The translations under genes and the position numbers were made by a program. This document shows positions 1-64,000 of a DNA stretch of 64,000 nt, in pieces. How positions within the stretch are numbered: position 1 is the stretch's first letter; every line of letters begins with the position of its first letter. Under the pieces are notes generated by a model. The model did no database searches. It was not told the origin of the DNA and was given only the letters and a program-made list of their open reading frames with translations. Source of the stretch: Acetobacter malorum (lineage in GTDB: Bacteria > Pseudomonadota > Alphaproteobacteria > Acetobacterales > Acetobacteraceae); NCBI RefSeq assembly GCF_001580615.1, contig NZ_LHZC01000056.1, forward strand, positions 62,001-126,000. Direction: 5' to 3'.

Positions 1-424
1 GTGTGGTGACGAGGTCACTCCGCACTTCCGGCGCGCTGCGAGGGGCATCTTCCACTTCAATGCTGGGGGCAGCAACGGGGGCGTCCTCGGTGGCGAGCAC
101 AAGCGGCGGTGCCGCCGGGTCACCCGGGCGTGCGACCTGAAGTTCGACCCGGCGAATGGCGGGCAGAACCTGATTCCATAATTCGCTCAGGCGGTCGCCA
201 TACTGGCTCCGCACCCAGTCACGCAGAAAGCGGGTGGGAAGGAGGAGTGTAATCTCATCACCATCCACAGGCCCCAGCGCGATCTTGGTCAGCCAGGTAC
301 GGTATTCAACCTCCCCGACTTCCCCTTTCAGCCTTGAACAGATCTGTAACCACGATTCCTCAAGCGCCTTGCCATCCTCAGCTTGGGGGAAAGCCCTTTC
401 GTCATCGTCCACTCCGATTGTCAT
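1..424 (-). CDS. dnaA: Chromosomal replication initiator DnaA (5' part only)
   Basis: Initiator of chromosome replication; binds DnaA boxes and melts the origin. Only the first 141 codons lie in the window; the gene runs off the left edge. The visible residues match DnaA domain I (start MTIGVDDDERAF, then LEESWLQICSRLKGEV, YRTWLTKI and FLRDWVRSQYGD), followed by the start of the variable, Pro/Ala-rich domain II linker. The AAA+ domain and the DNA-binding domain IV are outside. The ATG at 422-424 was chosen because a GGGAG motif precedes it and an upstream in-frame ATG meets a stop after six codons. It is transcribed away from rpsT, to its left, as often seen in alphaproteobacteria. The identification is by domain I only, but the context supports it. 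Confidence 0.85.
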   Translation of the reverse strand, partial: MTIGVDDDERAFPQAEDGKALEESWLQICSRLKGEVGEVEYRTWLTKIALGPVDGDEITLLLPTRFLRDWVRSQYGDRLSELWNQVLPAIRRVELQVARPGDPAAPPLVLATEDAPVAAPSIEVEDAPRSAPEVRSDLVTT

Positions 425-677
425 CTACGCTCCCGAGCGGTCATAAACGCGGCCAGCCGCGCGTGATTTTCGATAAGGGGCCGCTTGCACGGCCACCAGG
501 CAGCCGGGCTTCCGGCAAGCCTACACTGCCGCTATGAAATGCGGCGCGGGAGCGCGAAAAAGACGCTCTCCCAAGGGTGGAGACTAGCGGCCAGAATTAA
601 AGCACGACCGAGGGAGGAGCAATGAAAATCTCTGTGCTCTTGCCCTCATCTCTGCCATGCCATGCCGAGGGCTACAC
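425..677. other. dnaA upstream region without genes
   Basis: Non-coding stretch between the start of dnaA and the terminator of rpsT. It should hold the dnaA promoter on the minus strand. I see no convincing DnaA boxes here and no open frame with its own ribosome binding site. The long plus-strand frame that begins here and continues through rpsT is an antisense shadow. Confidence 0.5.
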
Positions 678-717
678 AAAAGTAAAGCCGAACCACCCCA
701 GGATGATTCGGCTTTAC
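678..717 (-). terminator. Rho-independent terminator of rpsT
   Basis: Perfect 11-bp inverted repeat (682-692 with 707-717, GTAAAGCCGAA / TTCGGCTTTAC) with a 14-nt loop. On the minus strand it is followed by TTTTGTG. It sits 43 nt past the rpsT stop. Confidence 0.8.
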
Positions 718-759
718 AAAACGCATGTGTCTAAAGGCTGCTGGTGCAGCCTGAAGGTC

Positions 760-1029
760 TCAGGCAGTTGCCAGAGACTTCACGCGAGCAGACAGGCGGG
801 AAATTTTGCGTGCAATGGTGTTTGCATGCACAACGCCCTTGATCACGCCGCGCTGCAGTTCCGGCTGAGCAACGCGCAGAGCTTCACGAGCTTCGTCATG
901 GTTGCCAGCGGCAATTGCAGTTTCGACCTTCTTGATGAAGGTGCGCATGCGAGACTTGCGGGCTGTGTTACGAGCAGTCCGCTTTGCGGTCTGCCGGATG
1001 CGCTTACGCGCTGAAGCGATATTCGCCAT
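760..1029 (-). CDS. rpsT: 30S ribosomal protein S20
   Basis: Primary 16S rRNA-binding protein of the small ribosomal subunit. It has 89 residues, the usual size, and begins [13 protein letters not shown], the classical S20 N-terminus. It is rich in Lys/Arg and Ala and consists of predicted long helices throughout. It is a single-gene transcript ending in the hairpin at 678-717. It lies head-to-tail upstream of dnaA on the same strand, a common alphaproteobacterial pairing. The TAAAAT about 11 nt upstream of the start could be a -10 element, but no good -35 is visible. Confidence 0.97.
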
Positions 1030-1040
1030 GAGTTTCTATT

Positions 1041-1130
1041 TTATCCAGCACAAAAGAAATGGTAGCAGCCCGGCAATGCCAGGATGGCTGCAAAGATGTA
1101 GCGGTGCTGTAATCCACAGCGGTATCCACA
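1041..1130. promoter_or_regulatory. Cluster of DnaA-box-like nonamers upstream of rpsT
   Basis: Three sites in the same orientation resemble the TTATCCACA box: TTATCCAGC at 1041-1049 (two mismatches), TAATCCACA at 1110-1118 (one mismatch) and GTATCCACA at 1122-1130 (one mismatch). They lie in the non-coding strip between rpsT and mutM, close to dnaA. They may be DnaA regulatory sites or part of an origin. No AT-rich unwinding element is obvious, so this is tentative. Confidence 0.35.
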
Positions 1131-1162
1131 GTCAAGTCGCTTCCCTCATTATAGAGGGAATT

Positions 1163-2002
1163 TCACCTCATTTTCTGCCGTGAGGGGCAGAAAAAGGTGG
1201 AGCGACCCGCCTGAGTGATCTGCTCGACCCCCGTACAGGCCGGCGCGCCGGGGCAGTCCGGGCACGGTTGCCCTTTGCGTCCATAAACGCGCCAGGCATG
1301 CTGAAAATAGCCCAGCCCGCCTTCCGGGCGCACATAATCTTTCAGGCTTGAGCCGCCAGCGGCAATCGCTTCATTCAGAACATCCTTAATGGCCTGAACC
1401 AGCCGCTTTGTTTCCTGAGGTTTCAGGCTGCCTGCGGCGGTCTGCGGATGGATGCCCGTGCGATACAGGGCTTCACAGACATAAATATTGCCCAGACCTG
1501 AGACAATTTTCTGGTCCAGAAGCGCTGTTTTGATCGGAGATTTCCGCCCCTTGAGGGCTGCGCGAAGCACAGGGCCCGTAAAAGCGGGCTCCAGTGGTTC
1601 CGGCCCCATAGCGGCGAGAAACTTATACTGCTCTTCCTGCCCGGTGGGCACGAGGTCCAGCATCCCGAAGCGGCGCGGGTCAATAAACCCGCAGCGCCGT
1701 CCATCCGCCGTGATGAAGGTGACGTGTTCATGCAGTGCAGGGGGCGTCGGAGAATCGAGAATAATGCGTCCCGACATGCCCAGATGCAGCACGACGGACA
1801 GATTATTCGACAGCCGCATGAGAATATATTTCCCACGGCGGCGGAAGCCTGTGACAGTCTGCCCAGCAACAGAATCACGAAAATCGGCAGGAATCTGCCA
1901 TCGCAGATCCGGGCGGCGGAGAATGACATCGCTGATTTGATGGCCTTGCAGAGCGATCTGCATACCACGCATCACGGTTTCGACTTCAGGGAGTTCCGGC
2001 AT
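1163..2002 (-). CDS. mutM: Formamidopyrimidine-DNA glycosylase (Fpg/MutM)
   Basis: Base-excision repair enzyme that removes 8-oxoguanine and formamidopyrimidines and nicks the abasic site. The start was set at 2002 so that the mature protein begins PELPEVETV: Pro2 is the catalytic nucleophile and Glu3 the general acid. The longer in-frame extension (to 2065) would bury this end and overlaps the divergent ubiE gene. RRRGKYI carries the conserved catalytic Lys. It has 279 residues, normal for the family. The C-terminal zinc finger is odd: Cys247 and Cys250 are present, but the last pair reads C272-P-S-R275, so the fourth ligand is Arg; an extra Cys256 lies between. Divergent from ubiE with a 29-nt gap. 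Confidence 0.93.
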
Positions 2003-2031
2003 GAGTGCAAAGCAGGGTATAGGGTAAGACC

Positions 2032-2817
2032 ATGACCGACAATAGCTTTGCGCCCTCCCCCTCATCTTCCGCTGCGCCGCAGCCGGAAGAAACCGATTTC
2101 GGCTTCCGTTCCGTCCGGAAGGAAGAAAAGAAACCCCTCGTCCGCGCTGTGTTTGACAGCGTTGCGGGCAAGTATGACGTCATGAATGATCTGATGTCTC
2201 TGGGGATTCACCGGGTCTGGAAACGTATTTTTGTCACGGAACTCGGGCCTCAGCCCGGGCTGTCCCTGCTGGATCTGGCAGGCGGCACGGGCGACATCAG
2301 CTTTGGCTGGCTGCAGGGCGGCGGCGGCCCCACCATCATGACTGACATCAATGCCAGCATGCTCTCTGTCGGGCGTGACCGGGCGCTGAGCCGGGGTTTT
2401 GTATCCGACCTCTCCTTTGCAGTGGTGGATGCTGAAGCCATTCCGCTGAAAGATATGTCGGTTGACCGCGTTTCCATCGCGTTTGGCCTGAGAAACTGCA
2501 CCGACAAAATGGCAGTGATTCGGGAAGCGCGTCGCGTGCTACGTCCCGGTGGGCGTTTTATGTGCCTTGAATTCTCCCGCGTGCAGGTTGCCGCTCTGGC
2601 GCCGATTTATGATGCCTGGTCCTTCAAGGTTCTGCCGACCATGGGCAGCATGGTGGCGGGTGACCGGGAAAGCTACCAGTATCTGGCAGAAAGCATCCGC
2701 ACCTTCCCGGATCAGGAAACACTGGCGGAAATGTTCCGTGAGGCAGGCTTGTCTCACGTGCGGTATCAGTCTCTGTCTGGCGGGATTGCAGCCATTCACT
2801 CTGGCTGGCGTCTCTGA
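2032..2817 (+). CDS. ubiE: Ubiquinone/menaquinone biosynthesis C-methyltransferase UbiE
   Basis: SAM-dependent C-methylation of the quinone ring in ubiquinone synthesis, in the cytosol or at the membrane. It has 261 residues. The family signature [21 protein letters not shown] lies near residue 40-60, SAM motif I is [13 protein letters not shown], and the AFGLRN motif and the C-terminal [12 protein letters not shown] ending are both typical. The first 20 residues are a Ser/Pro-rich extension without homology that I recognise. It is followed after 6 nt by coaBC, and the run continues into dut and a transporter, so these genes are probably co-transcribed. Confidence 0.95.
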
Positions 2818-2823
2818 TCTTTC

Positions 2824-4074
2824 ATGACGGCTCCCCTCGCCTCACGCTCTGTTTTGCTGATTATCAGCGGAAGCATTGCCGCTTTCAAAGCGCCGGAACT
2901 TATCCGGTCGCTGCGGGCTGATGGCATACGGGTGCGATGCGTGCTCACACAGGGGGGCAGTCAGTTTGTTGCGCCGCTGACGTTGCAGGCACTCAGCGGT
3001 CAGCCTATTCATACGGACCTGTTTTCTCTCACGGCTGAGCAGGAAATGGGGCATATCGCCCTTTCCCGCTCTGCGGATCTGATTGTTGTGTGCCCTGCAT
3101 CCGCCAATCTACTCGCCCGCATGGCAGGCGGCTCGGCGGACGATCTGGCCAGCACAGTGCTGCTGGCCACGGACACCCCTGTCATGGTCGCTCCGGGCAT
3201 GAATGTGCGGATGTGGGAGCATCCCGCCACGCAAGCCAACATTCAGACACTCAGGCAACGTGGCGTGACTTTTCTTGGGCCCGTTGCCGGTGAGATGGCC
3301 TGTGGTGAATATGGCCTTGGCCGGATGGTGGAACCTGCCGATGTCCGGGATGCTGTTCTGGCATTTTTCCGCCAACAGAGCCGCAAGATCGGCCCTTTGG
3401 CAGGCAAAACATGCCTTGTAACGGCAGGCCCGACTCATGAACCGCTGGACCCTGTGCGGTATCTCGCCAATCGCTCTTCCGGTAAGCAGGGCTATGCGCT
3501 TGCCGAAGCTCTGGCGGATCTGGGTGCTAAGGTGACGCTTATCAGCGGCCCGACAGCTTTGCGTCCCCCGGCGGGCGTGGCTGTGTCTTTTTGTGAGACA
3601 GCCCGACAGATGCGTGATCTGGCTCTCAAGGCGACACAAAATGCGTCGTTTGATGCGGCTATCTGCACAGCTGCTGTCGCGGACTGGCGGCCTGCGCATG
3701 TGCAGGATCAGAAAATCAAAAAAACAGGCAAGGATGATCTGCCCTCGCCACTGGCCCTGTTGCCCAACCCGGATATTCTGGCCGAACTTTCAGAGCCGTC
3801 CCCTTCCCGCCCGCGCCTCGTCATTGGTTTTGCAGCCGAGACGGAAACGGTGGAAGCTCATGCCCGCGCCAAGCTGGCGCGAAAGGGATGTGACTGGATT
3901 GTTGCCAACAATGTTGGGGCGGGTTCAGATGTTATGGGTGGGTCCGAAAATCAGGTCATCCTCATCACGCAGGATAAAGCGGAGCATTGGCCTCGCCTGA
4001 GTAAGGAAGAAGTGGCCCGCAGGTTTGCCACAACTCTTGCAGACTGGTTTTTAAAGCCTCACAAGTCGTTATAA
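2824..4074 (+). CDS. coaBC: Bifunctional phosphopantothenoylcysteine decarboxylase / phosphopantothenate-cysteine ligase
   Basis: Catalyses two steps of coenzyme A synthesis: joining of cysteine to 4'-phosphopantothenate (CoaB) and decarboxylation of the product (CoaC). It has 416 residues. The N-terminal flavoprotein CoaC domain (about 1-185) shows SGSIAAFKAPELIRSLR, APGMNVRMW and the active-site Cys near residue 160 in ACGEYGLGR. The CoaB domain begins at about 195 with CLVTAGPTHEPLDPVRYL and NRSSGKQGYALAEA and carries the late KIKK and GFAAET motifs. It lies between ubiE and dut, an arrangement also seen in other alphaproteobacteria. Confidence 0.95.
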   Translation: MTAPLASRSVLLIISGSIAAFKAPELIRSLRADGIRVRCVLTQGGSQFVAPLTLQALSGQPIHTDLFSLTAEQEMGHIALSRSADLIVVCPASANLLARMAGGSADDLASTVLLATDTPVMVAPGMNVRMWEHPATQANIQTLRQRGVTFLGPVAGEMACGEYGLGRMVEPADVRDAVLAFFRQQSRKIGPLAGKTCLVTAGPTHEPLDPVRYLANRSSGKQGYALAEALADLGAKVTLISGPTALRPPAGVAVSFCETARQMRDLALKATQNASFDAAICTAAVADWRPAHVQDQKIKKTGKDDLPSPLALLPNPDILAELSEPSPSRPRLVIGFAAETETVEAHARAKLARKGCDWIVANNVGAGSDVMGGSENQVILITQDKAEHWPRLSKEEVARRFATTLADWFLKPHKSL

Positions 4075-4098
4075 GAACTATGAGATATGGAGTGCCTG

Positions 4099-4578
4099 AT
4101 GCCTGCAACTGAATCCCGGAACACCGGCCTGACAGTGCGGGTGCAGCGCCTGCCACACGGGCAGGATCTGCCATTGCCGTCTTACGCTACAGCAGGTGCA
4201 GCCGGGATGGATCTTCTGGCGGCCGTGCCGGAACCTCTCACGCTCCAGCCTGGTGGCCGCGCGGTTATCCCGACTGGTCTGTGCATTGCGCTACCCCCCG
4301 GATACGAGTTGCAGGTGCGTCCCCGCTCCGGCCTTGCGTTGAAGCACGGGATTATTCTGCCCAACTCCCCCGGCACTATTGATGAAGATTATCGCGGCGA
4401 AGTCGGCGTGATTGTTCTCAATGCAGGTGATCAGCCCTTTACCGTTGAGCATGGCATGCGCATCGCTCAGGCTGTTATTGCGCCGGTTGAGCGCGTCTCC
4501 TGGGCCGAATGTGACACTCTGGACGCAACAGCCCGCGGCACAGGGGGCTTTGGCAGTACGGGAACCGGCCTGCCATGA
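4099..4578 (+). CDS. dut: dUTP diphosphatase
   Basis: Homotrimeric dUTPase that hydrolyses dUTP to dUMP and pyrophosphate, keeping uracil out of DNA and supplying dTMP synthesis. All five family motifs are visible: [38 protein letters not shown] and the C-terminal [10 protein letters not shown] arm. The ATG at 4099 is preferred over the one at 4087 because a GGAG lies 6 nt upstream; the protein then has 159 residues. The stop overlaps the next start (ATGA at 4575-4578), indicating translational coupling with the transporter gene. Confidence 0.94.
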
Positions 4579-6332
4579 CGGCAGCGCGACCAGATTTTTC
4601 TCTTTCTTCTCAAAACCCCTCTACGCGTCTGCCGTTACGTCACCTGAATACGGCAGATGCCTTCCTGCTGATTTGCGTGGTAGGGCTGGCTGTTCTGGCC
4701 GGCAACAGTGTGCGCCACATGCTGGCGCCCCTCGCCGCCCCGGCGCAGGCTCCGATCCATCTCGATATCCTGTATCTTCCCGGCTACGCCCTGCGGACCA
4801 CTCTGCGGATGTTCGCGGCTCTCGGGCTTTCGCTAGTTTTCACCTTTCTTTACGCAACACTGGCCGCCAAAAGCCGCCGGGCCGCGCAAATTCTGGTGCC
4901 CTTGCTGGATATCCTTCAGTCCATTCCCATCCTGGGCTTTCTGAGCTTTACAGTGACCTTCTTTCTGGGCCTCTTTCCCGGACAGGTGCTGGGGGCTGAG
5001 CTGGCCGCCATTTTCACCATTTTCACCTCTCAGGCCTGGAATATGGCCTTTGGGATGTATCAGTCTTTGCGGAGCGTCCCGACAGAGCTTGAAGAAGCCG
5101 CACGAGGCTTCGGGCTAACCGCCTGGCAAAAATTCTGGCGGCTGGAAGTGCCCTGCGCCGTTCCCTCGCTCGTGTGGAATTCCATGATGTCCATGGCGGG
5201 CGGCTGGTTCATGGTGGTCTATTCAGAAACCCTTACTGTCGGCAACACCCAGATCATCCTGCCGGGGATCGGGTCCTATGTGGGCGTTGCCATCAGTCAG
5301 CAAAATATCGGTGCTGTGCTGGCAGCCATCCTCGCCATGATGGCGATTATTCTGGCGTATGATCAGGTCCTGTTTCGCCCCCTCACCGTCTGGGCTTCAC
5401 GGTTCCGACTGGAAACAACGGTGCAGGATGAAGCTCTGGCAGAGCCGTGGGTGCTTCGTCTGCTGCGCCGCACCCGTGTCCTGCGGGCCAGTATCAATCT
5501 GTTCCTGTCTTTTATGCGCAAGATCGGCTCCCTCCCTCTGGGGCGTAGACAGGGACGGTTTCAGCCGTCTCAGACGACCGTTTCAAAACGGCTCTCAGAT
5601 GGCTTGTGGTGGGGGGCGCTGGGGCTGATCTTTCTGTGTGCGCTGGAACAGGCGTGGGTTTACGGCAGCTCGGCCTATACGCTCGGGCAAATTGGGCATG
5701 TTGTCGTGCTGGGGTTTTATACGCTTCTGCGTGTTGTCAGCATGCTGTGCGTGGCCTCATTGATCTGGGTGCCAGTGGGCGTCTGGCTGGGGCTCAAGCC
5801 CGTGCGCGCGCATCGGGCGCAACTGATTGTGCAATATTGCGCGGCGTTCCCGGCCAATCTGTTCTTCCCCGTTTTTGTGGGGGGCATCATTTATTTTCAT
5901 CTTGCTCCGGATATCTGGCTGACTCCTTTGATGATGCTGGGGGCGCAATGGTACATTCTGTTCAACGTCATTGGAGGCACCTCATCTTTCCCGCCCAATC
6001 TGCTGGAAGTCGGGGAAAATTTTGAGGTCAAAGGCCTGCTCTGGTGGCGGAAAATCATTTTGCCCGGCATCACGCCTTATTATCTGACGGGGGCACTGGC
6101 GGCCTCAGGCGGCGCATGGAATGCCGCCATCGCATCAGAAGTAGCGCAATGGGGCAATGTGACGCTGAAAGCCCACGGCCTTGGGGCCTATATTGCGCAG
6201 GCCACGACCGAAGGCGACATCAGTGAGGTTGCCCTGGGTGTTGTCGTGATGGCGCTGTTTGTGCTCATCCTCAACTGGCTGGTCTGGCGTCCTCTTTCTG
6301 ATTACGCTCACCGTCGCCTGAAACTGACCTGA
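4575..6332 (+). CDS. Duplicated-permease subunit of a NitT/TauT-type ABC transporter
   Basis: Integral membrane subunit with two binding-protein-dependent permease modules fused in one 585-residue chain. The first EAA-type loop is [19 protein letters not shown] (about 175) and the second is [20 protein letters not shown] (about 475). Many hydrophobic segments surround each. The fusion replaces the usual permease dimer. It pairs with the ATPase that follows after 14 nt. No periplasmic binding protein gene is near, so the substrate cannot be deduced; the family is loosely annotated for anions such as nitrate, sulfonate or bicarbonate. It overlaps dut by 4 nt, which is unusual company for a transporter and suggests expression with nucleotide and CoA genes. 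Confidence 0.85.
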
Positions 6333-6346
6333 CACAGGACCGAACC

Positions 6347-7705
6347 ATGACGTCCCCTTCCCTCGCCGACAACCAGACAGCCGGACAAGCCACAGCGCTG
6401 GTTGAGGCACGGCATGTCAGTCAGTCCTACCATAAAGACAGTGCGGTTGATCTGCTGGTTCTGGATGATGTCAATCTGACGCTTAATGCGGGAGAGATTG
6501 TTGGCCTTCTGGGCCGGTCAGGTTCTGGAAAATCGACATTCCTGAGGATTTTGGCCGGGTTGCTTTCCCCTTCATCCGGTGAGGTGCTCTGGAAAGGGAA
6601 CTCCCTGAAAGGACCAGCGGATGGCGTTGCCATGGTCTTTCAGTCCTTCGCGCTCTTCCCGTGGATGACGGTCGAAGAAAATGTCGCACTCGGGCTGGAA
6701 GCCAAGGGCATTACGGGTGAAGAGCGCGACAGACGGGTGGAAAACGCCATCGATCTGATTGGGCTTGGCGGCTACGAGAACGCATGGCCAAAAGAGCTTT
6801 CTGGCGGCATGCAGCAGCGTGTGGGGCTGGCCCGCGCACTGGTCGTGCAGCCAGACCTGCTGCTGATGGACGAGCCCTTCTCCGCTCTGGATGTGCTGAC
6901 CGCTGAAAATCTGCGGACAGATCTGGTTGAGCTCTGGTCAGAAAAAAAGCTGCCGGTTCAGGCCATGCTGGTGGTGACGCACAATATTGAAGAAGCTGTT
7001 CTGATCTGTGACCGGATCATGATTTTCTCTTCCAATCCCGGCCGTATTGCCCATGCCCTGACGGTGCCGTTTGCGCACCCGCGTGACCGGGAAGATCCAG
7101 CCTTCCGTCAGTTTGTGGATCACATTTATGCGTTGATGACGCAACGCGCGCCGATTATTTCCGAGGCCGACTTAGCCGTAGGCGTGAAGCAGGCGGCGCA
7201 GGCTGCGCCGTCTTTCATGGCTTTGCCGATGGTGTCCATCACAATGATGATCGGGATGATGGAAGCACTGGCGGCCCCGCCACTCAACGGCCGGGCAGAT
7301 CTGCCCATGCTGGCGGAAAAGCTGCAGCTGGAACTGGATGACCTGTTCCCGTTAGGCGAATCCCTTGAACTGCTTGGGCTTGCGGAGCTGGAGGATGGAG
7401 ACATCCTGCTCACCAATGAAGGCGTGCATTTTGTGCTGAGTGACCTTGATGAGCGCAAAGCCATTATGAGTCATGCGCTGCTGCATCATGTGCCACTGGT
7501 TAAAATGATCTGCACCGTGCTGGATGAGCGCCCGTCCCACAGCGCTAATGCCGATCGCTTCCGGGATGCGCTGGAAGAGGCGATGTCACCCGATTATGCC
7601 CGCCAGACGCTCCAGACCGTTATCGGCTGGGCCCGCTTTGCGGAATTGTTCGATTTTGATGAAGAAGGAGATCGCTTCTATCTGGAAGAAGCGATCTCTG
7701 AATAA
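6347..7705 (+). CDS. ABC transporter ATPase with C-terminal AAA-associated domain
   Basis: Energises the preceding duplicated permease. The N-terminal ATPase domain has Walker A GRSGSGKST (about 55), signature LSGGMQQRVGLARAL (about 150), Walker B LLLMDEPFSALD and the switch-region VVTHN. This matches the nitrate/sulfonate/taurine (NitT/TauT) class. After about residue 285 comes a roughly 150-residue acidic, helical extension that looks like the AAA-associated C-terminal domain found on this ATPase subgroup; its role is unknown, possibly regulatory. The 452-residue length fits that fusion. It converges on msrA with 9 nt between the stops. Confidence 0.88.
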   Translation: MTSPSLADNQTAGQATALVEARHVSQSYHKDSAVDLLVLDDVNLTLNAGEIVGLLGRSGSGKSTFLRILAGLLSPSSGEVLWKGNSLKGPADGVAMVFQSFALFPWMTVEENVALGLEAKGITGEERDRRVENAIDLIGLGGYENAWPKELSGGMQQRVGLARALVVQPDLLLMDEPFSALDVLTAENLRTDLVELWSEKKLPVQAMLVVTHNIEEAVLICDRIMIFSSNPGRIAHALTVPFAHPRDREDPAFRQFVDHIYALMTQRAPIISEADLAVGVKQAAQAAPSFMALPMVSITMMIGMMEALAAPPLNGRADLPMLAEKLQLELDDLFPLGESLELLGLAELEDGDILLTNEGVHFVLSDLDERKAIMSHALLHHVPLVKMICTVLDERPSHSANADRFRDALEEAMSPDYARQTLQTVIGWARFAELFDFDEEGDRFYLEEAISE

Positions 7706-7714
7706 GCCAGCAGC

Positions 7715-8257
7715 TCAGACACCTGCACGTTTGAAGCGGGACGCGTAGAGTTTGCGCGCCTTGGCGACCTTGGGGGCAATAACTGCCTGACAATAGCCCG
7801 TGTTCGGATTGCGCTCATAGTAATCGAAATGCATGGCTTCAGCCGGCCAGAAGGTCTCTAGCGGGACAATCTCAGTGACAATTGGCGCGTCCCAGAGATT
7901 GGCTTTTTCAATTTCTGCCTTAACGGTCAGTGCGGCATTTTTCTGCACGTCATCCGCATAGAAAATGGCGGAGCGATATTGGGTGCCAATATCGTCCCCC
8001 TGCCGGTTCAGAGTGGTGGGATTATGGAGTGTGAAGAAAATTCTCAGCACATCCTCATACCCGATTACGCTCGGGTCGAACTCCAGCCGAATGACTTCCG
8101 CATGGCCAGTCTGGCCAGTGCAAACCTGTTTATAGGTTGGTTCTGCCGTATGGCCGCCAGCATAGCCGGGGGCGATGGAAAGAATCCCCGCCATGTCTCG
8201 AAAAACAGCTTCCATGCACCAGAAGCATCCGCCGCCAAGAACGATAGACTGGGACAT
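7715..8257 (-). CDS. msrA: Peptide-methionine (S)-S-oxide reductase MsrA
   Basis: Reduces the S-epimer of methionine sulfoxide in free form and in proteins, part of oxidative damage repair. The catalytic motif GGCFWCMEAVF lies at residues 8-18. Further family signatures are GYAGG, YKQVCTGQTGHAEV and IYYxxxEQ-like QYRSAIFY. The ATG at 8257 was chosen because GAAGGA lies 6 nt upstream; the ATG two codons earlier touches that site. This gives 180 residues, normal for MsrA. A hairpin at 8287-8323 separates it from valS. Confidence 0.95.
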   Translation of the reverse strand: MSQSIVLGGGCFWCMEAVFRDMAGILSIAPGYAGGHTAEPTYKQVCTGQTGHAEVIRLEFDPSVIGYEDVLRIFFTLHNPTTLNRQGDDIGTQYRSAIFYADDVQKNAALTVKAEIEKANLWDAPIVTEIVPLETFWPAEAMHFDYYERNPNTGYCQAVIAPKVAKARKLYASRFKRAGV

Positions 8258-8338
8258 GTTCATTCCTTCACTGTGTTTGCGTCGTGAGACCTGCACCACT
8301 CCTTTAAAGAGAGGCGCAGGTCTGAAAGCTGTAGGGAA

Positions 8339-11032
8339 TCAGGCGATGCGGGCGAGTGCCGCTTTCAGGCGAACACTTTCACCCTGCTGGGCTTCCAGGC
8401 GTTCCCGCATTTCCTGAACGATTTCAGGTTTAGCGCGTGAGACGAAATTTTCGTTCCCGAGTTTTTTCTCGGTCTTGGCAATTTCGTCATCTGCCTTGGC
8501 AAGCTCCTTCTTCAGGCGCTCCTGCTCAGCGGTGATATCAATCAGCCCTTCCAGCGGAATAATCAGCGTCGCTTCATCGACCACAGCCTGAGCTGAGCCA
8601 CGTGGCACATCGCCCTGCTGCGGAGCAACGTGCGAAACGCGCGCCATGCGGCCAATGGCTTCCTGCCAGCGTTCAGCCCGCTCCACGGTTTCCGGGGATG
8701 CATCCTGCAGGAAGACCGGGGCTTTCTGTGAGGGCGGCACATTCATTTCCGCACGGACTGTACGGATTTCAGAAATCAGCCGAATGATGTGATCACATTC
8801 CGCCTGCGCTGCTTCTGCTCCTGTCAGAACGACCGGCTCCGGCCATGCCTCAGAAATCAGGCTCCCCTGCTTGCCAAAGCCGAATTCGGTCCAGAGTTCA
8901 TCTGTGACAAACGGCATGACGGGCTGCAACAGCCGCAGAATGATTCCCAGAACATATGCGGCAACAGCGCGGATTTCAGCGGCTTCTGCTGCATCATCGG
9001 ACGCAAAAACAGGCTTGGCGAATTCAAGGAACCAGTCACAGAAGCGGTTCCAGATAAAGCGATAGCAGCTCAGTGCGTATTCATCGAAGCGATAGGCTTC
9101 CAGAGCTTTGGTGGCGTCCTGAATAGCGATGGAGGCTTCTGCGATAATCCATTTGCCAAGCGGGGATGTCACGCTGTGTGGGTCAAACCCATCCTGTGCC
9201 TTCACGCCGTTCATTTCACAGAAGCGGGCAGCATTCCAGATTTTGGTGACAAAGGCGCGGTAATCTTCAACCTTTTTCCGGCCCAGCTTCACGTCACGAC
9301 CAATGCCGGTCAGAGCGCAGATGGTAAAGCGCAGGGCATCGGCACCGTAAGCATCAATCAGTTCAAGCGGATCAATCCCGTTGCCCTTGCTCTTAGACAT
9401 TTTCTGGCCGCGTTCATCGCGCACCAGACCATGAATGAAAATGTCGCGGAACGGCACATCATGCATGAAGTGCTGGCCCATCATGATCATCCGGGCGACC
9501 CAGAAGAAAATGATGTCAAAGCCGGTTACCAGAACGTCGGTCGGATAATAGCGCGCCAGTTCCGGTGTCTTGTCCGGCCAGCCTAGAGTGGAAAACGGCC
9601 ACAGGCCTGATGAGAACCACGTATCCAGAACGTCTTCGTCCTGAGACAGTGTTTCGGTTTTGCCATAATGGGCATCGGCCTGCTTCTGAGCGTCGGCCTC
9701 GTCATGCGCTACAAATACGTGGCCATCCGGGCCATACCATGCCGGGATGCGATGCCCCCACCAGAGCTGACGGGAAATACACCAGGGCTGGATGTCCCGC
9801 ATCCAAGCAAAGAACGTATTTTCCCACTGTTTAGGCACAAAAGAAATCTTACCGCTGGTGACGGCCTCAATAGCAGGTCCAGCCAGCTTGCCGGCATCGC
9901 AATACCACTGCGTGGTCAGGCGCGGCTCAATAACCGCCCCGCCGCGCTCAGCGTGCGGAACCTGATGGCGATGCGGTTCAATTTTCTCCAGCCATTCCAG
10001 TCTTTCCAGCTCCGCGACGATGCTCTTACGGGCGTCCTCACGGGAAACACCTGCCAGACTTCTCACAAAAGCAGGATCAGCAAGACCGTCAACGCTGGTC
10101 AGTTCGTCTTCAATTTCGTCCAGAACCACACGGGCCTGCTCATCCAGAACGGAGAGCATGGGCAGGTTATGCCGCCGACCGACTTCGAAATCGTTAAAGT
10201 CATGCGCCGGGGTGATCTTCACCGCACCGGTGCCCTTTTCCGGGTCGGAATGCAGATCGGCCACGATGGGGATCAGGCGTCCCGTCAGCGGGAGGCGAAC
10301 GGACTGACCGACCAGCGCGGCATAGCGCTCATCTTCCGGATGCACAGCAACAGCCACGTCGCCCAGCATGGTTTCAGGCCGGGTGGTGGCAACCGTAATG
10401 GTTTCGCCCGGTTTGCCTTCAACGGGGTAGCGGATGTACCAGAGCTTACCAGCGACGTCCTTGCTTTCCACTTCCAGGTCGGAAATAGCGGACCGGAACA
10501 TCGGGTCCCAGTTGACCAGACGGCGATCCCGGTAAATCAGCCCTTCCTTGTAGAGGGTGACAAACACCTCTTTGACCGCGCGGGACAGGCCTTCATCCAT
10601 GGTGAAGCGCTCACGCGGCCAGTCCAGAGATGCCCCGAGCCGGCGGAGCTGGCGCGTAATGCCACCACCGGACTCTTCTTTCCATTTCCAGACGCGCTGC
10701 ACGAAGGCTTCACGCCCCATCTCCTGACGGGTGGTGTTTTCTGTGGCCAAGGCCCGCTCGACAACCATCTGCGTGGCAATGCCCGCATGGTCGGTACCCG
10801 GCTGCCACAGGGTGTCGAACCCCTGCATGCGTTTCCAGCGCACCAACGTGTCCTGCAAGGTCATGGTCAGGGCATGGCCCATATGCAGCGTGCCGGTGAC
10901 ATTCGGTGGCGGAATCATGATGGTGAACGACTTTTTGCCGCTCTGCGGGTTAGCGGAAAATGCTTTTTCGCTCTCCCACAGTTCGTAAAGTTTCTTCTCT
11001 GTCTCAGCAGGCTCAAAAGTCTTGTTCAGCAT
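8339..11032 (-). CDS. valS: Valyl-tRNA synthetase
   Basis: Class I aminoacyl-tRNA synthetase charging tRNA-Val, with an editing domain that clears Thr-tRNA-Val. The HIGH-type motif (HMGH at residues 50-53 in GTLHMGHAL) and KMSKS (about 542) are intact. The editing (CP1) domain includes TTRPETMLGDVAVAVHP. The C-terminus is a charged coiled coil (EQERLKKELAKADDEIAKTEKKLG), which in the family contacts the tRNA elbow. The ATG at 11032 is used (897 residues); a TTG three codons earlier is the only alternative. A long plus-strand frame over its 5' half is an antisense shadow. Confidence 0.97.
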   Translation of the reverse strand: MLNKTFEPAETEKKLYELWESEKAFSANPQSGKKSFTIMIPPPNVTGTLHMGHALTMTLQDTLVRWKRMQGFDTLWQPGTDHAGIATQMVVERALATENTTRQEMGREAFVQRVWKWKEESGGGITRQLRRLGASLDWPRERFTMDEGLSRAVKEVFVTLYKEGLIYRDRRLVNWDPMFRSAISDLEVESKDVAGKLWYIRYPVEGKPGETITVATTRPETMLGDVAVAVHPEDERYAALVGQSVRLPLTGRLIPIVADLHSDPEKGTGAVKITPAHDFNDFEVGRRHNLPMLSVLDEQARVVLDEIEDELTSVDGLADPAFVRSLAGVSREDARKSIVAELERLEWLEKIEPHRHQVPHAERGGAVIEPRLTTQWYCDAGKLAGPAIEAVTSGKISFVPKQWENTFFAWMRDIQPWCISRQLWWGHRIPAWYGPDGHVFVAHDEADAQKQADAHYGKTETLSQDEDVLDTWFSSGLWPFSTLGWPDKTPELARYYPTDVLVTGFDIIFFWVARMIMMGQHFMHDVPFRDIFIHGLVRDERGQKMSKSKGNGIDPLELIDAYGADALRFTICALTGIGRDVKLGRKKVEDYRAFVTKIWNAARFCEMNGVKAQDGFDPHSVTSPLGKWIIAEASIAIQDATKALEAYRFDEYALSCYRFIWNRFCDWFLEFAKPVFASDDAAEAAEIRAVAAYVLGIILRLLQPVMPFVTDELWTEFGFGKQGSLISEAWPEPVVLTGAEAAQAECDHIIRLISEIRTVRAEMNVPPSQKAPVFLQDASPETVERAERWQEAIGRMARVSHVAPQQGDVPRGSAQAVVDEATLIIPLEGLIDITAEQERLKKELAKADDEIAKTEKKLGNENFVSRAKPEIVQEMRERLEAQQGESVRLKAALARIA

Positions 11033-11052
11033 GATATCCAACCAGAAAACAT

Positions 11053-11086
11053 AAAAAGGCGGAAGGCATCTAATGCCCCCGCCTTT
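11053..11086 (-). terminator. Rho-independent terminator behind the TolC-family gene
   Basis: Hairpin AAAGGCGG (11055-11062) with CCGCCTTT (11079-11086), extended inward by GGCAT/ATGCC. On the minus strand it ends in a run of five T. It separates the outer-membrane factor gene from valS, whose start is about 20 nt further on. Confidence 0.75.
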
Positions 11087-11213
11087 GAAGAGTTATAGTC
11101 TCAGCTTTCCGAGCAGGAAACATCTGACATTCCTACTTTTCATCGGAAGAGAGAAAAATAGGTGGTGTCAGAGCAGAGACCGATCCATTTTTGTTGAGAA
11201 TCGACGTGGGTTT

Positions 11214-12647
11214 TTAGCGACCGGGCTGGTTCACAGCATAGTCATTCAGCCCCCACAGGCGATCTTTTACAGCTTTATAATAAGCTTTGTCGTCATAGAG
11301 CGGAACGCTCAATTGCAGATCAGCTGCCGTCAGCCGACCTATGGCGGAAGCGACATTGTAGGACGCGAGGACCATATTGCTCAGGCTCTGCACCAGAGCG
11401 ACCTGCGCCTGAAGCAGTGTTTCCTGCTGCTGCAAAACTTCCAGCGTTGTGCTGGTGCCCACAATAGCCTGCCGCTCGACGCCATCAAGGGCGACGGTGC
11501 CTGCTTTAATAGCCATTCGGTTGCTGGAAATAGCCGCCTGATAGGAAACCAGCTTCTGCCAGTTTGAAACAGCATCCTGTGCAGCTGTTCTGCGCTGAAT
11601 ATCTACTTCCCGGTGCGCTGCCTGCGCTTGCTGTTTGGCCTGCCGGACAGCAGCGTATTCCGAACCGCCCTGATAAACAGGAATATTGAAATTCAGCATC
11701 GCATATTTATTTTCATCGATCTGATGATTCAGACTCTGATTGATCTGCCGAGTATAAGCCGCTGTCGCTGAAATTTTGGGCATGATGGCAGCCATTGCGA
11801 CGGCTACGGCGTCTTTCTGCGATGATTCGGTGAAAAGAGCATTAATGACGTCAGGGTTGTTTTTGACAGCCATAGCAGCCGCAGTCTGCTCATTTTTAAC
11901 AGGCAGCACCAAAGGCTGGGGAGGCACAAGGTTAGGTGGAGGTGCCATCCCTATAATCTGCATGTAAGTCGCCTGTGCCGTCTGCAGGGTGCCTTCGGAT
12001 TGCTGCCTTGTGGCCTTTGCTGATGCATAAGCGGATTCCGCCTGAGCCACGTCGGTACGGGTAATTTCCCCGACCTTGAATCGCTCATTAGTGGCACGTA
12101 GCTGCTGCTGCAGGACGCGTTCGTTATTGATGTTGAGCTGCAAAAGTTGCTCGTCTTCAATCACGCTTACATAAGCGTTTACAACATTTTTGAAGACCTG
12201 CTGCTCAACCGAAATCAGGTTGGCGCGTGCGGCCATGACTTTATTAACAGCCTGATGCGTGGACGCTGTCGTTTTACCACCACTATAAATTGGCTGCTGG
12301 ATAGTGAGGCCTGCTGTATAACCTGGCGTATCATAAACGCGCATATAGCCAGGCTGATCAGCTGTGCCCTGATAGTCGTTTGTTCCCTTATAGTAGCTCA
12401 GCCCGACGGTGCCGGTTACTGTGGGACGCCACCCAGCAAGCGCTGTGGGAACCTGCTCATCTGTCGCGCGTAGAGTTGCTCGTGCCTGTTGCAGCGTAGG
12501 GTTGGTCAGATAGGCGGAAGCAAGAGCTTCCTGCAGCGTATGGGGGATAAAGGTGGGTGAACCACTCCCGTCATACTTCTGGGCCCACGCAGTGGAACTG
12601 CAAAGCATGGCTGCCATGCCCATCCCGACCCCGTAAATACGCCGCAT
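11214..12647 (-). CDS. tolC: TolC-family outer membrane efflux protein
   Basis: Outer-membrane channel component of type I secretion or tripartite efflux. It has 477 residues and starts with a signal peptide (MRRIYGVGMGMAAMLCSSTAWA). Two outer membrane efflux repeats follow, each of long helices rich in Ala and Gln (for example LQQARATLRATDEQVP, TRTDVAQAESAYASAKATRQ and, in the second half, YAAVRQAKQQAQAAHREVDIQRR). The length and the VTGTVGLSYY strand signatures fit the TolC subgroup rather than the lipoprotein NodT type. No inner-membrane pump or adaptor is adjacent, so it probably serves several systems, as TolC does. The symbol is by family. Confidence 0.88.
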   Translation of the reverse strand: MRRIYGVGMGMAAMLCSSTAWAQKYDGSGSPTFIPHTLQEALASAYLTNPTLQQARATLRATDEQVPTALAGWRPTVTGTVGLSYYKGTNDYQGTADQPGYMRVYDTPGYTAGLTIQQPIYSGGKTTASTHQAVNKVMAARANLISVEQQVFKNVVNAYVSVIEDEQLLQLNINNERVLQQQLRATNERFKVGEITRTDVAQAESAYASAKATRQQSEGTLQTAQATYMQIIGMAPPPNLVPPQPLVLPVKNEQTAAAMAVKNNPDVINALFTESSQKDAVAVAMAAIMPKISATAAYTRQINQSLNHQIDENKYAMLNFNIPVYQGGSEYAAVRQAKQQAQAAHREVDIQRRTAAQDAVSNWQKLVSYQAAISSNRMAIKAGTVALDGVERQAIVGTSTTLEVLQQQETLLQAQVALVQSLSNMVLASYNVASAIGRLTAADLQLSVPLYDDKAYYKAVKDRLWGLNDYAVNQPGR

Positions 12648-12899
12648 TTGTTTCTCCTGCCTGAATTAGAGCACAAATAAATAGTTGCCACTTCATGCCA
12701 TGATGGAAGGCATATTTCTATCTTTTATCATCTAAAAAACTGAAGAATGGCAAAGTGCTGGTTTTTATTGAGTGGATAACCGCAATTGCAAAGGTAAAAA
12801 TTAACCTGCCATGACAAATTGACGGGTAGCTTTCCAGGTAGTGCGTGCGGGTGTCGTGGTTATCACGAAACTGCTTATAAAATTCAGAAAACCACTTTG

Positions 12900-12920
12900 A
12901 GTTTTAGCCTGACTAAAACT
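12900..12920 (-). terminator. Hairpin behind tRNA-Cys
   Basis: Perfect 8-bp inverted repeat (AGTTTTAG 12900-12907, CTAAAACT 12913-12920) with a 5-nt loop. It begins at the last base of the tRNA CCA end. It is a likely terminator or processing signal; the downstream T content is modest. Confidence 0.5.
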
Positions 12921-12993
12921 GGAGGTCCGGGCGGGAATCGAACCCACGTACGCGGATTTGCAGTCCGCTGCATCACCATTCTGCCACCGGACC
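12920..12993 (-). tRNA. tRNA-Cys (GCA)
   Basis: Cloverleaf on the minus strand: acceptor GGTCCGG pairs with CCGGACC, discriminator T, CCA encoded. The anticodon arm is CGGAC-TGCAAAT-CCG with anticodon GCA for Cys. The T arm contains the GGTTCGATTCC signature. 74 nt including CCA. Confidence 0.96.
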
Positions 12994-13009
12994 GGTGTGG
13001 TGTGTGGGC

Positions 13010-13038
13010 CTTATCTCTCTTAACGCAGTTTTGGTCAA
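13010..13038 (-). promoter_or_regulatory. Sigma-70-type promoter of tRNA-Cys
   Basis: On the minus strand TTGACC (13033-13038) is separated by exactly 17 nt from GATAAG (13010-13015), about 16 nt upstream of the tRNA 5' end. This is the clearest housekeeping promoter in the window. Confidence 0.7.
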
Positions 13039-13211
13039 GCCATTGCGTGAATGATTTTCAGAATGCTTCCGTGCCGAAGGAGGAAGTATTTCGCCCTCCC
13101 CCGCCTCTGTGCCTGCGGGCAGTCCGTAAGCTTGATGCTCACTGGTGTAGAAAAGTATGAAGTCTGCCTGATATCGAGCGCGTAAACCCGCTGTAAATAC
13201 GGCACTTAATC

Positions 13212-14018
13212 CTATCCTCCTGCATGCTCTTTCTGCCCCACATCCAGACTTTGCAGAATATGCTTGCGTAAAAAGGCCGGCAGCAGGCGCTCGGCAATCC
13301 GCATGACCCGAAACTGCCAGGGGAAGATAAGCTCTGCCTGCCCGCTCTTAACCGCTTTCATAATCTTGCAGGCCGCGCTGCCTGCAGAAACCAGAAACGG
13401 ACGCGGTCCTTCCAGTCGTTGGCTCATTGGGGTGTCAACAAAACCCGGCACAACGAGGGTTAGCTGAATATTTTTGGGACGCCAGGCCAGATTGGCGGCG
13501 TGAGCAAAGCAGGCAAGACCAGCCTTGGAGCTACTGTAGGACGCCGCAAACGGGAGTTCATAGAAGCCGGCGACCGAACCAATGAGAACAATTTTTCCGT
13601 AACCCTGAGAGAGCATGCTTTGTGCCGCTGCTGTTGCGAGCGTTACCGGCGTTGCATAATTGACCAGCGCGAGCCTCAGAACGCCAGCAGGATCTTCTGT
13701 CTGCTGATCGGGGGATTTAATATCCGACAACCCTGCGCCGAGGATCACCAGATCCAGACCTGAGCGGGCCTGATCTTCCCGCAGTGCGGCGAGAGCGGCT
13801 TCACCATTGGAGAGATCAATTTGACGAGGAAAAACCTCAGCTCCTCGGGCGCAGCACAGCTTGGCAATCGCGTCCAGTCGTTCCTTGTTGCGACCCCAGA
13901 GCATGAGCACACGACCCGGTTTCGCATAGCGTTTTGCCAGCTCCATACCGATGCCACCAGTGGCTCCTGTAATCAGCACTGACCGGAGTTCGTGCCTGCT
14001 GGTTGAGACCTTGTTCAC
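13212..14018 (-). CDS. Short-chain dehydrogenase/reductase
   Basis: NAD(P)-dependent oxidoreductase of the classical SDR family, 268 residues. The Rossmann motif TGATGGIG lies at about 18-25. The catalytic Ser is in LIGSVAG, Tyr161 and Lys165 in YSSSK, and a VPGFVDTPM segment follows. The ending FRVMRIAERLLPAFLRKHIL is basic and amphipathic, as in membrane-associated SDRs of the DltE/YbbO-like group. The substrate is unknown. It is transcribed divergently from the GNAT-like gene, with 73 nt between starts to hold both promoters. Confidence 0.85.
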   Translation of the reverse strand: MNKVSTSRHELRSVLITGATGGIGMELAKRYAKPGRVLMLWGRNKERLDAIAKLCCARGAEVFPRQIDLSNGEAALAALREDQARSGLDLVILGAGLSDIKSPDQQTEDPAGVLRLALVNYATPVTLATAAAQSMLSQGYGKIVLIGSVAGFYELPFAASYSSSKAGLACFAHAANLAWRPKNIQLTLVVPGFVDTPMSQRLEGPRPFLVSAGSAACKIMKAVKSGQAELIFPWQFRVMRIAERLLPAFLRKHILQSLDVGQKEHAGG

Positions 14019-14091
14019 ACTTCCCCCTTTTCCATTCCGTCGGAATGATGCATCACCTTGCGGTTTCCAGGCCCAGTTTGATGGAGTACCG

Positions 14092-15237
14092 ATGACTACC
14101 CCGAACCAGATCGTCGTTTCCGCCGTCTCGGGCGCTCGTCAGCTTTCGCTCTTCATCAAGCTTCCGCGCCTTCTTTACAACGACCAACCCAGCTATGTCC
14201 CGCCTCTGGATATGGAGCAGCGTGATATGCTCCATCCGCGCCGGTCGCCGTTCTTCAGTCATGGCACAGCATGTTACTTTCTGGCCTGGCGTGATGGGAA
14301 GCCCATCGGGCGAATATCCGCTCAGATTGATACACTTGCTCTTGAGCAGCCCGGCCCGAGAACGGGGTTTTTCGGCGCGCTGGATGCGCTGGACACGGAG
14401 TGCGTCAAACCTCTTTTGGATGCTGCGACAAGCTGGCTCAAGGCACAGGGTATTGAGCGGATCAGAGGCCCCTGGACCCTGAATTATCATGGTGAATCGG
14501 GCACCATGATTGAAGGGCAGATGGAGCCCCCTATGATTGGCACCGGCTGGCACCCGGCCACGCTGGGCCCGGCTATTGAGCAGGCTGGCTTCTCCAAGGC
14601 TATGGATCTGCTGTCCTACAGGATGGAAACCAGCCCTGCCGCTGAGCAGGCTAACCGGATTCCCGCTAATCTGCGGGAGCGGCTGGGCGGCATCACGGTG
14701 CGCGGGCTGCGCAAGGACCATATTGATGAAGACGCCGACATCCTGCGGTCGATTTATAACGACGCGTGGGAAGGCACGTGGGGCAATGTCCCCATTACGG
14801 AAATTGAAATTCGCTCCCTGCTCAAAGCGTTAAAGCCCGTCTTGCGGCCGGAGCAGTATGTTCTGGTTGAATTCAAAGGGGAGCCGGTCGCAATCGCGCT
14901 GGTCATCCCGAATATTTATGATCTGAATGGGGATGTCGGTGGGGCCCCCTCCCCGCTTGGCTGGGTCAAGCTGGCATCGCGCCTGCTTGCGCATGATTTC
15001 TATTCTGCGCGCGTGATTCTGCTGGGCGTGAAGAAAAAGCTGGCAGGCACGGCTCTCAGCGCCATTATTCCCGGCCTGCTGATTGATGAGCTGATGAAGC
15101 GTGGACGGGATCTGCCTTATCGTACGATTGAGCTTGGCTGGGTGCTGGAAACCAACATGCCTATCCGCAACCTGATCGAACGGATTGTGCCTGTTCCTTA
15201 CAAGCGGCACCGTATGTACGAAAAGCTGCTTTCCTGA
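14092..15237 (+). CDS. GNAT-like conserved hypothetical protein
   Basis: 381 residues from the ATG at 14092, which has GGAG 6 nt upstream; longer in-frame starts run into the divergent SDR gene. The N-terminus (LFIKLPRLLYNDQPSYVPPLDMEQRDML, then CYFLAWRDGKPIGRISAQID) matches a proteobacterial family with an N-acetyltransferase-like fold, often annotated as GNAT or, without good evidence, as dATP pyrophosphohydrolase. A second GNAT-like half appears from about residue 220 (YNDAWEGTWGNVPIT, YVLVEFKGEPVAIALVIPN). I do not know a proven substrate. It is a single-gene transcript ending in the hairpin at 15248-15276. Confidence 0.75.
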   Translation: MTTPNQIVVSAVSGARQLSLFIKLPRLLYNDQPSYVPPLDMEQRDMLHPRRSPFFSHGTACYFLAWRDGKPIGRISAQIDTLALEQPGPRTGFFGALDALDTECVKPLLDAATSWLKAQGIERIRGPWTLNYHGESGTMIEGQMEPPMIGTGWHPATLGPAIEQAGFSKAMDLLSYRMETSPAAEQANRIPANLRERLGGITVRGLRKDHIDEDADILRSIYNDAWEGTWGNVPITEIEIRSLLKALKPVLRPEQYVLVEFKGEPVAIALVIPNIYDLNGDVGGAPSPLGWVKLASRLLAHDFYSARVILLGVKKKLAGTALSAIIPGLLIDELMKRGRDLPYRTIELGWVLETNMPIRNLIERIVPVPYKRHRMYEKLLS

Positions 15238-15247
15238 AGCGATTTAG

Positions 15248-15276
15248 TCAGGCTGAAGAATTTATCTTCAGCCTGA
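15248..15276. terminator. Bidirectional terminator between the GNAT-like gene and thiL
   Basis: Perfect 12-bp inverted repeat (TCAGGCTGAAGA 15248-15259, TCTTCAGCCTGA 15265-15276) with a 5-nt loop and a TTT following on the plus strand. It lies between convergent genes. Confidence 0.75.
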
Positions 15277-15284
15277 TTTAACCC

Positions 15285-16259
15285 TCAAAGATGGCTCCAG
15301 CCCCCTTTGGTGAACGGCATGGTCTGACCTTCGGCGTCAAGAACCTGCACGCCCACGTTTCCTTCATGAAACTGACCAATGCGAGTCACCGGAACTGGTC
15401 CGTGAGGGGTTTCTAACACTCCTGCCTGCTTGAGTGCCGACTCATGCGCGGGTGGGACCGCAAACAGAATCTCGTAATCATCGCCACCCGTGAGGCACAC
15501 GTCCAGCCAGTTCGGGCCGCAGGCGCGGGCCGCATCGGACAGCGGGACGGCATTGGCGTTCAGGGTCACGGCCAGACCGCTCTCACGCGCAAGGTGCCCT
15601 GCGTCCTGCAGAAGGCCGTCAGAGACATCCATGGCGGCAGAGGCCAGACCATAGAGCGGCAGGCCTATACGGGGCTGTGGAAGCCTGTAGCGGCTGCTCA
15701 GGTGGCCTGATGGATCCATCAGAAGCCCTTGCAGGACGCGCAGGCCCAGAGCGCCGTCACCAATCGTTCCGGTCACCCAGAGGCCATCTCCAGCCCGTGC
15801 GCCGACGCGCCGGATGGCCTGGCCACAAAGAACTGAACCCAGAATTGTCAGAGAAAGGACGAGAGGCCCCTGTGTGGAGGTGGTGTCCCCTCCCATCAGA
15901 CTGAGGCCAAACTGCTTCTGATCAGCCTTCAGGCCGCTGCAGAAAGCTGTAAACCATGAATCATCCAGCCCCGGAGGGCGGGCCAGCGTGAGCAACCAGC
16001 CTTCCGGGGTCGCGCCCATGGCCGCAAGATCGGACAAATTACAGCGGAGGAGCTTACGCCCGATGGTCTCAGGTGGATCGTCTGGCAGGAAATGAACGTT
16101 TTCCACCATAGCATCGGCGGCAATAACCAGCTCTTTGCCTGCCGGGGGTGCAAAAACAGCAGCATCATCCTTCAGGCCCAGCGCTGCCGGGCCTGCAAGC
16201 TCGGAAAAGTGCCTATGGATGAAGCTAAATTCCTGCGGCAGATCAGTCAGCGGGACCAC
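15285..16259 (-). CDS. thiL: Thiamine-monophosphate kinase
   Basis: ATP-dependent phosphorylation of thiamine monophosphate to the active cofactor thiamine diphosphate. It belongs to the PurM/ThiL superfamily: KDDAAVFAPPAGKELVIAADAMVENVHF near residue 27, GGDTTST with the Mg-binding Asp, and MDVSDGLLQDAGHL. It has 324 residues. The start is a GTG at 16259 that overlaps the end of nusB by 17 nt, with an AAGAAGG just upstream, so the two are probably translationally coupled. Genes follow the order nrdR-nusB-thiL on one strand, a common arrangement. Confidence 0.95.
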   Translation of the reverse strand: MVPLTDLPQEFSFIHRHFSELAGPAALGLKDDAAVFAPPAGKELVIAADAMVENVHFLPDDPPETIGRKLLRCNLSDLAAMGATPEGWLLTLARPPGLDDSWFTAFCSGLKADQKQFGLSLMGGDTTSTQGPLVLSLTILGSVLCGQAIRRVGARAGDGLWVTGTIGDGALGLRVLQGLLMDPSGHLSSRYRLPQPRIGLPLYGLASAAMDVSDGLLQDAGHLARESGLAVTLNANAVPLSDAARACGPNWLDVCLTGGDDYEILFAVPPAHESALKQAGVLETPHGPVPVTRIGQFHEGNVGVQVLDAEGQTMPFTKGGWSHL

Positions 16260-16773
16260 CTTCTTTTTCTTCAGCTTCTTCCGTTGGAACGCTTGCCAGT
16301 CTTTTCATGATGGTGTCGAGCACTCCATTGACCAGCTTGGGTTCATCACCTGAGAAGAAACCGTGTGCGATGTCGATATATTCGTTGATCAGCACGCGTG
16401 CCGGCACACTGGATTCAAGCGCCTCGCCCAGAGCGGCCTGAAACAGAGCGCGCAAAACCGGGTCCAGACGTGCCACAGGCCATGTGGCCGGGAGTGTCTG
16501 CGTCAGCTGTTCCAGAATGACGCCGCGTTCCGCGACACCCTGCCGGACAATGGTGCTGAAAAGATGCGTATCTGCCTCAGGGATAAACCCTTCTTCATAA
16601 GACGCATTATCCAGTGTGGTGCCAAAACGATGCACCAGAAATTGCTGAATGACGCTCTCCGGGCGATCTTCATTCTGCTCAATCTGAAAAAGAGCCTGAA
16701 TGGCGGCAACGCGGGCAGCGGTGCGGGGCCGTTGCGCGCCTTTAAGTTCTGAATGGTCCTGCAGCTCTGTCAT
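16243..16773 (-). CDS. nusB: Transcription antitermination factor NusB
   Basis: All-helical RNA-binding protein that with NusE/S10 binds boxA and supports rRNA antitermination. It has 176 residues, slightly long for the family because of a charged N-terminus and an acidic C-terminal tail (PTEEAEEKEGG). Core motifs are AARVAAIQALFQIEQ, LDPVLRALFQAALGE and VPARVLINEYIDIAHGFFSGDEPKLVNGVLDTI. It sits between nrdR and thiL; the usual neighbour ribH is not present here. Confidence 0.93.
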   Translation of the reverse strand: MTELQDHSELKGAQRPRTAARVAAIQALFQIEQNEDRPESVIQQFLVHRFGTTLDNASYEEGFIPEADTHLFSTIVRQGVAERGVILEQLTQTLPATWPVARLDPVLRALFQAALGEALESSVPARVLINEYIDIAHGFFSGDEPKLVNGVLDTIMKRLASVPTEEAEEKEGGPAD

Positions 16774-16810
16774 TCCCTATCTCCTGCTACCCGTGTGAGG
16801 GAGCGGGGTT

Positions 16811-17311
16811 TCATGGCTTCTTTATGCCACGAGGTCCAGTCTTTTCCTGCGAATCAGGTTCTAACGAGTCCATGGACGTCAAAATTTCCGAAAAATCCCG
16901 GCCTTCCGTGAAGTCCCTGTATACACTGGCAAAGCGGACATATCCGACGGTATCCACCTCTCTCAGCCCATCCATCGCCAGTTCTCCGATACGCGCGGAA
17001 GGCACTTCGGTTTCACCCGTTGCTTCAAGCTGACGCACCAGACCTGTGACAATCTGTTCGATTCTGCTTTCCGGCACCGGGCGCTTGCGCAGAGCGATCC
17101 GGATTGAGCGGGTAATTTTCTCCCGCTCAAACGGCGCGCGGCGGCCATCAGCCTTCACGACAATCAGATCGCGCAGCTGCACGCGTTCGACAGTTGTAAA
17201 ACGCTGGCCGCAGGACAGGCAGGCTCTGCGCCGACGAATGGCCGAGCCTTCCTCATTGGGACGACTGTCCTTGACCTGACTATCCGGGTTCCCACAAAAA
17301 GGGCAACGCAT
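16811..17311 (-). CDS. nrdR: Transcriptional repressor NrdR
   Basis: Nucleotide-sensing repressor of ribonucleotide reductase genes. The start was chosen at 17311 so that the protein begins [17 protein letters not shown], the invariant NrdR N-terminus. The zinc ribbon uses Cys3, Cys6, Cys31 and Cys34. The ATP-cone domain follows from about residue 49 ([20 protein letters not shown]). It has 166 residues; the family norm is about 150-160, and the excess is a polar tail. It is the first gene of the nrdR-nusB-thiL set. Confidence 0.95.
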
Positions 17312-17464
17312 CGTGACGTGAGCCTTTCTCACTCTGGCACCGAAAAGGCCGGTGCTTTTTCAAGCTTGGCCTTCTGGCGCGACATTGCGGTATAGTGACC
17401 GCAATAAAATTCTTTTGCCCCACCAGTTTATACCGGTCACGGGCTATTAAAAACTGGAGTTACG

Positions 17465-17962
17465 ATGAAAATGCGTTTTCGTGCCGGCTGTGTCGCTGCA
17501 ATGCTGGGTGGTCTGGCCCTCTCCGGCCCTGTTCTGGCGGAAGATCGGGATCCTGACAAATCTCTACCCGGCCAGAAAGACGCCCAGAGCGATATCACCA
17601 TTACCGACACCAGCATGCAATTCATCAAGGGTGAAAACCGCATGGCAGGCGTTTATTTTACAATCGCAAATAATGGCGGCAATGCGCATCTGATGACCGA
17701 TGTCCGGTCTTCCGCATGTCGGACGCTGGTTGGCCACCATTCTGATCAGGAAAGCACGCCGGGCACATTGTCCCTGTTCACGCACCTATCCTTACCCGCG
17801 CATACAACTCTGGTGTTTCCGCGTGGGGGGTATCATCTGCTGTGCCTGGACCCGGACGCTTCTGTCCAGCCGGGGCAGGACGTTACCTTTACCTTCAGCT
17901 TTCTGGGCGGTTCATCCAAAAGCGTCGCAATCAAGCTGGATCAGGCTCAGCCTGCCCCTTGA
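17465..17962 (+). CDS. PCu(A)C-like periplasmic protein with altered metal ligands
   Basis: 165 residues with a signal peptide (cleavage probably after GPVLA, residue 25). The fold matches the PCu(A)C/DUF461 copper chaperone family, which delivers copper to cytochrome oxidase: MAGVYFTIANNGGNAHLMTDVRS, LPAHTTLVFPRGGYHLLCL and a final VTFTFSFLGG strand. In typical members the copper ligands are two His and two Met (H-x10-M ... H-x-M). Here the region is GHHSDQES with no following Met, and the later motif is YHLLC, so the Met ligands are missing and a Cys is present. It may bind metal differently or have lost the function. RBS GGAG lies 6 nt before the ATG. Confidence 0.75.
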   Translation: MKMRFRAGCVAAMLGGLALSGPVLAEDRDPDKSLPGQKDAQSDITITDTSMQFIKGENRMAGVYFTIANNGGNAHLMTDVRSSACRTLVGHHSDQESTPGTLSLFTHLSLPAHTTLVFPRGGYHLLCLDPDASVQPGQDVTFTFSFLGGSSKSVAIKLDQAQPAP

Positions 17963-17973
17963 GGGTGGGATTT

Positions 17974-18026
17974 CTTTTCCTCCCGGCTTATTGCCTCGTT
18001 ATGAGGCATAGGCCGGGAGAGAAAAG
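17974..18026. terminator. Long bidirectional terminator between the PCuAC gene and glpK
   Basis: Extended hairpin: CTTTTCCTCCCGGC (17974-17987) pairs with GCCGGGAG-A-GAAAAG (18012-18026), with a second inner stem GCCTC/GAGGC (17993-17997, 18003-18007). T-rich flanks serve both convergent genes. Confidence 0.8.
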
Positions 18027-18039
18027 AGAATTTTAGACG

Positions 18040-19539
18040 TTAAACTGAGCTCGGGTTTGTCAGGGTCCGTTTTACGGCCTGATGCCAGCCAGCAATCATG
18101 GTCTTGCGCTGTTCATTAGCCATGGAAGGCTTGAAGAGCGAGCCACGGGCCCATTCAGAGGCCAGCGTCTTTTCGTTTTCCCAGACACCAGTTGCCAGTC
18201 CCGCAAGGAACCCTGCGCCCAGAGCCGTGGTCTCAATGTTGCTCGGACGTTCAACATTGACCTGCAGCATGTCGGCCAGGAACTGACAGAACCAGTCATT
18301 GGCTGCCATGCCGCCATCAACGCGCAGGGCCTCAGTCGTCCCTGCCCCGTCCTGTGTCATCGCTGTGACCAGATCGAGTGTCTGATAGGCAACAGATTCC
18401 AGCGCGGCACGCGCAATATGGGCAGCGGTTGCATCAAGCGTCAGACCGCAGATCAGGCCACGGGCATCCGGGTCCCAGTGCGGCGCACCCAGCCCCACAA
18501 AGCCCGGGACCATGTAAACGCCATGGCTGTGCGGTACGCGTGTGGCCATATCGTCTGTCTGCGAGGCATGCGTAATCAGATGCAGGCCATCACGCAGCCA
18601 TTTGATGGCGGCCCCGGCCACAAAAATGGAGCCTTCCAGCGCGTAAGATGTCTTGCCGTTGATACGGTAGGCAATGGTCGTCAGCATCCGGTTTTTGGAG
18701 GTGACGGGCTTTTCACCCGTATTCAGCAGCACAAAGCAGCCAGTGCCATAGGTGGCTTTCGCCATGCCTTGTGAGAAGCAGGCCTGACCGACAACAGCGG
18801 CCTGCTGGTCCCCTGCCATGCCTGCAATGGGGATGGCGCGGCCAAACAGGGCGGGATCGGTCTCACCAAAAATGGTGCTGTTGTCCTTCACTTCTGGCAG
18901 CAGAGCAGCCGGAATACGGAACAGGCGCAGCAGATCATCATCCCACTTCTGGGTATGGATATCGAACAGCAGGGTCCGGGCCGCATTGGTAATATCCGTT
19001 GCATGCACTTTGCCGCCGGTCAGACGCCAGAGCAGGAAGGAATCAATGGTGCCGAACGCCAGTTCGCCTTTTTCCGCTCTGGCTCGTGCGCCGGACACAT
19101 TATCAAGCAGCCAGGCCAGTTTGGTGGCAGAAAAATACGGGTCCAGCAGCAGGCCTGTGCGCTCCCGCACAAGCGCCTCAGCCCCTTCTTCCCGCAGCTT
19201 CTGGCACACCGCTGCCGTGCGGCGATCCTGCCAGACAATAGCGCGATGGATCGGCTTACCGGTTGCGCGTTCCCACACAACAATGGTTTCACGCTGGTTG
19301 GTGATGCCAATCCCGGCAATGCGGCTTGTGCCACCGGCTTTTTCCAGCGCTGCGGTGGCCGTCGCTTTCGCGTCGTTCCAGATATCTTCGGGGCAATGCT
19401 CTACCCAGCCAGGTTCAGGATAGTGCTGAGCAAACTCCTGACGAGCGCTTGAAATTTCCTGGGCATTCCGATCGAACACAATACTGCGCGTAGAGGTCGT
19501 GCCCTGATCAATCGCCAATACGTAATCTTGCTTGCTCAT
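18040..19539 (-). CDS. glpK: Glycerol kinase
   Basis: Phosphorylates glycerol to glycerol 3-phosphate in the cytosol. FGGY-family kinase of 499 residues. The phosphate-binding [15 protein letters not shown] lies at the N-terminus, YWLLD-type [25 protein letters not shown] gives the FGGY core, and the glycerol-kinase signature [11 protein letters not shown] and the second ATPase motif [18 protein letters not shown] follow. It is the last gene of the glp cluster, behind glpF with a 27-nt gap and ended by the long hairpin at 17974-18026. Confidence 0.97.
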
Positions 19540-19566
19540 CGCACGTTATCCTTATGGCTGGAGCAA

Positions 19567-20391
19567 TTAATCTTGAGCAACGTCAGGCTGCCGTGCCCGA
19601 ACGATCGCTGGCATGAAGGGTTTGACAACCCCCTGATAGAACCCGGCCCCCACTACACCGCCCAGAAGCGGTCCGGCAACCGGCACCCACCAGTAATTTC
19701 CAGGAGACGGGAACGCTGCTTCCCCCCACCCGGCAAAATAACAGAACAGCCGTGGCCCGAAATCACGTGCCGGATTGATGGCCCATGCTTCCAGATAGCC
19801 AGCGGAAGCGCCAATTGTGGCCACAAGCAGGCCGATAATCAGCGCGCCCGAGTTCGCTTGCGGCGCCTGCGTGTTGTATTCACACGTCACTGCAAAAATC
19901 CCCAGCAGCAGCATGGCGGTCAGGATGGTTTCATCCACAAAGGCATGCATCGGCGTGATGAAATCGCCCGGATGGGTGAAGAAGACGCCAGCCGCGGCCC
20001 CGTCATGCCGCCAGTCCAGATGGTTGACGGCAGCATAATGCGCGATAACGGGCGAGAAGAGCGTGTAAACAATCACCGCGCCCAGAAAGCCGCCCACAAC
20101 CTGCGCTGCCCAATAGGGCACAACTTTTTTCCATGAAAAACCACGATAACAGGCCAGTGCCAGTGTTACCGCAGGGTTGGCGTGCGTGCCTGAGACTGCG
20201 CCCGTGACGTAAATAGCAACCGTCACGCCCAGTCCCCAGACAATGCAGACGCCCCAATACGCCATTTTATAGGGGCTGGGGTCGTAGAGCGAATACATCG
20301 CTGCTACGGAATCCCCAAAAACAATAATGATAAAGACCGCAATGCATTCAGCGATCAGTTCGCCAATCAAGGCGCGTTGGGTGGTTGTCAT
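19567..20391 (-). CDS. glpF: Glycerol uptake facilitator (aquaglyceroporin)
   Basis: Membrane channel for passive glycerol entry. MIP family, 274 residues, six hydrophobic segments. Both half-helix NPA boxes are present: GTHANPAVTLAL (NPA at 72-74) and AINPARDFGPRLF near 215; the Asp after NPAR is the mark of glycerol-conducting members. Entry is coupled to trapping by GlpK, the next gene. Confidence 0.96.
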   Translation of the reverse strand: MTTTQRALIGELIAECIAVFIIIVFGDSVAAMYSLYDPSPYKMAYWGVCIVWGLGVTVAIYVTGAVSGTHANPAVTLALACYRGFSWKKVVPYWAAQVVGGFLGAVIVYTLFSPVIAHYAAVNHLDWRHDGAAAGVFFTHPGDFITPMHAFVDETILTAMLLLGIFAVTCEYNTQAPQANSGALIIGLLVATIGASAGYLEAWAINPARDFGPRLFCYFAGWGEAAFPSPGNYWWVPVAGPLLGGVVGAGFYQGVVKPFMPAIVRARQPDVAQD

Positions 20392-20445
20392 ACTTTCCTC
20401 TTTTTTGTTTTTTTATTTGGAAAGAGATGGCTGGAGATTAAAAAA

Positions 20446-21966
20446 TCAGGCTACCTTCTTCTTTACATAATCGGCAACAGCGTTCTTTTCAGCATCGTTC
20501 AGATGCAGGCCCATTTTGCTGCGACGCCACAGAACATCTTCCGGTGCGCGCGCCCATTCCTTACCGATGAGGTAATCGACTTCACGCGTGGTCAAATCGC
20601 CACCCAGAAGCTCACCCATGTCCTGCATGGAGGCTGCCTCACCGATAATCTCATAAGCCCGGCTTCCATAATTGCGCATCAGGCGCCATGCAAGCTGTTC
20701 CGGCAGCCAGGGCGCTGCGCGACGCAGGCGTGCCAGTGCGCCAGCAAAGCCTCCCTCCCCAATATCACCACCCGGAAGCACTTCGCTGGCGGTCCAGCTT
20801 GCCCCGGCAACGACCGGCAGAACTGGAGCCAGTTTTTCCAGAGCATGCTCAGCCAGCTTGCGGTAGGTGGTGATTTTGCCACCAAAGATGGAGAGCAGCG
20901 GCGCGCCGTCTGTGGTGTCCAGATCCAGCACATAATCCCGTGTAACGGCAGACGCATTGGCGGAGGCATCGTCATACAGCGGACGCAGGCCAGCATAGCT
21001 CCAGACGACGTCGCTTTCTTTAACCTCTGTCTGGAAATAGCGGTTCACGCTTTCACACAGATAGGTCACCTCATCCGGTGCGATGCCGACGGTGCCGGGG
21101 GCTTCCTTCCACGGAATATCTGTGGTGCCGATCAGCGTATAATTCTGCTCATATGGGATAGCGAACACGATACGCTTGTCCGGGTTCTGGAAGATGTAAG
21201 CCTGCGGGCCTTCAAACACGCGCGGGACAATAATGTGACTACCCTTGACCAGACGCACAGATTTGGAATTGGGAATTTGCAGGGTCTCAGAAAGCAGCTT
21301 GGCAACCCATGGCCCGGCCGCATTAACCAGCGCACGGGCGCGCACCGTGCTGGTTGTGCCGGTTACGCGATCTTCCAGAACAGCTTCCCAGACGCCATTG
21401 ACCCGGTCCGCTTTGATCAGACGGGTCCGGGTGCGAATTTCAGCACCACGTTCAGCAGCATCCAGCGCATTCAGCACAACCAGACGGCTATCCTGCACCC
21501 AGCCATCTGAATACACGAAGCCTTTGGTGTATTCAGGCTTGAGCGGACGACCGGAGGAATGCGTCCGGAAATCAACGGCGCGGGACTTGGGCAGCGTCAT
21601 GTTGGACGCCAGATGGTCATACAGGAACAAGCCTGCTTTGAGCATCCATGCCGGGCGCACCAGCTTGGAGTGCGGCAGTACGAAACGCATCGGCCACATA
21701 ATGTGCGGCGCCATAGCCAGCAGGCGTTCACGTTCTGTCAGTGCTTCACGCACCAGACGGAATTCATAATATTCCAGATACCGCAGGCCGCCGTGAATCA
21801 GCTTGGTGCTGGCGGAAGAGGTATAGCTTGCCAGATCATCCTGTTCGACGAGCAGAACCGAGGCCCCGCGTCCAACAGCATCGCGCGCAATACCCGCGCC
21901 GTTAACGCCGCCACCAACAATCAGAAGATCATAGGGCTGTGCAGGAGAAGGAGCGGAATCTGACAT
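20446..21966 (-). CDS. glpD: Glycerol-3-phosphate dehydrogenase (FAD, membrane-associated)
   Basis: Oxidises glycerol 3-phosphate to dihydroxyacetone phosphate and passes electrons to the quinone pool at the inner membrane. 506 residues from the ATG at 21966, preceded by GGAAG at a 5-6 nt distance; a TTG four codons earlier lies inside that site. FAD-binding LLIVGGGVNGAGIARDAVGRG lies at residues 14-34. Other family signatures are STKLIHGGLRYLE, LVNAAGPW and IFGGKITTYRKLAE. The C-terminal domain ends in a basic KKKVA. First structural gene of the cluster, 94 nt behind glpR. Confidence 0.97.
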   Translation of the reverse strand: MSDSAPSPAQPYDLLIVGGGVNGAGIARDAVGRGASVLLVEQDDLASYTSSASTKLIHGGLRYLEYYEFRLVREALTERERLLAMAPHIMWPMRFVLPHSKLVRPAWMLKAGLFLYDHLASNMTLPKSRAVDFRTHSSGRPLKPEYTKGFVYSDGWVQDSRLVVLNALDAAERGAEIRTRTRLIKADRVNGVWEAVLEDRVTGTTSTVRARALVNAAGPWVAKLLSETLQIPNSKSVRLVKGSHIIVPRVFEGPQAYIFQNPDKRIVFAIPYEQNYTLIGTTDIPWKEAPGTVGIAPDEVTYLCESVNRYFQTEVKESDVVWSYAGLRPLYDDASANASAVTRDYVLDLDTTDGAPLLSIFGGKITTYRKLAEHALEKLAPVLPVVAGASWTASEVLPGGDIGEGGFAGALARLRRAAPWLPEQLAWRLMRNYGSRAYEIIGEAASMQDMGELLGGDLTTREVDYLIGKEWARAPEDVLWRRSKMGLHLNDAEKNAVADYVKKKVA

Positions 21967-22022
21967 TTTTTCTTCCAATTACACCAAAACGGGACACTGG
22001 CCTTATTCGTATCCGAAAATGT

Positions 22023-22041
22023 AAGCCAAAAACAATGGCTT
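22023..22041 (-). terminator. Weak hairpin behind glpR
   Basis: Stem AAGCCA/TGGCTT (22023-22028, 22036-22041) with a 7-nt loop, in the 94-nt gap between glpR and glpD. On the minus strand it is followed by ACATTTTC. It could attenuate read-through from recQ-glpR into glpD or be part of the glpD operator region. Confidence 0.35.
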
Positions 22042-22060
22042 TAATGTGACGAAAATCGGC

Positions 22061-22864
22061 TCAGAAATCCTTTTTCATTTTCTTTTCCGAAAATTGGCTT
22101 TCGTTTGCGATATGCAGACAAACACCAGCCTCTTTTAGAATAGCGCGGATACCCTCAGGGGGTGCCTGGTCGGTATAGAACGCGCTAACCTCGGAAATGT
22201 GCCCGACGCGGGCCATTGGGCGGCGTCTGAACTTTGTGTGATCAGCCAGCAGAAAGACAGTGCGTGAGTTTCGGATGATGGCCTGCGCGGCAGTAATTTC
22301 ATCCACATCGAAGTCCAGCAGTGTGCCGTCCTCATCAATGCCACTGATGCCAATCACACCAAAATCAGCCCGATACTGCTCGATCATGGCTGCGGCAGCT
22401 GGCCCGACAATGCCTCCATCACGGAGTCTTACCGTGCCACCTGCAATCACAACATTGCACTCAGGGGCCGGGGTCAGCAGGGTGGCGACATGAATATTGT
22501 TGGTGATGACGCGCAGGGCTCTGTGCATCCGCAGGGAGCGGGCAAAGGCCTCGGTCGTGGTGCCGATATTGATAAACAGGGAGGCGCCATCCGGGATGGC
22601 CGCCGCAGCACGCTCTCCAATGGCTTCTTTCTGTGAGAGATTGAGAATCTGACGGTCAGAATACGCAATATTTTCTGCAAAAGAGAGCGCACTGGCTCCC
22701 CCATGATGCCGGGCTAAAGCACCTTCTGCCGCCATGCTGTTCACATCGCGCCGGACAGTCTGCACCGTGACATGCAGGACTTTCGCCAGATCTTCATTCG
22801 CCACGTAGCCCTGCTGCTGCACAAACTGCAGGATCCGGGCGCGCCTTTCGTCAACGGAGGCCAT
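22061..22864 (-). CDS. glpR: DeoR-family transcriptional repressor GlpR
   Basis: Repressor of glycerol metabolism genes, relieved by glycerol 3-phosphate in studied homologues. 267 residues. The N-terminal DeoR helix-turn-helix is RRARILQFVQQQGYVANEDLAKVLHVTVQTVRRDVN (about 8-43). The sugar-phosphate sensor domain follows (FINIGTTTEAFARSL, CNVVIAGGTVRLRDGGIVGP, DFGVIGISGIDEDGTLLDFD, VFLLADHTKF). The assignment as GlpR rests on the DeoR type and its position ahead of glpD, glpF and glpK. Its ATG lies 1 nt after the recQ stop. Confidence 0.88.
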   Translation of the reverse strand: MASVDERRARILQFVQQQGYVANEDLAKVLHVTVQTVRRDVNSMAAEGALARHHGGASALSFAENIAYSDRQILNLSQKEAIGERAAAAIPDGASLFINIGTTTEAFARSLRMHRALRVITNNIHVATLLTPAPECNVVIAGGTVRLRDGGIVGPAAAAMIEQYRADFGVIGISGIDEDGTLLDFDVDEITAAQAIIRNSRTVFLLADHTKFRRRPMARVGHISEVSAFYTDQAPPEGIRAILKEAGVCLHIANESQFSEKKMKKDF

Positions 22865-22865
22865 G

Positions 22866-24755
22866 TTATACTCCCTGTGCGGTCTTCAGAACCGCCAGAA
22901 CGGCTTCCCCATAGCGCTCCAGCTTGGAACGACCAACGCCCTTCACTTCCCCGAGTTCAGCAAGGCTGGTCGGCATACCCAGCGCAATGTCCCGCAAGGC
23001 GGAATCATGGAAGATCACATAAGGCGGAATTTCCTGCTCCCGCGCCTCATCCAGCCGCCAGCTCCGGAGGGCGGCAAACACAGCCTGCTTTTCTTCCGGC
23101 AGCTCAGCCAGCGTTTCCGGTGTGCGGCTGCGGCTGGCTGCTTTTTCCAGTTCCTGCGTGGCGTCGGCCCGCAGACTGACAGGCTCTTCGCCGCGTAGAA
23201 TGGGCCGCGCGACCTCCTGATTAAGGGCGAGGCCGCTATATTGCCCTTCGCTCCGCAAGGCGCCGCGGGCAATGAGCTGCCGCCCAACGCCGCGCCAGAA
23301 CGGCTCACTCTTGTCTTTCCCAATGCCCCAGACAGACAGCGTGTCATGATGGTTGCGCTCAACAGCATCCGTCAGCTTGCCGCGTAGCACGGCGATGATA
23401 TGCAGCGCGCCAAATCTCTGACCCGTGCGATAGACGGTGGACAGAAATTTTCTGGCAGCATCCGTGCCGTCAAAGGTCACAACGGGATAACGGCAGTTAT
23501 CGCAGTGCCCGCATGGGCCTTCCAGCGTTTCGCCAAAACAGTGCAGCAACGCTCGTGTCCGGCAGCCGGTTGTTTCCGTCAGGGCAATCATGGCTTCCAG
23601 ACGGCTGCGCATAATGCGTTTTTCACTGTCCGGCGCAATGGACTGGTCCAGCCAGTAGCGGGCGCGGGCCATATCCTCGCCCCCATAAAGCAGCACGGTT
23701 TCAGACGGCAGGCCATCACGCCCTGCCCGTCCGATCTGCTGATAATAGGCTTCCGGAGAGCCGGGCATATCGAGGTGGATCACAGCCCGCACATCGGGGC
23801 GGTCAATCCCCATCCCGAACGCGACCGTCGCCACAATCACAATCGGCTCACCTGAGCGGAACCGCAACAAGGCTGCTCGCTTCTCAATCGGGGAAAGCCC
23901 GGCGTGGAAAGCCAGCGCTGTCCAGCCCTTATCCCGCAGGGCTGAGGCAATGCGCTCAGTCCGGGCGCGGCTGCCACAATAGACGATACAGGCTTCGTCC
24001 CTATGCCGCTCAAGAACAGCCGTGAGCTGCCGCATTTCCGAGGCTTTGGGGAGAGCCGCTATATTGAGGTTTGACCGATGGAAGCTGGAAACCAGCACTT
24101 CGGCATGCGGCATATCCAGCGCGGTAAGAATATCTTCCCGCGTGCGCTCGTCCGCTGTCGCAGTAAGCGCAATGCGTGGCACGTTTGGAAAATGTTTGGG
24201 GAGCGAGGCCAGCGCGCGATATTCCGGCCGGAATTCATGGCCCCACGCGGAAATACAATGGGCTTCGTCAATCGCAATGACGGAAATGGGTTGCCGTGTC
24301 AGCCGCTCCAGCGTGCCGGGGGAAAGCAAACGTTCCGGCGAGACATACAGCAGGTCAACACGTCCGGCGGCCAGATCTGAACGGATTTTTGCGGCTTCAT
24401 CCCCTTCCAGCTCGGAATGGAGTGCTGCGGCATTAATGCCGAGCTGCCGTAGCCCGGCCACCTGATCATCCATCAGGGCAATCAGGGGAGAAATGACCAG
24501 CCCCATGCCGGGGCGGCAGAGGGAGGGAACCTGATAACAGACGCTTTTCCCGCCGCCTGTCGGCATCAGGACAAGGGCGTCCCGGCCTTCCATAACGCAC
24601 TCGACCGCCTGCCCCTGCAGGCTCCGAAAATCGGGAAAGCCGAAAACGGCGTGCAGAACGTCTTTCGGGCTGGTGCCCACAAACCGGTCACGCCCCCCCG
24701 TATCCCGCGGCAGAGCAGGAGCCGGAGGTGTCATGTCGGTTTGTATCTCAGTCAT
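22866..24755 (-). CDS. recQ: ATP-dependent DNA helicase RecQ
   Basis: 3'-5' DNA helicase of recombination and replication repair. 629 residues. Walker A MPTGGGKS (65-72), DEAH box IDEAHCISAWGHEFRPEY (about 164), motif VI YYQQIGRAGRDG. The RecQ-C zinc site is visible (CRTRALLHCFGE, then CGHCDNC). A C-terminal HRDC domain follows (LRDIALGMPTSLAELGEVKGVGRSKLERYGEAVLAVL). It is flanked by an OmpA-like lipoprotein gene 6 nt upstream and by glpR 1 nt downstream, an apparently tight operon of unrelated functions. Confidence 0.96.
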   Translation of the reverse strand: MTEIQTDMTPPAPALPRDTGGRDRFVGTSPKDVLHAVFGFPDFRSLQGQAVECVMEGRDALVLMPTGGGKSVCYQVPSLCRPGMGLVISPLIALMDDQVAGLRQLGINAAALHSELEGDEAAKIRSDLAAGRVDLLYVSPERLLSPGTLERLTRQPISVIAIDEAHCISAWGHEFRPEYRALASLPKHFPNVPRIALTATADERTREDILTALDMPHAEVLVSSFHRSNLNIAALPKASEMRQLTAVLERHRDEACIVYCGSRARTERIASALRDKGWTALAFHAGLSPIEKRAALLRFRSGEPIVIVATVAFGMGIDRPDVRAVIHLDMPGSPEAYYQQIGRAGRDGLPSETVLLYGGEDMARARYWLDQSIAPDSEKRIMRSRLEAMIALTETTGCRTRALLHCFGETLEGPCGHCDNCRYPVVTFDGTDAARKFLSTVYRTGQRFGALHIIAVLRGKLTDAVERNHHDTLSVWGIGKDKSEPFWRGVGRQLIARGALRSEGQYSGLALNQEVARPILRGEEPVSLRADATQELEKAASRSRTPETLAELPEEKQAVFAALRSWRLDEAREQEIPPYVIFHDSALRDIALGMPTSLAELGEVKGVGRSKLERYGEAVLAVLKTAQGV

Positions 24756-24761
24756 AGAAAA

Positions 24762-25139
24762 TCAGGGACTGACCAGTTCAATTTCCACACGACGCGCACC
24801 GACAGTCATGCCTTCGCCATTGCTGGGAGCGCGGGGTGTCTGGCGAATACGGTCTCCGGAGACACCATCTTCATGCAAGGTTTCCGCCACCAGTTTGGCG
24901 CGCTGAATGGCAATCAGAGCGTCGGCGGAAAGATCACCCCCAGCGGCGGCATAACCTTCAACCTGCACAATGCTGCCGGGGTGGCTTTCTGCCTTCCGCG
25001 CGGCTTCCGCAATCACGTTTCTGGCCGTGTCATTCAGTTCCACAGACTGGTTGGAAAAGAAGACAACATATTTACGCGCAGGCTGAGAGGCGCACGCAGC
25101 AAGAATGGACAGGCCCAGAAGAGGCAGCAGACGACGCAT
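24762..25139 (-). CDS. OmpA-domain lipoprotein
   Basis: Small outer-membrane lipoprotein with a peptidoglycan-binding OmpA-like domain. The start at 25139 gives MRRLLPLLGLSILAACASQ, with the lipobox LAAC (Cys at residue 16), and GGGGA 9 nt upstream. The 125-residue protein shows the OmpA pattern VVFFSNQSVELNDTARNVIAEAA, VQVEGYAAAGGDLSADALIAIQRAKLVAETL and a final RRVEIEL. The peptidoglycan-contacting Asp region is weakly kept (GYAAAGGD). The role is presumably structural. It precedes recQ on the same strand. Confidence 0.8.
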   Translation of the reverse strand: MRRLLPLLGLSILAACASQPARKYVVFFSNQSVELNDTARNVIAEAARKAESHPGSIVQVEGYAAAGGDLSADALIAIQRAKLVAETLHEDGVSGDRIRQTPRAPSNGEGMTVGARRVEIELVSP

Positions 25140-25260
25140 GATGATTATCCCCAATACGATAAAAAGACGCTCAAAGTAATTTTACAAATCTGCCTGCAAA
25201 ACTTTCGGGAAGCCAACAGTTTTCGCGCTCTGCGAATACAAAGGTCTCTCCGTCTGCTGC

Positions 25261-26955
25261 TCAGGCGGCTGCGGCCGTTGCAACCCCGCCGGACAGACGC
25301 CAGATCCGGTCCAGTGTTTCCACGCCAGTCAGACGGTGTGCAATCAGGATCACGGTCCGGCCTTCTGTCACGGTATTAAGCGTGCGCAGGAAGTCCTGCT
25401 CAGTTTGCGCATCAAGGCCGGTGGCCGGTTCATCCAGAATCAGGATAGGAGCCTGCGTCAGCAGGGTTCTGGCCAGTGCGATGCGCCGCCCCTGCCCGCC
25501 CGACAGCTTGATGCCCCCTTCACCCAGCCAGGTATCCAGTCCGTCCGGCAGGGTTTTTACGACGTCGGCAACAGCGGCGTCTTCCAGTGCTTTCCACAGA
25601 TCATCTTCCGTAGCGTCCGGCCGGCCAAGCAGCAGGTTGGCGCGAATACTGTCATCAAACAGATGGGTGGCCTGAGACAGCCAGGCCATGCGACGACGCA
25701 GGGAGTCCGCCTTAATGTGAGAAATCTCTTCCCCACCCAGCGTGATGCTACCAGCTTCCGGCACTGCGGCTTTAAGAAGTAGTGCGGCAAGGCTCGATTT
25801 CCCAACGCCTGAAGGGCCAAGAATGGCAACCCGTGCTCCTGCGGGGATATCCAGCGTCAGCCCATCAAACACCAGCGGGCGATCAGGAGCCCAGCGGAAT
25901 TTCACGCCTTCCAGATGAATATGCGTATCTTCCGGTGCATCGGTCTGCGCCGCAATCTGTGTGGCGTTAGGAGTGCTGACGGCAACCTCCACAACACGCC
26001 GCGCCGCAGCACCCATCACACCGGCTTGCAGGCCAGCCCGTGTCAGCGCTCCAGCACTTTCAAAAGCAGCAACAGTCAGAAATAAAATGCCCACAGCAGC
26101 CAGTGCGGAAATATGAAGAGAAAGCGCTCCGGCCGCAGCGAGCAGCACCAGAAAAATTGCTGCCTGCCCGCAGAGAAAGGCAGAGGCATTGGCATAAGCC
26201 GCCCGACGCGCCAGCCGCATTTGGCCCGCAAGGAGTGCGGCATCATCTGCCTGTACATGAGAGAGAATGCGTCCCTCTGCCCCAAAAGCGCGGATTTCCC
26301 GCAGGCCGCCAACCAGATCAAGCACCCCAATGCGCAAGGCTGCGAGGTTTTTCCCCAGACGCTCCCCTTCCGCCCGGCCAGATTTAGCAATCAGGTAAGG
26401 CACAAGGAACGCGGAACACGCAAAGAGCACACCCACCAGCACGCCCAACACAACACTCTGCCGCCCAAGCTGAATCACCAGAATGGGCAGCGTCAGGCAT
26501 GCACAGGCAAACGGCACCAGAATGCGCAGATACAGTCCATCCAGTGTGCCGATGTCTGACACAAGGCGGGAGAGCATGTCGCCCGCACGCCGGAACCCGA
26601 GCCCGGCAGCAGCACCCTGCGCCAGAGAATGGAAAAACCAGACACGCAGATCAGCCAGTGCACGGAACATGGCATCATGCGCAAAAAGCCGTTCGGCATA
26701 GCGCAGAATCACACGCCCGCCGCCAATCCAGCGCAACAGCGCGGTTGTGATAACAACTTCCCCCAGCACGCTGCTGGCCAGACGCAGCCCGGAGGCCTGC
26801 ATGAGCACCAGCCCAAGGCAAAGGGCGATCAGCGCCAGCATGGCACCAATAATCAACCGGGGCGCCTGCCGATGCCACAGCCTCAGAATGCGCAAAATGG
26901 CCTGACGGTCCGTCAAAGCGGGTGTGCTGCCGTCTGTCTGGTCTGAAGTTTTCAT
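25261..26955 (-). CDS. cydC: Thiol reductant ABC exporter subunit CydC
   Basis: One half of the CydDC heterodimer, which exports glutathione/cysteine (and affects heme) and is needed for cytochrome bd assembly. The start at 26955 lies 1 nt after the cydD stop; the longer in-frame extension lies wholly inside cydD. 564 residues: six-helix transmembrane domain (1-330), Walker A GPSGVGKSS (about 380), signature LSGGQGRRIALARTLL, Walker B LILDEPATGLD. An ATPase-domain fusion exporter. No cytochrome bd oxidase genes are in the window. Confidence 0.92.
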   Translation of the reverse strand: MKTSDQTDGSTPALTDRQAILRILRLWHRQAPRLIIGAMLALIALCLGLVLMQASGLRLASSVLGEVVITTALLRWIGGGRVILRYAERLFAHDAMFRALADLRVWFFHSLAQGAAAGLGFRRAGDMLSRLVSDIGTLDGLYLRILVPFACACLTLPILVIQLGRQSVVLGVLVGVLFACSAFLVPYLIAKSGRAEGERLGKNLAALRIGVLDLVGGLREIRAFGAEGRILSHVQADDAALLAGQMRLARRAAYANASAFLCGQAAIFLVLLAAAGALSLHISALAAVGILFLTVAAFESAGALTRAGLQAGVMGAAARRVVEVAVSTPNATQIAAQTDAPEDTHIHLEGVKFRWAPDRPLVFDGLTLDIPAGARVAILGPSGVGKSSLAALLLKAAVPEAGSITLGGEEISHIKADSLRRRMAWLSQATHLFDDSIRANLLLGRPDATEDDLWKALEDAAVADVVKTLPDGLDTWLGEGGIKLSGGQGRRIALARTLLTQAPILILDEPATGLDAQTEQDFLRTLNTVTEGRTVILIAHRLTGVETLDRIWRLSGGVATAAAA

Positions 26956-26956
26956 C

Positions 26957-28681
26957 TCACGCGGCTCCCTGCCGTGCCACAACGCGGCCCATCTGGAGGT
27001 CCACACGCCGTCCGTTAAACATGTGTACAGCTGCGGAATGGGTGGCGAGAACAACCGTCCGGCGCAGCGCCAGACGTTGCAGGCTTTCAAAAACGCTTTT
27101 CTCTGTAGCGGGGTCCAGATGTGCTGTTGGTTCATCCAGCAGCAGGATGGGGGCATTTTTCAGATAAGCGCGCGCAATGGCAATACGCTGAGCCTGACCA
27201 CCAGAAAGACCAAAGCCGCCTTCCCCGATCCGCGTTTCCAGACCATCCGGCAGAGATGGTAAAAACTGATCGACAGCAGCTGCTTTTACAGCAGCCATCA
27301 GGTCCGCCTCATCCGCGTCCGGGCGGGCAAACAGAATATTGTCTTTCAGCGTGCCAGCGAACAGAACCGGTTTCTGGCCAATCCATGAGATCATACGAGA
27401 CAGGGAATCAGGGACAATACTATCCAGCGGCGCCCCGTTGAACCGCACACTCCCGCTATCCGGCTGAATGAAGCCAAGCAGCAGTTCCATGATGGTTGAT
27501 TTGCCAGAACCGGAAGGGCCGGCCAGAATCAGGGTTTCCCCGGCAGGAACGGTAAAGCTGACATGGTCCAGCGCAGGTCCACGCGCGGGGTCCCACGTAA
27601 AGCAAACATCTTCCAGTGACACCATGACGCCGGAGGCATTCACGGTGCGTGCGCCGTCTGGTGACGGACGCGGCAAAGCTTCGGGCAGATCCAGAATGGC
27701 CGTGGCGGCGCCCTGCGCATGAGCGCGATCCTGATAGGCCAGAGCCAGACCACGCAGGGGTGCGAAAAATTCAGGGATCACCAGCAGGACAAACAGGCCA
27801 CTGGTGAGCGTATAAGCCAGAGCCGGAGAAGCAGTCCCGCCCGAAAGCAGGGCCATGGCCTGCTTGCCGTCCATAATGGCGACCAGCACCAGTGCGATGA
27901 CCATGGCGCAATCAATGGAGGCGGAAGACAGAAACGCAACGCGCAGAATTTTCATGGTGCGCAGCCGCAGTTCTTCGGCAGCCTGCCCCAGCCGTTCCGT
28001 TTCATCATCCGCGCGGCCTGCCAGCACAATGGTGGCAATCCCTTTCACGCGGTCCAGAAAACGGGCCTGAAGGCGGGTCATCGCTAAAAATTGTTTGCGG
28101 GATGCGACGGCCGCGCCAATCCCAAACAGAGCCTGACCAAACGGCACGGAAGCACCGCACAAGCCGAGCACTAAAGCCGCGCGGGGCTGAATGAAGCCTA
28201 CGGGCAGTAAAATCAGGAGCGGTGCGGCAATCCACAGAACAGAAGCCGGCACCCAGCGGCCAAAAAAGCCGTCCAGAGCTTCGACGCGATCGACGGCAAT
28301 TGTCGCAAGCTCGCCACTGTGGGTTTTACGGAGCAACGCCGGCCCGCCGGTCAGGATGGAGGCCAGCACCTCCCCCCGCAGCCTGCGTCGGGCATCAATC
28401 CCGGCCTTGGCTGCGGCTGTATCGCTGAGTGCCATAATAAGGGCACGAAGGAGCGCTAACCCCGCAAAAGCCAGAATGGGCCACAAGACAAGAGTTGGCG
28501 CGCCGCCACCCGAGACAAGGCCAACAAGGGCATGCCCGAGAACAGTTGCCACACACCATGCCTGCCCAACACCCAGTAGACTGGACAGCAGTCCGAAAAC
28601 TACAACCGGTCGCGCTGCCTGACGCCCCAGACGCGACTGTGTCCGCGTCCAGCCACGTATCGCTGCTTTGTCACCACTCAT
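26957..28681 (-). CDS. cydD: Thiol reductant ABC exporter subunit CydD
   Basis: Partner of CydC in the inner membrane. 574 residues with an N-terminal six-helix membrane domain and a C-terminal ATPase: Walker A GPSGSGKST (about 385), Q-loop WIGQKPVLF, signature GLSGGQAQRIAIARAYL, Walker B LLLDEPTAHLD. cydD precedes cydC, with the junction TGAGATG implying coupled translation. The order and the length fit the CydDC family well. 132 nt without a gene follow to its right, where the promoter should be. Confidence 0.92.
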   Translation of the reverse strand: MSGDKAAIRGWTRTQSRLGRQAARPVVVFGLLSSLLGVGQAWCVATVLGHALVGLVSGGGAPTLVLWPILAFAGLALLRALIMALSDTAAAKAGIDARRRLRGEVLASILTGGPALLRKTHSGELATIAVDRVEALDGFFGRWVPASVLWIAAPLLILLPVGFIQPRAALVLGLCGASVPFGQALFGIGAAVASRKQFLAMTRLQARFLDRVKGIATIVLAGRADDETERLGQAAEELRLRTMKILRVAFLSSASIDCAMVIALVLVAIMDGKQAMALLSGGTASPALAYTLTSGLFVLLVIPEFFAPLRGLALAYQDRAHAQGAATAILDLPEALPRPSPDGARTVNASGVMVSLEDVCFTWDPARGPALDHVSFTVPAGETLILAGPSGSGKSTIMELLLGFIQPDSGSVRFNGAPLDSIVPDSLSRMISWIGQKPVLFAGTLKDNILFARPDADEADLMAAVKAAAVDQFLPSLPDGLETRIGEGGFGLSGGQAQRIAIARAYLKNAPILLLDEPTAHLDPATEKSVFESLQRLALRRTVVLATHSAAVHMFNGRRVDLQMGRVVARQGAA

Positions 28682-28813
28682 AAACTAGGCATTTATACCG
28701 GACAGCGAAGGACGCAAACACCTAAGGACGCCGCTCCCTACTGCGAGCAGAGCATAACGCCCATGTCGAGGCGTATGAGTGCTGCCTCTTTTATGCATCC
28801 GGAGAGACTTTTT

Positions 28814-30613
28814 TCACTCACTGATCAGCGGAAATACAAATTTATAGACAGTGCCATTTTCCCCGTTGCGGAAAAGTTGGGCATTGAGCTGCCGGGCAAA
28901 GCCGCGAATCAGTTTTCGGCCAATGCCGTGTCGTTCGCCCGGTGTGTCCTCATCAAAACTGCATCCGATTCCATCATCTGCAATCGTCAGGGTGACAATC
29001 TGATCCACCAGCCGCAGCGCGACGGAAATGGTGCCGTGTCGTCCGTCAGGAAAGGCATATTTGATGGAGTTGGTGACAATTTCGGTCATAATCAGCGCCA
29101 GAGGCACGGCCTGATCCGGGTTCATCCGGAAGTCATCGGATTCAACCTTGAGCGTAATCCGCCCGGTCTCGCCCTCTCCCGCAACATGCAAAGTCTGTTC
29201 GCACAACTCCCGCAGGAAGCTGGCCATATCCAGACTATCCAGCCGGTCTTCCGCATAAAGCGTTTTGTGCAGGGTGGCTAAAGCCCGCACCCTGTCACGT
29301 GCAAGGGCGAACTCTGCCCGGACTTCGGGGTGAGAGATTCGGCTGGCCTGCAAGTTCAGCAACGAGGCCACAATCTGGAGATTATTTTTCACCCGGTGGT
29401 GAATTTCACGCATCAGTAATTCCTGATGCGCCATCGCCTTGTTCAGACGTGCTTCATGCCGGCTCAGTCTGCGTGTGGCACGGGTGAAGGCTTGCCCCAA
29501 GCGTTGCAGTTCCAGCGGCATGGCGCGGGTAATACGGGCGTCAAAGACCCCTTCCATCTGCCATTTTTGCACGGAATACGTCAGGCGGCGCAGCGGCCAG
29601 ACCAGAACAATGTTGGCAGCCAGTGTCACGCCAATCAGGCCCGCCACAAGAAGGATCATCAGCGCCGAGATTTCCAGAATCATTGTGCGCAGAGCATCGG
29701 CCTCTCGCGGTGTTCTTTGGGTGGCCACCAGAATATCGGTTCCACCGGCAATAGCCCCCAGCGCATAGCCTCCTTCAGAAGTCGGCATGGAGACAACCGA
29801 GCCCTCGCTGGCCTCAAGCTTCTGCTGCAATTGGTGCACGACCGCAGGGGCTGGTGGCACCCAGCGACAGTCCGTGCAGACGGAAGACAGCGTTCCATCC
29901 TGATTGATCAGCCAGGCCTGTAGCGGATTACTCTCATCAGAAAACGCCTGCCAGCCGGCACTATTGGCCAGATAGGCCGCTTTTCTGGAAAGTTTCAGGA
30001 TGCCGACGAGGTAGCCGCGTGTTTCCGGAATGGAGAGGAAAAGGGCCGGAACTGTAATCCGCAGGAAAGTGCCTTTAGAATCCGGGTTTCCATCTTCCTG
30101 CACGGCTTCCAGCAAGGTGCCCTGAAAAGAGGGCGCTGGCTCTGTAACGCCGATATTCTGGCACCCGCTCCCCGGTGGTGACACCGTCTGGATAACCTGC
30201 CCATCACTATCCAGAATGCCCAGAAAACAGTAGCGCTGCCCACTCATGGTTTCAGCCAGACGCAGGGCATGGCCAATCTGTTCCGGGGTCAGCCCCATCC
30301 CGCCAATGGTTTCCAGCGCACTCCGCAGGCGGTCGGTATCGTGCCGGAACTGCAAGTCCAGCCGCGCAATGGCCGTGGCTGCACGCTGAGCGCTACCAAC
30401 CATCAGTTCATTATAGTTATGAAGGGCCAGAACGGTGCTGATTGCCAGAACAGGAATACCCGAAAGGCAGATCAGCAACCGCATCCGCGCGCTGGTGGTC
30501 GCGAAAATATGGCCCAATCCGGATAGCAGGGAGAGAAGGACATAGCGCACTGAGCGCCATTGTCGCTTCCCCTTCCTCTGCAGATCAGGATTATTCTCCG
30601 CGATCTTCTTCAA
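28814..30613 (-). CDS. Membrane sensor histidine kinase (HisKA_2) of the general stress locus
   Basis: Likely PhyR-directed kinase. Order of parts: transmembrane segment at about 45-65 (MRLLICLSGIPVLAISTVLAL), a periplasmic sensor of about 220 residues, a second transmembrane segment near 300, a HAMP-like linker, then the HisKA_2 phosphoacceptor box EIHHRVKNNLQIVASLLNLQ (His at about 404) and an HATPase domain (EIVTNSIKYAFPDG, ADDGIG). It lies directly behind nepR and ecfG. The start is uncertain: the TTG at 30613 overlaps nepR by 23 nt, with a GTG at 30550 and an ATG at 30484 (which would begin at the first membrane helix) as alternatives. The assignment of the target is by context only. Confidence 0.82.
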   Translation of the reverse strand: MKKIAENNPDLQRKGKRQWRSVRYVLLSLLSGLGHIFATTSARMRLLICLSGIPVLAISTVLALHNYNELMVGSAQRAATAIARLDLQFRHDTDRLRSALETIGGMGLTPEQIGHALRLAETMSGQRYCFLGILDSDGQVIQTVSPPGSGCQNIGVTEPAPSFQGTLLEAVQEDGNPDSKGTFLRITVPALFLSIPETRGYLVGILKLSRKAAYLANSAGWQAFSDESNPLQAWLINQDGTLSSVCTDCRWVPPAPAVVHQLQQKLEASEGSVVSMPTSEGGYALGAIAGGTDILVATQRTPREADALRTMILEISALMILLVAGLIGVTLAANIVLVWPLRRLTYSVQKWQMEGVFDARITRAMPLELQRLGQAFTRATRRLSRHEARLNKAMAHQELLMREIHHRVKNNLQIVASLLNLQASRISHPEVRAEFALARDRVRALATLHKTLYAEDRLDSLDMASFLRELCEQTLHVAGEGETGRITLKVESDDFRMNPDQAVPLALIMTEIVTNSIKYAFPDGRHGTISVALRLVDQIVTLTIADDGIGCSFDEDTPGERHGIGRKLIRGFARQLNAQLFRNGENGTVYKFVFPLISE

Positions 30614-30758
30614 TGAGCTTCAGCAATTCTTCAGGAATAGGCTCGTTCGCCACGTCGTCAAAAAGCTGATGCAGTCCGCGCTTTAACCAGAGATCAAAGG
30701 CCTGATCAGATGTTGTCTCTGGTTTTTTCCGTGGCTTTTTATCCATCGTCTTGCCCAT
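30591..30758 (-). CDS. nepR: Anti-sigma factor NepR
   Basis: Small anti-sigma factor that sequesters the EcfG sigma until phosphorylated PhyR takes it away. The diagnostic motif is FDLWLKRGLHQLFDDVANEPIPEELLKLIEED, which matches the NepR core helices (LxxxLxxxYDxVxxEPxPxxxxxLL pattern). A start at 30758 (55 residues) fits the usual size; ATGs at 30818 and 30746 are alternatives and none has a clear ribosome binding site. It lies between the sigma gene and the kinase gene on one strand, with 131 nt to the former. Confidence 0.85.
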   Translation of the reverse strand: MGKTMDKKPRKKPETTSDQAFDLWLKRGLHQLFDDVANEPIPEELLKLIEEDRGE

Positions 30759-30889
30759 CTGGCGGCATTGCTGCACCCGGCCGGATGGAAAGGTCACATC
30801 GTCCGCGTAAATCGTCATCTGACATGCCCAAGCCTGCTCAGTCTCTTCCCGCTTCTTCGGTGGGCTCTCAGGCCCACACATTCCTTTTA

Positions 30890-31462
30890 TCAAACAGCCT
30901 TAGAAGCGTTCCGGCTGTCCTGCTGGCTGAGCTTGCGGCGGAGTGCTGCTGCCTGTGCTTTAAGCCGTTCATTCCCCACATGCTCTTCACCCGTCATCCA
31001 GGCTTCAAGCTGGCGTCTTGCACGGAATACACGACTTTTGGCCGTACCAACAGCGCACCCAGCAATATCAGCAAGTTCCTGATAGCTCATTCCTTCCAGC
31101 ACACCCAGCACCAAAGCTTCCCGCTGGTCGTCTGGCAGACGTGCAAGGGCTGCATCCAGATCTTTCAGAACAATCCGGTCTTCATGCGGGGCATTGGTCG
31201 CCAGGAAGGAGGCGGGCATATCATCAATGTCGGTCGTATCGCGCTTTTTGCGCAGGTCAGAGATAAAGCGGTTACGCAGAATGCGGTGCATCCAGGCGGC
31301 AAAATTTGTGCCCGGCGCAAAGCTGTTCTGGGCAGCGAGCGCATTGCAAACGGCGTCCTGCACCAGATCTTCCGCTGCCGCGCGATTGCGGGTGAGAGCG
31401 AGAGCCTGAACGCGCAGTTTAGGGAGAATACCGATAACCTGATCGTGGAATGAAACTGTCAT
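30890..31462 (-). CDS. ecfG: ECF sigma factor of the EcfG (general stress) type
   Basis: RNA polymerase sigma factor for the alphaproteobacterial general stress response. 190 residues. The sigma-2 region is ALTRNRAAAEDLVQDAVCNALAAQNSFAPGTNFAAWMHRILRNRFISDLRKKR; the sigma-4 region is LPDDQREALVLGVLEGMSYQELADIAGCAVGTAKSRVFRARRQLEAW. Both are close to the EcfG pattern. GGAG lies 9 nt upstream of the ATG. nepR and the kinase gene follow. It has a C-terminal charged tail of about 25 residues. The gene symbol is by type and context. Confidence 0.87.
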   Translation of the reverse strand: MTVSFHDQVIGILPKLRVQALALTRNRAAAEDLVQDAVCNALAAQNSFAPGTNFAAWMHRILRNRFISDLRKKRDTTDIDDMPASFLATNAPHEDRIVLKDLDAALARLPDDQREALVLGVLEGMSYQELADIAGCAVGTAKSRVFRARRQLEAWMTGEEHVGNERLKAQAAALRRKLSQQDSRNASKAV

Positions 31463-31562
31463 GATCTTTTTCTCCGCCTTTTTGCATTATCTTGCAGGGT
31501 GAATGAATGGCGGCGGGAAAAGGTTGCATCGTTTTTCAAAAAAAATTCTCGAGGGCTCACTA

Positions 31563-32147
31563 TCATGCGGACGGCGGGTTCTCATCATCCGAATCTTCCA
31601 CCAGAGTTTGAAGCTGTGTCCGGGCGCGTGAGACGCGGGTTTTCATGGTGCCAACCGTGACGCCGCAGACCATGGCGGCATCCTCATACGTCATTTCCTG
31701 CGCGCCAATCAGCACCAGTGCTTCCCGCAGGAGTGGCGAAAGCTGCCACAGAAAATTATCCAGTTCCCGGATGGTTTCCCGCTCCTGCAGGGGCGAGCGG
31801 CTTTGCGTGACCCTGTCAGGGCTTGCGGCGTAATCGCTCAGGACTTCTCTTTCCCTGTTGCGATGCCGGGTCTGTTCCAGGAAAAAATTTCGCAGGATGG
31901 AAAAAAGCCACGCCTTAAGGTTGGTGCCGGGCACAAACTGTTCGGACTTGCTGAGAGCCCGCAAAACAGTTTCCTGCACCAGATCATCCGCCAAAGCGGC
32001 ATCTCGTGCCAGAAAACGGGAAAATGCGCGCAGCGACGGAACTAACGTTAACAGCTCTGTGCGAGAGAACGATGTCGTGGCAACATTGTCAGAATGTTGT
32101 CGATCCCGAATCAGAACACTTCCCCTTTTCTGCAAACGATGACACAT
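31563..32147 (-). CDS. Second ECF sigma factor beside the stress locus
   Basis: 194 residues. Sigma-2 LVQETVLRALSKSEQFVPGTNLKAWLFSILRNFFLEQTRHRNRE and sigma-4 LSPLLREALVLIGAQEMTYEDAAMVCGVTVGTMKTRVSRARTQL place it in the same ECF group as the neighbouring ecfG gene, but it is clearly a different paralogue. It is encoded on the same strand 100 nt upstream of ecfG and divergently from phyR. No dedicated anti-sigma gene other than nepR is adjacent. The start is uncertain: no convincing ribosome binding site precedes the ATG at 32147. It may be a second general-stress sigma under NepR control. Confidence 0.83.
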   Translation of the reverse strand: MCHRLQKRGSVLIRDRQHSDNVATTSFSRTELLTLVPSLRAFSRFLARDAALADDLVQETVLRALSKSEQFVPGTNLKAWLFSILRNFFLEQTRHRNREREVLSDYAASPDRVTQSRSPLQERETIRELDNFLWQLSPLLREALVLIGAQEMTYEDAAMVCGVTVGTMKTRVSRARTQLQTLVEDSDDENPPSA

Positions 32148-32203
32148 GTCGTCGTCACGGTCGTGCTTAATCTACGCCCTACTCCACGCGAAGGAGCCTT
32201 GTC

Positions 32204-32965
32204 ATGCCAGAGTCGCTGCGCAGCGCTTTAATTCAGGCGTTACCCTACGGCAGGCGCTATGCCCGCGCACTGACAGGGAGCCAGCCCCGAGGAGATCTTC
32301 TTGTGGCGGAAAGTCTGCGGACACTCACTACGAGCCGCCCGACAGATGATCTGCCCTCTCTTTGCAGGCTTTATCAGGCCATTTCCAGACATTTTGCGAC
32401 GCAGCCAGAGAATGATGGCCCGGAGCATGGTCTCTCCATTATACAGCGCCAACTCCTTCTGCTGACAACGCTGGAAGAAGTCTCGCTGGACATGGCAGCC
32501 AAAATTCTTGGCCTCTCAACTCAAGAAGCCGCTGAAGACCTTGAAACCGCTCACAGCTTTCTCAAGACCGGCATTCAGACATCCGTCCTGATTATTGAGG
32601 ACGAACCGATTATCGCCATGGATATTGAAGATCTCGTGCTGCAATGCGGCCACAAAATTGCAGGTGTTGCCCATACACAGACCGATGCCATTCGTCTGGC
32701 GCGGGAAACCCGTCCCGGCCTGATTCTGGCAGACATTAATCTCGGCGCTGGTGGTGACGGCATGCGCGCCGTGGCGGAAATTACTAAAAGCCATTCCGCT
32801 CCGGTCATTTACGTTACTGCCTATCCTGAGCGATTGCTGACCGGCGAAACGTCTGAACCCAGCTTTGTCATCACCAAGCCGTTTGAACCTTTGACGCTGG
32901 CCGTTGCCACCTATCAGGCCGTTAGTAATTGGGCTGTGGCGCATTCAACAGGGGCCGTTCCATAA
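32204..32965 (+). CDS. phyR: Response regulator PhyR (sigma-like anti-anti-sigma factor)
   Basis: Upon phosphorylation its sigma-like domain mimics EcfG and captures NepR. 253 residues. The N-terminal ECF-sigma-like output domain (1-120, with YARALTGSQPRGDLLVAESLR as the sigma-2 mimic and LTTLEEVSLDMAAKILGLSTQEAAEDL as the sigma-4 mimic) is followed by a receiver domain from about 127 (TSVLIIEDEPIIAMDIEDLV) with phosphoacceptor Asp177 in LADINLG and conserved Lys in ITKPF. This inverted order is specific for PhyR. AAGGAG lies 7 nt upstream of the ATG. Divergent from the two sigma genes. Confidence 0.95.
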   Translation: MPESLRSALIQALPYGRRYARALTGSQPRGDLLVAESLRTLTTSRPTDDLPSLCRLYQAISRHFATQPENDGPEHGLSIIQRQLLLLTTLEEVSLDMAAKILGLSTQEAAEDLETAHSFLKTGIQTSVLIIEDEPIIAMDIEDLVLQCGHKIAGVAHTQTDAIRLARETRPGLILADINLGAGGDGMRAVAEITKSHSAPVIYVTAYPERLLTGETSEPSFVITKPFEPLTLAVATYQAVSNWAVAHSTGAVP

Positions 32966-33009
32966 GATAGCCTCTTGCGTCCGCAGGCGCTCTGCCACAG
33001 AAACAGGGA

Positions 33010-34833
33010 ATGGCTCCCCCTCTCCTTCTCCTTCAGGACATTACTCTCACGCTTGGCGGAAATCCGCTGCTTGATAAGGCAGGTTTTTCTGTTTCGGCGG
33101 GTGAGAGACTCTGTCTGGTCGGCCGCAATGGTTCCGGCAAATCCACACTCCTGAAAATTGCTGCAGGCGTCATTCAACCTGACTCCGGCACGCTGTTCCT
33201 GCAGCCCGGCGCAACCCTGCGCTATCTGCCGCAGGAACCTGACCTGTCCGGTTACGCCACAACAGCCGACTATGTGCTGGCGCAAATTACCGACCCGGCA
33301 TCGGAATGGCGGGCTGCGGCCATGCTGGACGCACTGGGCCTGACCGGAAAGGAAAACCCAGCCAACGTATCCGGCGGTGAAGCCCGGCGCTGTGCAATTG
33401 CCGGGGCGCTGGCCTCTGCCCCCGATATCCTGCTGCTGGATGAGCCCACCAACCATCTGGACATGCCCACCATTGAATGGCTGGAGCGTGAATTGCTCAG
33501 CCTGAACTGCGCCATGGTCATCATCAGTCATGACAGGCGGCTGCTTTCCACGCTCTCCCGCTCGGTGGTCTGGCTGGATCGCGGCATGACCCGGCGTCTT
33601 GATCAGGGCTTCAGCCGATTTGAATCCTGGCGTGAAGAAGTGCTGGAGCAGGAAGAGCGCGATGCGCACAAGCTGGACCGGCAGATTGCGCGGGAAGAAG
33701 ACTGGATGCGGTATGGTGTCACAGCCCGCCGCAAACGGAATGTGCGCCGCGTGGGTGAACTGGCTGCGTTGCGGGCGGCCCGGCGTGATGCTGTTCGCGC
33801 ACAGGGCACAGTGACGCTGAACGTTCAAAGTGCCTCCACATCCAGCCGTCTGGTTGCTGTGGCGGAAAATATCAGCAAATCGTGGGGAGAGCGCTGCATT
33901 GTCCGTAATCTGGACTTACGCGTGCTCCGTGGAGACAGGCTGGCGATTGTCGGTGCCAATGGGGCTGGCAAAACAACCCTGCTCCGGCTTCTTGTCGGAC
34001 AGGACCAGCCCGATAGCGGCACGATTACTCTGGGACCATCACTTTCCATGGTCACGCTGGACCAGCAGCGCCGTACATTGGATCCTAATAAAACACTTGC
34101 CGACACGCTGACGGGTGGTGGCGGTGACATGGTGCAGGTTGGCACGGAAAAGCGCCACGTTATTGGCTACATGAAGGATTTTCTCTTCAAACCCGAGCAG
34201 GCGCGAACACCTGTGGGTGTTCTTTCTGGGGGGGAACGAGGCCGCCTGATGCTGGCCTGCGCACTGGCCCAGCCCTCCAACCTGCTGGTGCTTGACGAAC
34301 CGACAAACGATCTGGATCTGGAAACCCTCGACCTGCTGCAAGAGATGTTAGACGCTTATGAGGGGACCGTCCTGCTGGTAAGTCATGATCGTGATTTTCT
34401 GGACCGGGTCGCAACCTCTGTTCTGACCACAGAGAGCGATGGCATCTGGACGGATTACGCCGGTGGATACAGCGATATGCTGATCCAGAAAAAAGGCGGC
34501 ATAGAAGAAGAGATTGCGTCCGAAAAACCTGTTGTTCGCTCTGCCTCGTCTTCCAAAGAGACAGCCGGCGCTTCTCGCGCACCAGCTAAAAAACTGAGCT
34601 ACAAAGACCAGTTCGCGCTGGATAATCTGCCCAAGGAAATGGAAAAGCTGGAACGGGATGCTCAAGCCCTGCGCACTAAGCTGGCAGATGCTGGCCTGTA
34701 TAGCCGGGACCCGAAACTCTTCCAGAAATACAGTGCGGACCTTGAGAAGATTGAGGCGAAACTCGCTGAATCTGAAGAAAAATGGCTAGAACTGGAGATG
34801 AAGCGGGAAAGTCTGGCTTCCGGGGAAAATTAA
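33010..34833 (+). CDS. uup: ABC-F family ATPase (Uup-like)
   Basis: Soluble tandem ATPase of the ABC-F family; members act on ribosomes, and Uup has been linked to ribosome quality and transposon excision. 607 residues: Walker A1 GRNGSGKST (38-46), signature VSGGEARRCAIA, then a basic linker with the ABC-F pattern (EEDWMRYGVTARRKRNVRRVGELAALR), Walker A2 GANGAGKTT (about 315) and LSGGERGRLMLACAL. The C-terminus is a Lys/Glu-rich coiled coil (LEKIEAKLAESEEKWLELEMKRE), as in Uup. It follows phyR by 44 nt; whether they are co-transcribed is unclear. Confidence 0.88.
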   Translation: MAPPLLLLQDITLTLGGNPLLDKAGFSVSAGERLCLVGRNGSGKSTLLKIAAGVIQPDSGTLFLQPGATLRYLPQEPDLSGYATTADYVLAQITDPASEWRAAAMLDALGLTGKENPANVSGGEARRCAIAGALASAPDILLLDEPTNHLDMPTIEWLERELLSLNCAMVIISHDRRLLSTLSRSVVWLDRGMTRRLDQGFSRFESWREEVLEQEERDAHKLDRQIAREEDWMRYGVTARRKRNVRRVGELAALRAARRDAVRAQGTVTLNVQSASTSSRLVAVAENISKSWGERCIVRNLDLRVLRGDRLAIVGANGAGKTTLLRLLVGQDQPDSGTITLGPSLSMVTLDQQRRTLDPNKTLADTLTGGGGDMVQVGTEKRHVIGYMKDFLFKPEQARTPVGVLSGGERGRLMLACALAQPSNLLVLDEPTNDLDLETLDLLQEMLDAYEGTVLLVSHDRDFLDRVATSVLTTESDGIWTDYAGGYSDMLIQKKGGIEEEIASEKPVVRSASSSKETAGASRAPAKKLSYKDQFALDNLPKEMEKLERDAQALRTKLADAGLYSRDPKLFQKYSADLEKIEAKLAESEEKWLELEMKRESLASGEN

Positions 34834-34890
34834 TTGCGTTTCCCCGCTTGCCAACCCCCCGCTGCTCGGCTAATAGGATCCCCACAAACC

Positions 34891-34965
34891 GGGTGCGTAG
34901 CTCAGCGGTAGAGCATCGCCTTCACACGGCGGGGGTCACAGGTTCAATCCCTGTCGCACCCACCA
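34891..34965 (+). tRNA. tRNA-Val (CAC)
   Basis: Acceptor GGGTGCG pairs with CGCACCC, discriminator A, CCA encoded at 34963-34965. The anticodon arm is TCGCC-TTCACAC-GGCGG with anticodon CAC for Val. The T arm contains GGTTCAATCC. 75 nt. Foreign-looking DNA starts soon after its 3' end, so it is a possible integration site, although I found no repeated 3' end further right. Confidence 0.96.
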
Positions 34966-35167
34966 CGATAAATCGCAGTTTTCTGCTGCTCTTGCGTGGT
35001 TTCCGGTTTCTTCCAAAAAATACATTGGTCCGATTTGGTGCGGAGTATTGGCCGTTGGCACTAGTAAATCCGTGCCAGATCCGTGCCACTTTTTCCGATT
35101 CGGATTGGATGGGAACACCCCCTCCCCTGCGTCAGGATTACGAGGCTGTTCCCACCCTCTCCCGCTC

Positions 35168-35557
35168 TCACACCCCGGAAAATTGCTTCTGCTGTTCCGG
35201 GTGTGTGGCGTAGGTGATGACGGTGGCGTTCTGCCCGTCTGGTGCCGGGATGACCTCACTATCCACCATATGCAGCTTGCGGCGGCGAGCTTCTGCTGGC
35301 GTTTCTCCATTACGAGGCCTCCCGCCTAACGCGCCGTTATGGCGGGAGGCTATGATTTTGGCTGTTGAGGGTGGCCGGTCTGGCGCCGGGGCCAGAGCCG
35401 GCATGTCCAGTGCTGCTTCCATCAGCATCCGCACGGCCTGCTTGCGTGGCATGGGGAACGGCAAGCCGCAGTTTTGCCATTCCTGATACGCTGCGGCCTC
35501 CCCTATCGCACCCCACAGGCACAGCACGCGAGCGCAGCGGAGAGTTCGAAGAACCAT
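35168..35557 (-). CDS. Hypothetical protein, probably truncated at its 5' end by an IS
   Basis: Up to 129 codons. The C-terminal half carries the motif ASRHNGALGGRPRNGETPAEARRR, which resembles basic regulatory or phage-type small proteins with a GGRPR-x-GET element. The middle (PRKQAVRMLMEAALDMP) looks coding as well. The first six or so codons lie within the terminal inverted repeat of the adjacent IS remnant, so the original start is lost or replaced; the Met at 35452 is an internal alternative. No ribosome binding site is evident. The function is unknown and it may no longer be expressed. Confidence 0.35.
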   Translation of the reverse strand: MVLRTLRCARVLCLWGAIGEAAAYQEWQNCGLPFPMPRKQAVRMLMEAALDMPALAPAPDRPPSTAKIIASRHNGALGGRPRNGETPAEARRRKLHMVDSEVIPAPDGQNATVITYATHPEQQKQFSGV

Positions 35558-36796
35558 GGATTGCTTTCTTTTGCGCCTGATTTCTGGTTCCAGGTCCTGA
35601 TTTCGCTCTGCGTTTTGAGCAGGGAGAAGGTTTCATGCTCTGGATATTGCTACGCGCTGGCGTTAATCCGGTCCAGGAAGAGGAGGCGGCGCATATTATA
35701 GACGATATTGCTAGCAGATCCTCATACTGGCTCGAGCAATGCCTACGGTCCTGACGAACAGTCCCGTCTGAGACTTTTGGTCTGCAAAAACATGCTCGAC
35801 ACGCGAGCAGAGAACTGATTTTCCAGCATTCGATTTCTGGATAGGCCGGGGCATCGGCTTGAAATGCTGCTTTTTCCTGTGACCCTTCGAGACAAAGCCC
35901 TGCTTCTCCATGAAATCTTCATTAATAGGCCGTGTCTGTCCAGACCGTTGAGGCCGTATTGGTTTTATCCAGCAGACCCTCTTTCACTCTTGCACCATTA
36001 CTGGCGGCGGCATCCGTCGTCTTCCATTTCCGGATCAGCCGAAACTTCCGGTCGATAGAGACATGGGATTTGTAGCCAAAGAACAGGATGGCGAGATCCG
36101 TTGCAGGGATCGTCCCGTCAGCCTGACGCTCCGCTTTCGTAAACTTCAGTGTCCAGCGCGCATGCCTGTCCTTGTGGGACAGCTTTGAGGGCTTATCCTG
36201 CCAGTCCTGTGGGATCCGTCCTGCCCTCAAATCCGCTTTCTCCGCATTTGTATTGCGTTGTTTGGGAGCAGTCACCAGTGTGGCATCCAAAATCTGGCCC
36301 GACATCAGCAGATAGCCAGCGTTCCGCAGCGTCACATCAAAGCGATCAAGCAGTGTTTCAATGGCACCCGCCCGGGTCAGGCGTTTGCGAAACAGCCAGA
36401 CCGTTTTGGCATCGGGCACGCGGTCTCACAGACCTAATCCCAAAAAACGCATAAAAGAGAAAGGGGCGTTGATCAAATACTCCGTCCGCTCGTCGGAAAG
36501 ATTGTTCAGGGTCTGGATCACCAGAATTTTGAACATCACCACCGGATCAAACGCCGGACGCCCGCCTTTACTGCCGTCTGCATACGCCAGAGCTTTATCC
36601 AGGTCAGGACGAAATGCTTAGAAATCCATAGTCCGGGGAAAATGCTTCGAGTTGATCACTAAGCCCGCTCAGCCGAGCAAGCCGCTCTTCAACATCAAAG
36701 AAGCCAGTCTTCTTCATCTTCCATTCGCTCCAATTAACCCCGGAGAAATGGAATCAGAGGAAGTGTACCAAAACCAGAGGGTTTTTCGAACCCTCC
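35539..36796. mobile_element. Decayed IS5-family insertion sequence
   Basis: About 1.26 kb bounded by imperfect 17-bp terminal inverted repeats: GGAGAGTTCGAAGAACC at 35539-35555 and, read on the minus strand, GGAGGGTTCGAAAAACC at 36780-36796 (15 of 17 match). Inside lies a broken IS5-type transposase frame. No target duplication is visible next to the repeats. The group (IS1031/IS12528-like, common in acetic acid bacteria) is proposed from the transposase sequence. Confidence 0.7.
35650..36717 (-). pseudogene. IS5-family transposase, frameshifted remnant
   Basis: The protein can be followed in pieces from MKKTGFFDVEERLARLSG (start at 36717) through KALAYADGSKGGRPAFDPVVMFKIL, then VPDAKTVWLFRKRLTRAGAIETLLDRF, GQILDATLVTAPKQRN, SHVSIDRKFRLIRKWKTTDAAASNG, RVEHVFADQKSQTGLFVRT and a final NIVYNMRRLLFLDRINASA ending at 35650. 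Defects: a frameshift near 36630, a TGA near 36425 just before VPDAK, a frameshift with stop codons near 35930, and another near 35711. The DDE region is therefore split over several frames and cannot be made. Confidence 0.88.
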
Positions 36797-36860
36797 ACCT
36801 TTATCTTTCTCTCAATTACTTAAATTTTCTCGGTTGCATAGGGATTAACTGACTGGAGTC

Positions 36861-39161
36861 TTAATTAACAGCTGACCCCAGGGTGGCCGGATACCATTTG
36901 CCCCCAGTAGCAAATACAGGAGCATTAAGGTCATTGCACCATGCCATTGCGCCTTCTGCTGCCATTGGAAGGTCGGATTTTGCAAACCGTCCCAGCCAGA
37001 TAGAATTTCCACAAATTAAAATTTCGCCAATAGCCACAGAGCCATCGTTATTAACTGAAATCGGGATTGATTTCCAGCTTCCATCGTCGTTCCGGAAAAC
37101 AATCCTAAATCCTTGTGTGGTCTCTCCACCCTTTACGTGGATTTCCCCAAAATTTGAGTTATATCCGATAGCCGTCCCCGAAAATGCAGAGTCCATCGTA
37201 ACAGGAGTTGGATTTTTAGCTGTGTAATAACCAGCATTAACGTCAAACAAGCTATTAAGAATAGCTTGGGCAACAGGTGCTCCCCACTGCTGACCGTCAA
37301 CCACTGGCCACAACATGTCACGCACACCAAAATTATTCAAATGGTAATCGCCCGACCCACCCGCATTAGGATTACCATCAATCTGCGTTGTATCATAATA
37401 CTGTGCTAAAGCGTTACTAATGGGTCGATAACGTGTTCCTCCACCATCTGCCCGAGTTGCATCGGCAACACCAAAAGCGGAAATTCTGAAACTTTCAGAA
37501 TTAGAAGAAATCCCTGCAATTAAAGGAGTATATGACGCACCGCAGCGAGGAATATACTGATCAAAAATATGCGTGTAACCTAAACCAGAAGATTGTTCTT
37601 CGGGGTTTTGAGATACCCATCCATTATTGAATGGGAGGCGCATTGCAAATACGACCCTCCCCCCACGAACCATCATCCAAAATTGCCATTTATTGCGGGG
37701 TACAGGTATATTTGTTTGATGGACAGTTTTATTTCCTGCAGCATCTGTCACATGGAATGCAATATTGTCTTTATTGAAAAATAACCACAAATCATTTTCA
37801 TACCCATCACCAGTTTTATCAGATGAAGACAAAGACATTCGCCAGGCAGTTGTTAATGGGTTGACGCCATCATGCTCAATCGCAATACACCAGTCCGTGC
37901 ACTTTGCTGCGGATACGCCCAGCATGTTTTTAATATCCGGGAACTGATAGTCTTTGCTATTGGCTAGCATATCAACCGGAATAGTAGTATAACGTGCTGG
38001 GTAAGCGGTGCCCGCCTGAGCTATAACTTCAGGAAGTGCCAAACTCTCCGGATCAAATCCATCTCGCGCCATATCAACCCAGCGACCAAATGGTAAATAA
38101 CCAAGACCATGCGCTTGTGCATACGAGGTTATATAACGGCGTACATAATGAATACCATCCTGAACAGATTCAAGATAGTAATTTCCAATCTTTGACCCTG
38201 TATTGGGCTGAAAAGTTTCACACAAAATAACATCAGAACCTATAGCCTGAAATGACTTCACAACTTTATCAATATTGGCTGGATTAACTGTATTTCCATC
38301 ATTTCCTCCAAACCATAAAAATACAAGGTGGGGTTTTTTGAGCAGACACAGGTCAAGCCAGCATGTTGTGCCGTCTTGCCCAGGTACCCACGGTGGCACC
38401 GATGCTGCATTGTCAGAGGATGCTATATCTCCCCATGTCTGACCTCCCCATGTCATGTTATAATCTGTCAACCTGACACCAGGATTTTCCACTTTAATTT
38501 TATCTAGAATATGCTCCCATGGACATTGTTGTGGATTAGCAAGATTTGCTCCCGCGTTAAAAATGCTATCCCCTACAATCATGACTGTAGCTACGCCTCT
38601 TGAGCAGGCTGCATGAAATTTTTGCAGATGACGCGCCATAACTGTTGGGCCGAACATATATGGGCTGCCCCAAGATGGATTTACGGCCTGCCGGCGTTTG
38701 TTTGTGCCAGTATTTTGAGGTGCATCGGAAAAAATAATTGCATGTCCTGCGTGCTGCTGTTCTTCTTGGCCATACCCCAGATGAAATGCTGCACCGACCG
38801 GCAAGGTTACAGCACTTTTGCCAAGCGCACTAAGTCGTGGAGATAACGCTGCAAGTGTCTCTGCTGTGCATACTCCATCAGATATCGCGTCATTACCATT
38901 TACGGCTTCTTCAAACGTACTGCCACTAGAATTCTGAAATAAGTCGTTTAATTTGGATATTACGTCTTTAAGTGAAATATGGTTTCTCTTTTTATTATTT
39001 AGGTCCTCCTGAGAAATACTCGAGGATGGCACACGGACAAAAGTAAATTTAGGTGTTTCCGGCGTCCCTATATTAACCAAAGCCAGCAATGTATCTCCGC
39101 CACGCAAAACTTCTGCTAGATCAAGATTTTTCGAAGTGCAGACTTGGTTGGGATTAGGCAT
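36861..39161 (-). CDS. Phage-tail-like SGNH/GDSL hydrolase
   Basis: 766 residues from the ATG at 39161, which has AAGGA 7 nt upstream. The N-terminal 180 residues lack a domain I recognise; an SGNH hydrolase domain follows: GDS with Ser199 in IVGDSIFN, then WGGQTWGD and WFGGNDGN (the GxND block), with a candidate catalytic His further on. A beta-rich, lectin-like middle (about 430-600) and a C-terminal AEGAMAWCNDLNAPVFATGGKWYP segment recall phage tail fibre or appendage ends. Probably acts on a polysaccharide or acylated glycan. The composition is clearly AT-richer than all neighbours, and no other phage structural gene is adjacent: an orphan, transferred gene. Confidence 0.7.
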   Translation of the reverse strand: MPNPNQVCTSKNLDLAEVLRGGDTLLALVNIGTPETPKFTFVRVPSSSISQEDLNNKKRNHISLKDVISKLNDLFQNSSGSTFEEAVNGNDAISDGVCTAETLAALSPRLSALGKSAVTLPVGAAFHLGYGQEEQQHAGHAIIFSDAPQNTGTNKRRQAVNPSWGSPYMFGPTVMARHLQKFHAACSRGVATVMIVGDSIFNAGANLANPQQCPWEHILDKIKVENPGVRLTDYNMTWGGQTWGDIASSDNAASVPPWVPGQDGTTCWLDLCLLKKPHLVFLWFGGNDGNTVNPANIDKVVKSFQAIGSDVILCETFQPNTGSKIGNYYLESVQDGIHYVRRYITSYAQAHGLGYLPFGRWVDMARDGFDPESLALPEVIAQAGTAYPARYTTIPVDMLANSKDYQFPDIKNMLGVSAAKCTDWCIAIEHDGVNPLTTAWRMSLSSSDKTGDGYENDLWLFFNKDNIAFHVTDAAGNKTVHQTNIPVPRNKWQFWMMVRGGRVVFAMRLPFNNGWVSQNPEEQSSGLGYTHIFDQYIPRCGASYTPLIAGISSNSESFRISAFGVADATRADGGGTRYRPISNALAQYYDTTQIDGNPNAGGSGDYHLNNFGVRDMLWPVVDGQQWGAPVAQAILNSLFDVNAGYYTAKNPTPVTMDSAFSGTAIGYNSNFGEIHVKGGETTQGFRIVFRNDDGSWKSIPISVNNDGSVAIGEILICGNSIWLGRFAKSDLPMAAEGAMAWCNDLNAPVFATGGKWYPATLGSAVN

Positions 39162-39488
39162 TTTTGTTCCTTTAGTTATCTGCACTAAAAAACAGCCACC
39201 CGTCTAAGTCTTTGCGATCAAACCGTTTGCTGTTTACATATGGAAAAATAAAACACTTTAATGTAGTTTACAAAACATAGTGTTGCAAGCCCCCTGAATA
39301 TCACTCAGATGCATCATAGTCCATTGATGCTGGCCATTTAGAATGACTAAATAATTTCGCATAATTTGTGAATAGATCTGAAGCCATATTGTACCATTCA
39401 CACTCATCCAGATTCATGAGACTCTTTTTAATAAGGAGCAACTTATAGTTCTCCATCATTCAAAAACGTAGAAGCAAAAGGTGTCACA
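39162..39488. other. AT-rich intergenic region, no gene
   Basis: Non-coding stretch between the SGNH hydrolase start and the glutathione S-transferase. It is AT-rich like the gene to its left. AAGGAGC about 50 nt before the transferase start belongs to a short stretch with no open frame. I see no att-like repeat of the tRNA-Val 3' end here. The right border of the transferred segment probably lies within it. Confidence 0.4.
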
Positions 39489-40097
39489 ATGAAGCTGTAT
39501 TACGCACCAGGCGCATGTTCGCTCGCAGCACATATCATGCTGAACGAAACAGGCTTGCCGCATGAACTTGAGCAGGTGAACCTGAAAGAGAAGAAAACGG
39601 CTGATGGTCGAGACTATACAGCCATTAATCCTCGTGGTGCAGTCCCTGCTCTCGAAGTTTCTCCGGGTGTCGTCCTGACGCAAAATGTTGCCGTTCTGAC
39701 CTATATTGGTCAGCAATCTGACAATAAGACTTTCCACCCTAAGCCAGATACCATTGAATTTTACCGTCTGCTTGAGGCATTAGGTTTTTGTGAAGATGTG
39801 CACAGTGCGATTGGCGCGCTCTTCGCGCCGAACATACCTGATGTCACGAAGGAAAAATTACTCGCTCTCATCACGCGTCGCCTTACTCAGGTCGAGGCTC
39901 AGTTGGCCAGCGGTACTAATGGCTCCCTTTTACCTACCGGGTTTACGCAGGCTGATTCTCTTATGGCCGTTATTCTGAACTGGACGGGCCCGCTTAAAAT
40001 AGACATTTCTGCCTACCCCAAAGCGGTTGCGTTGCGGGATAATGTCTTTAGCCGCCCTGCTGCCCAGAAAGCCCTGAAAGAAGAAGGGCTGATCTAA
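39489..40097 (+). CDS. Glutathione S-transferase (beta-class-like)
   Basis: Cytosolic GST of 202 residues. The thioredoxin-fold half starts MKLYYAPGACSLAAHIML, with Cys10 in the position used by beta-class bacterial GSTs, the cis-Pro motif GAVPALEV near residue 54 and the Gln/Asn-containing LTQNVAVLTYI glutathione site. The all-helical C-terminal half follows. Substrate not deducible. Single-gene transcript closed by the hairpin at 40124-40160. Its composition is back to the chromosomal norm. Confidence 0.9.
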   Translation: MKLYYAPGACSLAAHIMLNETGLPHELEQVNLKEKKTADGRDYTAINPRGAVPALEVSPGVVLTQNVAVLTYIGQQSDNKTFHPKPDTIEFYRLLEALGFCEDVHSAIGALFAPNIPDVTKEKLLALITRRLTQVEAQLASGTNGSLLPTGFTQADSLMAVILNWTGPLKIDISAYPKAVALRDNVFSRPAAQKALKEEGLI

Positions 40098-40123
40098 AAA
40101 AGTTTCAGATCATGCAGGCAAAA

Positions 40124-40160
40124 AAATACGGATCAGACCATTACAGTCTGATCCGTATTT
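40124..40160. terminator. Bidirectional rho-independent terminator
   Basis: Perfect 15-bp inverted repeat (AAATACGGATCAGAC 40124-40138, GTCTGATCCGTATTT 40146-40160), 7-nt loop, A-rich left and T-rich right ends. It serves both the GST gene and the convergent response regulator gene. Confidence 0.9.
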
Positions 40161-40183
40161 ATGAGGGTATAAGCAACCCGTAG

Positions 40184-40903
40184 TCAGTGCGCCGGAACTG
40201 CTGCCACTTCCGGGTTCAGGCGGTAGCCGCCCCCTTCTGTAATCAGCAGCGAAGCATTGGCCGGATCGGGCTCAATTTTCTGGCGCAGGCGATAGATGTG
40301 CGTTTCCAGCGTATGCGTGGTGACTGCGGCATTATAGCCCCAGACCTCATTCAGCAGCACCTGACGCGGTACCGGACGCGTGCCTGCGCGATAGAGGAAC
40401 TTCAGGATGGCCGTTTCTTTTTCTGTCAGGCGGATACGGCGATTCTTCAGCGGTTCCTGCAGCAGCTTGGCAGACGGGCGGAACGTGTATGGCCCAATGC
40501 TGAACACTGCGTCTTCACTGTTTTCAAACAGACGCATCTGGGCGCGCAGACGGGCCAGCAGTTCTGCAATCCGGAAGGGCTTGGCCACATAATCATTGGC
40601 GCCGGCATCCAGTCCGCGCACAATGTCCGCTTCATCGTCTGACCCGGTCAGCATGATGATGGGCATGCGCAGACCGTCTTTCCGCAATTCGGCACAGAAG
40701 TCACGTCCATCGCCATCGGGCAGGCTGACATCCAGCAGAAGTGCATCAAACCGGCTATCCGGCGCCTTCAGTTTTTCACGCGCCTCAGCCAGAGACGCAG
40801 CTTCCTGAACCGTAAATTCCCCTTCAAGCTGCAGTTGCTCAACAAGGGTCTGGCGAAGTATCCGGTCGTCATCAACAACCAATATTGGACGTGCACCCGT
40901 CAT
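40184..40903 (-). CDS. OmpR/PhoB-family response regulator (orphan)
   Basis: 239 residues. Receiver domain with Asp11-Asp13, phosphoacceptor Asp58 in LLLDVSLPDGDG and Lys108 in VAKPF. The winged-helix DNA-binding domain from about 135 ends in the usual THTLETHIYRLRQKIE and LITEGGGYRLNP. No histidine kinase gene is adjacent, so its partner is elsewhere. GAGGAG precedes the ATG by 11 nt, and a four-codon frame (MKTQ) ends on the start codon. It is divergent from an L,D-transpeptidase gene, which it might control. Confidence 0.9.
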   Translation of the reverse strand: MTGARPILVVDDDRILRQTLVEQLQLEGEFTVQEAASLAEAREKLKAPDSRFDALLLDVSLPDGDGRDFCAELRKDGLRMPIIMLTGSDDEADIVRGLDAGANDYVAKPFRIAELLARLRAQMRLFENSEDAVFSIGPYTFRPSAKLLQEPLKNRRIRLTEKETAILKFLYRAGTRPVPRQVLLNEVWGYNAAVTTHTLETHIYRLRQKIEPDPANASLLITEGGGYRLNPEVAAVPAH

Positions 40904-41052
40904 TGGGTTTTCATCTCCTCAGTGTCAGCCTGATGGTCGGGCTGTCTCGTCTGTTCGTCTTCTCATAAACTTGTCACGATTCCGCTCAGACCTCTAGTGT
41001 GAGCGTGATATGCGACCTTCATGAAAAATCTGCGAACGGGCAATCTTTGACT

Positions 41053-41568
41053 ATGATGATACACCTCTTGTCCGCTTCATACAGCGGTTCTGACGCACAA
41101 CTGCATTGCGGACACAAAGTCATGAGCGCGGTAATTGGAAAGAATGGCCTGACAGAGCAAAAGCAGGAGGGCGATCATGCAACCCCCATCGGTATTTTTC
41201 CTCTCAGAAAAGTGTATTACCGGGCAGATCGGCTGATAAAACCCAAAACAATACTTCCGGTTGAACCACTTAGCCCACGGGATGGGTGGTGTGATGACCC
41301 ACAGAGCCATGATTACAATCGCTTTGTAAAGCTCCCTCACCCCGCCCGACATGAGCAGTTATGGCGTGAGGATCACGTTTATGATCTCATAGTCGTGATG
41401 GGTTACAATGATAATCCCGCCATCTCAGGGCGTGGCTCGGCCATTTTTATGCATTTGCAACGCCCTGATCGCACTCCGACGGAAGGATGCCTCGCCCTCA
41501 GCGAATCAGATTTGCGCACTGTTCTGGCGGCCGGAGCGGATGCCGCGCAGGTCCACGCTCCGGGCTAA
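41053..41568 (+). CDS. L,D-transpeptidase family protein (YkuD-like)
   Basis: Predicted to cross-link or attach peptidoglycan stem peptides through a catalytic Cys. The active-site pattern is IFMHLQRPDRTPTEGCLALS: His134 and Cys146. The rest (VIGKNGLTEQKQEGDHATPIGIFPL) fits the COG3786-type single-domain enzymes. There is no clear signal peptide: a GTG at 40999 would add 18 residues that also do not look like one. The ATG at 41053 (next ATG at 41056) is a best guess, with a weak ribosome site. 172 residues. Confidence 0.78.
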   Translation: MMIHLLSASYSGSDAQLHCGHKVMSAVIGKNGLTEQKQEGDHATPIGIFPLRKVYYRADRLIKPKTILPVEPLSPRDGWCDDPQSHDYNRFVKLPHPARHEQLWREDHVYDLIVVMGYNDNPAISGRGSAIFMHLQRPDRTPTEGCLALSESDLRTVLAAGADAAQVHAPG

Positions 41569-41584
41569 AAAGCTAGGCAGAAGG

Positions 41585-43411
41585 CTAACCGGCCTTCTCT
41601 TCCGCCTCTGCGTGTACGGGCGGGACCAGAGCGATAACGCATTGACCAACTTCAGGCTGAGACAGAGCCTCATCTTCTGCCGAGACAATCGTCATGGAGA
41701 CCCCCTTCTGCAGCACGAGGACCACCAGAAGGTTGCTGCTTTCCTGCAGGAGGCTTTCCTGATTGTCCGGTGTGACCTCAACGCTCCTGAACTTCCAGCC
41801 TTCCCGAATGAGTGTGTCCAGAAGGGTGAAATTCCATGAGGGTTCTCCCAGCACCTTTCCGCGGGCATCCCGGCTCAGGCCACGATACAAGTCGAGCCGG
41901 GCAATACCGGGGCTGACCTGATAGACGCGCTGACGGCCAAAATGAGGGGCAAGATGGGCGCAGACCAGTCCATTATAAATGGCGTCTGGTGTTGCTGCGA
42001 TCAGATAATCACCGGGCCGTTCTTCCAGACTTTCCGCCCCTTCTTCTGAAAGGACTTCTGCTCTGAGCACAGGAACGCCAGCTTTCTCTGCTCTCTGGAG
42101 ATCCTGACGGGAATTATCGACCAGCAGGACAGGCGCTCCGGCCTGATGAACGGCGATAGCCAGCCCCGTTGACCAGTCATTCGCCCCGACAATCGACAGA
42201 GCCTGCTCATCCGACAAGGTCAGCTTCAGTTTGCGGCCCAGCGGACGGAGAGAGAAACCATGCAGGATCATGGTTGAGGCAATCACCGCGAACACAGCAG
42301 GCATAACCAGCCCTGCGCCCGGATAACCGGCATCCTGCAACCGCAGCCCGGCAATACCGGCCACAGCAGCAGCAACAATCCCGCGCGGAGCAATCCAGCC
42401 TACAAAAATGCGTTCCGCCCAACTCAGGCTTGAACCCATGGTGGCCAGAAAAATCCCCAGCGGCCGCACCAGAAACAGCACTGCCAGTGTCAGCGCACCA
42501 ATGGACCATGAAAGGTTGGAAAGCTGTGTCCGCTGGAGGTCTGCCGTCAGTAGCACAAACAGCACCGAAACAATCAGAACAACCAGAGACTCTTTCATCC
42601 GCTGGATTTCGGCCATGCCTGGAATACGCAGATTAACCAGCGCCATGCCGAAGACCGTGGAGGCAATCAGCCCTGCCCCATCCATTGTGAGGGTACCGAG
42701 CGCGAAAAGGACCAGTGCAATGGTGATCAGGATAGAGCTTTTCAGCACTTCTGGCATCAGGTCCCGCACAAGAAGCCAGCGCACACCCAGTGCTGCGCCA
42801 ATCCCCAGTGCAATGGTCAGCCCGGCGCTGGCCAGCATATGCGGCAGAATAAAGCCGAAGAAGGTGCCGGACCCCTCACCGGGGCGCATTAGCAGTACTT
42901 CCAGCACCAGTGTTGCCAGAATGGCCCCGACCGGGTCATTCACAATGGCTTCCCACCGCAGAAAGGCGGCTATTTTAGGCTGGAGCTTGGCACTGCGCAG
43001 CAAGGGCAAAACGACTGTCGGCCCGGTCACGACAATAATGGAGCCAAACAGAAACGCCGGTCCCCAACCCATACCGCCAATATAATGCGCGGCCATACTG
43101 CCTAGAATGAGATTGATGGGGAGAGCTACGAGGGTGAGGCGCAAAACCCCTTCCCCAGCCTCTTTTAGCTGCCTGAAATCTAGTATCAGGCCGCCCTCAA
43201 ACACAATCAGGGCAACAGCAAGGGACACCAGCGGGTGAAAGGCAGCCCCCATCATCTGGGATGGGTGCATGATTTCCAGCACAGGACCATAAAGCAGTCC
43301 GAGGCTAAACAGCAGGACAATGGCGGGAAGACGGAAGCGCCACGCCGTCCACTGTGCAAGCATGCTCCCGCCGAGAACACAAAAGAGGAAGATCAGTACA
43401 CTTTCACTCAT
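41585..43411 (-). CDS. CPA1-family cation/proton antiporter with C-terminal cytosolic domain
   Basis: Inner-membrane antiporter of 608 residues. The first 395 residues contain about 12-13 hydrophobic segments with the Na+/H+ exchanger core: LIVFEGGLILDFRQL, the unwound-helix region VTGPTVVLPLL and the ion-site motif EAIVNDPVGAILATLVLEVLL. The cytosolic part from about 400 starts like a TrkA-N nucleotide-binding fold (ALSIVGANDWSTGLAIAVHQAGAPVLLVDNSR) and ends in a RCK-C-like segment, which suggests regulation by nucleotides. Ion specificity (Na+ or K+) cannot be told. GGA lies 5 nt before the ATG. Its end converges on the transpeptidase. Confidence 0.87.
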   Translation of the reverse strand: MSESVLIFLFCVLGGSMLAQWTAWRFRLPAIVLLFSLGLLYGPVLEIMHPSQMMGAAFHPLVSLAVALIVFEGGLILDFRQLKEAGEGVLRLTLVALPINLILGSMAAHYIGGMGWGPAFLFGSIIVVTGPTVVLPLLRSAKLQPKIAAFLRWEAIVNDPVGAILATLVLEVLLMRPGEGSGTFFGFILPHMLASAGLTIALGIGAALGVRWLLVRDLMPEVLKSSILITIALVLFALGTLTMDGAGLIASTVFGMALVNLRIPGMAEIQRMKESLVVLIVSVLFVLLTADLQRTQLSNLSWSIGALTLAVLFLVRPLGIFLATMGSSLSWAERIFVGWIAPRGIVAAAVAGIAGLRLQDAGYPGAGLVMPAVFAVIASTMILHGFSLRPLGRKLKLTLSDEQALSIVGANDWSTGLAIAVHQAGAPVLLVDNSRQDLQRAEKAGVPVLRAEVLSEEGAESLEERPGDYLIAATPDAIYNGLVCAHLAPHFGRQRVYQVSPGIARLDLYRGLSRDARGKVLGEPSWNFTLLDTLIREGWKFRSVEVTPDNQESLLQESSNLLVVLVLQKGVSMTIVSAEDEALSQPEVGQCVIALVPPVHAEAEEKAG

Positions 43412-43523
43412 GAGTATCCATCTTAATAAATCCTGTTACCCGCCTGTACGTGACACAACGGCAATGAATTATGCACAGGCCTAATAAGTTAGATACTCAA
43501 TTTTTTGTCGAGCAGATCTATTC

Positions 43524-44840
43524 TTAAAGCTCTGTAGCCTCAGCGTCCTGTTCCGGCTTGCGCTCCAACACGGCAGCAAAAAAACCATCGGTTTCATTCT
43601 GATGCGGGGTCAGGGAAAACATGGACGTGCCACGCAAGGACTCAGGCAGAGCCGTGCTATCTGACGGCACAAGCTGGAAATCCGGATGGCGGGTCAGGAA
43701 GGCCTCAACCTGACTGGCGTTTTCCGCCCGCAACACGGAACAGGTGGCATAGACCATCCGTCCACCCGGTTTGACGAGAGACGATGCCCGGTCCAGAATT
43801 TCGGCCTGCTTGACCAGTAATTCTTCCAGATCCTGTTCCGTCATCCGCAAGCGGGCATCAGGATTACGCCGCCATGTGCCTGTGCCGCTGCACGGCGCAT
43901 CGACCAGAACGCGGTCAAATGACTTGGCGCGTCGCTTGGCCCATTTGTCCCCGGATTTCAGCAGGTGACGTTCCACATTATGCACACCGGCGCGACGCAG
44001 GCGGCGCACCGCACCATCCAGACGGACTTCAGACACATCGCACGCAGCAATATGCCCCTTGTTTTCCATCATCATAGCCATAGCCAGCGTCTTGCCCCCG
44101 GCCCCGGCGCAGTAATCCAGAACGCGCATCTCCGGGGTTACCCCCATGATGGCGGCAACCAGCTGACTGCCTTCGTCCTGAATTTCGATCCGACCGTCCT
44201 TGAAGGGCGTGGTGGAGGTAACAGGCAGACGCCCGTTCAGCCGCAGACCCCACGGGGAAAGCGGTGTTAAGATGGCATGCAGCCCTTCACGCCCAAGCGC
44301 ATTCTGCGCATCCCGCCGGTTTGTCCGCAGGATGTTCACGCGCAGATCCAGCGTTGCGGGTTCAGACAGAGCTGCGAGTTCAGCTTCCAGCTTATCCCCA
44401 AATGTTTCTTCCAGACGCGGCAAAAGCCAGTCTGGCAATTCCAGCCGGACAGCACGAGGCATATCCGCGTTATCCAGCGTGCCACCGGCCAGAGCGGCAA
44501 CAACATCCTGCTCGGCAAAAGTCAGAGCACCGGGAGCAAAGCGGCCTTCAGCAAAGAGGTCCGCAATTTCCCGCGCAGGCCAGCCCTTGAGCACAAGGTG
44601 AGCGGCGGCAAGAGTGCGTGGGGTAATATCAGCCTTGCACTTGGTCAGCCACCAGCCAAGCCGACGCCAGGCCCGCATAATCTCCCAGACCATGCCGGAA
44701 ACTGCCCGACGGTCTCCCCCACCGATATAACGCCGTTCACGAAAAAAGCTGTTGGCAACGGCGTCAGCCGGTTTTCTGGGAGCAGCCTCCATAGCTGTCA
44801 GAAGATCAATGGAGGCACCCAGCCGAGCAGAAGGAGTCAT
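43524..44840 (-). CDS. rsmB: 16S rRNA (cytosine-C5) methyltransferase, RsmB/NOP family
   Basis: Methylates a cytosine of 16S rRNA (m5C967 in E. coli RsmB). 438 residues. N-terminal NusB-like RNA-binding domain (about 1-140). SAM motif I VLDYCAGAGGKTLAMAMM; the two catalytic Cys are in DAPCSGTGTWRRNPD and MVYATCSVL, the NOP2/Sun pattern. Compared with E. coli, the N-terminal domain is shorter, so RsmB is the best but not the only possible paralogue. It begins 9 nt behind guaB on the same strand. Confidence 0.87.
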   Translation of the reverse strand: MTPSARLGASIDLLTAMEAAPRKPADAVANSFFRERRYIGGGDRRAVSGMVWEIMRAWRRLGWWLTKCKADITPRTLAAAHLVLKGWPAREIADLFAEGRFAPGALTFAEQDVVAALAGGTLDNADMPRAVRLELPDWLLPRLEETFGDKLEAELAALSEPATLDLRVNILRTNRRDAQNALGREGLHAILTPLSPWGLRLNGRLPVTSTTPFKDGRIEIQDEGSQLVAAIMGVTPEMRVLDYCAGAGGKTLAMAMMMENKGHIAACDVSEVRLDGAVRRLRRAGVHNVERHLLKSGDKWAKRRAKSFDRVLVDAPCSGTGTWRRNPDARLRMTEQDLEELLVKQAEILDRASSLVKPGGRMVYATCSVLRAENASQVEAFLTRHPDFQLVPSDSTALPESLRGTSMFSLTPHQNETDGFFAAVLERKPEQDAEATEL

Positions 44841-44849
44841 AGGTAAGGT

Positions 44850-46947
<2,098 letters not shown>

Positions 46948-47115
46948 AGTGAGGGAGCTATAGCGAATTCAGAACAGCAGCAAAAGCATCTTTGCTCAGG
47001 GCATTTTAGAGACAGCGCTGAGAAAAATGCCAAGCCTCTACCTTATAGCCTATTGCATATTTTACGGGTCCGTTTGTAATATTTGAAATCTCTTTTCGGT
47101 AAAGTTCCTCAATTC

Positions 47116-48471
47116 ATGTCTGCACCTCCGGCTTCACAACGCCGCACCGCCCTGAATGCTGTTTTTTCTCCACAGCAGAGCAGGCTCAGCCTGCCCGAAG
47201 CCCATGCATCCATTGCTGTGCCAGAAGGTGCGTCCAGATTACGGCGCTTTCTGGCGTTTGTGGGGCCGGGTTATATGGTGTCCGTCGGGTATATGGACCC
47301 GGGAAACTGGGCGACGGATCTTGCTGGCGGTGCGCAGTTTGGCTTCACGCTGCTCTCCGTTATCATGCTGTCCAACCTGATGGCCATTCTGCTGCAATCC
47401 CTCGCTGCCCGACTGGGTATTGCGACGGGACATGATCTTGCGCAGGCCTGCCGGGCTTACTTTCCTCGCAGTGTGAACATTCTGCTCTGGCTGGCCTGTG
47501 AGCTCGCTATTATCGCGTGTGACCTTGCCGAAGTGATTGGCACCGCCATCGCGCTCCAGTTGCTCTTTGGTATGCCGCTCCTGCTGGGAGCCTGCCTCTC
47601 TGCGCTGGACGCCATTGTCTTGTTGCTGTTGATGCGTTTGGGGTTTCGGTGGCTTGAAGCCTTTGTCATGGCGCTGCTCAGTCTGATTGCTGTGTGCTTC
47701 GTCTTTCAGATCGCCGCAGCAGCCCCTCCGATTGCGGCCGTCATGAAAGGGTTTATCCCCTCCCCGGTTATTCTGACCAATCCTCAAATGCTCTATGTGG
47801 CCATCGGCATAGTTGGGGCGACGGTCATGCCCCATAACCTCTACCTGCATTCGGCCCTTGTGCAGACACGCAGCTACGCCCGAACCTCCGCAGGGAAGAG
47901 AGAAGCTATTCGCTGGTCTACGCTGGACAGCACGATTGCCCTGATGCTGGCGCTGTTTGTGAATGCAGGCATTCTGATTGTCGCAGCCGCAGCGTTCCAT
48001 ACGACGGGGCATCAGGATGTTGCGGAAATTCAGGAAGCCTACAAGCTGATTTCTCCCATTCTGGGGCTGAGCATTGCATCGACGCTGTTTGCCGTCGCGT
48101 TGCTGGCGGCGGGCACAAATTCAACCGTGACGGGCACTCTGGCCGGGCAGATCATCATGGAAGGGTTTTTGCACCTCCGCATGGCCCCCTGGGCGCGCCG
48201 GTTGCTGACGCGCGGGCTGGCTATTCTCCCGGTTATTCTGGTCACGCTCCTATGGGGCGAGAAAGGCACCGGAGACCTGCTGGTGTTCAGTCAGATCATC
48301 CTTTCCATGCAGCTTCCTTTTGCTGTCATTCCTCTTGTCTGGTTTGTTTCAGACCGTCAGAAAATGGGGGAATTTGTGCTCTCCCGCCCTGTTTCACTTC
48401 TTTCATGGGGTGTTGCCGGGATCATTCTGATCCTGAATTTCAAACTGCTTTACGATACCGTGTTCGGTTAA
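47116..48471 (+). CDS. mntH: Nramp-family manganese transporter MntH
   Basis: Proton-coupled Mn(II)/Fe(II) importer in the inner membrane. 451 residues from the ATG at 47116; a TTG at 47083 is a weaker alternative. About 11 hydrophobic segments. Metal-site motifs are intact: [13 protein letters not shown] (Asp61) in helix 1 and [10 protein letters not shown] (Met238) in helix 6. Divergent from mntR, which implies repression when Mn is plentiful. A TonB-dependent receptor gene follows after about 135 nt. Confidence 0.95.
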
Positions 48472-48606
48472 CCACGCCCTCTCCTTTTTGTTCCTCTCCT
48501 TCATGAAAGACGCCCGAGAGTGTTTTTGTTCGGCCTCAAATATAGCACTTGCTATGAAAAAATGCAGTTTGTCTATTCCCGGAACGGTGCGGGACTCTTG
48601 CCTGTT

Positions 48607-50811
48607 ATGGCGAGGCCTGCGTCATGGACATCCTGCACGGCTCTGGCCTTATGGTGTGCTCTTTCAGGCGCACCGCTGCACGCACAGGCAGCGACGTCTC
48701 CCCTTCCTGATCCCGACAAAAAAAATGTTCATTTAAAAGGGAAATCAGCCGAGCAGCGCGCCAAGGCACAGGCGCCCAAAGAGGCGGAAGCGTCTCCCAA
48801 AGTGGAGGCCGTTACGGTTCATGCAGCCTTCAACAGCGCCCGCGCCCGTATTGCGCCCAATCTGGGGGCTGTGGCCTATCGCATGGGGCAAGCGCAGATT
48901 TCGACCACACCCGGGGGCGAGAACGCGGCCTTTAATCAGGTGCTCCTCCGCATGCCCGGTGTCGTCATGGATTCATTTGGTGAAGAACATGTGCGCGGAG
49001 AGCACGGCGGCCTGACTTACCGTATTAACGGCGTTCTGTTGCCAGAAGGCCTGAACGGGTTTGGGCAGGAGTTGGACACCCGAATTATTGATTCTGTAAC
49101 GCTGATGACAGGCACCCTGCCCGCTCAGTTCGGCTTCCGTACGGCTGGGATTGTGGATGTCACGGCAAAATCCGGCAATTCTCTCAATAATCGGGAAATC
49201 TCTTTGTATGGAGGAAGCTATAACAGCTTCAACCCATCCTTTCAGGTTGGAGGCACAAAGGGGAAATGGGAATATTTCGTCACAGGGTCATTCAATAGAA
49301 ACAATATCGGGATTGAAAACCCGACCCCAGCCTTTCGCGCGACCCACGACGTAACAGAACAGGGAAAAGCTTTCGGTTACGCGTCATACCATTTTGATGA
49401 CACAAGCCGCCTCAGCCTGCTGACTAGTATTTCGAACGCAAATTTTGAAATACCCAATGCGGCCGGGTTGCCAAAGCTTTACGATATTCACGGCGCGGGC
49501 GACGTTAAATCTCAGGATGTTGACGATAAGCAGAATGAACAGAATTACTATGTGGTTCTGTCTTACCAGAAAACCGGGAACAAACTGAACTATCAGATTT
49601 CGCCTTATTTCCGCTATGGCGCAATCAATTACACGCCCGACCCTGTGCGGGATATGGTGTTCCAGGGTGTTGCAGAAAAGGAAAATAACAACTTCACCAC
49701 AGGCGGCCTCCAGTTTGATGCCTCGTATGATGCCTTTAAGGCGCACACCATCCGCTTCGGTGTGCTGGGGCAATATACCTCGGAGAAATTGTGGACACGC
49801 ACGGATGTTCTGCCGGTGGATGAGGACGGCATGCAGACGTCCACACATCCGGTATCCATTCAGGATAATACGGGAAACTGGGCCGCAGAAGCGGGAGCTT
49901 ACCTGCAGGATGAATGGAAGCTGCTCAAAGGCGTAACGCTGAATTACGGCGTACGCTATGACCGATTTGAGTCGTCTTTTGATCGGGAAGGACAGGCCAG
50001 CCCGCGCGCCAATCTGGTCTGGGAGGTTGACCCTTCGACGACTGTGCATTTTGGCTATTCACGATATTTCGCACCGCCGACAGCGCAGTATATCGGCCAG
50101 TCAACGCTGATGAAGTTTGCAGGCACCACCAATTCCCCGGAAAACTTTAACGGGACAGCCACTAAGGTCGAGCGGTCAAACTACTTCGATATTGGCCTGT
50201 CGCATCGCTTCCCGCAGGGGCTCTCCATCACGGTGGATGGCTTTTACAAGCAGGCTAAAAACCTTGGAGATCTCGGGCAGTTTGGGCGTGCGGTTATTCT
50301 CACCCCCTTCAGCTACAGAACCGGCAAGGTTTACGGTGCAGAATTTGGTGGAAACTACCATTACAAAGGCCTGGCTGTTTTCGGGAATTTCTCCTTTGTG
50401 AATACCGCAGCCAAAGACGTGAACTCGGCACAGTATCAGTTCCCGGCGGATGAACTGGCTTATATCAAAAATCATGCGATCAAACTGGATCATGAAGGTG
50501 AATTTACGTCCAGTGCAGGTGTCTCGTATGGCTGGACAGGTAATAAAGCCTATGTGGATTTCCAGTATGGCTATGGTCTGCGCTCCGGCTTTGCCAATAC
50601 GGAAAAGCAGCCCAGCTATCACATCATCAATATTGGGTATGAGCACACCTTCAAACGCCTGCGCCCCCTCAAAGGACTGAAACTGCGCGTGGATGTGATG
50701 AACCTGTTTGATGAACGCTACCAGATCCGGAACGGCAGCGGTCTGGGGGTTTTCATGGCGCAATATGGACAGCGCCGGGCGGGATATCTGACAACCGTGA
50801 TCCAGTTCTGA
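48607..50811 (+). CDS. TonB-dependent outer membrane receptor
   Basis: Ligand-gated outer-membrane transporter energised by TonB. From the ATG at 48607 it starts with a signal peptide (MARPASWTSCTALALW, cleavage after HAQA); ATG 48562 and GTG 48520 are alternatives. A TonB-box-like EAVTV precedes the plug (LRMPGVVMDSFGEEHVRGEHGGLTYRINGVLLPEG, then GTLPAQFGFRTAGIVDV). The 22-strand barrel follows and ends LTTVIQF with the usual terminal Phe. About 734 residues. The ligand is unknown; the position right behind mntH suggests manganese or another metal, but acetic acid bacteria have many receptors of this subtype. Confidence 0.85.
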   Translation: MARPASWTSCTALALWCALSGAPLHAQAATSPLPDPDKKNVHLKGKSAEQRAKAQAPKEAEASPKVEAVTVHAAFNSARARIAPNLGAVAYRMGQAQISTTPGGENAAFNQVLLRMPGVVMDSFGEEHVRGEHGGLTYRINGVLLPEGLNGFGQELDTRIIDSVTLMTGTLPAQFGFRTAGIVDVTAKSGNSLNNREISLYGGSYNSFNPSFQVGGTKGKWEYFVTGSFNRNNIGIENPTPAFRATHDVTEQGKAFGYASYHFDDTSRLSLLTSISNANFEIPNAAGLPKLYDIHGAGDVKSQDVDDKQNEQNYYVVLSYQKTGNKLNYQISPYFRYGAINYTPDPVRDMVFQGVAEKENNNFTTGGLQFDASYDAFKAHTIRFGVLGQYTSEKLWTRTDVLPVDEDGMQTSTHPVSIQDNTGNWAAEAGAYLQDEWKLLKGVTLNYGVRYDRFESSFDREGQASPRANLVWEVDPSTTVHFGYSRYFAPPTAQYIGQSTLMKFAGTTNSPENFNGTATKVERSNYFDIGLSHRFPQGLSITVDGFYKQAKNLGDLGQFGRAVILTPFSYRTGKVYGAEFGGNYHYKGLAVFGNFSFVNTAAKDVNSAQYQFPADELAYIKNHAIKLDHEGEFTSSAGVSYGWTGNKAYVDFQYGYGLRSGFANTEKQPSYHIINIGYEHTFKRLRPLKGLKLRVDVMNLFDERYQIRNGSGLGVFMAQYGQRRAGYLTTVIQF

Positions 50812-50943
50812 TCCACCGGAACAGGAGCAAAGCTTAAGGGGCAAGCGCTTGATAATGATGTCGTTTTATGGCTGCGACAAAATTTGTTCTGCAAATGTCC
50901 CTTACATTTTCTATCGTCAGGCTCCATAACAGCACCAGAGATT

Positions 50944-50967
50944 TTTGCACGAACCTAGCCGTGCAAA
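50944..50967. repeat. Perfect inverted repeat upstream of the helicase-nuclease gene
   Basis: TTTGCACG (50944-50951) and CGTGCAAA (50960-50967), an 8-bp perfect inverted repeat with an 8-nt spacer, ending 22 nt before the start codon and just ahead of the GGAG ribosome site. It could be an operator or a translation-controlling hairpin. It is too far from the TonB receptor stop (about 130 nt) to be an obvious terminator for it. Confidence 0.5.
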
Positions 50968-50989
50968 CTGAGTTCTGGAGAGACGACGC

Positions 50990-53900
50990 ATGGATTTAGA
51001 GCATACGGAAGAGGTTTCCATCGCAACGGAAACACCGCAGCCAGACCCTGCGCCGGCTCCTCCTGCGTCGCCTGTTCTCAAAGTCTCCCTTCAGGATGCC
51101 CTGAACGCCTCACTCTGGGAAAACAGTGTGCCTGTTCTGCTGGAACTGGCCCTGCAGAACGAAACGGACCGCAGCTTTTCCCAGATTGACGTGACAGTCA
51201 GTAGTGAACCGACAGTTATTCGCCCCCGCTCATGGCACCTCCAGCAGGTCGAGCCCGGGCAGTTTCGCTCCCTGAAAGACCTCGATCTGAAACTGGATGG
51301 GGCGTTTCTGAGCAGCCAGACTGAAGCCTCTCGCGCCTCTGTCACCTTTCTGGCGACGGATAAGGAAACCGGAGAGGAACTGACGCGTCACACAACCGAC
51401 GTGCGTGTTCTGGCCCGCAATGAATGGGGTGGCTTGTCCGGTATTCCAGACATTCTGGCCGCATTCGTGCTGCCGAATGACCCGGCTATTGCCCGTATTC
51501 TGCGCAGTGCGACGGAGATCCTGAAAAAGGAAGGGCTATCCCCCTCTCTGGAAGGATATCAGGGCAACAAGGAACGTGTCTGGCAGCAGGCACAGGCGAT
51601 CTGGTGTGCTGTCTGCCAGCTTGATCTGGCCTACATCAACCCGCCTGCGTCCTTTATCGACCACGGGCAGCGCGTCCGCCTGCCCAGCCAGAGCGTGGAA
51701 GAACGTCTGGCGACCTGTCTGGACACTACAGTGCTGTTTGCAGCCTGTCTGGAAGCTGTGGGTATCCGTCCGATTATTGTTCTGACGCAAGGCCACGCTT
51801 TTACCGGCTTCTGGCTGGCAAAACTGGATGCCGGGGTTTCCGTCATGCAGGATCTGCCTGCCTTGCGGAACCGTCTGAAATTGCAGGATCTGGCGGTGTT
51901 TGAAACAACGCTGGTTACAGCCGGTCGTAAGCCCAGCTTCTCTGTGGCGTGTGAAAAAGGGGAAGCCAACCTGCGTCACGCGGGCGAGGACGAAGACAAC
52001 ACCTTCCGCGAGATTGTCGACATCCACCGCGCCAGACTGCGGCGCATTCATCCGCTCTCCTGCACCGTGCCCACCGCTCCGGCAGAGGATCAGCCCGACA
52101 CGGAAGAGCCGGAAGCCGCCCTGCCCGCGTTTGAAGCGGCACCAGCCCTACGGGAAGACCCACAGGACGCGGAAGAAGACAAACCTGCAACGCCCGCCGA
52201 CCGGCTCCAGCGCTGGTGTAATCGTCTGCTGGATATGTCGGGCCGTAACCGCCTGCTCAATCTGCCCCGCTCCGACAAGCAGCTGATTGTTATTGATTGC
52301 CCGAACGCGTCCGAGCTTGAAAATCATCTGGCCGCGATGCGGGCTGGACGGCTGACAAAGCCTCTGCGGTTCTGCCCCCGGCCGGACATGATGGACGAGG
52401 ATGACCCCCGTCAGGCCAGCCTGCATCATGAACGACATCATGAAGATGCGGCCCGCGCCTACGCTGAGGAAGCGCTCGGGCGGAATGAACTTCTGGTCTC
52501 CCGCAAGGAAAACCAGCTACAGGCAGCCCTGACAGAGCTTTATCGGCGCGCCCGTGCCGCTGAGCATGAGGGCGGGTCTAATGTTCTGTTCCTGACCATC
52601 GGCGCTCTGGCGTGGACGGCGGAGGGACGGGACAAGCCTTACCTTGCCCCCTTGATCCTGATCCCCGTTATTCTGGAACGGCCCAGCATCAAATCCGGCT
52701 TTGTTCTGCGCGCGCACCCCGATGAAAGCCGGATTAACGCGACATTGCTTGAAATGCTTCAAGGCGATTACGATTTGCGTTTCCCGGCTTTGGCAGGCGA
52801 AGCACTTCCGGAAGATGAGTCCGGGCTGGATGTTGAGCGTATTCTGGAACTCTTCCGGGTGGGCCTGCGCTCCGTGCCCGGCTGGGAAGTGCGGGATTAC
52901 GTCGCGTTGACGACACTCTCCTTCGCGAAGTTCCTGATGTGGAAAGACCTGCAGGAACGCAGTGACAAGCTCCGCACGAGCGAAGTCGCCACACGCCTGC
53001 TCGATGGTATCACCGCAGAAGATACCGAGGCAGCGCCCCTGCCCCGTTTTTTTGAAGTTGATGGCTCTTTGGACGAAGCACTCGTCAAGGCGGACCTTAT
53101 CTGCCCGATGGAAGCAGATTCCTCGCAGCTCAAAGCCGTTGCCCGTGCGGCATCTGGTGAGAGCTTTGTGCTGATTGGCCCGCCGGGCACCGGGAAAAGC
53201 CAGACCATTGCCAACATCATTGCCAACACACTGGCGCAAAACCGCACCATTCTTTTTGTTGCGGAAAAGCGGACGGCGCTGGAAGTGGTGCGCAACCGTC
53301 TGAAGCAGATCGGGCTGGCGGAATTCTGTCTGGACCTGTTCTCACCCAAAGCCAGCAAGCTGGCTGTGCTTGGCCAGCTTGAGGCCGCTCAGACAGTGCT
53401 GGAAACCTTCAGCCCGGATGAATGGGCCCATAGCCGCCAGCAACTTGACCAGATCCGTGCCGAACTGAACAACTACGTTGTTGTGCTGCACCAGAAATGG
53501 CGCAATGGCTGGACGGCCTATCGCGCTATTGGCGTGACGCTCCGCGCGGACGATGCGCAAACACTCGTCATCCCCCTGTCATGGCCTGATTGTAATGCTC
53601 ATACCGCGCAGGACTATCAGACGCTGGCCGACACGGCGGAAAATATTGCCAGCCTGTATGAGCGTATTGGCGATGTTGTGCAGTCGCCCAAACTGGCGGG
53701 GCTTGAGCATGTGGAGTGGTCGCCCATCTGGGAAGGGCGCCTGCTGGATGCCGTCACCGCAGCCCTTGCCAGCCTGAGCCGCCTGCGCACTACCGCAGAG
53801 GAGGCCGCGCGCACCCTAGGGTTGGAGGCATCAGATTTATCTCTGCGCCGCCTGCGACAGATGAGCATTCTGTGCAACCAACTCCTGAAACAGGAAGCCT

Positions 53901-56900
53901 GCGCATGGGCTTTTCCAGACACCTCTCAGCAAACACTAAAGACTCTTCTGGCCGAAAAAACGCCGATTGCGCGGCACGCCCAGCTCAAAGGCGAACTCCG
54001 CACGGACTGGAAGCCGGACGTGCTGAGTCTGCCGCTGGAAAGCATGGTGCAGGAATGGCAGGATTCCAAAGAAAAATGGATTTTTGCCCGGTCTAAAATT
54101 CAGAAGGCCCTGCGCAAAAAACTGGAAAGCCACACAAACGCCCTGCCGGATGAGTGTGAAGAGGATCTGGTTCGTCTGGCGGAAATACAGGCTCTGGAAA
54201 AGCAGCTGAAGGACGCGCCGCACCACGCTGTTGTTGGCTCGGTCTGGAAGGGTCTGGATACCAATTTCAGCACCATTGAGGCCATGCATGCATGGGGCGC
54301 CGAAACACGCGCGGCACTGGCTGCCTGCGCGGGCGATACAGCCGGCTTGCTCGCCGCCCGTACGCATCTGAATGCGCTTCTGCGCGACGGGATGGATCTG
54401 CTGCGCACTGGTGGGCCAGTTAATCATACGCTCAAAGCATTTCAGGCTGCTCTGGTTGAGTGCCTGACCAGCCTTGAAGCGCTCGGCGCTCTCAGCGGAT
54501 CAGACGCGCTGGCGCTGGTTGAAGGCAGCCAGAAAACATGGCCGGACGCCATGACAGAAACTCTGCTGGCCTGGAAACAGTCTGCGCGAGATTTGCGGGA
54601 CTGGTGTTCCTGGAAACATGCCTGTCAGGATGCTGTCCGGCTTGGTCTGACCCCGCTGATTGCCGCGATTGAGCATGGTCTGGTGGCATCACATGATGTC
54701 ACACGCGTGTTTGAAGCCAATTATGCGCGCTGGTGGGTCCGGTTTGCGATTGATCAGTCCCCCCTGCTGCGGAGCTTTGTGGCGGCGACGCATGAAAAGC
54801 AGATCGAGCGCTTCCGCACGCTGGACCGCAAATTGATGGAAATGTCCGTCAAGCTCATCCGCTCACAACTGGCCGGGCAAATCCCGGATGCCAGAACCCG
54901 TCAGACAGACCCGGAATATAAGGTGCTGACGCGGGAACTGGCCAAGAAAATGCAGCACCTCCCCATCCGGCAACTGGCAGAAAAAATGCCCACGGCTCTG
55001 CGCCGCCTGACACCCTGCCTGATGATGAGCCCGCTCTCCGTCGCGCAGTATCTTCCTGCAGACGCCACCGCTTTTGACCTCGTGATTTTCGATGAAGCCT
55101 CGCAAATCCCGACATGGGACGCAATCGGGGCGATTGGCCGCGGCAAGCAGGTCATTGTGGTGGGTGACCCTAAACAGCTGCCGCCGACAGACTTCTTCAA
55201 CCGGACTGCCTCCGATACAGATGAGGTGATGGAAACCCAGACCTGTGATCTGGAATCCATTCTGGATGAGTGCCTCGGAGCGGGTGTGCCGCCCGTTAAC
55301 CTCTCGTGGCATTATCGCAGCCGGCATGAGAGCCTGATCGCCTTTTCCAATCAGGCCTATTATGGCGGCCAGCTCATTACCTTCCCCTCACCCGTCACCA
55401 AAGATCAGGCGGTTTCCTTCCGCTTTGTGCCGGGGGGCGTCTATATGCGCGGCGCAGGTCGCACCAACCCGGTCGAGGCCCGCGCTGTTGTGGCGGAGGC
55501 GCTTCGTCTGTTGCAGGATGGTTCCGAGCGCTCTCTGGGCATTGTCACCTTCAATAGTGACCAGCAAACCCTGATTACCGATCTGATGGACAAGGCCCGG
55601 AGTGAAGACCCGGCTCTTGAGCGGTTCTTTAGTGATGAAGCCGCGGAACCCGTGCTGATCCGCAATCTGGAAAACGTACAGGGTGAGGAGCGTGATATCA
55701 TGCTGTTCTCCCTGACCTACGGGCCGGATCAGGCTGGCAAAATTACTCTGAATTTTGGCCCGCTGAACCGTGATGGCGGGGAGCGCCGCCTGAACGTCGC
55801 CATCACCCGCGCCCGTGAGCGTTTGATTGTATTCGGCTCCTTGCATGGGGATCAGATTGATATTGCCCGCACGCAGGCCGTCGGGGTGCATGATCTGCGC
55901 AAGTTCCTCACCTTTGCCGAACACGGTGCGACCGCACTGGCTGGGCTGCACGAAGGCTCTGTGGGCGACTTTGATAGTGATTTTGAGAAAGAAGTTGCCG
56001 CCCTGCTCCGCCTGAAAGGCTGGCAGGTTGTGCCGCAGATTGGCGTTTCCGGCTTCCGGGTTGATCTGGGTGTTGTGGACCCAGACCGCCCGACCACCTT
56101 CCTCGCCGGGGTGGAGTGCGATGGCGCGACCTATCATCGCAGCGCCACGGCGCGAGACCGCGACCGGCTGCGTCAGGCAGTTCTGGAAAATCTGGGCTGG
56201 ACCATCCTCAGAATCTGGTCGACCGACTGGTGGACCAACGCCCAGCGCGAGTGTGACCGGCTGGACAAAGCTCTGCATGCCCTGCTGACCAAAATGCGGG
56301 AAGAGCGTGGGGCGCAGGAAGAAGAGGAACGCGCCCGGGCTGCCCTTCTCACAGCGGAGACTGATCATGCTGAGGCACAAGAGGCTGCCTTGGCACAGGA
56401 TGAGGCAGGGAACGCAGAAGGAACCTCAGATCTCCCCGATAACTCTACACCCGGCGGAGCCGCATCAGACGAGCCGGGGTTTTACGCACGGGCACCAGAG
56501 TATGTGTTGCCGCAGGTCGATGCAGCGTTACCGATCACAGAACTGGAAGCCTCTGAAACTCAGCCAGATGCAGTGCCCGATCAGGCCCTGTTCTTCAAGG
56601 AAACCTACACGCCTACGCTGATCCGTCTCATTCAGCAGGAAGTAAACAAACATGGTCCGGTGCGGGAGGATCTGCTCGTGCAGTCTCTCTCCCGCCAGCA
56701 TGGCTTTGCACGGGCCGGGCGGGAAATCCGCGAGCGTGTTCAGGGGCTGATCCCTGCTACGCTCCCGCGCACGGAAGAAGAGGTGGGCACCTTTATCTGG
56801 CCAGAAAACCGTTCGCCAGATGCGCCGCTGGCTTTCAAAGCCCCCGCCCCGCAGGAAACGTTGGACCCGGCAACCGTGCCGCTTTCCATGCTGGTCAGTC

Positions 56901-57055
56901 TGGCAAAAACACTGTTGGTCACCGGGCTGCCGGATGAGGAGCTTATTGCCACCATGCGCAAAGCCTGTGGCATGGGCCGTATGGGCGCAGCGACCCGAGC
57001 TCGGTTTGAAGCCGCGTTGGCGCGCAGTCGTGTTGCCGCAGACGGCACTACCTGA
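50990..57055 (+). CDS. Giant DUF4011-type helicase-nuclease with transglutaminase-like and DUF3320 domains
   Basis: 2021 residues. Order: an N-terminal beta-rich part (30-155); a transglutaminase-like fold with Cys243 (RLATCLDTTVLFAACLEAVGI) and His269 (QGHAFTGFWL); a DUF4011-like region from about 405 (LQRWCNRLLDMSGRNRLLNLPRS); a superfamily 1 (Upf1-like) helicase with Walker A GPPGTGKSQTIAN (about 730-742), Walker B DLVIFDEASQ (Asp1368), GDPKQLPPTDFF, NVQGEERDIM and NVAITRARERL; a Vsr/MTES_1575-type PD-(D/E)XK nuclease (SDFEKEVAALLRLKGWQVV, FRVDLGVVD, GVECDGATYH at about 1708, LRIWSTDWW); and a C-terminal DUF3320 (about 1873-1920). GGAG lies 9 nt before the ATG. Relatives are often suspected of genome defence. 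It stands alone, with no partner genes on either side. Confidence 0.88.
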   Translation: MDLEHTEEVSIATETPQPDPAPAPPASPVLKVSLQDALNASLWENSVPVLLELALQNETDRSFSQIDVTVSSEPTVIRPRSWHLQQVEPGQFRSLKDLDLKLDGAFLSSQTEASRASVTFLATDKETGEELTRHTTDVRVLARNEWGGLSGIPDILAAFVLPNDPAIARILRSATEILKKEGLSPSLEGYQGNKERVWQQAQAIWCAVCQLDLAYINPPASFIDHGQRVRLPSQSVEERLATCLDTTVLFAACLEAVGIRPIIVLTQGHAFTGFWLAKLDAGVSVMQDLPALRNRLKLQDLAVFETTLVTAGRKPSFSVACEKGEANLRHAGEDEDNTFREIVDIHRARLRRIHPLSCTVPTAPAEDQPDTEEPEAALPAFEAAPALREDPQDAEEDKPATPADRLQRWCNRLLDMSGRNRLLNLPRSDKQLIVIDCPNASELENHLAAMRAGRLTKPLRFCPRPDMMDEDDPRQASLHHERHHEDAARAYAEEALGRNELLVSRKENQLQAALTELYRRARAAEHEGGSNVLFLTIGALAWTAEGRDKPYLAPLILIPVILERPSIKSGFVLRAHPDESRINATLLEMLQGDYDLRFPALAGEALPEDESGLDVERILELFRVGLRSVPGWEVRDYVALTTLSFAKFLMWKDLQERSDKLRTSEVATRLLDGITAEDTEAAPLPRFFEVDGSLDEALVKADLICPMEADSSQLKAVARAASGESFVLIGPPGTGKSQTIANIIANTLAQNRTILFVAEKRTALEVVRNRLKQIGLAEFCLDLFSPKASKLAVLGQLEAAQTVLETFSPDEWAHSRQQLDQIRAELNNYVVVLHQKWRNGWTAYRAIGVTLRADDAQTLVIPLSWPDCNAHTAQDYQTLADTAENIASLYERIGDVVQSPKLAGLEHVEWSPIWEGRLLDAVTAALASLSRLRTTAEEAARTLGLEASDLSLRRLRQMSILCNQLLKQEACAWAFPDTSQQTLKTLLAEKTPIARHAQLKGELRTDWKPDVLSLPLESMVQEWQDSKEKWIFARSKIQKALRKKLESHTNALPDECEEDLVRLAEIQALEKQLKDAPHHAVVGSVWKGLDTNFSTIEAMHAWGAETRAALAACAGDTAGLLAARTHLNALLRDGMDLLRTGGPVNHTLKAFQAALVECLTSLEALGALSGSDALALVEGSQKTWPDAMTETLLAWKQSARDLRDWCSWKHACQDAVRLGLTPLIAAIEHGLVASHDVTRVFEANYARWWVRFAIDQSPLLRSFVAATHEKQIERFRTLDRKLMEMSVKLIRSQLAGQIPDARTRQTDPEYKVLTRELAKKMQHLPIRQLAEKMPTALRRLTPCLMMSPLSVAQYLPADATAFDLVIFDEASQIPTWDAIGAIGRGKQVIVVGDPKQLPPTDFFNRTASDTDEVMETQTCDLESILDECLGAGVPPVNLSWHYRSRHESLIAFSNQAYYGGQLITFPSPVTKDQAVSFRFVPGGVYMRGAGRTNPVEARAVVAEALRLLQDGSERSLGIVTFNSDQQTLITDLMDKARSEDPALERFFSDEAAEPVLIRNLENVQGEERDIMLFSLTYGPDQAGKITLNFGPLNRDGGERRLNVAITRARERLIVFGSLHGDQIDIARTQAVGVHDLRKFLTFAEHGATALAGLHEGSVGDFDSDFEKEVAALLRLKGWQVVPQIGVSGFRVDLGVVDPDRPTTFLAGVECDGATYHRSATARDRDRLRQAVLENLGWTILRIWSTDWWTNAQRECDRLDKALHALLTKMREERGAQEEEERARAALLTAETDHAEAQEAALAQDEAGNAEGTSDLPDNSTPGGAASDEPGFYARAPEYVLPQVDAALPITELEASETQPDAVPDQALFFKETYTPTLIRLIQQEVNKHGPVREDLLVQSLSRQHGFARAGREIRERVQGLIPATLPRTEEEVGTFIWPENRSPDAPLAFKAPAPQETLDPATVPLSMLVSLAKTLLVTGLPDEELIATMRKACGMGRMGAATRARFEAALARSRVAADGTT

Positions 57056-57244
57056 TTGTCCCCCCCCCTCCATCCGAATGGCCGCACCAGCATTATGGCC
57101 TTTCGGGTGCAGCAGAGACTGCTCTCCTCACCCGTTCAATGCTAGCAAACGGGCGCATCACCCGCAGCTAACCCAGATGCGGAACGCTTACCCCCTGCAT
57201 ACCGTTCAGACTACAGAGTTCCTTCTTCTGCAAAGGATGCCGGT

Positions 57245-59041
57245 ATGTCCTCTCACGATCCGTTTCCGCGCCGCATTCTTCCTCTTCCTATTGAAGACTA
57301 TGCCCTGCTGGGGGATTGCCACACTGCGGCACTGACCGGCCGGGATGGCACTATCGACTGGCTCTGCCTGCCACGGTTTGACAGCCCGGCCTGCATGACG
57401 GCGTTGCTGGGAACAGCGGAACACGGATACTGGGCTTTACACCCAGTAGAACCCGTTCTCAGCGTGCAGCGTCGCTATCGCGAGGACACTCTGATTTTAG
57501 AAACCACATTTACCACCCAGACCGGTGAAGTGATGTTGACGGAGTGTATGCCGGTTGAGCAGGAACACCGCACGCTGATCCGCCGCGTGACGGCTGTTCG
57601 CGGACAGGTGCAGATGCGTTGCAGCCTGCGTTTGCGGTTTGACTACGGGCAAACCATCCCGTGGGTCACCAGACTGCCTGATGGAAGCGGTCTTTGCGCC
57701 ATCGCGGGACCGGATCAGGTGGTATTACGCTCCACAGTGCCGCTCCAAGGGCAGCACCTGACAACAGAAGCTATTTTTGAGGTGAAAGACGGTCAGACAG
57801 AAACCTTCGTTCTGCAACATGCCCTCTCTCACGAGCCCCTTCCTTCCGCGCTCGATGCGGAGGCCGCACTGGCCTACACCGAGCAATGGTGGCGGAACTG
57901 GTGCGCACACTGCACCTATCACGGACCATGGCGCGAGGCCGTTCTCCGCTCTCTGATCGTCCTCAAGGCACTCACCTACGCGCCAACCGGCGGGATTATT
58001 GCCGCCCCCACAACGTCTTTGCCGGAAGATCCGGGCGGTATTCGAAACTGGGATTATCGCTATTGCTGGTTGCGGGATGCCGCCCTGACCCTCTCAGCCT
58101 TTATTTCCTGCGGGTATCATACCGAGGCTCAGGCCTGGCGCGACTGGCTCCATCGCAGCATTGCGGGAGACGCCAGCCAGATTCAGATCATGTATGGCCT
58201 GTGTGGGGAGCGAAATTTACAGGAATGGACTGTTGAAAGCCTGCCCGGCTACCACAATGCCGCTCCTGTTCGTATTGGTAATGCGGCGGCGGATCAGGTG
58301 CAGCTCGATATTTACGGCATCATGGCGCACGTCGCACAGCTTGGGCGAGCCGCAAGGCTGCATAACCGCCATTCAGCCTGGGCGTTGCAAACAGAGGTCG
58401 TCAACTGGCTACAGCATATCTGGAAGCAACCTGATCAGGGCATCTGGGAAGTGCGCGGAGGCCCGAGGCAGTTTGTGCATTCCAAAGTGATGGCATGGTT
58501 CACGTTTGAGGCCTCTTTGGAGGATATGGAGCGCTACAGGCTCCCCGGCCCCAAGGAAAGCTGGACCCGGACCCGCGATGCTCTGCATGCCGATATTTGT
58601 AAAAATGGTTTTAATAAAGAGCTTGGCAGCTTTGTACAGTTTTATGGCGGCGATACGCTGGACGCGGCTTTACTGCTCCTCCCCCGGGTAGGCTTTTTGC
58701 CATATGATGACCCCCGCATTCAGCAAACCATTGCCATGATTGAAAAACACCTGCTCAAAGAGGGCTTTCTGCAAAGATACAAAACCTGCGACAATGTGGA
58801 TGGCCTGAATTCCACGGAAGGAGCCTTTCTGGCCTGCACCTTCTGGCTGGCCGATGCTTATGCGCTGTCAGGCCGACGAGAGGACGCGATAGCGTTATTT
58901 GAAAAACTGCTGAGCCTGCGGAATGATGTCGGCCTGCTGGCGGAGGAGTATGACCCACGGAACAACACGCAACTGGGCAATTTTCCGCAGGGCTTTTCCC
59001 ATCTGGCGCTTATTCATACAGCCTTAACACTTTCCGCTTAG
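57245..59041 (+). CDS. Glycoside hydrolase family 15 protein (glucoamylase/trehalase-like)
   Basis: 598 residues, no signal peptide, so cytosolic. N-terminal domain begins PIEDYALLGDCHTAALTGRDGTIDWLCLPRFDSPACMTALLG, typical of the bacterial GH15 group that includes trehalases and glucodextranase-like enzymes. The (alpha/alpha)6 barrel has GGIRNWDYRYCWLRDAALTL. Candidate catalytic acids are Glu402 (WEVRGG) and Glu567/568 (LLAEEYDP) near GNFPQGFSHLALI. The substrate, perhaps trehalose or an alpha-glucan, is not certain. AAGGAT lies 6 nt before the ATG. Confidence 0.88.
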   Translation: MSSHDPFPRRILPLPIEDYALLGDCHTAALTGRDGTIDWLCLPRFDSPACMTALLGTAEHGYWALHPVEPVLSVQRRYREDTLILETTFTTQTGEVMLTECMPVEQEHRTLIRRVTAVRGQVQMRCSLRLRFDYGQTIPWVTRLPDGSGLCAIAGPDQVVLRSTVPLQGQHLTTEAIFEVKDGQTETFVLQHALSHEPLPSALDAEAALAYTEQWWRNWCAHCTYHGPWREAVLRSLIVLKALTYAPTGGIIAAPTTSLPEDPGGIRNWDYRYCWLRDAALTLSAFISCGYHTEAQAWRDWLHRSIAGDASQIQIMYGLCGERNLQEWTVESLPGYHNAAPVRIGNAAADQVQLDIYGIMAHVAQLGRAARLHNRHSAWALQTEVVNWLQHIWKQPDQGIWEVRGGPRQFVHSKVMAWFTFEASLEDMERYRLPGPKESWTRTRDALHADICKNGFNKELGSFVQFYGGDTLDAALLLLPRVGFLPYDDPRIQQTIAMIEKHLLKEGFLQRYKTCDNVDGLNSTEGAFLACTFWLADAYALSGRREDAIALFEKLLSLRNDVGLLAEEYDPRNNTQLGNFPQGFSHLALIHTALTLSA

Positions 59042-59206
59042 TAATCATCAACAGAGCGAATCATTGCGTCGTCAAATGTTGCCTATCCGGCACATGAATG
59101 CGATGATAGGTTCACGTTAACTGATACGCAGATCCTGTTGTCCACTTTGTTTACAACCATGCGGGACCTTCTGGCGTAGTCTTATCCAGATGGTGCGAGG
59201 TTCGGC

Positions 59207-59776
59207 ATGACTCAGAGTTCACGTCGTTTTTTTCTACGTGACAAAACACAGTCCGATCATACAGAGCTGGATCAGCTCATTGGCCCTTTGACCTCCGAGC
59301 CAGCCTATCGCCGTTACCTGAAAAGCCTGACCGCATTCCGGAGAGGGGCCGAGCAGGCCATCAGTATGGTCAAATGGCCAGAGAGCCTGTCCGAGTGGGC
59401 TCCTGTGTCCCTCACCGTGATAATGCAGGCCGACCTGAAGGATCTGCAGGAAACTCACACTCCCCTGCCCGCTTTCAGCCCTCCGGCATCCATTCCGGCC
59501 CTGCTGGGTGTGCTGTATGTTCTGGAAGGCTCCTCCCTCGGCGCCCGCTTTCTGGCCAGGCAGGTTGCAGCTCTGGGATACACGCAGGATTTTGGGGCAC
59601 GGCATCTGGCAATCCAGACCGCCTCTCCCGACAACTGGCAGCACTTTCTTCGCCTTCTGGATACCGCTCCTGAATGGAATGCAGAGGCCGCAGCGGACGC
59701 TGCCCACAGTCTTTTTCGCTATGCCATTGCTGCCGTAAGGCACACAGACAGCCTTACGGAAACACCACATGGTTGA
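59207..59776 (+). CDS. bphO: Biliverdin-producing heme oxygenase
   Basis: Opens heme to biliverdin IXalpha, the chromophore of the phytochrome encoded next. 189 residues, all helical. The presumed proximal heme ligand is His18 in DKTQSDHTELDQLIG; the distal helix is ALLGVLYVLEGSSLGARFLARQV, with the conserved Gly-rich bend. Its end overlaps the bphP start by 8 nt, so the two are translationally coupled. GAGG lies 6 nt before the ATG. Confidence 0.9.
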   Translation: MTQSSRRFFLRDKTQSDHTELDQLIGPLTSEPAYRRYLKSLTAFRRGAEQAISMVKWPESLSEWAPVSLTVIMQADLKDLQETHTPLPAFSPPASIPALLGVLYVLEGSSLGARFLARQVAALGYTQDFGARHLAIQTASPDNWQHFLRLLDTAPEWNAEAAADAAHSLFRYAIAAVRHTDSLTETPHG

Positions 59777-62315
59777 ATTTGGTCAGGCAGACCTTACCAG
59801 CTGCGATAAAGAGCCCATCCATATCCCCGGCAGTATTCAGCCGCATGGCTGTTTGCTGGCCTGTGAGGGCGATACGTTCCGGGTGCGGCGTGTTTCTGCC
59901 AATGCCGCCAGCATGCTGGGGCTGGCAGGGCTGGCTCCCGGTGTCCTGCTTTCGGATTATCTGAGCGCCAGCACTTTGCACGCCCTGCGCAATGCTCTGG
60001 CTCACAGCCTCTCCCTTGGGCGGCCAGCCTATATGTTTGGCGTGCATCTTGCCGGGGCGGCTGCGTTCGATCTCTCCATCCATGTCTCTGGGGACGATAT
60101 TGTTATTGAGTGCGAGCCGGAAGGCGCGCCGGAAGACAACAGTCAGTCCGTCGCCAGCCTGCGGATGATGCTCGACCGCCTGCGCAACATGTCGGACATG
60201 GAGACCCTGTTCAGGGCCGTCGTGCGGCTGATGCGAGGCATGCTGCATTATGACCGGGTGATGATCTATCGCTTTGACCCGGACTGGTCTGGCAAGATCG
60301 TGGCGGAAGCACGGTCCTCTGTTCTTGAGAGTTTTCTGGGGCAGCATTTTCCCAGCGCCGATATTCCAGCACAGGCGCGAGATCTGTATCAGCGTGCCCT
60401 GATCCGCATGATCGGGGATGTTGGCTATACCCCAGTGCCGGTGCAGGAACTGCCGGGGCTTGGGCCGCTGGATATGTCTCTCTCCCAGTTGCGGAGCGTC
60501 TCCCCCATTCATTGTGAGTATCTGAGCAATATGGGCGTGGGGGCCTCCATGTCTATTTCCCTGATGGTGGACGGGAAATTGTGGGGCATGATTGCCTGCC
60601 ACAACTATTCCCCCAAAATCCTGACATTGGGTGAGCGCACAATCGTCAAGATTTTTGGTGAGTTTGTTGCGTTGCGAATTGTGGTGCTGCTCAGAACCAG
60701 CCGCCTGCAGGTCACCCAGCAGACTCACATCCTGATCGAAAATTTTTTGAGAGAAGCTGTCCCGATGTCGGACATGCCTTCTTACCTGCGCCAGCATATT
60801 GCCGATCTCGCTCCCCTCATCCCCTGCGATGGGATTGGTTTATGGATCAATGGCCAGTGGACCACGCACGGTAGCGCTCCCTCCGCGCCCGATGTCGTGC
60901 TGGGGCTGGTCTCCATCGCGCATGAACGCGCCGGCCACCATATCTGGCATACGGATCATCTGACCGGGCTCACCCCGGATGCAGCAGGTTTGTTGCCAGA
61001 CGTTGCTGGTGTGATGATTATCCCTATCTCTGCCCAGCCGAAGGATTATGTCTTCCTCTTCCGGCGGGAAATCCTCCAGACGCTGAATTGGGGCGGTGAC
61101 CCTAACAAAACCTATACCAACGGCCCGCTCGGCCCACGTCTGACCCCGCGCACCAGCTTTGCCATCTGGAAGGAAGAGGTGCAGAAAAAGTGCCTCCCCT
61201 GGACCGATAATAATCTGGAAGCCGCAGGACTGGTCCGCTCCGGGTTGATTGAGGTGATGGGCGCCTATCATCAGCAGCAATTAAAAGAACGCTCTCAGGC
61301 TGACACGCGCCAGCGCATGCTGAATGAAGAACTCAGCCACCGGGTGAAGAATATTCTGGCCGTCGTGCAATCTCTTATGGCGCGACCAGTGCCAGAAGGC
61401 CGCACGATGCAGGAACATTTCGTTATCCTGCAAGGACGAGTGAAGGCTCTGGCGACCGCGCATGATCAGGTCGTCCGCACTGATGGCGGCGGTCTGCTTT
61501 ATCCTCTTCTGGAAGCTGAGCTGGCCCCGTACCGGCTCCTGCCCGATACCATTACGCTTTCTGGCCCACAGATCTGGCTGACAGGCCGCGCCTTGTCCGT
61601 CATCGCGCTGATTGTGCATGAACTGGCAACCAATGCGGCAAAATATGGTGCGTTTTCCAATCGGGAGGGCCGTTTGCATGTTTCCTGGTGGCAGGATGAA
61701 GCGACGCAGGACTGGGTAATAACCTGGCAGGAAGTCGGTGGCCCACCCATCAGCAAGCCTGAGAGCAAAGGCTTTGGTTCCATTTTGCTGGACCGGGCTG
61801 TTCCGCATGAGTTGCATGGCAAAACAATAAAAGAATTTCGAACGGAAGGGCTTTTCATCCGTTTTAATCTTCCCAGCCACCATGCTGAGTTGATCACACA
61901 GGAGAACAGCACCATGCAGGAACCCCTGAAAGCAGAAGTCATGCAGGCAGACCGCGTGCGACTGCAGGACAAGAGTATCCTGATTGTGGAAGATCAGCTT
62001 TTGATTGCGATGGATGTTGAGCAGGCCCTGTCAGACCACGGTCTTTCTGATGTGCGCACAGTCTCCTCTGTTTACGAAGCCCTGCAGGCCATACGCACGC
62101 ACCATCCTGACCTTGCTCTGCTTGATTTCAATCTGGGTGATGAAACGTCGACCGACGTGGCGCGCACGCTGCGGGAGCGAGGCATCCCGTTTCTGTTTGC
62201 CACGGGTTATGCTGATCGCTCCATGATCCCCACAGAATTTCACGATGTGCCCGTAGTGCGTAAGCCCTACGCTCCCATCACTCTGATCCGGGAAATGGAA
62301 AAACTCATCGGCTGA
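59769..62315 (+). CDS. bphP: Bacteriophytochrome hybrid HWE kinase with receiver domain
   Basis: Red/far-red light sensor, cytosolic. 848 residues: PAS with the biliverdin-binding Cys12 (LTSCDKEPIHIPGSIQPHG), GAF (RVMIYRFDPDWSGKIVAE and the lock motif HFPSADIPAQARDLY), PHY (about 340-510), HWE-class kinase with His524 (EELSHRVKNILAVVQSL) and WQE in ITWQEVGG (about 651), HATPase Asn in ELATNAAKYGAF, and a C-terminal receiver with Asp786 (LALLDFNLGDETS). The fused receiver may accept the phosphate or modulate the kinase. No output DNA-binding gene lies nearby. It converges on the transporter ATPase gene after 9 nt. Confidence 0.93.
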   Translation: MVEFGQADLTSCDKEPIHIPGSIQPHGCLLACEGDTFRVRRVSANAASMLGLAGLAPGVLLSDYLSASTLHALRNALAHSLSLGRPAYMFGVHLAGAAAFDLSIHVSGDDIVIECEPEGAPEDNSQSVASLRMMLDRLRNMSDMETLFRAVVRLMRGMLHYDRVMIYRFDPDWSGKIVAEARSSVLESFLGQHFPSADIPAQARDLYQRALIRMIGDVGYTPVPVQELPGLGPLDMSLSQLRSVSPIHCEYLSNMGVGASMSISLMVDGKLWGMIACHNYSPKILTLGERTIVKIFGEFVALRIVVLLRTSRLQVTQQTHILIENFLREAVPMSDMPSYLRQHIADLAPLIPCDGIGLWINGQWTTHGSAPSAPDVVLGLVSIAHERAGHHIWHTDHLTGLTPDAAGLLPDVAGVMIIPISAQPKDYVFLFRREILQTLNWGGDPNKTYTNGPLGPRLTPRTSFAIWKEEVQKKCLPWTDNNLEAAGLVRSGLIEVMGAYHQQQLKERSQADTRQRMLNEELSHRVKNILAVVQSLMARPVPEGRTMQEHFVILQGRVKALATAHDQVVRTDGGGLLYPLLEAELAPYRLLPDTITLSGPQIWLTGRALSVIALIVHELATNAAKYGAFSNREGRLHVSWWQDEATQDWVITWQEVGGPPISKPESKGFGSILLDRAVPHELHGKTIKEFRTEGLFIRFNLPSHHAELITQENSTMQEPLKAEVMQADRVRLQDKSILIVEDQLLIAMDVEQALSDHGLSDVRTVSSVYEALQAIRTHHPDLALLDFNLGDETSTDVARTLRERGIPFLFATGYADRSMIPTEFHDVPVVRKPYAPITLIREMEKLIG

Positions 62316-62324
62316 GAAGTCTTT

Positions 62325-63086
62325 TCAGGGACAGAGATCCCACGGCACGGGGATTGTCCCAATCCGCCGTGTCGTGACCTGATACACATCCCGCACCAAA
62401 GGCTCAGCCAGCACGTCTTCTGGCACGCCGTGTGCCCGCACCGCCCCATTCTGCATCAGCACCAACTGGTCGCAAAAGCGGGCAGCCAGTGCCAGATCAT
62501 GCAGCACGACCACCACGGCCTTGCCGTCCTGGTGCGCGGCCTGCTGAAAAAGTGACATCACCATCAGCGCATGCGCCGGGTCCAGAGCCGCAACAGGCTC
62601 ATCGGCCAGCAGAATGGGTGCGTCCACACAGAGCATCCGGCACAGCGCCAGTCGGGCCAGTTCCCCGCCAGAAAGACGATTGGCCGGACGGTCCGCACTT
62701 TGTAACAGCCCCGTTTTCTCAAGAGCTTGCGTTACTTTGGGATGATGGAACGCAACAGAACCGCTTTCCCCATGCGCCAGCCTGCCAAGGGCTGCCACAT
62801 GGCGTACGCTCATGGGCGGTGGGCGCACAACCTCTTGCGGCATGAACGCAATCTGGCGCGCCCTCCAATGTGCCGGGGCTGAAGCGAGGTTCTGCTCATC
62901 AAGCTGGAGACGCCCTGTATCAGGTGCCTTCAACCCGGCGAGAACGCGCAACAGGCTACTCTTCCCTGCCCCATTGGGTCCAATCAGTCCCACTACTGTC
63001 CCACGCTCCACAGGCATCGTGACAGACCGCAGGATCTGCCGTCCGCCGAGGGAAAGAGAAACATCTGATACGTGCAGGCAGGTCAT
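62325..63086 (-). CDS. FecE/BtuD-type ABC transporter ATPase
   Basis: ATP-binding subunit for import of iron chelates, heme or cobalamin. 253 residues: Walker A GPNGAGKSS (36-44), Q-loop FMPQEVVRPPP, signature RLSGGELARLALCRML (about 138), Walker B ILLADEPVAALD, switch VVLHDLALAARF. Overlaps the permease gene by 4 nt (ATGA at 63083-63086). The family is that of FecE, BtuD and HmuV; the substrate cannot be chosen without the binding protein, which lies outside the window if it exists. Confidence 0.9.
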   Translation of the reverse strand: MTCLHVSDVSLSLGGRQILRSVTMPVERGTVVGLIGPNGAGKSSLLRVLAGLKAPDTGRLQLDEQNLASAPAHWRARQIAFMPQEVVRPPPMSVRHVAALGRLAHGESGSVAFHHPKVTQALEKTGLLQSADRPANRLSGGELARLALCRMLCVDAPILLADEPVAALDPAHALMVMSLFQQAAHQDGKAVVVVLHDLALAARFCDQLVLMQNGAVRAHGVPEDVLAEPLVRDVYQVTTRRIGTIPVPWDLCP

Positions 63087-64000
63087 ACGCCATCTTTCCG
63101 CAGCTTCAGCACCCGATGGAAGAAGACGGGCGAGCCGACAAGAGCCGTCAGAACACCAAGCTGAAGTTCTGGTCCGGATGCCGTCAATCGGACAACGTTA
63201 TCTGCCACCAGCAACAAAGCCGCCCCACCCCAGAATGACGGCCAGAGCAGGCGGGAGGGCTGGTAGCCCGTCAAACCGCGCAAGACGTGCGGCACCACCA
63301 GTCCCACAAACCCGATCGCGCCGGATACAGCCACACAGGACCCAACAGCCAGCGCTGTTCCCAGCACAACCCGCATCTGCACGCCTCGCCAGCCTGTCAG
63401 CACAAAACCCATGCTGGTGGCGACATCTTCCCCCAGTGTCAGGGCATCCAGTGCCCGGCCTGTTGTCAGCATCAGGGCAACCCCCAGCACAGCGCCGGGC
63501 AGACAGATGGCGACATCCGTAAAGGTCCGGTCTGTCAGGGAGCCCATCAGCCAGTGCATGATTTCAAAAGAAGCATACGGGCTTGGGACCAGATTCAGTG
63601 TTAGCGCTGTCAGGGCTGCCGTAAACCCGCTTAACGCCGCGCCAGCCAGCAGGAGCACCAGCACCCCTCCGTCCCCCACCAGCAGCATCAGCAACGCGAC
63701 CGCTGCAAAAGCACCGATCAACCCACCAAGCGGAAGGGCCACAAGCGAGACCTGCATCAGCCCGGTATAAAAGACGCACACAGCCCCCAGCGCTGCACCG
63801 CCCGATACCCCCAGAATACCCGGGTCTGCCAGCGGGTTGCGCATGTAGCCCTGCAAGGTTGCGCCGGAAAGACCAAGCACACCGCCCACCAGAATGCCCA
63901 GAAGCGCGCGCGGCAGACGCAACTGCTCCAGAATAATGGTGCCGGCCGTAGAACGCCCTGCTAGAACATCCTGCAAAGCCTGCATGCCAGCAATGGAGCT
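63083..64000 (-). CDS. FecCD-family ABC permease (5' end outside window)
   Basis: Inner-membrane subunit partnering the ATPase above. About 305 residues are visible, and the reading frame stays open to the right edge, so the true start is outside; the Met at 63985 is probably internal. Characteristic FecCD motifs are LRLPRALLGILVGGVLGLSGATLQGYMRNPLADPGILGVSGGAALGA, GWRGVQMRV and FVGLVVPHVLRGLTG. About seven or eight hydrophobic segments are in the visible part. Confidence 0.9.
   Translation of the reverse strand, partial: SSIAGMQALQDVLAGRSTAGTIILEQLRLPRALLGILVGGVLGLSGATLQGYMRNPLADPGILGVSGGAALGAVCVFYTGLMQVSLVALPLGGLIGAFAAVALLMLLVGDGGVLVLLLAGAALSGFTAALTALTLNLVPSPYASFEIMHWLMGSLTDRTFTDVAICLPGAVLGVALMLTTGRALDALTLGEDVATSMGFVLTGWRGVQMRVVLGTALAVGSCVAVSGAIGFVGLVVPHVLRGLTGYQPSRLLWPSFWGGAALLLVADNVVRLTASGPELQLGVLTALVGSPVFFHRVLKLRKDGV

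What the first reader, a model, noticed from the sequence alone, without database searches (positions are those of the whole stretch)
50990..57055. Stand-alone 2021-residue transglutaminase-like/helicase/nuclease fusion as a candidate defence or surveillance protein
Seen directly: one chain joins a Cys/His transglutaminase-like fold (Cys243, His269), a DUF4011-type module, an SF1 helicase with intact Walker A and DEAS Walker B, a Vsr-like nuclease (RVDLGVVD ... GVECDGATYH) and DUF3320. Known: SF1 helicases fused to PD-(D/E)XK nucleases recur in anti-phage systems. Inference: a single-gene defence system, or a fusion of target recognition, unwinding and cleavage with a possible protease or peptide-processing step. 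The coupling of a transglutaminase-like domain to a helicase-nuclease is the least explained part.
Basis: partly seen in the sequence, partly recalled or inferred. Interest (0 to 1): 0.62.

Follow-up and report, generated by a model that had tools for sequence, protein, structure and literature searches.

The report
Known ProA-type anti-phage helicase-nuclease
This very large acetic-acid-bacterium protein belongs to an already named anti-phage family called ProA, whose unusual domain fusion was described in print in 2013, so it is a good identification but not a new kind of system.

Summary
In detail: one 2021-residue ORF (50990-57055, +) joins an Ig-like sandwich, a transglutaminase-like domain, DUF4011, an SF1 helicase, a Vsr-like nuclease and DUF3320. 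It is not a new system. NCBIfam's 'anti-phage protein ProA' equivalog matches end to end, 2136 bits against a cut-off of 1500. Nearly the same fusion was described and proposed as anti-virus defence by Anantharaman et al. 2013 (PMC3710099, passages). A Cys243-His269-Glu305 set and the helicase and nuclease acidic residues are invariant in 47 chosen sequences.

Distribution fits defence: intact in 12 of 49 genomes of the genus (Acetobacter), broken or fragmentary in five, and on 47 plasmid records at 80% coverage or more. Two Acetobacter copies are 92.7-93.7% identical to two Gluconobacter copies, while RecQ and ValS of the same genomes share only 64-69%: recent transfer between genera. No partner gene is conserved.

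Against: here it sits among housekeeping genes, not in a defence island. The primary experiment behind the name ProA was not found. What the transglutaminase-like domain does is open.

The parts
50990..57055 (+). ProA-type gene, 2021 aa
   Evidence: ORF; NF058533.1 2136.4 bits (cut-off 1500), protein 39-1997, profile 1-1903/1903
51062..51412 (+). Ig-like beta-sandwich, residues 25-141
   Evidence: AlphaFold2 model of residues 1-600, mean pLDDT 80; VIA-align Z up to 10.2 to sandwich domains, among them those of transglutaminases
51437..52039 (+). transglutaminase-like domain, about residues 150-350
   Evidence: profile-profile E=2.8e-4 (local) to Transglut_core domains; weak DUF553/Transglut_core hits in 15 and 8 of 36; alpha/beta model
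51716..51718 (+). Cys243, predicted nucleophile
   Evidence: 47 of 47 sequences
51794..51796 (+). His269, predicted catalytic
   Evidence: 47 of 47 sequences
51902..51904 (+). Glu305, probable third triad residue
   Evidence: 47 of 47 sequences; role inferred
52223..52759 (+). DUF4011, residues 412-590
   Evidence: Pfam 133.3 bits
53177..53200 (+). Walker A GPPGTGKS, residues 730-737
   Evidence: each residue 47 of 47
53387..55009 (+). mostly helical insertion of about 540 residues between helicase motifs I and II (about 800-1340)
   Evidence: AlphaFold2 model of 690-1780, mean pLDDT 81; boundaries approximate
55091..55102 (+). Walker B DEAS, residues 1368-1371
   Evidence: 47 of 47
55256..55840 (+). 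helicase C-terminal RecA-like domain (AAA_12), residues 1423-1617
   Evidence: Pfam 64.4 bits; Upf1/Sen1/Ighmbp2/Dna2-like by sequence and, with Aquarius, by fold
55982..56275 (+). Vsr-like REase (MTES_1575), residues 1665-1762
   Evidence: Pfam 121.3 bits; E1666, D1692, E1709, D1711 47 of 47
56591..56734 (+). DUF3320 (overlaps the wHTH described in PMC3710099), residues 1868-1915
   Evidence: Pfam 41.3 bits; PMC3710099 passages

Best explanation
The gene encodes a ProA-family single-gene anti-phage protein. Most likely the C-terminal DUF3320/wHTH and the SF1 helicase engage invading or replicating phage DNA, ATP-driven translocation presents DNA to the Vsr-like nuclease in the same chain, and the nuclease cuts it. 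The N-terminal Cys-His-Glu transglutaminase-like domain is probably a peptidase that acts as a second effector or controls activation. Shown: domains, intact motifs, family membership, patchy and mobile distribution. Inferred: every mechanistic step, and the anti-phage activity of this particular copy.
For: NCBIfam equivalog antiphage_ProA end to end; PADLOC candidate defence family PDC-S37 1232 bits; published prediction for a near-identical fusion (PMC3710099, passages). Helicase, nuclease and triad residues invariant in 47 chosen sequences. Over the cut-off in 14 of 49 genus genomes (0 of 14 control genomes over it, 7 ring below it); 12 of the 14 are one open frame, one is split into two ORFs and one is interrupted by transposase genes. 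Two Acetobacter and two Gluconobacter copies share 92.7-93.7% where RecQ of the same genomes shares 63.7-65.6% and ValS 68.3-69.4%. 47 plasmid records with at least 80% coverage, one a conjugative Gluconobacter plasmid with a restriction gene beside it and toxin-antitoxin genes within 8 kb. No neighbour family in more than 5 of 45 loci; the three found in 4-5 loci over several genera are HsdM, HsdS and Mrr.
Against: No experiment on this copy or its close relatives was seen, and the paper behind the name ProA was not found. In the window it sits among housekeeping genes and is shared at the same site by its nearest species, so here it is inherited, not freshly acquired. Restriction neighbours are seen in a minority of loci. 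A large DUF4011 gene is core in every P. aeruginosa isolate (PMC10250203, passages), so related proteins can be stably kept; whether that one is ProA was not tested. The models give no trusted domain arrangement (pTM 0.58 and 0.51). 12 of the 47 sequences lack DUF3320, so that domain cannot be essential to the mechanism in all members.
Confidence: 0.72

Rival explanations
1. It is a general DNA-repair or recombination factor (Dna2/Upf1-like helicase with a Vsr-like nuclease) that happens to be accessory in Acetobacter.
For: Helicase resembles Dna2, Sen1, Upf1 and Aquarius; the nuclease is Vsr-like, a repair-nuclease fold (recalled); it sits among chromosomal housekeeping genes; a DUF4011 gene is core in P. 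aeruginosa (PMC10250203, passages).
Against: Absent, broken, fragmentary or cut by a contig end in 37 of 49 genus genomes, on plasmids, moved between genera, restriction neighbours in some loci.
Confidence: 0.12
2. It is a plasmid- or foreign-DNA-interference enzyme whose main target is conjugating or transforming DNA rather than phage.
For: The same domains could act on any incoming DNA; found on plasmids, many predicted conjugative, where it could act in competition between plasmids.
Against: The curated name is anti-phage; nothing here separates the two targets.
Confidence: 0.12
3. The gene is a relic without function in this strain.
For: Some relatives have broken copies or remnants.
Against: This copy is a full open frame with every checked residue intact, and 95% and 93% identical to the open frames of two sister species.
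Confidence: 0.04

Closest known systems
ProA anti-phage family (NCBIfam NF058533.1)
   Same: End-to-end match above the equivalog cut-off
   Different: Nothing found that separates this protein from the family; its own activity is untested
HEPN-transglutaminase-SF1 helicase-Vsr REase-wHTH giant proteins of Anantharaman et al. 2013 (MTES_1575, PMC3710099)
   Same: Transglutaminase-like peptidase, SF1 helicase, Vsr REase and wHTH/DUF3320 in one chain; no modification gene with them (passages)
   Different: Those described also carry an active HEPN domain; none was found here. The one RX6H-like match examined, R1261-H1268, has R in only 36 of 47
Hhe (NCBIfam NF042953, DUF4011 anti-phage protein)
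   Same: 863.7 bits, best stretch 1175-1799
   Different: Well below the equivalog cut-off of 2000 bits
PADLOC PDC-S37
   Same: 1232 bits over residues 404-2012
   Different: The match does not include the N-terminal transglutaminase-like part

Membership tests
ProA (NF058533.1) | whole-protein score over the curated equivalog cut-off | tested here: met
   2136.4 vs 1500 bits, profile 1-1903/1903
ProA (NF058533.1) | experimentally shown protection against phage | not testable with these tools
   no experiment can be run; primary report not found
Transglutaminase-like domain | sequence relationship and Cys-His-acidic set | tested here: met
   C243, H269, E305 47 of 47; local profile-profile E=2.8e-4 vs 0.0049 or worse for six other segments, global 0.026
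Transglutaminase-like domain | transglutaminase fold shown by structure comparison | tested here: inconclusive
   the fold search was filled by the Ig-like part 25-141
SF1 (Upf1-like) helicase | conserved ATPase and arginine motifs | tested here: met
   K736, D1368, E1369, D1393, Q1396, R1443, R1607 all 47 of 47
Vsr-like REase MTES_1575 (PF18741) | family score and acidic active-site residues | tested here: met
   121.3 bits vs 38.2; E1666, D1692, E1709, D1711 47 of 47
HEPN-bearing giant proteins of PMC3710099 | HEPN domain with RX4-6H | tested here: inconclusive
   no Pfam HEPN match at E<=0.001; only one candidate motif was examined, and its R is in 36 of 47
Hhe (NF042953) | score over the equivalog cut-off | tested here: not met
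   863.7 vs 2000 bits
Defence island gene | neighbours are defence genes in this window | tested here: not met
   Nramp, TonB receptor, GH15, phytochrome kinase around it; ValS, RecQ, CydDC, GuaB, GlpK, GlpD further off

The most novel reading that the evidence does not exclude
The transglutaminase-like domain is a working cysteine peptidase switched by the helicase when it meets phage DNA, cutting a host or phage protein, or the enzyme itself, so that ProA would be a helicase-gated protease plus nuclease with two separate effector outputs in one chain.
Probability: 0.3. Interest if true: 0.5.

Novelty: already known. Interest (0 to 1): 0.17.

Why it matters
It places ProA-type defence in Acetobacter, a fermentation genus, shows that the gene is lost and passed between genera there, and records an invariant Cys-His-Glu set that makes the question of a protease step directly testable. 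It does not add a new kind of system.

Tried and rejected
The primary literature for 'ProA' or PDC-S37 was sought in eight searches without success. DefenseFinder's 'Prometheus' appears in passages of four papers that I looked into, but none says what the protein is; that ProA might stand for it is a guess from initials and is not used. A fifth paper used HHE for something else.

A HEPN domain was looked for through one RX6H-like motif, which is not conserved. A conserved partner gene was looked for in 45 chosen loci (460 ORFs) and not found. Ten neighbour families occur in three or more loci. Three were identified in part as restriction genes: HsdM in 5 loci, HsdS in 4, Mrr in 4, with not every member scanned. 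Of the other seven, five are confined to Acetobacter copies and one to the Alcanivorax group (L090, L102, L115); one (L046, L067, L069) spans genera, and its three ORFs that I scanned have no Pfam match.

Defence enrichment by PADLOC is weak evidence. 97 of 107 ORFs around ten Acetobacter copies gave four families with one member each. 99 of 109 ORFs around fourteen other Acetobacteraceae copies gave 157 families, of which the 25 shown are restriction or mad families. The ORFs dropped were at locus ends. The 48 window ORFs used as a control also gave 25 families, which I put down to a plain RecQ and ABC transporters seen (inferred, since one search does not name the member). So I count only the restriction genes.

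The fold search of the N-terminal model was filled by the Ig-like sandwich, so it neither confirms nor excludes the transglutaminase fold. Composition does not mark the gene as foreign: G+C 0.58-0.62 against 0.51-0.62 around it. A nucleotide-level copy among the plasmids was sought and not found. In one search I put the window among 'other' by mistake; one search repeats the count with the right label and is the one cited. In one search minus-strand loci were read on the wrong strand; one search replaces it.

Full report
Observation. The ORF 50990..57055 (+) codes for 2021 aa and has one match in its genome. Pfam finds DUF4011, the SF1 helicase, MTES_1575 REase and DUF3320. The transglutaminase-like part is below Pfam's thresholds on this protein, but three results support it: weak DUF553 and Transglut_core hits in 15 and 8 of 36 sequences; a local profile-profile match of E=2.8e-4 (probability 41%, 67 columns) with the nucleophile superposed, where six other segments give 0.0049 or worse, and E=0.026 in global mode where the others give 0.078 or worse; and a Cys243-His269-Glu305 set invariant in 47 of 47 sequences. 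Those 47 are this protein, 43 of the 61 loci and 3 unnamed loci; the 18 loci left out are fragmentary, split or more divergent. An Ig-like sandwich (25-141) precedes the domain. A mostly helical insertion of about 540 residues separates helicase motifs I and II. The helicase residues checked are 47 of 47, and so are the nuclease's E1666, D1692, E1709 and D1711. DUF3320 is absent from 12 of the 47, eleven gammaproteobacterial copies and one Gastranaerophilales copy that end soon after the nuclease.

Identity. NCBIfam NF058533.1 'anti-phage protein ProA' matches at 2136.4 bits against 1500, over profile positions 1-1903 of 1903. Hhe is clearly second, 863.7 bits against a cut-off of 2000. PADLOC's candidate family PDC-S37 matches at 1232 bits. 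Anantharaman et al. 2013 (PMC3710099; [quoted passage not shown] They propose direct recognition of invading DNA through the wHTH domains and a further line of defence by protein cleavage. No HEPN was detected in the version here (inconclusive).

Distribution. Of 49 genomes of the genus, 14 exceed the cut-off; none of 14 control genomes does, though 7 ring below it. Of the 14, 12 are one open frame; one (A. persici) is split into two ORFs; one is interrupted after residue 529 by a transposase gene in pieces with a second transposase gene inside it. One more is cut by contig ends and two are remnants; of the other 32, seven have only weak, mostly helicase-region matches and 25 have none. Of 24 genomes of other families of the class, 1 exceeds the cut-off. 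The genus is Acetobacter; the nearest copies are A. cerevisiae (95%) and A. malorum (93%). The site between the TonB receptor and GH15 is shared by these two. A. persici has ProA there but no GH15, and an uncultured relative has both sides of the site on separate contigs. In genome G024 the TonB receptor is followed, after about 100 bases, by DNA matching the 3' part of the phytochrome kinase, so ProA, GH15 and the rest are missing; a deletion is the simplest reading (inferred).

Transfer. A tree of 24 Acetobacteraceae copies needs five changes of the label Acetobacter, four forced by supported branches; the label is still more clustered than in most shuffles (mean 8.4 changes; 11 of 500 as low). 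The clearer test is by control genes: two Acetobacter copies (G013, Acetobacter sp. AN02) are 92.7-93.7% identical to the copies of Gluconobacter vitians and Gluconobacter sp. Dm-62, while RecQ of the same four genomes shares 63.7-65.6% and ValS 68.3-69.4% across the two genera. That is recent transfer; its direction is not known, and it does not concern the window's own copy, which sits at a site shared with its sister species. 328 plasmid records match at E<=1e-50, 47 of them over at least 80% of the query. A conjugative Gluconobacter albidus plasmid carries it beside a short restriction endonuclease gene, with toxin-antitoxin genes within about 8 kb. One of 50,697 phage records matches at E<=1e-30.

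Context. In 45 chosen loci with 460 neighbouring ORFs, no family recurs in more than 5 loci, so no partner gene is evident. The three families found in 4-5 loci over several genera are HsdM (5), HsdS (4) and Mrr (4). The window copy has no such neighbours: Nramp, TonB receptor, GH15 and phytochrome kinase flank it, and further genes are housekeeping.

Mechanism. The best reading is single-chain defence: DNA engaged by wHTH and helicase, cut by the nuclease, with the transglutaminase-like domain as a probable peptidase effector or regulator. Domain presence and conservation are shown; the order of events, target and trigger are inferred. Counter-evidence is the ordinary chromosomal setting here, the members without DUF3320, and a core DUF4011 gene in P. 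aeruginosa (PMC10250203, passages), whose relation to ProA I did not test.

Verdict. Observation confirmed, interpretation supported, novelty low: a member of a named anti-phage family with a published architecture. The open point, whether the conserved triad is a working protease, was already raised in 2013 and remains a fair experimental question.

Noticed in passing
L050:6083-9043 (unnamed Acetobacter genome G003): The ProA copy is interrupted by a transposase gene in pieces (133 and 222 aa) with a second, 461-aa transposase gene inside it on the opposite strand: nested insertion elements.
   Followed up: yes
window 59769-62315: A phytochrome-type HWE histidine kinase with a receiver domain; in genome G024 only DNA matching its 3' part remains.
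   Followed up: partly
window 57245-59041: A GH15 trehalase-like gene next to ProA, missing at the same site in A. persici; 16 of 49 genus genomes have any match, at 34-100% identity.
   Followed up: partly
window 22866-24755: An ordinary RecQ (703.7 bits, cut-off 640.2) that also matches NCBIfam DpdF below its cut-off; it is probably the member behind the strong PADLOC DpdF hits, which could mislead an automatic defence scan.
   Followed up: partly
relatives L080, L081, L086, L088, L089, L090, L092, L093, L096, L103, L113, L114: A subgroup of ProA proteins of 1739-1809 aa that lack the C-terminal DUF3320 part (12 of 47); how they would recognise DNA is unexplained.
   Followed up: no
plasmid records CP094888.1 and CP095469.1 (listing): Klebsiella plasmid copies of the gene with IS21-family genes annotated under the match, so apparently interrupted; seen in the listing only.
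   Followed up: no
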